Source: an uncultured bacterium
GTDB taxonomy: Bacteria > Planctomycetota > Phycisphaerae > Phycisphaerales > SM1A02
Assembly (NCBI GenBank): GCA_903898755.1
Contig: CAIUGT010000050.1
Location: 1-38,092 of the forward strand
Reading direction: 5' to 3'
DNA length: 38,092 nucleotides
The translations under genes and the position numbers were made by a program. Below the pieces are notes generated by a model. It searched no databases. It had not been told where the DNA came from and was given only the letters and a program-made list of their open reading frames with translations. Position 1 is the stretch's first letter. Each line of letters opens with the position of its first letter. Of this stretch, positions 1 to 38,092 are shown piece by piece.

Positions 1-1056
1 GCCAATTTCCTCGGCGTTCTTGTTTTCTTTTTCGCGGCGCCACACCTGAATCACCAATTTCAAAGTGGTCAACAACGCGTTGGGCCCCGTAATGGTCACA
101 GTCTTTTTCGATTCTTCAATCAGCGAAATGTCAGCGGTAACGGCCACTTGATACGCGGGCTCCAGCGGCACACACATCAACACAAAATCAAGCGTGCGGC
201 CGCGAATACCGTCCAGTTGCAAGTAATCCTTGCCAGCCAACTCGCGCACGTGCTTGCGCACCGAGCTCACATGTTCCTTCAGCGCGGCCTTGCGGTCGTC
301 GTCGGTCTGCGCGTTGCAGTAGCGCACATACGCGGTCAGCGACACTTTGGAATCCAAAATCACCACGCGATTGTCAGGCAAGTAAATATAAAAGTCGGGT
401 CGAAGCTGGCCGCCCTCGTCGCCTCGATCGGACTGCTGCACTTCATAGTCGCGGCCGCGCTCCATGCCGCAGGTGTCAAAGATGCGCTGCAAGGTGAACT
501 CGCCCCAGTCGCCCTGCATTTTGGTGTCGCCCTTGAGAGCGTTAGTTAGGTTCACCGCAATTTGGCTGGTGGTGGTGGTGGCCAGTTGCAGGTTCTGAAT
601 GTTGGCGCGCAATGTTGCGGATTGCTCGACATCGGATTTGTGCACTTCATCTATGCGAGTGCGAAAGCCGGCAAGTTGCTCTTTCAGCGGTTGCAGCAGG
701 GCAGCCATGGATGTTTGATTGCCTTCGGTCAGGGTCTTGCCCTTGGCTTCAAAAATACTGTTGGCAAGATTTTCAAACTGCGTCTTCATGCGCTCTTCTG
801 AGTCTTTCAGAAATTTCATTTCGCGCTCGGCAGATTCTTTCTGAGCGGCGGCTTCGCGAGTGGCGCTGGCGGCAAGCGCTTGCAGTTTTTCTTCCAGGCG
901 CGCCTTCTCTATTTCCAGGTGCGATTTTTCTTGAGCAGCGATCGCGGCGTCTTGACTGGTGGTGGCGCTGTCAACGGGCGCGCGCAGAAGGCGCACGGCA
1001 ATAAATGCGCAGATGAGCACCAGAATAATTAAGAGCGTAATGATGAATGGTTCCAT
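1..1056 (-). CDS. rmuC: RmuC family protein (3' end outside window)
   Basis: The minus-strand reading frame is open for 352 codons from the ATG at 1054-1056 to the window edge, so the C-terminus is missing. It starts with one N-terminal membrane anchor (about residues 4-22), followed by a long Ala/Glu/Lys-rich coiled coil (about 45-150). After that comes the RmuC core: a GDWGEFTLQRIF segment, a QLRPDFYIYLPDNRVVILDSK segment and SLTAYVRY. These are hallmarks of RmuC, which in E. coli limits recombination at inverted repeats and has a predicted PD-(D/E)XK-like fold. The role here is inferred from the family. The gene is divergent from the nuclease-helicase gene that starts at 1222, with about 165 bp between them. 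Confidence 0.93.
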   Translation of the reverse strand, partial: MEPFIITLLIILVLICAFIAVRLLRAPVDSATTSQDAAIAAQEKSHLEIEKARLEEKLQALAASATREAAAQKESAEREMKFLKDSEERMKTQFENLANSIFEAKGKTLTEGNQTSMAALLQPLKEQLAGFRTRIDEVHKSDVEQSATLRANIQNLQLATTTTSQIAVNLTNALKGDTKMQGDWGEFTLQRIFDTCGMERGRDYEVQQSDRGDEGGQLRPDFYIYLPDNRVVILDSKVSLTAYVRYCNAQTDDDRKAALKEHVSSVRKHVRELAGKDYLQLDGIRGRTLDFVLMCVPLEPAYQVAVTADISLIEESKKTVTITGPNALLTTLKLVIQVWRREKENKNAEEIG

Positions 1057-1221
1057 GCGAATGTTCCTTGTGAGTGCGGCTACAGACTAGCGGCAACGGC
1101 ACACGCTTTTGGCGGGTGTTGTGCGGGTGCGCGCGTGGCTATGTTGAATGAACGTGTGAGGTGGGGGAGTGTGACGGGGTATTTTTAAAATCAGAACCAG
1201 TAAGAGCTGTAAGCTCACGTC

Positions 1222-3201
1222 ATGTCACAAGTGCCGCATGCTTATTACGGAGGGAGCGTTGCAGATTTTCTGAAAGCAACGTCTGGCGAAATCATCGGCG
1301 CCCTCACAACCAATAGCGAGTTTGACATAGATACAACCCAACGGGATGCGTGGCGTGGGGAGATCGAGATCTTAAAAGAAGAATTTAAGAAATTCGAAGG
1401 TCGCGTCTTGCTCGAGTTCAATGTCCCCCGAATAGGTTCAAGATTAGATGCCGTTCTAATTTCTGGTCCAGTTATTTTCGTAATCGAATTTAAAGTAGGT
1501 GAAACAAGGGTCAATCAAACGGATCTCAATCAGGTGTGGGATTACGCACTCGACTTAAAGAATTTTCATAAAGCAAGTCATACCGCATTTATTATTCCAA
1601 TTTTAATTACTACGAATGCGCGCGAAGCAGAGCCGATCCTTTCAACTCCAAATACAGATGGGGTTTTTCCACCAATCGCATGTAGTTGTAGTTCGTTGCA
1701 TAAATTAATTGAGCAAGGATTAAGTGCTTCCAGTGGGACACCCATAAATCAAAAAGATTGGGAGACATCTTCCTATCAACCAACGCCAACAATTATCGAG
1801 GCAGCGCAGCGGCTGTATTCACGTCATTCGGTGGAATCAATTGCTCGCAACGATGCTGGCGCACGTAATTTAAATGTGACTTCTCAGCGAATTGAAGAAC
1901 TTGTGAATCAGGCAAGTAAAAACAGCCAAAAAAGTATTGTGTTTGTAACGGGAGTTCCTGGCGCCGGCAAGACTTTGGTGGGATTGAATATCGCAACAAA
2001 AAAGAGAGATGAAGCCCAGCCGACTCATGCAGTTTTCTTGTCAGGAAATGGGCCGCTGGTAGAAGTTTTAAGAGAGGCGCTTACGCGTGATGAAGTACTA
2101 CGACGCCGTAAAGAATTAAAAAAAGTTCGTAAGGGTGAAGTGATGCAAAAAGTGAAGGCGTTTATTCAAAATGTCCATCACTTTCGTAGTGATGGATTGC
2201 GTGATCCAAATGCTCCAGCGGATCATGTCGTAATTTTTGATGAAGCCCAGAGAGCATGGAATAAAGAAATGACGGCGAGTTTTATGAAACGCAAAAAAGG
2301 CGTTCCTAATTTCACGCAATCGGAACCAGAATTTCTAATTTCATATCTTGATCGGCATAAGGATTGGGCGGTTGTGATTTGTTTGGTTGGGGGTGGTCAA
2401 GAAATTAATCGTGGCGAAGCAGGCATTTCGGCATGGCTTGATGCAATGAAAACAATGTTTCCTTCATGGCATGTGTATGTGTCCCCTGAGTTAGTTGATA
2501 GTGAATATGCAGCTGGTCACGCTTTGGATGAACTTGCAAACCGTCCAAATGTTGTGCGAGATAAAAGCCTTCATCTTGCAGTATCAATGCGCTCATTTCG
2601 TGCAGAAAATGTTTCTGGATTTGTGAAGGCGGTATTAGATTGCGATCGACAAGCAGCAAGCCAGTCATTTGAGATGTTGCGAGCGCGTTATCCCTTGACA
2701 GTTACGCGTGATTTAAAAATTGCCAAGCAGTGGGTTCGTGATCACGCTCGAGGCTCAGAAAGATTTGGACTTGTTGCGTCTTCTGAAGCGCAAAGACTGA
2801 AACCGCACGCAATTGATATTCGAGTTGATGTGAATCCCATTCATTATTTTCTAAACAATGCAGAAGACACAAGATCAAGTTTCTATATGGAAGATGCTGC
2901 CACAGAATTTCAAGTACAAGGATTAGAACTCGACTGGGTTTGTATGTCATGGGATGCTGATCTTCGATTTTCTAAGACTGGTTGGAATCATCATTCATTC
3001 AAGGGAAGTAAATGGACATCGATCCATAATTTGGCGAATCAGCAATATTTAAGAAATGCATATCGCGTGCTACTTACGCGTGCGAGGCAGGGAATGGTGA
3101 TATTTATTCCTCCAGGTGATAGCGGAGATGACACACGCAAGCCAGCATTTTATGACTCGACTTTTAATTATTTGGTTGACATTGGTATTCCTCAGTTGTG
3201 A
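1222..3201 (+). CDS. Schlafen/DUF2075-type protein: PD-(D/E)XK nuclease-like domain plus helicase-like NTPase
   Basis: This 659-residue protein has two parts. Residues 60-110 look like a PD-(D/E)XK nuclease core, with E65, D76 (in RLDAVLI) and E89-x-K91 (in VIEFKVG). Residues 238-640 match the DUF2075/Schlafen-group-3 NTPase: Walker A GVPGAGKT at 244-251, Walker B VVIFDEAQ at 336-343, and near the C-terminus a helicase motif VI-like RVLLTRARQG. Members of this group occur in DNA repair and anti-phage settings, but the substrate is not known here. Its codons are clearly AT-richer than those of the neighbours (many AAA, TTA, AAT), which suggests recent transfer. No convincing Shine-Dalgarno sequence precedes the ATG. 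The family is fairly sure; the function is not. Confidence 0.85.
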   Translation: MSQVPHAYYGGSVADFLKATSGEIIGALTTNSEFDIDTTQRDAWRGEIEILKEEFKKFEGRVLLEFNVPRIGSRLDAVLISGPVIFVIEFKVGETRVNQTDLNQVWDYALDLKNFHKASHTAFIIPILITTNAREAEPILSTPNTDGVFPPIACSCSSLHKLIEQGLSASSGTPINQKDWETSSYQPTPTIIEAAQRLYSRHSVESIARNDAGARNLNVTSQRIEELVNQASKNSQKSIVFVTGVPGAGKTLVGLNIATKKRDEAQPTHAVFLSGNGPLVEVLREALTRDEVLRRRKELKKVRKGEVMQKVKAFIQNVHHFRSDGLRDPNAPADHVVIFDEAQRAWNKEMTASFMKRKKGVPNFTQSEPEFLISYLDRHKDWAVVICLVGGGQEINRGEAGISAWLDAMKTMFPSWHVYVSPELVDSEYAAGHALDELANRPNVVRDKSLHLAVSMRSFRAENVSGFVKAVLDCDRQAASQSFEMLRARYPLTVTRDLKIAKQWVRDHARGSERFGLVASSEAQRLKPHAIDIRVDVNPIHYFLNNAEDTRSSFYMEDAATEFQVQGLELDWVCMSWDADLRFSKTGWNHHSFKGSKWTSIHNLANQQYLRNAYRVLLTRARQGMVIFIPPGDSGDDTRKPAFYDSTFNYLVDIGIPQL

Positions 3202-3282
3202 AATAAATTTGTCACGCTTGGGCCCCACGTTCATTCGAAGGTGGGTCCATCACGCACTATCGCCCGATCAAATCACATGACC

Positions 3283-3311
3283 AAAAAAACACCCCGTCTC
3301 TCAACAGGGCG
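3283..3311 (-). terminator. Candidate intrinsic terminator of the PEP-CTERM gene
   Basis: Read on the minus strand, a short stem (CGCCC pairing with GGGTG, one G-U) with a 12-nt loop is followed directly by seven T. It lies 34 bp past the stop of the PEP-CTERM gene. The stem is weak, so the call rests mainly on the T run and position. Confidence 0.4.
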
Positions 3312-3344
3312 CTCATCAATCATCAAAATGTCCGCCCAAAAAAC

Positions 3345-3974
3345 TCAGCGTCGACGCCGTCCCATCAAACCAGCCATGCCAAGCAACGCAATGGCGCCCG
3401 GCGCAGGCGTGGGGATTCCTTGGATGTCCGAGGTGACCGAGAGGTATCCAGGAAGCTGGCGCGTTGACTCGTCTCCGTTGCTCCACAGTCCAAGCGACGA
3501 GTACGGCGGTCCTTGCGTGCTGGTTGGATAGCTGTAAATGTTGTAGGCCGTGCTCGCGGCGCTACTCAGGGTTATACCAGCAAGCATGTTGTCAAAATCG
3601 CCGGCCACGCCTGTGTCTAAATTAAATTGAAACAGAACATCGGCAATGCCGCGCGCCACGCCCTTGTTGGATTGCACCGATCCTTGCTTAATGACCGTGT
3701 CGGAGTAGACCGTGGTGTCGTTATTCAAAAGAGTAATCGACCAGTTGGTCAAGTCGCTTTGTTGAACCTGACCACTTGTAAGTTCCGATGTCCAATACAC
3801 AACCACTTTATTCACATTGGGAGTTGAATCGGTGTACGGCGTATTCAGAATGTAGGTGGTGGTCACGTATGCCGCGCTTGCGGAAGTGCCCAAGGTCAGG
3901 GCGAGCGTGAATCCCAAGCCGGCGAACCAGGTGTGGGCGTGCGGGGTGTTACAGCGATGGGTGGTGTTGTTCAT
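3345..3974 (-). CDS. Secreted protein with PEP-CTERM-like sorting tail
   Basis: This 209-residue protein has an N-terminal signal peptide (hydrophobic stretch about 17-34, ending TSASA) and a C-terminal tail PAPGAIALLGMAGLMGRRRR. That tail has the three PEP-CTERM parts: Pro-rich motif, short hydrophobic helix and terminal Arg cluster. In Phycisphaerae such tails are thought to be handled by an exosortase; none is encoded in this window. The middle is Thr/Ser/Asn-rich, predicted beta-rich, and contains no domain I recognise. Proteins of this type are usually exported to the surface or matrix. The gene starts with ATG at 3972-3974 and stands alone, convergent with the DUF2075 gene. Confidence 0.82.
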   Translation of the reverse strand: MNNTTHRCNTPHAHTWFAGLGFTLALTLGTSASAAYVTTTYILNTPYTDSTPNVNKVVVYWTSELTSGQVQQSDLTNWSITLLNNDTTVYSDTVIKQGSVQSNKGVARGIADVLFQFNLDTGVAGDFDNMLAGITLSSAASTAYNIYSYPTSTQGPPYSSLGLWSNGDESTRQLPGYLSVTSDIQGIPTPAPGAIALLGMAGLMGRRRR

Positions 3975-4173
3975 ACGTATTCAAGATCTTTCATTTCGCC
4001 ATAGGTACAAATGGATGAAGGAAGTCTGAAGCGTGTAGGCGAGCCACGCGTCAAATGGGTACAAAAAACTGGTTACCGCAAAAACAGGCAGCTGCGATCA
4101 GCTCATCTATGTAAACGTAAAAAGTGGGTGTCGGCAGTCACGGAATTTCAAAGATTTGAAAAATTGTTGCGAA

Positions 4174-4212
4174 GGGGGTGTTTGCGGGCGGGAAATAGGG
4201 GGGTGGGGTGGG
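4174..4212 (+). other. G-quadruplex-type G tract
   Basis: Six runs of three or more G (G5, G3, G3, G6, G4, G3) are separated by loops of 7, 1, 5, 1 and 1 nt. This meets the usual G4 pattern on the plus strand. It lies about 200 bp upstream of the PEP-CTERM start and about 200 bp upstream of the DUF1016 start. Confidence 0.6.
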
Positions 4213-4318
4213 TGATTGTTGCGTAAGAATTGGTGAAAGGGGTGGTCGTGCAACGCTTTGTTGGACAGTGGGTGTCACACAAAGCGCCGCCAATCGTTCT
4301 TACTTCACAGGTAGTGTT

Positions 4319-4349
4319 CTTCAAGGCAACGTCCGGGGTTGTCTTGAGG
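4319..4349 (+). other. 12-bp hairpin upstream of the DUF1016 gene
   Basis: The arms at 4319-4330 and 4338-4349 pair over 12 bp with two G-U pairs (plus-strand reading) around a 7-nt loop. No T run follows on either strand, so it is not an obvious intrinsic terminator. It could be a leader structure or a protein site; the sequence alone does not decide. Confidence 0.45.
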
Positions 4350-4414
4350 AAAATCTTGCGGCGGTTTTTCCAGTTTTCGCAAAGTGATTCAATATATTTC
4401 TAAAGTGGCTCCAC

Positions 4415-5593
4415 ATGCAGGCAAGGATGGCGTGCATGGTGGAGGCCAAGTTGGCAAAGAAACGCAAAGCAAATATTGGCAAGGCGACTATCGCGCCAAT
4501 CACTGAATTGGCAACTCGGTCAACATCTTCAAAGGGTGTTTCGGTAGACACGCCAGCCACGATGTTCATAGAAGACGTGCGCGCAATTTTGCGACAGGCA
4601 CGCCGCGGCGCATATGCAGCGGCCAACCACATTATGGTGCAGGCGTATTGGAACATTGGGCGCAGGATTGTGCGTGAGGAGCAGGGCGGCAAACAGCGAG
4701 CCGACTATGGACAATTTCTAATTCGCAATTTGGCGCGCCAGTTAGGCGACGAATTTGGCGGGGGCGTGTCTGTGGCAAATCTGTGGAATTTCAGGCTTTT
4801 TTATCTTACTTTTCCAGCAGAATCAAAACTCTACGCAGTGCGTAGAGTTTTGACTTGGACGCATTGGCGGATTCTTATGCGCGTGCAAGACCCCGATGCC
4901 CGCGATTTTTATACACGTGAATCCGCGGAGAATGGCTGGAAGACGCGGCAATTGGAACGCAACATTGCCACGCATTATTTTCAGCGTTTACTGAAGCCGC
5001 GCAAGACTTCCAAAGGCAAGAAGCGAAAAATCTTAAAACCAACTGCCGCAACTTCACCGCTTGGGGCCGCAAGCCCGGTCGAGTTTGTGAAGGACCCGTA
5101 TGTGCTGGAGTTTCTTGGATTGCCAGATGCGGCCGCGTTGCCAGAGGAACAGTTGGAGAACGCCATTACGCTGCGCCTGCGAGATTTTCTAATGGAGCTT
5201 GGCAAAGGCTTCTCATTTGTTGGCCGGCAATTTCGCGTCAGCACGGAGACCAGCCACTTTTTTGTCGACCTTGTCTTTTACAACTACCTGTTGAAGTGCT
5301 TCGTATTAATCGACCTGAAAACCCGCGCACTGAATCACGCTGATATTGGACAAATGGACATGTACGTGCGCTTATTTGATGACCTGAAGCGCGGCGAGCA
5401 GGACAACCCCACGCTTGGAATTATTTTGTGCGGCCACAAAGATGACACCATGGTTCGCTATTCGGTTCTGAGCGAAAGCCAGCAATTATTCGCATCTCAA
5501 TATCGACTTGTGTTGCCCAGCGAAGAGGAATTACGCGACGAGTTGTGCCGCCGCAATATTTTGCATGGACCCGATACAAAAATTGTCCCGTAA
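4415..5593 (+). CDS. DUF1016 (YhcG-like) PD-(D/E)XK nuclease family protein
   Basis: The 392-residue product matches DUF1016/YhcG. The N-terminal domain (about 50-190) has YWNIGRRIVREEQ, YGQFLIRNLARQL and the WTHWRILMRV segment typical of the family. A basic linker (195-210) follows, then the C-terminal nuclease-like domain (225-380) with D285 in HFFVDLVFYN and D300-x-K302 in LIDLKTR, the PD-(D/E)XK residues. The family is common in accessory regions and is suspected to act on DNA, but no activity is established. ATGs at 4436 and 4562 are possible starts; conserved sequence begins only at residue 50, so the first 49 residues may not be translated. Codons for residues 138-146 lie in a perfect palindrome. 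A decayed partial copy lies downstream at 5699-5810. Confidence 0.88.
   Translation: MQARMACMVEAKLAKKRKANIGKATIAPITELATRSTSSKGVSVDTPATMFIEDVRAILRQARRGAYAAANHIMVQAYWNIGRRIVREEQGGKQRADYGQFLIRNLARQLGDEFGGGVSVANLWNFRLFYLTFPAESKLYAVRRVLTWTHWRILMRVQDPDARDFYTRESAENGWKTRQLERNIATHYFQRLLKPRKTSKGKKRKILKPTAATSPLGAASPVEFVKDPYVLEFLGLPDAAALPEEQLENAITLRLRDFLMELGKGFSFVGRQFRVSTETSHFFVDLVFYNYLLKCFVLIDLKTRALNHADIGQMDMYVRLFDDLKRGEQDNPTLGIILCGHKDDTMVRYSVLSESQQLFASQYRLVLPSEEELRDELCRRNILHGPDTKIVP
4823..4853. repeat. 31-bp perfect palindrome inside the DUF1016 gene
   Basis: Arms of 15 nt are exactly complementary around a single central G at 4838; the inner arms read AAAACTCTAC and GTAGAGTTTT with GCAGTGC between them. 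It lies in frame and encodes KLYAVRRVL (residues 138-146). A 27-bp version occurs in the pseudogene fragment at 5752-5778. Confidence 0.95.
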
Positions 5594-5629
5594 AAAAAGG
5601 TTGCTACCAAAATCGCAAGCCTAGCAACC
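5592..5629 (-). terminator. Intrinsic terminator facing the cardiolipin synthase transcript
   Basis: On the minus strand an 8-bp perfect stem (GGTTGCTA with TAGCAACC) and a 15-nt loop is followed at once by seven T. It lies 186 bp past the stop of the cardiolipin synthase gene, beyond the pseudogene fragment, and abuts the 3' end of the convergent DUF1016 gene. Confidence 0.75.
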
Positions 5630-5698
5630 CAAAGCCATTCTCAACTCCCTTTCTGCAAAGCGTTTCACTTGCTCGCATGCGGTGCATTGTCTGAGCCC

Positions 5699-5810
5699 CA
5701 GTGGCAAATCTGTCGGATTTCAAGCATTTATATTGCCTTCCCATCAGAATCAAAACTCTACCCACTGGGTAGAGTTTTAAGTTGCTCGCATTGTCAGATT
5801 CTGATCCGCA
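5699..5810 (+). pseudogene. Decayed fragment of a second DUF1016 gene
   Basis: The stretch aligns to 4770-4880 of the DUF1016 gene. It begins with an identical GTGGCAAATCTGT and keeps recognisable codons for VANL, then FPSESKLY, GRVL and QILIR. A 2-nt deletion relative to the intact gene shifts the frame in the middle, and similarity ends just before the stop of the convergent cardiolipin synthase gene. It is the remnant of a tandem or replaced paralogue, diverged by roughly a quarter of its bases outside the palindrome. It cannot encode a working protein. Confidence 0.8.
5752..5778. repeat. 27-bp perfect palindrome in the pseudogene fragment
   Basis: The arms AAAACTCTAC and GTAGAGTTTT flank a CCACTGG centre. 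Compared with the copy at 4825-4851, the only changes are one compensated base pair (G-C to C-G) and the unpaired central base. Confidence 0.95.
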
Positions 5811-5814
5811 GCTT

Positions 5815-7254
5815 TCACTGCAACGGAGACATCAACCGGCACGTGCGCGCCATGGCGCGAAAAAACCACGAGCGCTTTGTAAAGTCTTCCAGCTTTGCTT
5901 GTTGAGAATTTTCAAAGTCATGCGCCATCATTTCTTGCACACGGTCGCGCAGCGGACTATTGGCCACCAGCACGGTGATCTCAAAATTAATTCTGAATGA
6001 GCGGTTGTCAAAGTTGGCCGTGCCCACGCTCACTAAATCGTCCACCATGAATACTTTGTGGTGTAGAAACGCCGGCAAATATCGGTAAATACCCACGCCA
6101 GATGGAAGCACGTCTTCGTAATAGGAATACGCGGACATCATGATCATTCGCTCGTCGAAACGATTTGGAATAAGTATGCGCGCGTCCACGCCGCGCATGG
6201 CGGCTAGTTGCAGGCTGAGCACAATTCCCTCGTCGGGCACAAAGTAGGGCGACGCAATCCACAAGCGCCGCTGCGCGCCTTCAATGACTTGGTGAAAAAG
6301 CAGCGCGCACGTTTCCACTTCATCGGATGGACCGCTTGGAATCACCAGCACATGTTCGTTGCCGTATGAGCGCGTGGACCAATCCAATGTTGGAACTTCG
6401 CCAGTTGACCAATTCCAGTCTTCGCAAAATGCAAGTTGAGCCGCGAGCGCGGCGGGACCTTGAACGCGGATGTGCGTGTCGCGCCACGCGCCCATGTCGG
6501 GATCGCGTCCAAGATATTCACGGCCAATGTTGTGCCCGCCAATGAACGCGGTGTGTCCATCGATCATCACAATCTTGCGGTGATTGCGAAAGTTCATGCG
6601 CAGTGGGTTCATGCCCAGGTTGGTTTGAAATGAGGCCACGCGAATCTTTGCCTCAATCAGTTCATCTATGAAAGATTCAGGCAAGCCGTTCGAGCCAAGC
6701 GCGTCATAGAGAAGCCGCACAGAAACGCCGCGATTTGCAGCCTGAATCATGGCTTTATGAAATCGCTGTCCAAGTTCGTCGTCGCGCACAATGTAGAACT
6801 GCACGCAGATGTAGCGTTGCGCTTGTTCAAGCTCATCCAGGATCGCCTCGAATGTTTGCACGCCATCAACAAGCAACCGAGTTGTATTGCCAGTGGTCCA
6901 GTTGGTTGTTGCAAGTTGTTCGCTGGCGGTTGTCACACCAATTGAGCAAGTTTGCTCAGCCACTTGTTGCGCGGACACACGGAATGGTTCCATGGCGTTG
7001 TTGGCCAACTCCGCAAGCGAGTCAAGCGCTTGCGTGCCGCGTCGGTGCGCTTTGATGTAGCCATCCAGTTTGCGCGCGCCCACACTGAGATACAGAAAAA
7101 TTCCAAGTGGCGGCAGGAAAATAAGAACAAGCGCCCACGCAAGAGTTCCGTGCGGAGTGCGGCCACGCATGATTGCGTCTAGCGCCAGCACAATGCCTGT
7201 AATTTCCAGCACCACTGCCAGCGCAATCAGTGTGATGATGATGGAGTCGGTCAT
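5815..7254 (-). CDS. cls: Cardiolipin synthase, phospholipase D superfamily
   Basis: The 479-residue product makes cardiolipin from two phosphatidylglycerol molecules at the inner membrane. Two N-terminal membrane helices (about 5-28 and 37-58) are followed by two PLD domains. Each carries the HKD motif: H225-x-K227-x4-D232 in the HRKIVMID segment, and H398-x-K400-x4-D405 in HHKVFMVDD, followed by the GTANFDNRSF signature. Length and order are those of a full bacterial Cls. The ATG at 7252-7254 is followed by a plausible membrane start. It is transcribed alone, with a terminator at 5592-5629. Nothing in it looks damaged. Confidence 0.95.
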   Translation of the reverse strand: MTDSIIITLIALAVVLEITGIVLALDAIMRGRTPHGTLAWALVLIFLPPLGIFLYLSVGARKLDGYIKAHRRGTQALDSLAELANNAMEPFRVSAQQVAEQTCSIGVTTASEQLATTNWTTGNTTRLLVDGVQTFEAILDELEQAQRYICVQFYIVRDDELGQRFHKAMIQAANRGVSVRLLYDALGSNGLPESFIDELIEAKIRVASFQTNLGMNPLRMNFRNHRKIVMIDGHTAFIGGHNIGREYLGRDPDMGAWRDTHIRVQGPAALAAQLAFCEDWNWSTGEVPTLDWSTRSYGNEHVLVIPSGPSDEVETCALLFHQVIEGAQRRLWIASPYFVPDEGIVLSLQLAAMRGVDARILIPNRFDERMIMMSAYSYYEDVLPSGVGIYRYLPAFLHHKVFMVDDLVSVGTANFDNRSFRINFEITVLVANSPLRDRVQEMMAHDFENSQQAKLEDFTKRSWFFRAMARTCRLMSPLQ

Positions 7255-7349
7255 TGAACATCTTCATTATGCACTAACAAATTCAATCTAGAAGAGTTGA
7301 TGCGCACAAAGCCCCGCACCGGTGATACGCCACATTTTGAAGTAACTCT

Positions 7350-8444
7350 TTACGCTGCCGGCGCTAAATCGGCGGCGGGTAAGCGCAAGCCAAGCAAGTG
7401 ATGCGGCAACGTGGTGATCATGTAGAAGGCAATGCTGGCCACGGCAAGCGAGTGCGCATGAAAGCCGCCAAGCAACAAGCACAGAGGAATCATGCAGGGA
7501 ATGGTGGGCCAGAGCAATGGCAGGCTGACCACATGCACGCGTATCAGGCGCGCAAAGAAATTGTTCGTGGTATATGGCTTCGCGATTATATGGGTGTTTG
7601 TATGTGACGGCGCGATTATATTTCTTGTGCAGGCCAAGCGGCGCGTGTGTCGAAACGCATGCACGCCAAAAAAGAAAATGCCAACAGCGAATAATGGATC
7701 CGCAAGCGCGGCCATGAGCGCCACCAATGCGTGCTCAACAAGATCGGCTACGGCTGCCCGCGCATGTCCACGGCGCCATCGCGCAAGCGCGTTTGCCAAA
7801 GCAAATACCACACCCGCGGCAACTCCAATCAAGGCGAGGGGGCGCATCTGCTCTGGCGTTGGCATCCACGCGCTTGCCGCACCATGCTGCCACGAGCTGA
7901 GCGCGATTCCAATTTGTTCAAAGGGTGCCCACGCTGCAATGGGGTGCGCAGCGAAGGCCGTGCTTAATAAGAGCATGCCTCGACCAAGCGCCAATCCCCA
8001 GCGCGCCACAAAACCGTCTTTGTCCGCGCCTACTGCCGTGGCATCGGCCATGCCAAAATGAAACATGGTCAAGCACAAAAACATCAACGCCGCCGCGCCT
8101 GGCAGCAACGCCATCAACGCCAAGCACGCTAGCATTTGGCCTAAATATCCTGTAAATCCGCAGATTTTTGACCACAGTCCCACTCGCCCAGATAGGCGCG
8201 CAGACACCAACCAATCGGCGCATCCATGCGGCATTCCAAACACAAACAACGCGATCACAAATGGCCAGGGCGCCGCGGTTGTTGTGAATGCGGGATTGAT
8301 AAGCGCGGACAACACTCCAAATGCCAGCACGCACCACGGCCAGGAGCGTGCGTCATAAAAAAGAAATCGCCCCGCCCATGTCACCCACTCGAAAGACTTT
8401 GATGGTCCTGCGAGCGCGGCGGCATTGGGCGGGGCGAAATTCAA
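7350..8444 (-). CDS. blh: Brp/Blh family beta-carotene 15,15'-dioxygenase
   Basis: This is a polytopic membrane protein of 364 residues with the histidine pattern of Brp/Blh enzymes: FGMPHGCADWL (PHGxxD), MFHFGMADA, HAFRHTRRL and TTLPHHLLGL. These enzymes use iron to cleave beta-carotene into two retinals. It lies 19 bp downstream of the rhodopsin gene on the same strand, the classic arrangement in which Blh supplies the rhodopsin chromophore. The start is taken as TTG at 8442-8444; no in-frame ATG occurs before residue 70, which would remove part of the conserved region. The neighbour makes the family call firm. Beta-carotene synthesis genes are not in the window. Confidence 0.9.
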   Translation of the reverse strand: MNFAPPNAAALAGPSKSFEWVTWAGRFLFYDARSWPWCVLAFGVLSALINPAFTTTAAPWPFVIALFVFGMPHGCADWLVSARLSGRVGLWSKICGFTGYLGQMLACLALMALLPGAAALMFLCLTMFHFGMADATAVGADKDGFVARWGLALGRGMLLLSTAFAAHPIAAWAPFEQIGIALSSWQHGAASAWMPTPEQMRPLALIGVAAGVVFALANALARWRRGHARAAVADLVEHALVALMAALADPLFAVGIFFFGVHAFRHTRRLACTRNIIAPSHTNTHIIAKPYTTNNFFARLIRVHVVSLPLLWPTIPCMIPLCLLLGGFHAHSLAVASIAFYMITTLPHHLLGLRLPAADLAPAA

Positions 8445-8463
8445 ATCAGTATAACTTTCACAA

Positions 8464-9264
8464 TCAGTTGTTATGTCCTAAAGCCTTCACGCCTTGGTAG
8501 CAGACCAAGCCGAAGAAGACCTTATTGATGACGTCGGCCACGTTGTACAAAATTTCGCGCCAGCTTTCACCATTGCCGCCATTGAGAGCCATCAAGAAAC
8601 CGATTGGGTAAATCACCCAACCCACCAGCACGAACAAGCGCATGGACTTTAAACTCTCTTGAATACTTTCTGGAGCGGTCTTCATAGCCTCGGTGACCTT
8701 GGTGAACAGCGTGTACACGATGTAAAGCCAAGCGCCGCATGAAACCACGTACCATGTCCACCATTGTTGACTACCGGTGACGCTTTCCTCGGCGACCCAG
8801 GCAGTAACCAGCATGACAAGTGCCCAAAAGAGGAGACTTTTGAATAGTTCGCGGCCGGCTTTGCCCAAATTCAGCAGAAGCGGGAACTCCATCACAAGCA
8901 ATGGAACCGTGATCAGCCAATCGATATAGCGATAGGCTGTTGGGAACTGCTTAATGGTTGCACCTGGAATACGAGAACCATCTTCATTAAACAAACTTGC
9001 AACGCCTTCCAGATAAATGTTGCTCATTCTCCAATAGTGGAAAGCGGCCACGGCGCAAATAATGCCGGCCACGGTAACCGCGGTTTGGTATTGGGTTGGA
9101 ACGGTTTTGCGTTGAAGCCAAAAGTAGAACATGCCCGCGCCCATGGCAACGGTGCTAAGCCAAAATAAATACATGGTGACGCCTTCCATGGAAAGTCCTG
9201 CATTGAGGGCTTTCATGGTGGTGGTCATTTCTGCTGCAAGTGTTAACAAGGTGAATACTCCCAT
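8464..9264 (-). CDS. Proteorhodopsin-type light-driven proton pump, green-tuned
   Basis: This is a seven-helix microbial rhodopsin of 266 residues counted from the ATG at 9262-9264. Helix C reads RYIDWLITVPLLVMEF, giving D115 (Schiff-base proton acceptor), T119 and E126 (proton donor): the DTE pattern of outward proton pumps. Leu123 sits at the spectral tuning site (L105 of green proteorhodopsin), which predicts green absorption. H76 corresponds to the His that partners the acceptor. K248 in YNVADVINKVFFG binds retinal. The loop between helices B and C is about 15 residues longer than in green proteorhodopsin. A TTG 42 bp upstream is in frame but less likely. It is the first gene of an operon with blh. 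Confidence 0.95.
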   Translation of the reverse strand: MGVFTLLTLAAEMTTTMKALNAGLSMEGVTMYLFWLSTVAMGAGMFYFWLQRKTVPTQYQTAVTVAGIICAVAAFHYWRMSNIYLEGVASLFNEDGSRIPGATIKQFPTAYRYIDWLITVPLLVMEFPLLLNLGKAGRELFKSLLFWALVMLVTAWVAEESVTGSQQWWTWYVVSCGAWLYIVYTLFTKVTEAMKTAPESIQESLKSMRLFVLVGWVIYPIGFLMALNGGNGESWREILYNVADVINKVFFGLVCYQGVKALGHNN

Positions 9265-9475
9265 GGTTCTAACACAATGTCCAACAAGGACACGGGCTAG
9301 TTCCAAATTTATAAGACAGTAGCATTGTATTTCGGTGTTCGACCTTGAGTTGCTTGAAGATTCACAACGTCTTTAAATAGTCGATAATAACTTTAGAAAT
9401 AATGAGGGGAATTATCCGCGCAATTCCAAGCATAGTGAGTCGATTGTATTTTCATTTATCTAGATTCGGGTGCGT

Positions 9476-9481
9476 ATTATA
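9476..9481 (-). promoter_or_regulatory. Possible -10 element for the rhodopsin-blh operon
   Basis: The minus strand reads TATAAT exactly. A -35 at normal spacing is poor (TAAGTT at 17 bp); a better TTGAGT is only 13 bp away. The transcript would have an approximately 200-nt leader before the rhodopsin ATG. Confidence 0.3.
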
Positions 9482-9542
9482 AGACATTTAGTGGACTCAA
9501 CTTATGCCGCAACATGTCGCCATGTGGTGTTGGCTCTCCAAT

Positions 9543-9576
9543 AAAAACAAAAGAGCCCGGCCATAAGACCGGGCTC
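9543..9576 (-). terminator. Strong intrinsic terminator of the fasciclin gene
   Basis: On the minus strand an 8-bp GC-rich stem (GAGCCCGG with CCGGGCTC), an 8-nt loop and a T-rich tail TTTTGTTTTT follow 24 bp after the fasciclin stop codon. It separates that gene from the rhodopsin operon. Confidence 0.88.
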
Positions 9577-9600
9577 CGTTGTTTCAAACTAAGTACAAAG

Positions 9601-10191
9601 TCAATTCTTGCTTCCAGAGCCCATGCCTGGCATGTCCGTGGACTTTGCATCGGCCTTCTTGGCTGGTGGCATAATCACGGTGTCAATCACATGGATCACG
9701 CCATTGCTGGCGCCGACATCGGTCTTGACCACGGTGGCGGATTTATTCAACATCACTTTGCCGTCAACAATGGTGATCATGATTGGTTGACCTTCAACCG
9801 TCATGATTTCCTTCATCTTCACAACTTCGGCGGCGTCTTTCTTGCCTGGCACAACGTGGTAGGTCAAGATTGCTGCGAGGGCCTTTGGATCCTTCTTCAA
9901 TGCGGCCACAGTTTCTGGTGGCAACTTGGCGAATGCCGCGTCGGTTGGCGCGAACACGGTGAATGGTCCCGCGCTGTTGAGCGTGTCAACCAAGCCAGCG
10001 GCTGCGACAAGTTCACACAGTGTGTTGAATTGACCAGCATCCTTGGCTGTTTGAACAATGGTTCCTTGTTTTGCGGCTGGCGCGGCGGTTTGCGCAGCGG
10101 CTGCCTTGGTGTCTTGTGTTGTGGTGGATACGGCAACGCAAACTGAAGTAGTGGCGAGCAATGCGGCGGCGACGAATGATTTTGCAAACAT
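9601..10191 (-). CDS. Secreted fasciclin (FAS1) domain protein
   Basis: The 196-residue product has a signal peptide (hydrophobic about 5-20) and an Ala/Thr/Gln-rich linker. One FAS1 domain spans about residues 45-175, with the conserved [15 protein letters not shown] box, the ILTYHVVPG box and a terminal [16 protein letters not shown]1 proteins act in adhesion or matrix binding outside the cytoplasm. The ATG at 10189-10191 is preferred over the GTG three codons upstream: AAAGGA lies 11 nt before the ATG but only 2 nt before the GTG. The tail is Lys/Ser/Gly/Met-rich. It is monocistronic, closed by the terminator at 9543-9576, so co-transcription with rhodopsin is unlikely despite the adjacency. 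Confidence 0.92.
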
Positions 10192-10421
10192 GAGTTTCAC
10201 AATCCTTTGTTAAGTGTTTTCCCTCAATTTTTGGCACGCGCCAAAAAAGCAGGGAAATACTATATGCATGAGTTTGGCGGCAAGTTCGCTCAATTTATCT
10301 GTTTACACAATTCACATTCAATGACCTAAGTAATTGAGGGTCAAATACTTATATGAAGCCCTACAAATCTAGTCTTCATCGCAACTTGGCTTCGCTATGC
10401 CCATGAACGTTCTTTTGATCG

Positions 10422-11159
10422 TCAATCGGAAGCAATGGACCGACGCGCCACAAGCAGATGGTTGATTGTGCCGAAGCCGTCGTCGTACACGCTTGGAACA
10501 AGTTCCACCTTGAATTTGTGTGAGCGCAAGCGTTCCATGACCGCTTGTAAGTAGGGGTGCTCCCCCCATGGACTTGATGCCGCACGGGTGGGTGACATGC
10601 GGATTTCATGCTTGCTCACGCGCGCAAGTTCATCCACGGAGCGCAAGTGAAAATCAAGGTCAAACTCCTTGCCGTCATATAAGCCGCCATCCCCAACGCA
10701 CGCATACAACATGAGAAAATTCGCCGTTAAAACCCTGTAAAAACTGCCATCAGCAAATGGCAGTGTGGGCAGCGACGCATGCACATAGCGACCGTGTTTT
10801 TTATTCAGCGCGTAGTCCGCGGCGAACGCTTCAAGCGCCAGATATTTATTGCGCGTGAATTCTTGCAGGTTTTTGTGGTGTAGTGAGTCTGGATTTTTTT
10901 TCAGCTCTTCAAAAGTTGCGTCGATGCTTGCTTTGCCACGCGCGTGAATTTCATCGGCATCAAATTGGTACATAGGATCGCATCCCACAACATCCAAACC
11001 TTGGCGCAGACCCTCCGCAATAAAACTGTCGGGACCACTTGGACAATCCAGAGTGCGTCCTGTGCGCAATTCCTCTGGCGTGGTCGCGAACATTTGCATG
11101 TATTCATCAAATGTGCGCCCAAAGAACGCGACGAACGAAAGGCGGTACGGACTACTCAT
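10422..11159 (-). CDS. SAM-dependent methyltransferase-like protein
   Basis: The 245-residue product has a Rossmann-like opening: LDCPSGPDSFIAEGLRQG followed by VVGCDPMY resembles class I methyltransferase motif I and the acidic end of strand 2. A later ADGSFYRVLTANFLMLYA segment fits motif IV-V. The glycine motif is atypical (CPSGPDS rather than GxGxG), so methyl transfer is a fold-level guess and the substrate is unknown. The ATG at 11157-11159 is chosen over an upstream ATG at 11204 because the extra 15 residues are Cys-rich and would run into the promoter space of the divergent deacetylase gene. Confidence 0.65.
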   Translation of the reverse strand: MSSPYRLSFVAFFGRTFDEYMQMFATTPEELRTGRTLDCPSGPDSFIAEGLRQGLDVVGCDPMYQFDADEIHARGKASIDATFEELKKNPDSLHHKNLQEFTRNKYLALEAFAADYALNKKHGRYVHASLPTLPFADGSFYRVLTANFLMLYACVGDGGLYDGKEFDLDFHLRSVDELARVSKHEIRMSPTRAASSPWGEHPYLQAVMERLRSHKFKVELVPSVYDDGFGTINHLLVARRSIASD

Positions 11160-11252
11160 GTTCACGATGCTAACGCACGCAGTATTCATGCATGCGCAAA
11201 GCATTCGGAAGTTGTGGTGTTAGTCTTATCATTAAGCGCAATTCAATCAAAT

Positions 11253-12005
11253 ATGGCAATCCTTTACACAAAAAATTCCTTGCCAATACCCATTCTGATG
11301 TACCACCAGATTGAGGTGGCGCCAGCAAAGGGCGCGCCGTTGCGTGGGTTGGTCGTCGCGCCCACAAGTTTCGCGCGCCAAATGGCTTTGTTGAAATTGC
11401 TTGGATATCAAGGGCTTTCCATGACGGATTTGCTTCCGTATTTGCGCGGCGAGCGTGTTGGAAAAGTGGTCGGCATTACTTTTGATGATGGCTTTTTAAA
11501 TAATCACACCCATGCGTTGCCCGTGTTGCAGCGCCACGGTTTTTCTTCAACATGTTTCGCGGTGAGTCAGCATGTTGGAAAAACAAATCAGTGGGACCAC
11601 AAAATTGGTATTGCCAGCACGCCGCTTATGAACGCCGCGCAGTTGCGCCAGTGGATTGATGGCGGACAAGAAGTTGGCGCGCACACAAGGCACCACGTCA
11701 AGTTGTCGCAGGTGTCGGCGCAAGAGGCTGCGCAAGAAATTGCATTGTGCAAATCGGAATTGGAAAGCATGACGGGTTCGCCCGTGCGCCACTTTTGTTA
11801 TCCATACGGTGACTTCACCCAGGAACATGTGGACATGGCGCGCGCCGCGGGGTACCAGTCTGCAACCACAACCGCGCGTGGGCGTTGCGTTGCAGGGGAG
11901 GACTTCATGCGGTTGCCGCGGGCCATTGTGACGCGCTCCACCAGCTTGCTTGTGTTGTGGTTGAAGTTGGCCACGCGTTATGAAGACAGGCGGCGCGCGA
12001 AATGA
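11253..12005 (+). CDS. Polysaccharide deacetylase (NodB/CE4 family)
   Basis: The 250-residue protein carries the CE4 metal-site motifs. TFDDG is at residues 76-80 (D78 general base, D79 metal ligand), HTRHH at 144-148 (H144 and H148 as ligands), and FCYPYG at 181-186 stands in place of the RxPYG motif. Such enzymes remove acetyl groups from sugar polymers or precursors. There is no signal peptide, so it may act on a lipid-linked or cytoplasmic sugar. Its stop overlaps the start of the glycosyltransferase gene (ATGA), so the two are translationally coupled and probably act on the same glycan. The start ATG opens the MAILYTKN segment just before the ILMYHQI strand. Confidence 0.9.
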   Translation: MAILYTKNSLPIPILMYHQIEVAPAKGAPLRGLVVAPTSFARQMALLKLLGYQGLSMTDLLPYLRGERVGKVVGITFDDGFLNNHTHALPVLQRHGFSSTCFAVSQHVGKTNQWDHKIGIASTPLMNAAQLRQWIDGGQEVGAHTRHHVKLSQVSAQEAAQEIALCKSELESMTGSPVRHFCYPYGDFTQEHVDMARAAGYQSATTTARGRCVAGEDFMRLPRAIVTRSTSLLVLWLKLATRYEDRRRAK

Positions 12006-13225
12006 ATTTCGTAAGCGGCAAACCTGGAGTTGCAATTGGAGCGAATACGCAGCGCGAACAGTCCCCCCCGATAGGTCAGCGACGACTGCGGGTTGCTGTG
12101 CTGAATCGAAACTTTTCTCCAACGGCTGGTGGGGCGGAGCGCTTGTCCATTGCGCATGTGGAGCAACTTGCCCCACGCCACGATATTCATGTGTTCGCGC
12201 AAACACTTGCGCACGCAATTCCGGGCGTCACCTTTCACAAGGTTTCGACTTCGCCCTTCATGTGGCGCTGGACAAATCAATTGTGGTACGCGACAGCGGC
12301 GTGGTGGGCCACGCGCCATGGCTTTGATGTGATTCACTCGCACGAAAATATTTGGTGCGGCAACGTTCAGACTGTGACCGTGCTGCCAAGCAAGTACAAA
12401 TTATTTTATGGCGTCAGCGGTCCGCGCTTGCTTCTGAGCTGGCTGAAAGTGCTGACGAGTCCGCGTTTGATGACGTATTTATGGCTGGAAAAGAAGCGAT
12501 TTGCAATCGGACAGAAGAAGAAGCGAATCACCGCCACTTCCGACATTTTGTTGCAACAAATGTCAAGCGTGTATCCCGACAGCGCGCATGTGTTTGAAGT
12601 TGTCACGCCAGGCGTGACCATGCCAAGCGAAGTCGCAACGCCGCAGCGGCAACTTGCCGCGCGCAAACAATTGGGTTTGCCGCAAACGGGACGCGGAATT
12701 TTGTTTGTGGGCAATGATTATGGAAAGAAGGGGCTGAACACGTTGCTGAAGTCGCTTGCCAAATTCCACGACAACACATGGCTGGCTGTTGTTGGAAGTC
12801 CTGCGCACATTCCTGAATTTCAAGGTCGCGCCAAAGCGGAGGGCGTTGCTGACCGCGTTCACTTTTTAGGATCCATTAAAGACACGGGCCCCGCGTATGT
12901 TGCGGTTGATTGCTTGGCGCATCCAACCTTAGAGGACACATTTGCCATGGTGGTGGTTGAGTCCATGGCCAATGGAGTTCCAGTGGTTGTCAGCGGCAAG
13001 AAATTTTGCGGTATTTCAGCCTTGCTTACGCATGAAACCAATGTGTTGTTGGTGGAAGACCCGCGCAACGCGGACGCGCTTCACGCCGCTTTGGCGCGCG
13101 TCTTGGAAGATGATGTATTGCGGCAGAAATTATGCGCGGCGGGGCTTCAATTTGCCGCGAAGTACCAGTGGTCCGCCATCTCTCTGCAACAAGAAAAAAT
13201 ATATTTCGAAGTGGCGCAATCTTAA
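12002..13225 (+). CDS. Family 4 glycosyltransferase
   Basis: The 407-residue GT-B fold enzyme has an N-terminal domain with LNRNFSPTAGGAERL (the glycine loop) and HSHENIW. Its C-terminal domain has GILFVGNDYGKKG and the E-x7-E motif of retaining GT4 enzymes (E311 and E319 in LEDTFAMVVVES). It should transfer a nucleotide-activated sugar to a cell-surface glycan or lipid; donor and acceptor cannot be told. The ATG overlaps the deacetylase stop by four bases. The first ~28 residues precede the conserved strand and may be dispensable. The 3' end is 24 bp from the convergent cytochrome gene. Confidence 0.92.
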   Translation: MNFVSGKPGVAIGANTQREQSPPIGQRRLRVAVLNRNFSPTAGGAERLSIAHVEQLAPRHDIHVFAQTLAHAIPGVTFHKVSTSPFMWRWTNQLWYATAAWWATRHGFDVIHSHENIWCGNVQTVTVLPSKYKLFYGVSGPRLLLSWLKVLTSPRLMTYLWLEKKRFAIGQKKKRITATSDILLQQMSSVYPDSAHVFEVVTPGVTMPSEVATPQRQLAARKQLGLPQTGRGILFVGNDYGKKGLNTLLKSLAKFHDNTWLAVVGSPAHIPEFQGRAKAEGVADRVHFLGSIKDTGPAYVAVDCLAHPTLEDTFAMVVVESMANGVPVVVSGKKFCGISALLTHETNVLLVEDPRNADALHAALARVLEDDVLRQKLCAAGLQFAAKYQWSAISLQQEKIYFEVAQS

Positions 13226-13249
13226 AATTTGAGCGTCAGGGCTTTCAAC

Positions 13250-15904
13250 TTACTGGCAATTGCCCCAATCAAGAAGCAGCCTGGACACATCCGCGGAGTC
13301 AACCACTCCCGTGTTGTCTAGATCGGTTGGGTCGCCTGGAGACACTGGACCAAAGTTCAGCAGCATCATTGAAATGTCCGCGCTGCCAATATCGTGATCG
13401 CCGTCGAAATCTCCCAAACAAATTGTTCCCGCAGGATCCGAGCCCGCCAAAATTTCATCTTGATCAAGCGCGCCGTCGCCGTCACGATCAATTCCAAGTC
13501 GACGAGCCATGCCAGCAGGAACAAGCGTGTAGGTGAGTTCGTTGCCCGCACTTGCGCCAGCAAGCAACTGCGCTGGCGCAATACTTTCGCCTGTTACATC
13601 GGACACAAATGTGCCGCCTTGCAGCATCCAACCACGCGCAATTCCAGCGCGATTTCCCTTCACAATGAGGCCCACTTGCGTCGACTGGCTTGTTGCGATG
13701 GAGATCAATTGCGCAATGCGGGTGTTGTCATCGTTCACGCCGCTTGCGAACGCTTGCGCGCCAACTCCCGCGTGTGTATCGCTGCCAAAGCTGAGCACAA
13801 ACGCCTCAACATCGCGCTTCTGTGTTGCGCCAGTGGGGCCTTGAGGAAAAGCGAAACCAATATTCAATACATCTTGAATGGTGCCTTCTTCGCCAGAGTG
13901 GTCGAAACCAAACCCGCGATTTGCAACTTGCGATGATTTGCTCGCGCCAACTTTGCGATAGACATCGCGCAGTGGAACGTTCTTTTTGTTTTGGTCGTCG
14001 GTGGGACCAGGAATGTCAACTTTATTGTTGGTACCGGCGGTACCAGCGTGGCAATCAACACATGTGAGTCCTGGAGGCGCGCCAAAAATCCGCGACGTAT
14101 TGAAAATAGTTTGACCACTCGTTGGATTACCAGTTCCATTCGAAACCGTCACGGTTGATTTCAAGGAGCCATCAATATTTCGATTTGGATTGGGACCAAA
14201 CGTGAGCGACGCCAAGTAGTCGCTCAAGTGTGACATTTCCGTGTCTGTGATTTGTGAGGCGCGACCTTGCAAATTGGTGTAGGCCTCGTTGAACTCCGCC
14301 AGCTCAACTTTTTCGCCGCGCCAATGGAACGGCTCGTTGCCAATAATGCCAACAAGCGTTTGCGAAGTCATGGGTCCCTTCATTGGATTCCACGAAATAC
14401 AGCCGCCAACTTGGCATTTTTGATCGAACCCCTTCACGCTTCCTTGTGGATTTCCAATGTCCCAGGCGATGCGATCGCTGCGGCCGTCGACGTGGCATGA
14501 GGCGCAACTGGCTTGGCCCAAACCCGATGTCAGATGCGTGTCATACAGAAATGGTCGACCAGCTTTCACGGTGGATGGGGTTGAATCATGAAACGCAAGG
14601 CGAGCAATTTCCATGTTTGCGCCGGTGCTGACCACCGACACCGCGCCTTCAAATCGATCAAGCACATACAAGCGCGTGCCGTCGGGACTGGTGACAAGAC
14701 CAGTTGGGCCCTCGCCCACTGTAATGGTTGCGCTACGCGCGCCGCTTGAGGCGTTCATTGCAATCACATTGTTGGAGCCAAGGCCGGCGACATACGCGGT
14801 TGTTCCCGCGCTGTTGAAAGCCACGCCGCGTGGGTCGCCAATGGAAGGTGATTTATCCGCGGTGGTTGATGATGTGTATGAAAGATGCGGATTCATGTCG
14901 AACGCCGCGCTGCCCGCGGCGCCGCTGGGAAGAAGCGCGCCCATGCAACGAACAAACACGCCGTTGACATTTTGTTCAAAGCGCAACTCGTTGTGGGACT
15001 CCATGCCAATCGCAAGAACATTTCCATTGGGCGCGACACCAATTCCGCTGACAATGGTCATAAGGCCTTTGATGTATGTCACTGCCAAGCTGCTGGCGTT
15101 TACAACCGCCACATCGTTGTCGTGCACATCCCAAGTGACCAAACTTGTCCAGTCGCGCGCGTTGCCATCCAACCAGCGATTTGCAGCATTTTTACGCACG
15201 ATTTGCGATACTTTTGGCGGCGTTGCCAAGCCAGATTTAATCGTGGGGCTGAATGCCGTACCAGAATTTGGCGGAGGATTTTGTCCGCCGTACGGACCGC
15301 TTGCGGAGTTCACGGAAGCCTCTGGCACCATGGTCGAGTGATTGCCGCTTTCAAAGATGGCCAAATATATTTTACTTCCGTCGGGGCTGGCGGCCAACGC
15401 ACGCGGCGAACTTCCAGCGATGGTGATTGTGGTGATGGTGTTTGGAGTTGTCGCGTCAACCACGGCAAGCTTCTCTGGCATGGACAATGATACGAATGCT
15501 TTTTGCGGCGAGCCGGCGAACACAATGTCGGCGGGTTCATCGCCAATATTAATTGTCTTGGTCACGCGCATGGTGGCAAGATCAATTACGCTGACCGAGT
15601 CAGAGATTTGATTCACAACCCATGCTTCCGTGTTGTTGCGCGCGCGCACCGAAACTGGATCAAGACCAACTGCAATCGAACCGCGGCGCATGAGCGAGCC
15701 ATTGGCCACATCAAAAATTTCTAGTTGGGCATCGGCCGTGTTCACCGCAAGCACAACAAGTCCATTGGGCGTGATGTCAATCGGGTGAGACTGAGGCGAT
15801 TCCCAATTCACAAACGCGGCGGTCTGTGCGGCAACTGGTGCCACGTTGAAGGCGAGGGCAAGAAAAATACCACCGATTTGAGAAACAAAGAACTTTCGAT
15901 TCAT
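13250..15904 (-). CDS. Secreted beta-propeller / di-haem cytochrome c protein with dockerin-like tail
   Basis: The 884-residue product is modular. It has a signal peptide (to about residue 26, ending VAPVAAQ), followed by a YVTN/YncE-type beta-propeller (about 30-450) with repeats such as VSVIDLATMRVTKTINIG and SPDGTRLYVLDR. A c-type cytochrome region comes next, with two CXXCH haem sites, CASCH (codons 14492-14506) and CVDCH (14048-14062), and spacing like di-haem peroxidase relatives. Two dockerin-like calcium loops close the protein (GDFDGDHDIGSADIS and DLDNTGVVDSADVS). It is exported and probably redox-active; the substrate is unknown. The ATG at 15902-15904 is used because an upstream extension would precede the signal peptide. 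It is divergent from the ROK kinase gene, 93 bp away. Confidence 0.88.
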   Translation of the reverse strand: MNRKFFVSQIGGIFLALAFNVAPVAAQTAAFVNWESPQSHPIDITPNGLVVLAVNTADAQLEIFDVANGSLMRRGSIAVGLDPVSVRARNNTEAWVVNQISDSVSVIDLATMRVTKTINIGDEPADIVFAGSPQKAFVSLSMPEKLAVVDATTPNTITTITIAGSSPRALAASPDGSKIYLAIFESGNHSTMVPEASVNSASGPYGGQNPPPNSGTAFSPTIKSGLATPPKVSQIVRKNAANRWLDGNARDWTSLVTWDVHDNDVAVVNASSLAVTYIKGLMTIVSGIGVAPNGNVLAIGMESHNELRFEQNVNGVFVRCMGALLPSGAAGSAAFDMNPHLSYTSSTTADKSPSIGDPRGVAFNSAGTTAYVAGLGSNNVIAMNASSGARSATITVGEGPTGLVTSPDGTRLYVLDRFEGAVSVVSTGANMEIARLAFHDSTPSTVKAGRPFLYDTHLTSGLGQASCASCHVDGRSDRIAWDIGNPQGSVKGFDQKCQVGGCISWNPMKGPMTSQTLVGIIGNEPFHWRGEKVELAEFNEAYTNLQGRASQITDTEMSHLSDYLASLTFGPNPNRNIDGSLKSTVTVSNGTGNPTSGQTIFNTSRIFGAPPGLTCVDCHAGTAGTNNKVDIPGPTDDQNKKNVPLRDVYRKVGASKSSQVANRGFGFDHSGEEGTIQDVLNIGFAFPQGPTGATQKRDVEAFVLSFGSDTHAGVGAQAFASGVNDDNTRIAQLISIATSQSTQVGLIVKGNRAGIARGWMLQGGTFVSDVTGESIAPAQLLAGASAGNELTYTLVPAGMARRLGIDRDGDGALDQDEILAGSDPAGTICLGDFDGDHDIGSADISMMLLNFGPVSPGDPTDLDNTGVVDSADVSRLLLDWGNCQ

Positions 15905-15997
15905 GCCCTCCAAATTGTGCGCGCTGACGAAGCAGGGACAACTTTTTTTATGAAAAAATGCCAATTAAAGCCATTCCAACTTAGCTACCCTACGCCC

Positions 15998-16702
15998 ATG
16001 AACATTCTTTCAATAGATATCGGCGGCACGCATGTGAAGATTCGTGTTCCAAATGATCCAGAGAAGCGGCAGTTTGAAAGCGGTCCAACGCTGACTCCGC
16101 GCATGATGGTGGACGGAGTGAAAAAATTATGTGTGGGCTGGAAGTTTGACGCGGTCTCAATAGGCATTCCTGCGCCCATTAAAAATAATCGACCGCTGCA
16201 TGACCCCGCCAATCTTGGCAAGGGTTGGACGGACTTTGATTACGACACCGACTTTGGCGTGCCCGTGAAAATTCTCAACGACGCCGCCATGCAAGCGGTG
16301 GGCAGTTACAAAAGTGGAAAGATGTTGTTTCTGGGTTTGGGCACTGGACTAGGTTCATGCTTTATTGTTGGCAATCAGATTTTGCCCATGGAGTTGGCGC
16401 ATCTTCCATATAAGAATGGCAAGTCATTCGAGGACTACGTTGGTCTGCGCGGCTTGGAGCGGCTTGGCAAAAAGAAGTGGCGCAAGTCCGTGGCCGATGT
16501 GATTGAAATTCTCAGCGCCGCGTTAATTCCAGATGAGGTGATTCTTGGCGGCGGCAACTCGGCTAATTTGAAAGAGTTGCCCGTGGGTTGTCGTTTGGGT
16601 GATAACGCAAACGCATTTGAAGGCGGCTTCCGTTTGTGGGAAAAAGCTTGGGAAAATGCGGTGCCTTTGTATCACGACGCTACGCCGCCCGCGAAAAGTT
16701 GA
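15998..16702 (+). CDS. ROK-family sugar kinase, polyphosphate glucokinase-like
   Basis: The 234-residue product has the ROK phosphate loop SIDIGGTHVKI (residues 5-15), the sugar-binding VSIGIPAPI, the catalytic Asp95 in ILNDAAMQAVG and a second phosphate loop LGLGTGLGS (112-120). The NLGKGW segment and ELAH in place of the usual zinc-binding ROK motif resemble polyphosphate glucokinases, which phosphorylate glucose with polyphosphate or ATP. The donor cannot be settled from sequence. The ATG at 15998 directly precedes the first beta strand; the open frame continues upstream but has no conserved residues. It converges with lgt, 9 bp apart. Confidence 0.85.
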   Translation: MNILSIDIGGTHVKIRVPNDPEKRQFESGPTLTPRMMVDGVKKLCVGWKFDAVSIGIPAPIKNNRPLHDPANLGKGWTDFDYDTDFGVPVKILNDAAMQAVGSYKSGKMLFLGLGTGLGSCFIVGNQILPMELAHLPYKNGKSFEDYVGLRGLERLGKKKWRKSVADVIEILSAALIPDEVILGGGNSANLKELPVGCRLGDNANAFEGGFRLWEKAWENAVPLYHDATPPAKS

Positions 16703-16711
16703 TTCACAACT

Positions 16712-17776
16712 TCAGTTGTGCCAAACAAGTCCGCCCATTGGCGCAAGATTTCTTTGGCTACTGGCAACGCAAGTCACCGCGCCGATCGCCATCATGAACA
16801 GGCTTAACAGCATGGGCAACGTGGCGGGACCAATCATGAACACGCCGGGATCAATTTCGCGAAATTGCTCGGTGGCCAGTCGCAGTGATCCATAGCCAAG
16901 CACAAACCAGCCAGTGATGACGCCGGGCTTGCGCGGCTTTAGCCACACAATACAAAGCAGCGCGAACAACAACACGCCGTCGCTGATGGCTTGTAGAAAA
17001 TTATTTGGGTAGTACGCGGTCAAGTACTGCGCCACTTTTGCGCGCACCACAACATCGCCGCCATAGCACGCGGCGTACAACATTTGAGCGGTGTCGCCGT
17101 GCTCAATCGCGCCCGCAACTGGAATGGGTGAAATTTGCATGCCCGCCGCAACCGTCGAGCTTGACATTGGAACAAGCGGTTTCAGCAGCACCAAAGTTGA
17201 GTCGCTGATCACGCCTGGTCGGAGCAATTCTTCTGGATACTTCACGCTCCACCACGGGCTGTCTACTTGTAGCGCGATTGGCAGCGGTTTTCCCCACAAT
17301 TCGCCGTTAATCCAGTTGGCATAGCGGCCTAATCCAAGGCCAATGCAGCAAGCCCACGCTGCCAAATCCGCCACATGCGAGAACAACATTCCGTTGCGTT
17401 TGCACCACCACCATACGGCAAGCACCACGCCGATGATTCCGCCGTGGCTGGACATTCCGCCGCGGTGAATGAACAGCAATCCCCAAAATGGAAACTCGCT
17501 GGTGAATGTGTACAGCAGTACGTGGTCATAAAAAACAACATGGCCAACGCGTCCGCCAACTATCACGCCCATCACGGCCCACGTGAGAAAATCTCCCACT
17601 TGTGTTTTGGTCATGGGCGAGCGATGCGTCGCGGCCATCCATCGCATCAGCAGCCAAGCCACGAAAAATCCGCCGGCGTAGGCAAGTCCGTACCAACGAA
17701 TTCCAAAGTTGCCGCCCAAGCGCAGCGCGAACGGCGTGCTGGTGTGCAACAAACTTTCTGCGAGCAAGTGCGTCAT
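16712..17776 (-). CDS. lgt: Prolipoprotein diacylglyceryl transferase
   Basis: This is a polytopic inner-membrane enzyme of 354 residues that moves a diacylglyceryl group from phosphatidylglycerol to the lipobox cysteine of prolipoproteins. The HRGGMSSHGGIIG segment (H111) and the Lgt signature GRYANWINGELWG (R151, N154) are intact, and YGSLRLATEQFRE matches the C-terminal Arg region. It is longer than E. coli Lgt because of an insertion of roughly 80-90 residues after the signature. The usual HPSQLYE segment reads YYPNNFLQ. It lies 12 bp downstream of queF on the same strand. Likely clients are the lipoproteins at 26985-27494 and 27546-28262. Confidence 0.93.
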   Translation of the reverse strand: MTHLLAESLLHTSTPFALRLGGNFGIRWYGLAYAGGFFVAWLLMRWMAATHRSPMTKTQVGDFLTWAVMGVIVGGRVGHVVFYDHVLLYTFTSEFPFWGLLFIHRGGMSSHGGIIGVVLAVWWWCKRNGMLFSHVADLAAWACCIGLGLGRYANWINGELWGKPLPIALQVDSPWWSVKYPEELLRPGVISDSTLVLLKPLVPMSSSTVAAGMQISPIPVAGAIEHGDTAQMLYAACYGGDVVVRAKVAQYLTAYYPNNFLQAISDGVLLFALLCIVWLKPRKPGVITGWFVLGYGSLRLATEQFREIDPGVFMIGPATLPMLLSLFMMAIGAVTCVASSQRNLAPMGGLVWHN

Positions 17777-17788
17777 GCGGATCGCAAT

Positions 17789-18196
17789 TTATTTCACCCA
17801 TGCCGCGGGAACATTGCCGTGCGTTGCAATAATGCGGCTGCGGATTCCGCCGCGGCCCTTCCAGTCGGTGATGATTTGCATCCAGCGCGGACTCATGGCG
17901 CTTGCCAAGTCGTCACGAATTCGGTTGGTCACGGCTTCGTAGAAAATGCCGTCGTTGCGGAAACTTTGGTAATACAGTTTTAGACTTTTCAGTTCAACGC
18001 ACACCGCTGCGGGCTCGTAGCGCAGCGTGACGTTTCCAAAATCGGGATGACCGGTCTTGGGGCACACGCTGGTGAACTCCTCGCTGATGTGCTCAATCAC
18101 AAAGGGCGCGTCGCTGGGGGAGTCAAAGAATTCAAGGCATTCTGGCTTGGGCATTTCAAAATCGTAGCGGCAAGACGCGTGATGCGTGAATGCCAC
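17789..18196 (-). CDS. queF: NADPH-dependent preQ0 reductase
   Basis: The 135-residue, single-domain (YkvM-type) enzyme reduces 7-cyano-7-deazaguanine to preQ1 in queuosine synthesis. Cys45 in EFTSVCPKTG forms the thioimide with substrate and Asp52 in HPDFGN is the proton donor. The QueF motif is ELKSLKLYY (residues 69-77). A GTG start at 18194-18196 is used; no in-frame ATG lies nearby upstream. It sits 12 bp after the L,D-transpeptidase gene and 12 bp before lgt, so it is co-transcribed with envelope genes, an arrangement without an obvious functional link. Confidence 0.95.
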   Translation of the reverse strand: MAFTHHASCRYDFEMPKPECLEFFDSPSDAPFVIEHISEEFTSVCPKTGHPDFGNVTLRYEPAAVCVELKSLKLYYQSFRNDGIFYEAVTNRIRDDLASAMSPRWMQIITDWKGRGGIRSRIIATHGNVPAAWVK

Positions 18197-18208
18197 GTAT
18201 GCGCATGG

Positions 18209-19435
18209 TCACGGCGCGATCGTGACAATTGAGTTTGGCTCGGTCAGCAATTCGTACACCACTTCAACATCTTGCGGCAACATACGCACGCAACCCATGC
18301 TCGCTTGCTTGCCGATGGAGGTCAGGTCGGTGGTGCCGTGAATGCCGTAGCCCTCAAAGTTTTTGTTGTGCGGCTCGATTCCCTTCAAGCCAATCCAGCG
18401 CTCGCCGATTGGATTCGCTGGGTCGTTGCTTTCAAAGTGTTGCCCAGTTCGTGGGTTGCGCCACTCGGGATCAATCAGTTTGCTTCGCGGACGAATGGCG
18501 AACGCGCCGGTTGGAGTGCTGTTGAATTCGCCAAGCGCAATTGGATAGCTGGCCACCATCACGCGGCCAGGACCATCACCTTCGAAAATGTTCAAGCGAA
18601 ATTCACTCTTGCGAACTTCGCCGTGAAAAGCGCCAGTTGGTGTTTTTAAAACTTGTCCAATGCGAATCGATCGCTCTGTCGGCAAATGATTGATGCGTTG
18701 AAGAAATCTCCACTCGCAATCCAAGTTCAGGGACTTGCGAATGTTTGAAAGCGAATCGCCTTCTTTCACCGTGTATTGCTTCGCGTATGGATCATTCGCC
18801 AAAACACGTTCGCTGAAGGTCAGCATGGCGTTGACCTTGTTGATGGCGTCGTACGCCTTCAACCGATCGGCGGCGGTGGTGGCGGAACCTTCAAGAAGTC
18901 GAGTGAGTGATTCACGGGCGGCAACAGGATCTGTGTCCACTTGCGCCAACGCCGCTTGAAGAGCGGAGTTCGCAGATGCAATTTCGTCCGCGGTGATTGC
19001 CGGCTCGGTGTTGGCGGCGGCACTTTGCTGCGCGGTTGGCGTTGCGGTCTGTGTGGCGGTTTGTGTCGCAGTTTGCGGCGCGGTCTTCGCGGTTTGATTT
19101 TGATTTGCTTTTGGCTTTGCGTCGCCGATCACAGCGGCTGCAGCTTGCGGCGCCATTTCGGGAACATCATTCACAGGCTCAATCGCCACCACGGGCATTT
19201 CCGTAATTGGATTCGAGAGCTCACGTGCCACTCGCTTCTCTGGATCAACCGCCGCGCGAATTTCGTTCGCGGGGACTTCAGATTGCGAACCAAAGAAACG
19301 CCAGCCAAGCCAAGTAAACACAATCACCAAACCCAAGAGCGCGAACAACTTCCATCCACGGCGACGAATGCGTCGACCATCGCTTGACATCATGCGCCGA
19401 CCATCTGAACGAATGCTTTGACTAGAAAGAACCAT
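18209..19435 (-). CDS. LysM and L,D-transpeptidase (YkuD) domain protein
   Basis: The 408-residue product has a basic N-terminus and one membrane anchor (about 29-48), followed by a low-complexity Ala/Gln/Thr linker with several TATQ units (about 110-145). A LysM domain (QYTVKEGDSLSNIRKSLN) precedes a C-terminal YkuD catalytic domain. The active site is GIHGTTDLTSIGKQASMGCVRM: the His, the Ser and the nucleophilic Cys are all present. Such enzymes make 3-3 peptidoglycan crosslinks or attach proteins to the wall from the periplasm. It lies 54 bp after the 5-FCL gene and 12 bp before queF in a minus-strand run. Confidence 0.93.
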   Translation of the reverse strand: MVLSSQSIRSDGRRMMSSDGRRIRRRGWKLFALLGLVIVFTWLGWRFFGSQSEVPANEIRAAVDPEKRVARELSNPITEMPVVAIEPVNDVPEMAPQAAAAVIGDAKPKANQNQTAKTAPQTATQTATQTATPTAQQSAAANTEPAITADEIASANSALQAALAQVDTDPVAARESLTRLLEGSATTAADRLKAYDAINKVNAMLTFSERVLANDPYAKQYTVKEGDSLSNIRKSLNLDCEWRFLQRINHLPTERSIRIGQVLKTPTGAFHGEVRKSEFRLNIFEGDGPGRVMVASYPIALGEFNSTPTGAFAIRPRSKLIDPEWRNPRTGQHFESNDPANPIGERWIGLKGIEPHNKNFEGYGIHGTTDLTSIGKQASMGCVRMLPQDVEVVYELLTEPNSIVTIAP

Positions 19436-19489
19436 GCGAGAATCCTTGAGTTGGAACCGGATTGAAAATTGTTTGCGACAACCGCAATG

Positions 19490-20062
19490 TTATATCGGCA
19501 AAATGGGCTGTGATTGAGCAACTCTTTGCGCATCGCTGACCAACCATTTTGTGTGGCAATCATGCGCTTCCATGGGCACGATCTCCACAATGCGCCGCGC
19601 GTCGCTAACGCCCACGGTGTGAGTGCGCTTATGAAGTCGCGCGAGAAATCGATCGTAAAAACCGCCGCCACGGCCAAGGCGCCCGCCGCGCGCATCAAAC
19701 GCAACGCCAGGCACCAAGACAATATCAAGCTGGTCGGCATCCATTGGAGTCCATGCGCTTGGACTTTTCACACCCATGGAATCCACCGTGAAATGTTCAT
19801 CACTCAGCGACGCCACTGCGCCAACGCGAATGGTGTCACCGTCCACAATTGGAAAAGCAATTTTCGCGCCGCGGGCAAAGGCTTGGCGCAGGGCAGGAAG
19901 TACGTCCGGCTCGCTTCCCAACGCCATGAATCCCATAATCACGCGCGCGGAATTCCACTCTGGCCATTGCTGCAAATGGTGGCAAACGCCCGTAGAAATC
20001 GGGGCGGTGGCAAGAACACCCTTGAATTGCTTGCGAAGATTGGATTTCAATTCAGGAATCAT
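19490..20062 (-). CDS. 5-formyltetrahydrofolate cyclo-ligase
   Basis: The 190-residue enzyme converts 5-formyl-THF to 5,10-methenyl-THF with ATP. The family signature VPGVAFDARGGRLGRGGGFY is intact, with an N-terminal ELKSNLRKQF and C-terminal AHDCHTKWLVSD. Length is typical. It is the first gene of the minus-strand run leading to lgt and is divergent from glmS, with 141 bp between the starts; the promoters for both directions must lie there. Confidence 0.94.
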   Translation of the reverse strand: MIPELKSNLRKQFKGVLATAPISTGVCHHLQQWPEWNSARVIMGFMALGSEPDVLPALRQAFARGAKIAFPIVDGDTIRVGAVASLSDEHFTVDSMGVKSPSAWTPMDADQLDIVLVPGVAFDARGGRLGRGGGFYDRFLARLHKRTHTVGVSDARRIVEIVPMEAHDCHTKWLVSDAQRVAQSQPILPI

Positions 20063-20203
20063 TTTTATGCTTCAGTTGCGCGCGGAATGTGTCGACAAGT
20101 TCATGGTGGAATAGAACCCGCATGGGCTGTTACTCTTACTTTTCGTTCGACTGTTGTGGATGTCGCTAGTGGGCGGCGCAATCATCTTTTTGGAGACCTC
20201 ATT

Positions 20204-22039
20204 ATGTGTGGCATTGTTGCATATATCGGTAAACGACACGCTCTGCCAGTTTTAATTGAGGGCCTGAAGCGCTTGGAGTACCGCGGGTACGACTCCGCGG
20301 GCGTGGCCATTTTGGATGGCAAGATGGAGATCGCCAAGAGCATTGGACGCGTGCGAAAATTGGAGGAATTGGTGGAGAAGACTGGCGGATTTAAGGGCAC
20401 GATTGGAATTGCCCATACGCGCTGGGCCACCCACGGTGGCGTCACCGATCGCAACGCGCATCCGCATTGCGACGACAAAAAACTTGGCCACAACATTGCA
20501 ATTATTCACAACGGCATCATTGAAAATTATTCCAGTCTGAAAAAATACTTGGAGGAGAAGGGTCACACCTTTGAGAGCGAGACCGACACCGAAGTCTTGG
20601 CGCATTTGATTGGCGAGTTGTACAAGGGCGACTTGGAGAAAGCTGTTCAGGCGGCGCTTCGTGAAGTGACTGGCGCCTACGCCATTGCCGCAATTTGCAA
20701 GAGCGAGCCCGATGTGTTGGTGGTGGCGCGCAAGGGCAGTCCGCTGATGGTTGGCGTTGGAAAAGATGAATACATTGTGGCCAGCGATTCAAGCGCGATT
20801 GTTGCGCATACCACGCAGGCTTTCACGCTTGCTGATTACACGGTCGCCAAACTTACGCGCGACAGTTTCCGCACTTCCACCGTGGACGATGTTCCAGTTG
20901 ACGCGCAAGTGAAGGAACTTGAATTTGATCTGGCTGAAATTGAGCTTGGTGATTTTGAACACTTCATGCTGAAGGAAATTTACGAGCAACCCGGCGCGTT
21001 GCGCACATGCTTGAAGGGTCGCGTTGACACGCGCAGCGGGCAAATTGTGCTTGGCGGAGTGTTGCAACACGCCAAAATGTTGGCCACCGCGCGCAGCGTG
21101 ACATTCGTTGGTCAAGGCACCGCGCTGCATGCGTGCATGATCGCTTCGTACTTAATGGAGGAGCTTGGCAAGGTCAACGCGGACTGGGATTACGCAAGTG
21201 AATTCCGTTACCGCAATCCGATTGTTGAAGAGGGCACCGTTGTTGTGGCGATCAGCCAGTCTGGCGAAACCGCCGACACGTTGGCCGCGCTGCAAGAAGC
21301 CAAACAACGCGGCGCGTTCTCGCTTGGAGTTGTGAATGTGGTGGGTTCAACCATTAGCCGCGAGACGGATGCCGGCGTGTATCTGCGCGTGGGACCGGAA
21401 ATTGGCGTGGCCAGCACCAAGGCGTTTGTGGGTCAAGTCATGGTTGCCACCATGCTGGCGCTGTTTGTGGGTCGACGCCGTTATCTCAGCAATGATTTTG
21501 TTTCGTCGTTCTTGAAAAGTCTGGAGCAAATTCCAGACGCCATTGAGCGCACGCTGAAGTTAAGCGACAAGGTCAAAGCGTCCGTGGCCAAATATATTGA
21601 CCGCGAAAATTGGTTGTTCTTGGGTCGTGGTTTGAATTGGCCGGTGGCGCTTGAGGGCGCGTTGAAGTTGAAGGAACTTTCCTACATTCACGCCGAGGGC
21701 ATGCCCGCCGCCGAGATGAAGCACGGACCGATCGCGCTGATTGACAACGGCATGCCGTGCGTGTTCATCGCCACAAAAAATAGCCAGTACGAAAAAGTGT
21801 TGTCCAACATTCAAGAAGTTCGCAGCCGCGGCGGCCATGTCATTGCTATTGCCACCGAGGGCGATGAGCACATTGCAACCATGGCGGAGGAAGTGTTCTA
21901 CGTTCCAGACGTTCCTGAATTGTTGCAGCCCTTGGTCACCGTGATTCCGTTGCAATTGCTGGCGTATCACGCCGCGGTATTGCGCGGAAAAGACGTTGAT
22001 AAGCCGCGAAATCTTGCTAAAAGCGTCACTGTGGAGTGA
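20204..22039 (+). CDS. glmS: Glutamine--fructose-6-phosphate aminotransferase (isomerizing)
   Basis: The 611-residue enzyme makes glucosamine-6-phosphate, the entry point to peptidoglycan and LPS amino sugars. After Met removal Cys1 (in MCGIVAYIG) is the N-terminal glutaminase nucleophile. LKRLEYRGYDSAGVA and THGGVTDRNAHPH follow. Two SIS domains come next, with VAISQSGETADT and VASTKAFVGQV, and the end DKPRNLAKSVTVE is the standard C-terminus. The ATG at 20204 has a GGAG eight bases upstream. An in-frame extension upstream is open but not conserved. There is no sign of the glmS ribozyme. Its 3' end faces clpB. Confidence 0.97.
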   Translation: MCGIVAYIGKRHALPVLIEGLKRLEYRGYDSAGVAILDGKMEIAKSIGRVRKLEELVEKTGGFKGTIGIAHTRWATHGGVTDRNAHPHCDDKKLGHNIAIIHNGIIENYSSLKKYLEEKGHTFESETDTEVLAHLIGELYKGDLEKAVQAALREVTGAYAIAAICKSEPDVLVVARKGSPLMVGVGKDEYIVASDSSAIVAHTTQAFTLADYTVAKLTRDSFRTSTVDDVPVDAQVKELEFDLAEIELGDFEHFMLKEIYEQPGALRTCLKGRVDTRSGQIVLGGVLQHAKMLATARSVTFVGQGTALHACMIASYLMEELGKVNADWDYASEFRYRNPIVEEGTVVVAISQSGETADTLAALQEAKQRGAFSLGVVNVVGSTISRETDAGVYLRVGPEIGVASTKAFVGQVMVATMLALFVGRRRYLSNDFVSSFLKSLEQIPDAIERTLKLSDKVKASVAKYIDRENWLFLGRGLNWPVALEGALKLKELSYIHAEGMPAAEMKHGPIALIDNGMPCVFIATKNSQYEKVLSNIQEVRSRGGHVIAIATEGDEHIATMAEEVFYVPDVPELLQPLVTVIPLQLLAYHAAVLRGKDVDKPRNLAKSVTVE

Positions 22040-22142
22040 TGTTCGCGGGTTGCCGCAGTGCCGTGTTCAACCAGTGACATCGTTCAAGTTGCAACCATTC
22101 TGTGGTTGAAATCAGCGCGTCAACAATGTTAGCCATGAAGTT

Positions 22143-24764
22143 TTACTTGGACTTCACGGGCTGCTTTGTGGAGTCACTGGTGAACGTGAAACTTTTTCCA
22201 GTGAAGTCCACGTTCACGGTGTCGCCTTCTTTGAACGCGCCTTCCAAAATTTTCCCGGCGATTCCATTTTCAAGTCGCTGTTGAATGACACGCTTCAGTG
22301 GTCGTGCGCCAAATGATGGGTCGTACCCCTCATCGGCCAGCGCTTCAACAGCCTTGGCGCTCAGGGCAAGATCCAGGCCGCGCGACTTCAGGCGCTTCTG
22401 CAAATACTTGATTTGAATTTGCACCACGCCAGCAAGTTGCTTCTTGGACAGTTGATGGAAGACAACGGTCTCATCAATGCGGTTGAGAAGTTCAGGGCGC
22501 AAATGCTTTTTCAATTCTCCGCGCACGTGCGCTTCAATAATTGAATCAGGCTGACCTTTCTCGGTCATTTCCAAAATGGCTTGCGCGCCAATGTTGCTGG
22601 TCATGACAATGATGGTGTTGGTGAAATCAACGGTGCGGCCTTGACCGTCAGTCAGGCGGCCATCATCAAGCACTTGCAACAGGACATTGCTGACATCGGG
22701 GTGCGCCTTTTCCATTTCGTCAAACAAAATCACGGCGTAGGGACGGCGACGAACCGCTTCAGTCAGGCGGCCGCCTTCTTCGTAGCCCACATATCCCGGA
22801 GGCGCGCCAATCAGACGTGCAACGGAGTGTTGCTCCATGAACTCGCTCATGTCAATGCGAACCATGGCGTCCTCAGTGTCGAACAAAAATTCCGCCAGCG
22901 CTTTGCACAACTCGGTTTTGCCAACGCCAGTTGGACCAAGGAAAAGAAAACTTCCAATGGGTCGATGCGCCTCGCCTAAACCGGCGCGACTTCTGCGCAC
23001 GGCGTCGGCCACGCTTGTGACGGCTTCAGCTTGACCAACCACACGTTGCTGAAGTTGCTCCTCCATGCGCAGTAATTTTTCGCGCTCGCTTTCAATCAAA
23101 CGGCTCACGGGAATGCCCGTCCATTTGGCCACAACATGCGCAATTTGTTCGGAGTCCACTTCTTCATGCACCAATGCGGCGCCCGTGGCAATGCGCGCAT
23201 GCAGGGCGGCCGACGCTGTTTTAAGGCGCGCGTCAAGGTCGCGCATTTCACCGTATTGAATGCGCGCGGCTTTCTCCAGTTGGCCGGCGCGTTGCGCTTG
23301 CTCAAGCTCCGTGTTTTTGCGGTCCATTTCCGACTTGCACGCTTTAATGGCGTCCAAATCTTTTTTCTCAAGCTCCCATTGCGCCGTGAGTTTTCGATTT
23401 TGATCTTGCAGGCCCGCGAGCTCCGCTTCAATGGCGTCAAGACGCTTTCGGCTGTCGGAATCTTTTTCCAACTTCAACGCCTCGCGTTCAATTTCAAGAC
23501 GCATGATGTCGCGGCGAATCACATCAAGCACCGCGGGCATGGAATCATTTTCAATGCGAAGGCGGCTTGCGGCTTCGTCAATTAAGTCAATGGCTTTGTC
23601 AGGAAGAAAACGATCCGCGATATAGCGCTGACTCAAGGTTGCGGCCGACACAAGCGCGCCATCTTGAATGCGAACTCCGTGATGCGCTTCGTAGCGATCT
23701 TTCAAGCCACGCAAAATTGCGATGGTGTCCTCGACACTTGGTTCGCCAACAAACACGGGCTGAAAGCGGCGCGCGAACGCGGCGTCCTTCTCAATGTGTT
23801 TGCGATATTCCGCCAACGTGGTGGCGCCAATACATCGCAATTCACCGCGGGAAAGCGCTGGCTTCAGCAAGTTGCCCGCGCTGGGTGAGCCCTCGGTTTG
23901 ACCCGCGCCCACAATGGTGTGCAACTCATCCATGAATAAAATGATCGAGCCTTCAGCGGCGGCAACTTCGCGCAACACGGCCTTCAGTCGCTCCTCAAAC
24001 TCGCCGCGAAACTTTGCACCCGCAAGCAGCGCGCCAACATCAAGTGACAGAATGCGCGCGTCCTTCATGCTCTCTGGGCAATCGCCATTGATAATGCGCA
24101 GCGCCAAACCTTCGGCGATGGCGGTCTTGCCAACGCCGGGCTCGCCAATCAGCACGGGATTATTTTTTGATCGACGACTCAGCACCTGCATGCAGCGGCG
24201 AATTTCTTCATCTCGACCAATCACTGGATCAATCTTTCCAGATTGCGCGCGCTCGGTTAAATCAATCGCGTACTTCTTCAGCGCCTCCATGCCGCTCTCG
24301 GCATTGGGGTCGTTGGCACCAGTTGAACCACTGGCTTTGCGAATGGCCTCAATGGATTGAAGAATGCGCGCGCGTGTGACGCCCAACGTACTTAACACTT
24401 CTTTGGCGGACGTTTTCGTTTCAGCCAATGCCAGCAACAGATGCTCGGTGCTGACATAGGTGTCCTTCATGCGCTGCGCCTCACGCTCGGCATCCGTCAG
24501 AATTTGTCCAAACGCCGTACCAGGCGCGGCATTCGCGCCTTGCACTTTGGGCATGCGTCGCATTTCTGCCTCCGCAACATCGCGCACGCGGTTGGCGTCC
24601 ACACCAGCGCGCTGCAAAATGCTGCTGGCAATTCCGTTTTTCTCCTCAACCACCGCAAGCAATAAATGCAGGGGAGTGAGCTCGCCGTGACCCGCCAAAT
24701 TGGCTTGGCTTTGCGCGTTTTGAATGGCTTCCTGAGCCAAGGTTGTCAATTTGTCAGTCCGCAT
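22143..24764 (-). CDS. clpB: ClpB disaggregase
   Basis: The 873-residue AAA+ chaperone rescues aggregated proteins together with DnaK. The N-domain Clp repeats (residues 1-145) are followed by NBD1 with Walker A GEPGVGKT at 207-214. A long coiled-coil middle domain (about 400-530) separates ClpB from ClpC or ClpA. NBD2 has GPTGVGKT and a complete sensor region. The ATG at 24762-24764 has AAAGGA nine bases upstream, so the TTG six codons further is not needed. The gene lies 68 bp after the BtuF-like gene on the same strand. I see no CIRCE repeat in that gap. Confidence 0.97.
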
Positions 24765-24831
24765 TGTGTGAGGTCCTTTCAATTGAGCTCATCAGGCGTC
24801 CCCCGAGGGCGCATGCTGAGCTTCGTTGGAT

Positions 24832-25776
24832 TTAGATAGCAATCTGTGTGCCACTGTTCACCATGCGAACAGGGAAATGTGCGGGCAAAACTTCGGGGCG
24901 ATCATTCAGCCAACTCACAAGCCAGGCAAACGCATCAACAAGTCGCGGACCCGGTCTATTGAACATTTGATTTCCATCCACCACGGCGATCGCATTTGGT
25001 TTGTTGTCCATCACGGCCGGAAGCAGGGGCCACCACTTTGTCGCGCGCAATACATCCAGTTCTTGCCACGCGCGATCAAGCGAGAAGCCGCAAGGGCAAA
25101 TCACAATTCGTTCAGGCGCGGCGGCGATAATTTCTTCTCCCGTCAGCGCGCGACTTTTGGCATGCGCCCGTTGCAGCGAATGTTGTCCGCCAGCCGCTTG
25201 AATCAGTTCGGGCGTCCAATGTCCGCCACAAAATGGCGGATCGCACCACTCTAAAAACAGCACTTCTGGCCCAGGAATATAGGGATTTACATAATCCACC
25301 GCGCTCCAATAGGCGCCACGCAATTCCACCATGGCGCGCTCGGCTTGTGTCTGCAGGTTTGCCGCCTCGCCAATCACAAGCGCATCGTCAAAAACTTGCC
25401 AAATACTCGCGGGGTTCAAACTCACCACGCGCGGACGCGGCGACATGTCATTGGCAATGCGCTCCACAGTGCGAAGATCAATTGAGCACACATCGCACAA
25501 ATCTTGCGTCAAAATGAGATCAGGCTTCAGCGATCGAAGCAGTTCCTCGTTGAGCTCATACAAACTTGCGCCACCGCCACCACTTGCAAGCGCCGTGCGA
25601 ACTTGCGCATCAATATCAGCGCTGCTTGCGGCGTGCGTGATTTGTTTGGTCAACACGGGGCGGTCTTGAATTTCAATTGGATAGTCGCACTCATGGCTGC
25701 GACCCACTAAAAAACTCGCGCCGCCTATTCGGCAAAGAAGTTCCGTGGCGGATGGAAGCAAGCTGACAATGCGCAT
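24832..25776 (-). CDS. BtuF-like cobalamin-binding / ABC substrate-binding family protein
   Basis: The 314-residue product opens with MRIVSLLPSATELLCRIG, the first beta-alpha unit of the BtuF/periplasmic-binding (helical backbone) fold, and has VLFLEWCDPPFCGGHWTPEL and GNQMFNRPGPRLVDA, which mark the BtuF-like COG0614 branch. No signal peptide is visible, so unlike classical BtuF it may be cytoplasmic; no permease or ATPase gene is adjacent. Cobalamin is the likely ligand by family only. It is followed by clpB. Confidence 0.82.
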   Translation of the reverse strand: MRIVSLLPSATELLCRIGGASFLVGRSHECDYPIEIQDRPVLTKQITHAASSADIDAQVRTALASGGGGASLYELNEELLRSLKPDLILTQDLCDVCSIDLRTVERIANDMSPRPRVVSLNPASIWQVFDDALVIGEAANLQTQAERAMVELRGAYWSAVDYVNPYIPGPEVLFLEWCDPPFCGGHWTPELIQAAGGQHSLQRAHAKSRALTGEEIIAAAPERIVICPCGFSLDRAWQELDVLRATKWWPLLPAVMDNKPNAIAVVDGNQMFNRPGPRLVDAFAWLVSWLNDRPEVLPAHFPVRMVNSGTQIAI

Positions 25777-25842
25777 GGGTGAATGCTAGGAATTGACCTT
25801 GATCTGTGTGCAATAATTTCAAAATTCAGAATTTCAATCGGC

Positions 25843-25881
25843 CAAATAAAAACGCCCCAGCACTTTGCGCAGTGGAGCGTT
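25843..25881 (-). terminator. Intrinsic terminator of the tRNA-Gln gene
   Basis: On the minus strand an imperfect stem (AACGCTCCACT with AGTGCTGGGGCGTT) around a GCGCAA loop is followed by a T-rich tail TTTTTATTT. It starts 24 bp past the tRNA 3' end. Confidence 0.75.
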
Positions 25882-25904
25882 TGCAATGAAGAAATGTTCT
25901 GAAA

Positions 25905-25975
25905 TTGGGAATCCTAGATTCGAACTAGGACTAACTGAGTCAGAGTCAGTCGTGCTACCGTTACACCAATCCCCA
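25905..25975 (-). tRNA. tRNA-Gln (anticodon CUG)
   Basis: A 71-nt cloverleaf is readable. The acceptor stem TGGGGAT pairs with ATTCCCA (one G-U). The D arm has GTG and CAC. The anticodon stem ACTGA/TCAGT carries the loop CTCTGAC, giving anticodon CTG. The T arm is CCTAG-TTCGAAT-CTAGG. The discriminator base is A and CCA is not encoded. The U1-A72 pair fits bacterial tRNA-Gln. Confidence 0.95.
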
Positions 25976-26073
25976 AATAAATCATGCAGCGTGAATTCAC
26001 AGTCTAGCAGGACGTTCAGGGCATTTCTGAGCAGTTTTTATGGCGGCAAGAGCAATGCGCTTTGGAAACTGAA

Positions 26074-26988
26074 TCACAACGACGCGTTTGTTGGGGCGCT
26101 GTTCGTCGTTGCGTTGCGACCCAAAAGTTGGGACACCAAAATGCCGGCAAGCATGAGCGCGCATCCACAATATTCTCGGCTACTGAGGCGCTCTGAAATC
26201 AGAATCGCGCCGGCGATCGCAGCGAACGGACTTTCCATGCTTAATAAAATTGCGGCGTGCGTTGGTGGCGCGGTGCGTTGCCCAACCACTTGTAACGTGA
26301 ACGCCACGGCAACGGCAAGCGCGCCTAAATACACCAGTGACATCCACGCGCTTGAAACATGCGACCACTCGGGAAGTCCGTGGCGCATCATGAAGACGAA
26401 AGCCACCACGCCCGTTACAAGAAATTGCACGGCGGCAAGTTCAATTGGGTCGCAACGTGGCGCGTAGCGGCCAATGATCAACACATGAATGGCCCAGATG
26501 ACCGCGCAGCCCAGCACCAGCAAGTCACCGCGGCTCATGTGCAACTCCGCACTGACGCTGAGCAAATACAAACCGACCGTCGCCAATGTCACTCCAACCC
26601 ATGCCGACCAACCAACTCGGTGGCCAAACAGCAATCCAATTAACGGAACAAACAACACATACAAACCTGTGATGAAACCGGCGCTGCTTGCGGTGGTGCT
26701 TTCAATTCCTTTTTGCTGCAAATATGCCGCCAACACCATGGCCAGTCCCGCGAATATTCCGCCGCTCCAAAGTAGCGCGCCCGGCGAGGACATATTCACT
26801 CCGCGCGCCCGCCGAACAATAATCAACGGCGCCAACATCGCCGCGCCCATTAAAAATCGGATTGCCATAATTGAAATGGCGTCCAAACTTTTGGCCGCGT
26901 TCTGTTGCGCAACAAATGCCACACCCCAAATCAATGACGCCAACAGCAGTAGCAGGTCCGCTCGAATTGTTTCGCGGCGCACAATCAC
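26074..26988 (-). CDS. EamA-family (DMT) membrane transporter
   Basis: The 304-residue protein has about ten hydrophobic helices in two homologous EamA halves. The first starts with DLLLLLASLIWGVAFVAQQ and the second with GDLLVLGCAVIWAIHVLIIG. It is probably a drug/metabolite exporter or permease of unknown substrate. The GTG at 26986-26988 overlaps the TGA of the upstream lipoprotein gene (GTGA), which indicates translational coupling and gives a normal family length. A longer frame reaching 27090 would run through the lipoprotein gene and is rejected. Confidence 0.88.
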   Translation of the reverse strand: MIVRRETIRADLLLLLASLIWGVAFVAQQNAAKSLDAISIMAIRFLMGAAMLAPLIIVRRARGVNMSSPGALLWSGGIFAGLAMVLAAYLQQKGIESTTASSAGFITGLYVLFVPLIGLLFGHRVGWSAWVGVTLATVGLYLLSVSAELHMSRGDLLVLGCAVIWAIHVLIIGRYAPRCDPIELAAVQFLVTGVVAFVFMMRHGLPEWSHVSSAWMSLVYLGALAVAVAFTLQVVGQRTAPPTHAAILLSMESPFAAIAGAILISERLSSREYCGCALMLAGILVSQLLGRNATTNSAPTNASL

Positions 26989-27494
26989 GGTTTGTGGTTC
27001 GGGCAGTACACGGTGCTCTGGGCGGTCAAGAGCTCGTCTGGATCCAGATTGAGCGTGGCGCTTACTTTCAAGAACGCATTCGTCTCGCAACTGAAACCCG
27101 CGGGAAGGGGAAGCTCAAGGAGATAGCAGCGACTGACCGAGTCCCAGCGATGAATGTTCACGCTCTTGTCCCCCAGATCGCATTTGAAAGAAGTTGAAGT
27201 ATTGGATTTTGGATCTTCAACATTCAAACGCAGAACGCCAACTGACCGGGTTGTTTGATCGTCTAGATCAAGGCATTCAATATAGATATCAACCATGGGC
27301 GCCTTGTTTTGGGCGTGTAGCGGAAAATAACTCATCGGGTGCACAATGATTTTTTTGGGACGAAACGGCCAACAATCTTCCGTGGGCAACGCCGCATTTT
27401 CGCTGGCGGTTAGAGCCGTTGAATCTGAACTGGTGGTTTGGCAACCCACAATCACACAGCAGAAGAACAGGGCAATCACGGGCAACACTCTCAT
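26985..27494 (-). CDS. Predicted lipoprotein of unknown function
   Basis: The 169-residue product has a lipoprotein signal peptide, VIALFFCCVIVGC, with lipobox IVGC (Cys18 modified). The mature part contains several cysteines (about six) that could form disulfides. I recognise no domain. The ATG at 27492-27494 lies inside one arm of an 11-bp inverted repeat shared with the divergent PDZ lipoprotein gene. It is translationally coupled to the EamA transporter downstream. Confidence 0.72.
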   Translation of the reverse strand: MRVLPVIALFFCCVIVGCQTTSSDSTALTASENAALPTEDCWPFRPKKIIVHPMSYFPLHAQNKAPMVDIYIECLDLDDQTTRSVGVLRLNVEDPKSNTSTSFKCDLGDKSVNIHRWDSVSRCYLLELPLPAGFSCETNAFLKVSATLNLDPDELLTAQSTVYCPNHKP

Positions 27495-27528
27495 GTATTT
27501 AGCATAACGCTCAAACCAAATACATGAG
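27490..27528. promoter_or_regulatory. 11-bp inverted repeat between divergent lipoprotein genes
   Basis: CTCATGTATTT at 27490-27500 and its exact complement AAATACATGAG at 27518-27528 are separated by 17 bp. The two arm centres are 28 bp apart, close to three helical turns. One arm covers the start codon of the minus-strand gene. It fits a shared operator or a paired leader structure. Confidence 0.6.
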
Positions 27529-27545
27529 CACGCTAGACTGTGGGC

Positions 27546-28262
27546 ATGAAGACCACACACTTGCTTTGTTTGGGCGTCACATTCATGTCCGCATTCTTTT
27601 TGGGATGCAACACGCTCACTACTTCAAACACCGCGCCCGTAACACCAGCGCAAAAGCAAGCGCCTCTGAATCCGGTTTCCGCGCCCAATGCCGCGCAATC
27701 CACAGAAGGACCTCGTCCCGCATTTTTAACGCCACGTTCCGACGGAACCTATGTTGATGTCAAGGGGAATGTGTTGGTGCCGCCTTCCGTGATGTTGGGA
27801 TTAACCATGGAGCAACCAGGCGCGGCTCTTTGCAAGCATTTAAATCTCAACCCCGCGCGCACCACGCTTCTTGTGGACATTATTCCCGGCTTGCCAGGCG
27901 ACAAAGCGGGACTTGTGGATCACGATCTTGTGGTGGCAGTCGATGGTTCAACCGACGCGAGCGCCAATGACATTCGCAACAAGTTGAAGAAGATGAAGCC
28001 AGGCGACACGATTACATTCATGATTCAGCGCGGCAGCGAAAAGAAATCGGTCACGCTGACAACGGTTCCCTGGATCGCTGAGCACATGGTGCGACCACTT
28101 CACGCTGGTTCATTTGCGCAGCCTGGTCTTTCAAGCGCCGCCGAGCGCGAGGAAGTTCCGCGAGAACTCATGCCAGTGATTGATCGCTTGAATCACATTG
28201 AGCAACAATTGAAGGAAATTCAAGCCGAATTGAAGAAATCTCCTCAAGCAAGTCCGCGCTGA
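27546..28262 (+). CDS. PDZ-domain lipoprotein with C-terminal coiled coil
   Basis: The 238-residue product has a lipoprotein signal with lipobox FLGC, then a Pro/Ala/Thr-rich linker. A PDZ domain (about 95-175) carries LVDIIPGLPGDKAGLVDHDLV and the DTITFMIQRG strand. The tail (205-235) is a Glu/Lys/Leu coiled coil. PDZ lipoproteins usually bind C-termini of envelope proteins; no protease domain is attached. The ATG at 27546 is chosen over a GTG six bases upstream. It shares its promoter region with the divergent lipoprotein gene. Confidence 0.85.
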   Translation: MKTTHLLCLGVTFMSAFFLGCNTLTTSNTAPVTPAQKQAPLNPVSAPNAAQSTEGPRPAFLTPRSDGTYVDVKGNVLVPPSVMLGLTMEQPGAALCKHLNLNPARTTLLVDIIPGLPGDKAGLVDHDLVVAVDGSTDASANDIRNKLKKMKPGDTITFMIQRGSEKKSVTLTTVPWIAEHMVRPLHAGSFAQPGLSSAAEREEVPRELMPVIDRLNHIEQQLKEIQAELKKSPQASPR

Positions 28263-28319
28263 TCCAAGCCACCGTTGTATGGGTGATTGTGTAACACCTG
28301 CTTTCAATTGCGGCCGTTT

Positions 28320-28577
28320 TTACTTGGTGACAAGTTCAATCACGCTGTACTGATCTAAGTTCAGCGTGACCAATTCGCCATCGTCTAGGCGAATTTCAAG
28401 TCGATCAAGCCACACTTTGTCATCGCGGCCGTGCACAAACCAAGAACCAGTCTTGGCTTGCTGATAACGCACCACCACGCCTTCCATGGTTGTGGTCCAA
28501 ACATCATGTGTCTGCGCATATTGCTGCGTAACGCGAACGCGTGTGCCGGCGGACATAGGTGGTGCTTCAAGCGACAT
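28320..28577 (-). CDS. Small conserved-looking protein of unknown function
   Basis: This is an 85-residue soluble protein with beta-rich, alternating sequence (GTRVRVTQQYAQTHDVWTTT and DDGELVTLNLDQYSVIELV) and no signal or membrane segment. It resembles a small SH3-like barrel in pattern only. It lies 21 bp after the M16-like gene in a dapB-led operon. I do not recognise the family. Confidence 0.7.
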   Translation of the reverse strand: MSLEAPPMSAGTRVRVTQQYAQTHDVWTTTMEGVVVRYQQAKTGSWFVHGRDDKVWLDRLEIRLDDGELVTLNLDQYSVIELVTK

Positions 28578-28598
28578 GGGGTTGCAAGTGTAGCGAAC

Positions 28599-29846
28599 TC
28601 AACCCTCGGCGGCGACAGCGTCTGGACCAACCGTCGCTTGGCTCATGGTGGCGCGCCACGCGCCGGACATTCTTCGTTGAATCACATCGTTGACGCGTTC
28701 AAGCGTCCAACCCTCAAGGCTAGCGGTGAGTTCGGCCAGGGTTCGCGCCTTGCCGACACGATAGAGATCGCTTGTCATAGTGCTGGCTCGCGCCAAAGCG
28801 CTTTCGCCTTGCATAACCATGCGGCTTTTAAATCCAATTTTGGCACGGTCAAATTCAAGTTGATTGACGCCCGATTCAAAGCGAACAAGCTCGTCCATGA
28901 TGCACTTACTGGTTGTGGCGGCCCGTTGCGGAGTGCTGCCGGCGTAAATCTGTAGCACTCCGCGGTCGCGGCCGGTGGCGGCACTGGCGCCGACGCTGTA
29001 GCAAAGACCGCGTTTTTCCCGCACTTCCGTAAATAAACGACTGCTGGCTTCGCCGCCCAAGATCACCGAGGCAATGCGGAAGCCAAATGAATCAGGGTCG
29101 CTTTCTGTTGGCGCGTCAAAGGCGAACGCCATGTGGGTTTGCGAACTGGCAAGCGTGTAATGATCGACGCCGCCGCTGCGAGGACCAAAAGGTTTAGCCT
29201 CTACGTTTGTGCCGCCCCATGTGCCAAAAAGTTCCTTCAACTTTGGCATTGCATTTTCCGGTGATACCGCGCCGGCGATTGAAAGAATGGATCCTTGGGC
29301 AACCGCGCGTCGTTTCCACGCGGCTCTTAAATGTTCCGTGGTCAATGATTTCAAACCAGCTTCATCGCCATATCCAGTGCGATTGAATGGCGAGGGAAAA
29401 TGCAACTGAGCCAATCGCAACATGACAAGATGTTGCGGATCATCTGGCAACGCGTGCAACGCTTGCAATGAAAGTTGGCGAACGGGCTCCAAATGTTCCG
29501 GATCAATTCGCGGGCGCATGGCCATGTCCGCGACAAGTTCCAGCGAAGCGTTTAAGCGCGAAGCCAACATGGTTGCGGAAATTAAAACATGATTCGCATT
29601 GACGGTGGTGCTGCGTTCACAACCCAATGTGTCCATGGCATCACTGAATGCGCGGCTGTCACGAGTGCCAGAGCCGCGCACAATAAGCTCCGAAAGCAGC
29701 GTGCTTTCGCCTTCTCCAGCCGTTCCTTCAGGGTCGCCGGCGGTGCCCGCGGGAATGGCGAACGACAATGACGTGGTCGCCATTCCAGAGATTGGTTCAA
29801 ACGCCACGGTGAGTCCGTTGCTTAATTTTTCAGTGGTGATGCTCAT
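28599..29846 (-). CDS. M16-family peptidase-like protein lacking the HxxEH zinc site
   Basis: The 415-residue protein has both halves of an M16B peptidase fold. At the place of the zinc motif it reads GESTLLSELIVRG, so His, Glu and His are T49, S52 and E53. The second half keeps EVREKRGLCYSVGA with the Arg/Tyr pair used by the partner subunit of M16B enzymes. Its catalytic half is therefore probably inactive and it may need an active partner, which is not in the window. The ATG overlaps the dapB stop (ATGA). Confidence 0.88.
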   Translation of the reverse strand: MSITTEKLSNGLTVAFEPISGMATTSLSFAIPAGTAGDPEGTAGEGESTLLSELIVRGSGTRDSRAFSDAMDTLGCERSTTVNANHVLISATMLASRLNASLELVADMAMRPRIDPEHLEPVRQLSLQALHALPDDPQHLVMLRLAQLHFPSPFNRTGYGDEAGLKSLTTEHLRAAWKRRAVAQGSILSIAGAVSPENAMPKLKELFGTWGGTNVEAKPFGPRSGGVDHYTLASSQTHMAFAFDAPTESDPDSFGFRIASVILGGEASSRLFTEVREKRGLCYSVGASAATGRDRGVLQIYAGSTPQRAATTSKCIMDELVRFESGVNQLEFDRAKIGFKSRMVMQGESALARASTMTSDLYRVGKARTLAELTASLEGWTLERVNDVIQRRMSGAWRATMSQATVGPDAVAAEG

Positions 29847-30559
29847 GATTTGTTCGCTTTGAAGAGTAGATCAGAAAGCCATTCTTCGGCGGTGTGCATG
29901 CCGGCTGGTTGATGGCGTAGCCAATCCGCGATGCGGAGCGCGCCCACAGCAAACAGATCACGACTGAGCGCGCGATGCTCCAACGAAAGGATTTCATTCT
30001 CCATTTCAAATGTCACGCGATGATCGCCAACCACTTCGCCTTCGCGAATACTGTGAATGTTTGTGTTTGAAATCGTTGCGCCAGACTCACGCAACGCGTC
30101 CGCCAGCGTGATCGCGGTGCCAGAAGGAGAATCTTTTTTCCGCGTGTGATGTGTCTCGTGAATTGTGATTGAGGCCTGTGAACCTAAAATTGTGGTCGCA
30201 ACGGACGCCAAACGGGTCAAAATTGCGATTCCAAGTGAAGAATTTGAAATTTTTATTGTGGATATCTTTTGCGACGCATTTTGGATGGCCAAAACACTTT
30301 TTTCACTCAATCCAGTCGTTCCAACAAGCAACGCGGCGTTTAATTTTGTAGCAATCTCAACCGCGCGTCGCGCACCATCATCGGATGAAAAATCGACCAC
30401 AACATCCGTCTTTTCTGCTGATTCTGGAATGTGGTTCATCACGCACACAATGGAAATCGACGCAACTTTCGCGGCCGCATGTTGTATGGCCTTGCCCATT
30501 CTTCCATTGGCACCGACAAGCATAAGTTGGAGAGGTTTTGATGGTTGAAATGGTGTCAA
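29843..30559 (-). CDS. dapB: 4-hydroxy-tetrahydrodipicolinate reductase
   Basis: The 238-residue enzyme of the lysine/diaminopimelate pathway feeds peptidoglycan. It has the nucleotide loop LMLVGANGRMGKAI, VDFSSDDGA and the catalytic ETHHTRKKDSPSGTA segment (His-His and Lys). The start is a TTG at 30557-30559; the next ATG (residue 13) would cut into the first beta strand. It leads an operon with the M16-like protein and the 85-residue protein. It is divergent from the small-peptide transcription unit. Confidence 0.95.
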   Translation of the reverse strand: MTPFQPSKPLQLMLVGANGRMGKAIQHAAAKVASISIVCVMNHIPESAEKTDVVVDFSSDDGARRAVEIATKLNAALLVGTTGLSEKSVLAIQNASQKISTIKISNSSLGIAILTRLASVATTILGSQASITIHETHHTRKKDSPSGTAITLADALRESGATISNTNIHSIREGEVVGDHRVTFEMENEILSLEHRALSRDLFAVGALRIADWLRHQPAGMHTAEEWLSDLLFKANKS

Positions 30560-30604
30560 AGTGGTCCAATTTTAAAAAAGTTTCAAAATGTTGTGTAAAG
30601 GTAC

Positions 30605-30633
30605 TTCACATTTCGTGTCGATAAAGGTACAAG
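30605..30633 (+). promoter_or_regulatory. Sigma-70-type promoter of the small-peptide gene
   Basis: The -35 TTCACA (5 of 6 matches) at 30605-30610 and the -10 TACAAG (4 of 6) at 30628-30633 are separated by exactly 17 bp. Transcription would start near 30640. Confidence 0.65.
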
Positions 30634-30640
30634 TATGTGC

Positions 30641-30691
30641 GGAGACGCTACTGTTACGCAGCGCCTCCTCACTCCGACAACCTAGCGTAAC
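30641..30691 (+). promoter_or_regulatory. Possible H-type pseudoknot leader
   Basis: Stem 1 pairs 30641-30649 with 30660-30668: eight pairs and one A-C mismatch. Its 10-nt loop contains GTTACGC (30653-30659), exactly complementary to GCGTAAC at 30685-30691. Together they form an H-type pseudoknot with loops of 3, 0 and 16 nt. The Shine-Dalgarno GGGAG begins five bases after it. An alternative pairing, ACGCTA (30644-30649) with TAGCGT (30683-30688), competes. The complementarity is visible in the sequence; the fold is inferred. Confidence 0.55.
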
Positions 30692-30707
30692 GCATGGGAG
30701 CCACACA

Positions 30708-30770
30708 ATGGCTAAGAAGAAGAAGGCTGCTAAGAAGAAGGCTGCTAAGAAGACCGCAAAGAAGCGCTAA
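30708..30770 (+). CDS. 20-residue Lys/Ala-rich basic peptide
   Basis: After Met-Ala the peptide has 11 Lys, 6 Ala in all, one Thr and a terminal Arg, arranged in KKAAKK units like the C-terminal tails of bacterial histone H1-like proteins. GGGAG lies seven bases before the ATG, a good ribosome site. The gene sits between a recognisable promoter and a very strong terminator, so a transcript of about 205 nt is expected. Nucleic-acid binding is inferred from charge only; a small ribosomal or nucleoid peptide is possible, or the RNA itself may be the functional product. Confidence 0.68.
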   Translation: MAKKKKAAKKKAAKKTAKKR

Positions 30771-30807
30771 TAGCGTTTCGGTCTGATTAGAACCTTACTG
30801 AACAGTT

Positions 30808-30845
30808 CCAAAAGAGTCGACTTTAAGTCGGCTCTTTTGGTTTTT
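30808..30845 (+). terminator. Very strong intrinsic terminator after the small-peptide gene
   Basis: A 15-bp stem (30808-30822 with 30826-30840, one G-U) with a 3-nt loop is followed by TTTTTATAT. Confidence 0.93.
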
Positions 30846-30862
30846 ATATAGAACAGTCAACC

Positions 30863-30876
30863 ACGCATCTTGCGTC
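30863..30876. repeat. 14-bp dyad repeat, copy 1, upstream of ferredoxin
   Basis: ACGCATCTTGCGTC has two-fold symmetry (ACGCA-TCT-TGCGT) and recurs exactly at 31000-31013 within the ferredoxin coding sequence. Confidence 0.8.
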
Positions 30877-30915
30877 TATGATGAATGTTGTCATGATTGA
30901 CGATTGATTTCTGGT

Positions 30916-30921
30916 TACAAT
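30916..30921 (+). promoter_or_regulatory. Possible -10 element of the ferredoxin gene
   Basis: TACAAT matches the -10 consensus at five of six positions and lies 38 bp before the ferredoxin ATG. No good -35 is present at normal spacing. Confidence 0.3.
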
Positions 30922-30959
30922 CCCGCACCGCACGCCTGGAACGTTAAGAGAAAACAAAT

Positions 30960-31223
30960 ATGGCCCATGTGATCGCTGAACCTTGTATTGCAACTAAAGA
31001 CGCATCTTGCGTCGAAGTCTGTCCCGTGGATTGCATTCATCCTGTGAAGGGCGCTGCAACATTCACCGACGCCACGCAGTTGTACATTGATCCAGAAACT
31101 TGCATTGACTGCGGACTCTGCGTGGACGAATGTCCCGTGCGAGCCATTTTCCCAAGCGAAGATTTGCCTGCGGAATGGCAGAAATACGTGCAAATTAACG
31201 CTGATTGGTTCAAGAAGAAATAA
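30960..31223 (+). CDS. 7Fe-type ferredoxin
   Basis: This is an 87-residue electron carrier. Cysteines C9, C17, C21 and C25 (C-x7-C-x3-C-x3-C) and C48, C51, C54 and C58 (C-x2-C-x2-C-x3-CP) match the arrangement in Azotobacter FdI. That predicts one [3Fe-4S] and one [4Fe-4S] cluster. It is monocistronic, preceded by a possible -10 and followed by a bidirectional terminator. Its redox partner is not in the window. Confidence 0.95.
   Translation: MAHVIAEPCIATKDASCVEVCPVDCIHPVKGAATFTDATQLYIDPETCIDCGLCVDECPVRAIFPSEDLPAEWQKYVQINADWFKKK
31000..31013. repeat. 14-bp dyad repeat, copy 2, inside ferredoxin
   Basis: Same 14 bases as 30863-30876, here preceded by G so the dyad extends to GACGCA-TCT-TGCGTC. 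It encodes part of the KDASCVE segment of ferredoxin. Confidence 0.8.
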
Positions 31224-31278
31224 GCGTTTCCAATCGCCGTGGCGAGTTGGCGTTTCCGAAAATCAATGCCATGTTTGC

Positions 31279-31309
31279 AAAAAATGAATCACGCTTTGTG
31301 ATTCATTTT
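31279..31309. terminator. Bidirectional intrinsic terminator
   Basis: A perfect 12-bp stem (AAAATGAATCAC with GTGATTCATTTT) with a 5-nt loop has T runs on the 3' side of both strands. It serves the ferredoxin gene on plus and the convergent gene at 31334-31738 on minus. Confidence 0.85.
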
Positions 31310-31333
31310 CTATTTCAACGCTTCCGCGCGTCG

Positions 31334-31738
31334 TCAATCAATTTTTTCGTGAGACAACTTCGTCACGCCAATCGCAGCGTCGGCATGTTCAGTCCAATCC
31401 ACGGCGCGTGAACCAAGAGCAATTTCACTTTTCAGCGTCTTGCGATATCCCAGCTTGCGAATGATTTCCAGCACATCCGTCCATGTTGGAAATGATTTGT
31501 GATTCACGCGCTTGAACGTGTCAATGGCAAGCAGGAATAAAAACTGTTCCTTGTTCATCTCGCCTTCTTCGGCGGTCTTTACAAAATCCGTAAGACGCCG
31601 ACCAGGACCGCGACGACGTTCAAGATTGGAGGCCTTGGCAACTTCAAGATCGCGGCGGTCAAGACCAACTCGGCGGTCCGTGACATCGGCGGGCTTGGAA
31701 TGCTTGTGAGGCTCAGGCGAAGAAGGGGTGTGGTTCAT
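31334..31738 (-). CDS. Basic soluble protein of unknown function
   Basis: This 134-residue protein has a disordered, charged N-terminal third with two Arg-pair blocks, TDRRVGLDRRDLE and LERRRGPGRRLTDF. A compact helical C-terminal part follows (KEQFLFLLAIDTFKRVN and WTDVLEIIRKLGYRKT). There is no signal or membrane segment. The Arg blocks suggest nucleic-acid or phosphate contacts, as inference only. It stands alone, ended by the bidirectional terminator. Confidence 0.72.
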   Translation of the reverse strand: MNHTPSSPEPHKHSKPADVTDRRVGLDRRDLEVAKASNLERRRGPGRRLTDFVKTAEEGEMNKEQFLFLLAIDTFKRVNHKSFPTWTDVLEIIRKLGYRKTLKSEIALGSRAVDWTEHADAAIGVTKLSHEKID

Positions 31739-31850
31739 AGGATTCTTTTCGTAAAGGTTGTTTGCCGGATTCAGTCTTCGAATTGATAGTTACACTGTAC
31801 CACTCACGGCAATTTCGCCCGCGTTGCAATTGATCTTTGGAATGTTCCAC

Positions 31851-32312
31851 ATGACAGACAATTTTGCAGAACCATCTTTCAACATTCCCGCCGCCATTCT
31901 TGGATGGTTGTTGCCTGGGGTGGGCCACTGGAAAGTGGGCGAAAAGGCACGTGGAATGCTTATTTTGCTTGGTGTTGGCGGGCTCTTCCTGCTTGGCGTG
32001 CTGGTGGGCGGTGTGGATTGCGTGGATCGCCGCGAGGACGGAATGTGGTTTATTGCTCAAGCGGGCGCGGGCGGCTTGGCATTTGCCACGGATGAATTGA
32101 ATACCGCCGTTTTAAAATCAGGACGAGTGGGGGAGTTGCTTCCACTTGCCGTGCAAAGCGGCACCGTGATGGTGAGCAGTTTCAAAGGAGCCGGACCAGC
32201 CAATGAAATCGGCACGCTTCTTTGCGGTCTTGCAGGCATGATGAATGTCATAGCGGTGCTTGATGTGTTGTATCGGCCTTGTTCTGGCGCAAAGAAAGGC
32301 GCGGTCGAATGA
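31851..32312 (+). CDS. Small membrane protein of unknown function
   Basis: The 153-residue product has at least two membrane helices (about 12-28 and 36-58: LGWLLPGVGHWKVG and MLILLGVGGLFLLGVLVGG) and a hydrophobic C-terminal helix. The N-terminal GWLLPGxGHW pattern resembles TM2/DUF6677-like planctomycete proteins; I am not sure of the family. ATG 31851 has GGA nine bases upstream; ATG 31842 is the alternative. It overlaps the next gene by ATGA. Confidence 0.65.
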   Translation: MTDNFAEPSFNIPAAILGWLLPGVGHWKVGEKARGMLILLGVGGLFLLGVLVGGVDCVDRREDGMWFIAQAGAGGLAFATDELNTAVLKSGRVGELLPLAVQSGTVMVSSFKGAGPANEIGTLLCGLAGMMNVIAVLDVLYRPCSGAKKGAVE

Positions 32313-32560
32313 TATTGCAAGCTGCCTATATTCCATTTCTGCAACCGCTGCCAACTGTGGCGCAGTGGTGGTGGCTGTTGCTTATCCCGGCGTGCGCAGC
32401 TATTAGCGTGACATGGAAAGCCGTCCGCTTGGACACGCTTGAACATTTTTGGCGCGAGACAATCACCATGACGGTGCATTCGGTGTTGGCCATGGCGGCG
32501 CTTGCCGCGGCGCTTATGGTGTTGCTGCGGGTGGTGATCCCAATGTTGCCGATGCCGTAA
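32309..32560 (+). CDS. Small membrane protein, translationally coupled
   Basis: The 83-residue product has two hydrophobic helices (WWWLLLIPACAAISVTW and VHSVLAMAALAAALMVLL). Its ATG overlaps the upstream stop (ATGA), which supports it as a real gene that may pair with the 31851-32312 product. Its 3' end overlaps that of the convergent gene by 47 bp. No known domain. Confidence 0.6.
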   Translation: MILQAAYIPFLQPLPTVAQWWWLLLIPACAAISVTWKAVRLDTLEHFWRETITMTVHSVLAMAALAAALMVLLRVVIPMLPMP

Positions 32561-33131
32561 TGGCGTTGGCTGCGGCTTTGCGTTCGCTTCTGCTTCGATA
32601 CAAACGAAGCGCGTAAAATGAAAGCGCGAACCATGGAATCGCATCAATTGCTGCGGCAATTGGCACAAATACAAATCGAAGCGGCTCCTCCAACAAGCGA
32701 TCTTTTCCCATTTCAAGGCAGGCTCCGCTTATGTCAAATTCCGCGCTTGGCGGAAACAGTTCGTCATTGCGCGTGGTCACCCACACGCGAACAACTTGAA
32801 TCATGGGCCAACCCGCGCCCAGTGCCGCAACGCGCGAGTTTGGTTGATATTGATTCATTGGGGACATGGCGTTCACAGCCCACGATGGTGGCGCGCCGGC
32901 TTCCTCAATCGGAGATAGAAGCGGGCTATACACCTTTGTTGCGTTGACCCAACCAACGCCAAGCGCTTCGTGTTGAGCAACCATCCAAGGTTCGCGGCCA
33001 TTTGCAATCCAAGTGTCAATGTCAACCAGGCGCACGCCAAAAACCATGTAGACGCACCACGCTGCGGCGCACAAAGAAAAGATAATCGCGCAGATGCTCG
33101 CCAATACGGCGTCGGCAATCACCCCGCGCAT
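32514..33131 (-). CDS. Membrane protein of unknown function
   Basis: The 205-residue product has a helix near each end (about 8-33 and 156-177), leaving about 120 residues on one face of the membrane, followed by an Arg/Ala-rich tail. I recognise no domain. The ATG shares bases with the stop of the DEAD-box helicase gene (TAATG), which indicates coupling. The last 47 bp overlap the convergent small membrane-protein gene, so the true C-terminus could be questioned. Confidence 0.65.
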   Translation of the reverse strand: MRGVIADAVLASICAIIFSLCAAAWCVYMVFGVRLVDIDTWIANGREPWMVAQHEALGVGWVNATKVYSPLLSPIEEAGAPPSWAVNAMSPMNQYQPNSRVAALGAGWPMIQVVRVWVTTRNDELFPPSAEFDISGACLEMGKDRLLEEPLRFVFVPIAAAIDAIPWFALSFYALRLYRSRSERKAAANAITASATLGSPPAATP

Positions 33132-34525
33132 TAGGCGGGTCCTTGCTTCGACTTGATTCCCTTTCCAACACTTACTTTCGCGCCGATAGGTTTGTTGGAT
33201 TGCTTGCCACGCAGACGACCCTTGTTCACCGCGGCATTTTCGCGCGCGGTCTTGGCCACCTTTAAGCGGCCACGCAAAGCCAAAATCATTTTCGTACTGC
33301 GCTTAATTGGACGATTCACGCCCGTCGCCTCTGGCTTTTGTATAGGGGTGATGCCGCGCTTCTTGGGAGCCAAACGCGCGGCCTCTGGATCGGGCGTTAA
33401 ATCCGGTGAAATGTCCAAGGCTTCCGCCACGCGACCCCAGCGCGCTCGGTCGCGCACTTCAACAAATACAAATGATTCACCAAATTCACTGGCGTGTCCG
33501 GCTCTGCCAATGCGATGGATCACATCGTCGTCCATGGGCGGCAAATCGTAATTCACCACGCAACGAATCGCCGGCACGTGCAACCCACGCGCCGCGACAT
33601 CGGTGGCAACCAACACACGGTTCAGGCCGGTGCGCAATCCATCAAGCGCGGCTTCGCGCTGCTTTTGCGAACGATCGCCATGCAACAAACCGGTTGGAAT
33701 ATTGTTTCTGTTCAACGCCGTGGCAACCCAGCCCGCGCGGCGGCGGGTGCGCGTGAACACCAACACGCCTTTGCGCGTTGGCTCCTTCAACAAATGTAAA
33801 AGCAGCGGCGTCTTACCCGCATCGCGGCAGTCATACGCGGTTGGAATTGTGCGCGCCGCGGTGGAACTTCCGCCGTAGCGGAACGGTTCACGCACCACTT
33901 CATCAGCCAGGTCTTCAACGGCGCGCCTCAAAGTTGCCGTATATAAAAGTGTTTGACGTTCAGCGGGCATGCGCTCCATCAATGCGCGCACTTGCGGAGC
34001 AAAGCCCATGTCAAGCATGCGATCGGCTTCATCAATGACAGCCATTTTTATCCACGCCAGCGAACACGCGTCTATTTCTAAAAGTTCTCGCACGCGCCCT
34101 GGAGTTCCAACCAACACATCCACGCCCGCGCGCAGCGCCGCAACCTGCGTGGAAATAGCGCTTTTGCCCCACACCACGGCGGAGCGCAACACGGTTCCGC
34201 CCAGAAGTTGCTCAACCTCTTTGCCAATTTGCTGCGCTAGTTCACGCGTGGGCGCCAACACAAGCGCGCGCAATCGGGCACGCGAATCCGAGAATCGTTT
34301 TCCATGTTCATCTGGTCTGTCAGCGCGCAAGCGTGTTGCGATTGGCAACAAGTACGCCAGAGTTTTTCCAGTGCCAGTTGGAGCCACGGCCACAATGTCG
34401 CGGCCCGTGATCGCGGCGGCCAATGTTCCCGCCTGCACCTCGGTTGGCTTGGTGATATTGCTGCGCGTTAAGAATGGAATGAGCAGCGGGTCAACGCCGA
34501 GGGTCTTGAAGTCTTGCACAACCAC
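33131..34525 (-). CDS. DEAD-box RNA helicase (RhlE-like)
   Basis: The 464-residue product contains the full motif set: Q motif (PTEVQ), motif I APTGTGKT, PTRELAQQ, GTPGRVREL, DEADRMLDMGF (motif II), the TATLR motif III and, in the second domain, VLVATDVAARGLHVP and HRIGRAGHA. A basic tail of about 90 residues (Lys/Arg/Gly-rich) is the usual RNA-binding extension. It acts in rRNA or mRNA remodelling. The start is GTG at 34523-34525. It is followed without a gap by the 205-residue membrane protein. Confidence 0.93.
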   Translation of the reverse strand: MVVQDFKTLGVDPLLIPFLTRSNITKPTEVQAGTLAAAITGRDIVAVAPTGTGKTLAYLLPIATRLRADRPDEHGKRFSDSRARLRALVLAPTRELAQQIGKEVEQLLGGTVLRSAVVWGKSAISTQVAALRAGVDVLVGTPGRVRELLEIDACSLAWIKMAVIDEADRMLDMGFAPQVRALMERMPAERQTLLYTATLRRAVEDLADEVVREPFRYGGSSTAARTIPTAYDCRDAGKTPLLLHLLKEPTRKGVLVFTRTRRRAGWVATALNRNNIPTGLLHGDRSQKQREAALDGLRTGLNRVLVATDVAARGLHVPAIRCVVNYDLPPMDDDVIHRIGRAGHASEFGESFVFVEVRDRARWGRVAEALDISPDLTPDPEAARLAPKKRGITPIQKPEATGVNRPIKRSTKMILALRGRLKVAKTARENAAVNKGRLRGKQSNKPIGAKVSVGKGIKSKQGPA

Positions 34526-34552
34526 AGGCTAGCGACTGCGGGCATGCGGGGC

Positions 34553-35923
34553 TCACACAGGTTTCAGAATAGGCGCCGGTGCGGGTGTCGCGGCGGGCAA
34601 CAAACCCATGCGTTGATATTTTTCGCGATACTTCTCATCCAGACGCTTTTGACGATCGCCAAAATCAAGGCGGCGACCTTCCGAGAAAATCACAACGGGT
34701 TCGGTTGTCATTTCAAGCGGCTCGCCGGAAGCGATTTGCAGCGTGGCCAACTTTCCAGGAGCGATGGAACCCAGTCGATCGCCAACACCCGCGATTTGCG
34801 CGGCGCTACTGGTGACGCTTTGCAGCGCCATATCGCGCGACAAACCATATGCCACGGCGGTGGCGGCGTGATCAGGCAAATGACGCTCATTGCTGGGGTC
34901 GTTTCCGGTCGCGATGCAAAATGCAATGCCAGCGTCAGCCAACGTTTTGGCAAGCGTGTAAATCGCATCCACCGCATCGGCGCGCCGTCCAGGCAATCGA
35001 TGTGTGCCACCGATGACAACGGGCGCTTTCATTTCTTTCAGCAGGGGAATGCAACTTGCCGCCCCAGCGCCGCCCCAAATAATTGGTTTCAGATTTTTTC
35101 TTTTGGCCCAAAGCAACGCGCTTTCAATTTGCCCTGGCGAGTTGGCCACAAAATAAACCGGCTCCTCACCTTTCAGCACGCCGATCATATTTTCAAATCG
35201 CAAATCGCCTTCGGTCTTTGGGTCTTTCTCGCGCGCCAACATCCACGTTCTTGCGCGCTCGAAGAAAGTGTCAATCTCTTTTAGGTTTTTCGCGGCGTCC
35301 TTCTTCTGGTCCTCAACGCTTTTATCCATCCAAGGCGAAACAATTGGCTCGGTCATGGGCCAGTTCACAACCAAGCCCGCGCGCGGCGTGAATGTTTGGT
35401 CCTCGCTGGTCCAGCCATCAATTCGCATCACGCTGGCGTGGCCGGCAACAACACCACTTTGCGGAAACACAACCGTGTTCAACACGCCGCCAGAACGCGC
35501 GACTGGAATTAAATCACTGTCTGGGTTCACGGCCACACATGCGCGAATTTCAGGGTGAAACGCGCCAAATTCATTGCGGTCGTCGGTGGCGGAAACTTGT
35601 TGCACTTCAACAAGTCCAAGCTGGCTTCCCACATGAATAAATCCTGGCAGCACGGTGAATCCCGCGCAATCAAATTTTTCGCAACCCGCCGCAAGGGTTG
35701 GGGCGTCGCCGGCGCCAACGGCGGTGATCACGCCCTTGTCAAAAATCACGTAGCCGCGCTCAATGGTGGCTTGGCCAGGCACGGCCGTGTAAATGCGCGC
35801 GTTCACCAAGGCCACCGGTTTTTGTTGCGGCTTGGCTGGAATCTGGTCGCTCTGTGCGGACACGATCGCCGTCAGACTGAAAGCACCAACAAGTCCAAGA
35901 ATTATTTTTGTTGCGCTGATCAT
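34553..35923 (-). CDS. Amidohydrolase-family protein lacking the HxH metal motif
   Basis: The 456-residue secreted protein has a signal peptide (to about residue 22, IVSAQ) and the amidohydrolase fold: the ALVNARIYTAVPG start, GIAFCIATGNDPSNE and the C-terminal LGSIAPGKLATLQI return strand. At the PGxIDxHxH site it reads LPGFIHVGSQLGL, so the two metal-binding histidines are not both present. It may be inactive or use another site. The ATG overlaps the upstream amidohydrolase stop (ATGA) and is preceded by a full AGGAGGT six bases away. Confidence 0.85.
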   Translation of the reverse strand: MISATKIILGLVGAFSLTAIVSAQSDQIPAKPQQKPVALVNARIYTAVPGQATIERGYVIFDKGVITAVGAGDAPTLAAGCEKFDCAGFTVLPGFIHVGSQLGLVEVQQVSATDDRNEFGAFHPEIRACVAVNPDSDLIPVARSGGVLNTVVFPQSGVVAGHASVMRIDGWTSEDQTFTPRAGLVVNWPMTEPIVSPWMDKSVEDQKKDAAKNLKEIDTFFERARTWMLAREKDPKTEGDLRFENMIGVLKGEEPVYFVANSPGQIESALLWAKRKNLKPIIWGGAGAASCIPLLKEMKAPVVIGGTHRLPGRRADAVDAIYTLAKTLADAGIAFCIATGNDPSNERHLPDHAATAVAYGLSRDMALQSVTSSAAQIAGVGDRLGSIAPGKLATLQIASGEPLEMTTEPVVIFSEGRRLDFGDRQKRLDEKYREKYQRMGLLPAATPAPAPILKPV

Positions 35924-38092
35924 TTGCTGACCTCCTCTAAAAGAATTTTCCATCCTTCAATTGAACCGCCGCAACCACAATCGCCAGGACCCATGCTGTC
36001 GGGGTCGCGACCGCGTCGCACTTGATCAACCAACGCTTCGCGTCGAAGATCAAGCATGCGCGTCAACAATGTTGTTGGCGCCGCCGCGGGCTTGGCGTCC
36101 TTGGCGGGATCCACTTTTGGTGGCTCGGTGGTTTTTAAATTGCCGCTCTTCTCGCCTTCAGCAACCGCAAGTTCAAGCAAGTGCGAACGCAATTTCATGT
36201 CGCGCTCGCGTAAAATATGGTCATTTGCGCGGTTGAAATAGCAGGCGCCTTCAATCCAGGTGCTGTCTGCCAAGGAAAAACTACTCAGCGGGTCGCCCGA
36301 CCAAATCACAAAGTCGCCGTCTTTTCCAACTTCCAAACTGCCTACGCGGTTGTCAATGCGCAATTGCTTGGCTGGATTCAGCGTGACAAATTTCAGCGCC
36401 TCTACTGGAGTGCAGCCGCCGTACTTCACGGCCTTGGCCGCCTCCATATTCATGCGCCGCGCCATTTCATCGCTGTCGGAATTAAAACTCACCACAACTC
36501 CAACGTCGTGCATCATGGCGCCATTGAACGGCACCGCGTCCATGACTTCCATTTTGTACGCCCACCAATCACTAAAAGTGCTCGCGCCTGCGCCATGCTT
36601 GGCAATCAGGTCGGCGACTTTGTAACCCTCCAACACATGTTGAAATGTTCCAATTCGAAAATTAAATTCTTCCGCCAGTCGCAACAACATCAGAATTTCA
36701 TCTTGACGGTAACTGTGGCAATGGATCAAGCGCTTGCCCGCAAGAATTTCCGCCAACGTGTCCAGTTGCAAATCGCGCCGCGGCGGCATGGTGATGGCGC
36801 GTTGTTCATCCGTCAACGCCGCGTACTCGCTTTGCTTGACCGCATACTCGCGTGCTCCGCGGAAGCTGTCGCGTATCAACGCTTCAACACCCATGCGCGT
36901 GTTTGGATAGCGACCGCGCGGACGCGTGACATTTTCACCCAGCGCAAATTTAATTCCAGGAATCGCGTCATTGATGCGGAAATCATTGGCGCTTCCGCCC
37001 CATTTCAATTTCACAACGCTGTTCTGGCCACCAATTGGATTGGCGCTGCCATGCAATTGATTTGCGGCGGTCAAACCGCCCGCAAGTTCGCGGTACCAAC
37101 CCACGGCATCGGGATCAATGCAATCACCAATGCGGCATTCGGCCGTGTCGTTGTTGGTTCCTTCGTTCACGCCGCCTTCAATGCCAGTGTGGCTGTGGCA
37201 ATCAATTAGGCCGGGCGTGACATGTTTGTTGGTGGCGTCAATCACAACTGCGTCAGCGGGAATGTTGGCAAGGTTCGCACCCACGGCTTTCACTTTTCCA
37301 TTGACAACAAGCAGGTCGGCATTTTTCAAAGTGCCTGAGGGACCACTGGTCCAAATAGTGGCGTTTTTCACAAGTACAGTTTGAGCGATTGGCGCTTTTT
37401 CAAATCCATATTCACCAAGCGGCGTGACCGCGGGGATGAATGCCAGTGGGTCCTCTGTTTTCTTTTCTGGGCTCGCAGCCACCGTGGTTGATGGTTTCGC
37501 ATCTGCAACTTTTACATCAAGAGTTTTCGCATCAGCAACTTTTGTGTCAACGGGTTTCGCATCTCCAGTTTTCGAATCCGCAACTTTTGCAATTTCGCGC
37601 TTGGTCAATGTAAACACGATTGACTTTCCATCACGCGTTTGCGCCACGCCATCAACACGATCCCCAATGCGAAGAGCCGTGCAACGCAATACGCCCTCGC
37701 TTGCAAGCGCTTCGCCAGGCAAGGTAAAGCCCACACGGTCCAGGTCAAAATCAACGTGTTCTGCTGCGTATTTCTTTGGTTCAAACGGTTTTGCGACGGC
37801 GGCAACTGCGGCAGCATCCGCCACAGGAGCAGCCGGTTTTGCATCCGCAACTTTCGCATCCGCCACAGCCGCAACGGGTTTGGCATCGGCAACTTTTGCA
37901 TTGGCAACAGGAGCAGTTGGTTTTGTATCCGCAACCTTCGCATCCACCACAGCCGCAGCTGGTTTGGCATCGCCTGCCGCCGCAACACTTGGCGCCAAAG
38001 TTTCAAAGCTGATCACCTTGGTCTCAGGATCAAAATTTCCCGCCAACTCAATCGCTTCGCTTTTCAATGTGCACGGACCTTTGAAACCAAAA
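35920..38092 (-). CDS. Amidohydrolase with Lys/Ala/Pro repeat blocks (5' end outside window)
   Basis: The reading frame is open to the window edge, so the N-terminus is missing; a TTG at 38065-38067 is unlikely to be the true start. At least 720 residues are visible. N-terminal beta strands are interrupted by two low-complexity blocks (codons in 37789-37971 and 37471-37590). The catalytic domain follows: VTPGLIDCHSHTGIE with both metal His, RLIHCHSYRQDE, FQHVLEGYK and SFNSDSDE with the metal Asp, and GSLEVGKDGDFVIW at the end. It resembles imidazolonepropionase-like hydrolases. It is translationally coupled to the second, metal-site-less copy. Confidence 0.88.
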   Translation of the reverse strand, partial: FGFKGPCTLKSEAIELAGNFDPETKVISFETLAPSVAAAGDAKPAAAVVDAKVADTKPTAPVANAKVADAKPVAAVADAKVADAKPAAPVADAAAVAAVAKPFEPKKYAAEHVDFDLDRVGFTLPGEALASEGVLRCTALRIGDRVDGVAQTRDGKSIVFTLTKREIAKVADSKTGDAKPVDTKVADAKTLDVKVADAKPSTTVAASPEKKTEDPLAFIPAVTPLGEYGFEKAPIAQTVLVKNATIWTSGPSGTLKNADLLVVNGKVKAVGANLANIPADAVVIDATNKHVTPGLIDCHSHTGIEGGVNEGTNNDTAECRIGDCIDPDAVGWYRELAGGLTAANQLHGSANPIGGQNSVVKLKWGGSANDFRINDAIPGIKFALGENVTRPRGRYPNTRMGVEALIRDSFRGAREYAVKQSEYAALTDEQRAITMPPRRDLQLDTLAEILAGKRLIHCHSYRQDEILMLLRLAEEFNFRIGTFQHVLEGYKVADLIAKHGAGASTFSDWWAYKMEVMDAVPFNGAMMHDVGVVVSFNSDSDEMARRMNMEAAKAVKYGGCTPVEALKFVTLNPAKQLRIDNRVGSLEVGKDGDFVIWSGDPLSSFSLADSTWIEGACYFNRANDHILRERDMKLRSHLLELAVAEGEKSGNLKTTEPPKVDPAKDAKPAAAPTTLLTRMLDLRREALVDQVRRGRDPDSMGPGDCGCGGSIEGWKILLEEVSK
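37471..37590 (-). repeat. Second KVADxK repeat block in the amidohydrolase
   Basis: About 40 codons of imperfect KVADAK-x4 units (KVADSK, TKVADAK, VKVADAK) lie between the N-terminal strands and the catalytic domain. Confidence 0.75.
37789..37971 (-). repeat. 42-bp tandem repeats encoding DAKVADAKP-type units
   Basis: Three consecutive 14-residue units (DAKVADTKPTAPVA and close variants) plus partial flanking ones. They form a low-complexity, Lys-charged linker. The bases are also repetitive, consistent with slippage expansion. Confidence 0.85.

Follow-up and report, generated by a model that had tools for sequence, protein, structure and literature searches.

A short transcription unit in the planctomycete contig CAIUGT010000050.1 (Phycisphaerales; the whole stretch of 38,092 nt analysed here is termed the window) carries a leader that forms an H-type pseudoknot with covarying stems, displays an invariant CUCCGAC motif in its loop 3 and is linked to one type of gene, the peptide product of which is under selection. 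The preservation of this knotted leader by paired mutations points, at the level of sequence comparison, to a chromosome-packing protein under a form of RNA control that has not been described. We consider it fairly probable that the leader is a new cis-acting RNA on a single-gene operon, in which contact at CUCCGAC sets the translation of a histone H1-tail-like nucleoid peptide. Comparative evidence, decisively the covariation in 66 leaders, confirms that the locus is real and not a chance arrangement. On re-reading of the sequence, every part named in the original prediction, which had been made from the letters of the window, was present at the coordinates given there. The features are as follows, with the evidence for each in brackets:

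30605-30633, + strand: promoter, TTCACA (30605-30610), 17 bp spacer and TACAAG (30628-30633) (sequence)
30641-30649, + strand: pseudoknot stem S1, 5′ strand, GGAGACGCT (covariation, strand-swap energies)
30650-30652, + strand: loop L1, ACT (sequence; about 1-5 nt among relatives)
30653-30659, + strand: pseudoknot stem S2, 5′ strand, GTTACGC (100% pairing in 66 leaders)
30660-30668, + strand: pseudoknot stem S1, 3′ strand, AGCGCCTCC (covariation, strand-swap energies)
30669-30684, + strand: loop L3, 16 nt, including CTCCGAC (sequence)
30672-30678, + strand: loop-3 motif CTCCGAC (invariant in 66/66 leaders; order-wide 5′ of Lys-rich genes)
30685-30691, + strand: pseudoknot stem S2, 3′ strand, GCGTAAC (covariation)
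30696-30700, + strand: Shine-Dalgarno (SD) sequence GGGAG (7 nt 5′ of the start codon)
30699-30713, + strand: possible start-codon hairpin, AGCCA-cacaa-TGGCT (stem statistics in relatives; suggestive only)
30708-30770, + strand: ORF MAKKKKAAKKKAAKKTAKKR, histone-H1-tail-like peptide, ATG at 30708-30710 (in-frame relatives, synonymous bias)
30808-30845, + strand: intrinsic terminator, 15-bp stem (30808-30840) and T run (TTTTT) (terminator prediction)
29843-30559, - strand: dapB, divergent neighbour, fixed within the family (gene neighbourhood comparison)
30960-31223, + strand: ferredoxin gene, downstream neighbour, fixed within the family and frequent in the order (neighbourhood comparison)

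Stem S1 of the window comprises eight pairs and one A·C mismatch over nine positions, while S2 (GTTACGC/GCGTAAC) is paired at 7/7 positions, in agreement with the fold first proposed, and the proportions are those of a classical H-type pseudoknot, with a loop 1 of 3 nt, no loop 2 and a loop 3 of 16 nt. The good ribosome site and the very strong 15-bp terminator that had been claimed are likewise borne out by GGGAG, 7 nt before the ATG, and by the stem that runs into TTTTT. The 17-bp spacing of the proposed promoter stands; its strength is weak (8/12 against the sigma-70 consensus, and absent from the output of a consensus scan), yet its -10 region, CGATAA-N-GGTACAA, is kept in relatives. This block (30618-30633) is common to much of the window's family and to family f4, while f5 and f6 instead have promoters with TTGAC-type -35 boxes and a predicted RNA start near AGCUCCGA. 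The fold of the whole unit is stabler than that of shuffled sequences (z -4.3), largely due to the terminator, and a terminator-like hairpin is found 3′ of the gene in 94 of 102 relatives, versus 17% of shuffles. The unit is a single-gene operon, and its reading as a stand-alone unit with its own transcription holds, with the addition that it lies inside a neighbourhood, divergent dapB on one side and ferredoxin on the other, that is fixed within the family.

Conservation of the pseudoknot was assessed with a leader covariance model, R1, that included the S1 pairs and from which the S2 pairs were absent. Matches at an E-value of 0.1 or better were obtained in 114 of the 181 genomes of the window's family, with a strong match in about 100 of them, from about 20 genera, nearly always once per genome and always leading the same gene, adjoining dapB/ferredoxin. 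Each of the 16 searched genomes of the window's genus has kept the locus, as have many of the family; the relatives, mostly MAGs, appear to be planktonic, largely freshwater Phycisphaerales-type Planctomycetota. In an alignment of 66 leaders to R1, S2 shows 100% pairing, which was not forced, as S2 was unpaired in the aligning model; some of these leaders are related, so that the counted cells do not represent independent events. Three of the seven pairs of S2 covary (UA to CG or GC, UA to CG, and AU to GC), and its variants include GTTACGC/GCGTAAC, GTCACGC/GCGTGAC, GCTACGC/GCGTAGC, GGTACGC/GCGTACC and GTTGCGC/GCGCAAC. All eight counted pairs of S1 covary in the same leaders, and 81% of their cells are paired even though the alignment is imperfect. 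Taken together, the two stems are paired in 89.7% of cells, with a covariation score of 0.48 versus 0.14 when shuffled, and pairing falls to 25-40% in a control in which the partners were slid by 1-3 columns. Furthermore, the native S1 duplex reaches -15.6 kcal/mol, compared to -9.2 kcal/mol for strands swapped between genomes. Without exception, the pseudoknot lies immediately upstream of the SD and ends 4-11 nt before it. The leader thus shares with H-type pseudoknot leaders both interleaved, covarying stems and a 5′UTR site beside the ribosome binding site, and in the homologs, when searched for compensating changes as the original prediction had proposed, pairing is retained through compensatory substitutions in S1 and S2 alike; the outcome named there as refuting the pseudoknot did not occur. 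By-eye reading suggests that the interleaved topology persists, in different sequence, in the divergent family members g19, g5, g49 and g52 as well. At two of these loci, L360 (G033, g19) and L354 (G019, g5), the Lys-rich gene before ferredoxin is kept, the exact CUCCGA is lost and the interleaved stems seem to be retained with new sequences.

The CUCCGAC of loop 3 is identical in 66/66 leaders, the SD of which reads GGAG in 51, GGAA in 11 and GGAT in four. A role for CUCC as an anti-SD in the window's family was rejected: the 15/66 leaders with GGAA/GGAU keep CUCC unchanged, and pairing with the SD is therefore not what conserves it. Rejected, too, was the pseudoknot as a uniform ON/OFF switch of SD accessibility, given that, with the pseudoknot strands set as occupied, comparison of the predicted accessibility in 79 leaders gave 12 opened and 20 closed. 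A GCCA or GUCA arm after the SD can pair with the UGGC of AUG-GCN in the window and in relatives, and a start-codon hairpin with a stem of at least four pairs is present in 79% of 143 leaders versus 34% of shuffles.

The conserved features, namely the leader near the SD, the exposed motif and the GCCA arm, converge on initiation, and from this we infer a translational operator. The pseudoknot would present CUCCGAC to a conserved partner, whether a protein, a small RNA or a metabolite, contact with which would set ribosome loading at the adjacent SD and start-codon hairpin, and the dose of the putatively DNA-binding peptide would thereby be matched to the state of the cell. The trigger may, tentatively, be a trans-acting protein or sRNA; feedback by the peptide itself is a somewhat doubtful candidate, while a small-molecule ligand, or the lack of any switch in a leader serving as a constitutive stabiliser or enhancer, are each rather unlikely. 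The few family members (g19 and g5) that keep the gene without the exact CUCCGAC count against this explanation, as do the inconsistent direction of the predicted SD accessibility and the loss of CUCC-SD pairing in leaders with GGAA/GGAU.

Elsewhere in the order no convincing match to R1 was found, and a class-level search with model R2 returned weak matches, the best at an E-value of 8e-5 (G348). In other families, the SD of the Lys-rich genes is preceded, at a distance of some 8-25 nt, by GCUCCGA(C). Of the order's 301 genomes, 111 contain the pattern CUCCGAC-SD-ATGGCNAAR, against very few matches in the control, while in the rest of the class the CUCCGAC-SD-MAK pattern is found near control counts. 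A general 5′UTR element of many genes was considered and rejected, a looser pattern giving few matches per genome, with numbers close to those of the control in several genomes. By these patterns, other families of this Phycisphaerales-type order share the gene and its CUCCGAC-SD core with the window's family, but not the pseudoknot. The Lys-rich gene is also located upstream of ferredoxin in several f2, f4 and f5 members; dapB was not found next to it at the f2, f4 and f5 loci examined.

The setting of the motif differs between these families. On reading of the f2 and f3 sequences, CUCCGAC appears in the loop of a hairpin with the SD in its stem, which MFE folds do not show clearly. By eye, the f2 leaders L330-L335 also have in common a UGUGGYGCUGC-like motif upstream and a hairpin, UCCUC/GAGGA, that involves the SD and encloses CUCCGAC. 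The 5′UTR GCUCCG of f5 and f6, along with an adjacent 5-8 nt, is complementary to a 3′UTR segment (the adjacent nucleotides and CGGAGC) just before the terminator. This adjacent helix differs in sequence between genomes and pairs in 11/11 loci (L225, L029, L220, L218, L228, L227, L248, L252, L222, L017 and L219), with -11.6 for native versus -7.1 for swapped segments; the GCUCC/GGAGC part served as the anchor of this local-segment swap test and is thus not independent. A swap test of global 5′-3′ duplexes was uninformative, owing to long forced duplexes, and the local segments were used instead. A 5′-3′ closed loop of the f5/f6 mRNA is possible. Furthermore, a 3′UTR hairpin with GCUCCGA in its loop (L225, L029, L220, L222, L228, L248, L249, L252 and L028), for which no credible Rfam match was found, could compete for CGGAGC as a second pseudoknot. 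It is quite conceivable, if short of probable, that an order-wide, undescribed RNA element consisting of CUCCGAC and SD-proximal structure controls the H1-tail-like nucleoid protein, with an architecture that differs by family: the window's family would use a local H-type pseudoknot, f2/f3 an SD hairpin that has CUCCGAC in its loop and f5/f6 a closed loop between 5′UTR and 3′UTR. If this reading is true, the element would be the first of a new kind of cis-regulatory RNA acting on bacterial chromatin.

A small-molecule riboswitch would make the leader an aptamer like the SAM-II and preQ1-type pseudoknots, with CUCCGAC and the conserved CGC/GCG of S2 as the pocket. The variable S1, the constant S2 end and loop 3, and the position before the SD are consistent with such an aptamer, and a lysine-related ligand is imaginable, as the gene, with dapB as its neighbour, constitutes a sink for lysine. 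The leader is, however, found once per genome and before one gene type only, which is unusual for riboswitches, CUCCGAC persists in other families without the window-type pseudoknot, and the missing dapB at the f2, f4 and f5 loci examined and the lack of an Rfam match further make this explanation improbable. Similarly low is the probability of control by a trans-acting sRNA that recognises the exposed CUCCGAC through a GUCGGAG-type seed and thereby alters initiation, by analogy with IhtA and Chlamydia hctA. A stretch of seven unpaired, invariant bases is well suited to a seed, one histone-like gene in a related phylum is controlled in this manner (IhtA; PMC4355289), and the CUCCG of f5/f6 is complementary to the CGGAGC of the 3′UTR, but a search of Rfam identified no candidate sRNA. 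A constitutive leader, in which the pseudoknot merely protects the 5′ end or raises translation, would fit the very short transcript, the strong terminator at most loci and the lack of consistent SD sequestration; we rate it no higher, since it does not explain an exact CUCCGAC in loop 3 while S1 changes freely.

The peptide governed by the proposed translational operator in the window is encoded by 20 codons, 11 of them for Lys and all of these AAG. A Lys-rich ORF of 16-161 aa follows the leader in frame in every relative, with one exception of seven codons, and the encoded peptides consist of 47% K, 22% A, 12% T and 12% R, with AAG making up 94% of the lysine codons. Among the short ORFs, the synonymous share of single-base codon differences is 0.80 versus 0.20 expected (uncorrected for transition bias and shared ancestry), and this excess argues that the peptide itself is kept by selection; a codon-position count without divergence control was uninformative, and the synonymous-fraction test was used in its stead. 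The Lys/Ala ORF noted at the outset is therefore a conserved gene with a strong synonymous bias, contrary to the lack of a conserved ORF named there as refuting the gene. The longest relative shows resemblance, below the cut-offs, to the Pfam HC2 (PF07382; E-value: 2.8e-5; 24.7 of 40 bits) and NCBIfam histone H1-like (NF038053; E-value: 2.6e-6; 27.8 of 80 bits) profiles, neither of which matches the 20-residue peptide of the window. This weak resemblance to Hc2-type proteins and the Lys/Ala/Thr/Arg composition support the histone-tail-like peptide first suggested, which is probably nucleic-acid-binding and, judged by its composition only, may bind and compact DNA. The product may be abundant and regulated, as the original prediction suggested. 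One ORF, L070 (G063), is cut to seven codons (MAAKKKK) behind an intact leader, through either real loss or assembly collapse of the repeat. MAG contigs often end inside the Lys-rich repeat (G002, G003, G017 and G062), and the gene is thus probably under-annotated in public genomes.

The original prediction had also offered a structured RNA as the product, with the ORF incidental or the RNA dual in function. The shortest peptides (16-20 aa) do occur in small-genome genera in which the leader is very well kept, and the L070 ORF retains seven codons, but purifying selection on the peptide, seen in the synonymous bias, and same-frame relatives of up to 161 aa render this alternative very unlikely. 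A lysine attenuator, with the Lys-rich ORF as a leader peptide controlling the terminator and a downstream gene, could draw on the 11 Lys in 20 codons, the terminator 3′ of the ORF and the nearby lysine gene dapB, but the length of the ORF and the order of the genes already refute it for the most part: homologous ORFs are far longer, dapB is divergent and the unit is followed by ferredoxin, with no lysine biosynthesis gene downstream on the transcript. It retains next to no probability.

Histone-H1-like proteins condense DNA in several bacteria, and the setting of their dose is known in few cases. A leader that is absent from Rfam, displays textbook covariation and precedes one such gene in about 100 genomes provides a direct experimental handle, while the order-wide CUCCGAC represents a specific bait for a partner search. 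With lengths between 16 and 161 residues, the peptide family furthermore tests the minimal size at which a histone-tail-like protein is kept.

The leaders of the window and of 10 relatives match no Rfam 15 covariance model at the gathering threshold, in line with the initial statement that no family of this design was known, and the open-access literature searched yielded no description of this leader. The SAM-II, SAM/SAH and preQ1 riboswitches are alike in being small H-type pseudoknots in the 5′UTR that end at or near the SD and have conserved loop bases; the present leader differs in that it matches nothing in Rfam 15, by sequence or by covariance, and precedes a single gene type. The Hc2/H1-like Lys-Ala repeat proteins (PF07382 and NF038053) share the low-complexity Lys/Ala/Thr/Arg repeats, whereas the longest relative falls below the curated cut-offs and the window peptide is much shorter and unmatched. 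In the autogenous leaders of S15 and the S4 alpha operon, the pseudoknot is close to the SD, and the gene it precedes encodes a basic protein that binds nucleic acids. The present leader resembles them in this position, in its basic, probably nucleic-acid-binding product and in its restriction to one gene type, and differs in that no rRNA mimicry was recognised; specific recognition of the leader by the peptide is doubtful, since the peptide is of low complexity and very variable in length. Translation of Chlamydia hctA (Hc1) is controlled by the sRNA IhtA, which base-pairs with 7 nt surrounding the AUG (PMC4355289). There, an sRNA acts at the AUG region, in contrast to the cis pseudoknot leader of the window, but in both systems, which belong to the PVC superphylum, a small, basic, histone-like protein appears to be controlled post-transcriptionally where its translation initiates (PMC4355289), and hctA/IhtA thus offers, by analogy rather than membership, an example of such control of a histone-like gene in the same superphylum.
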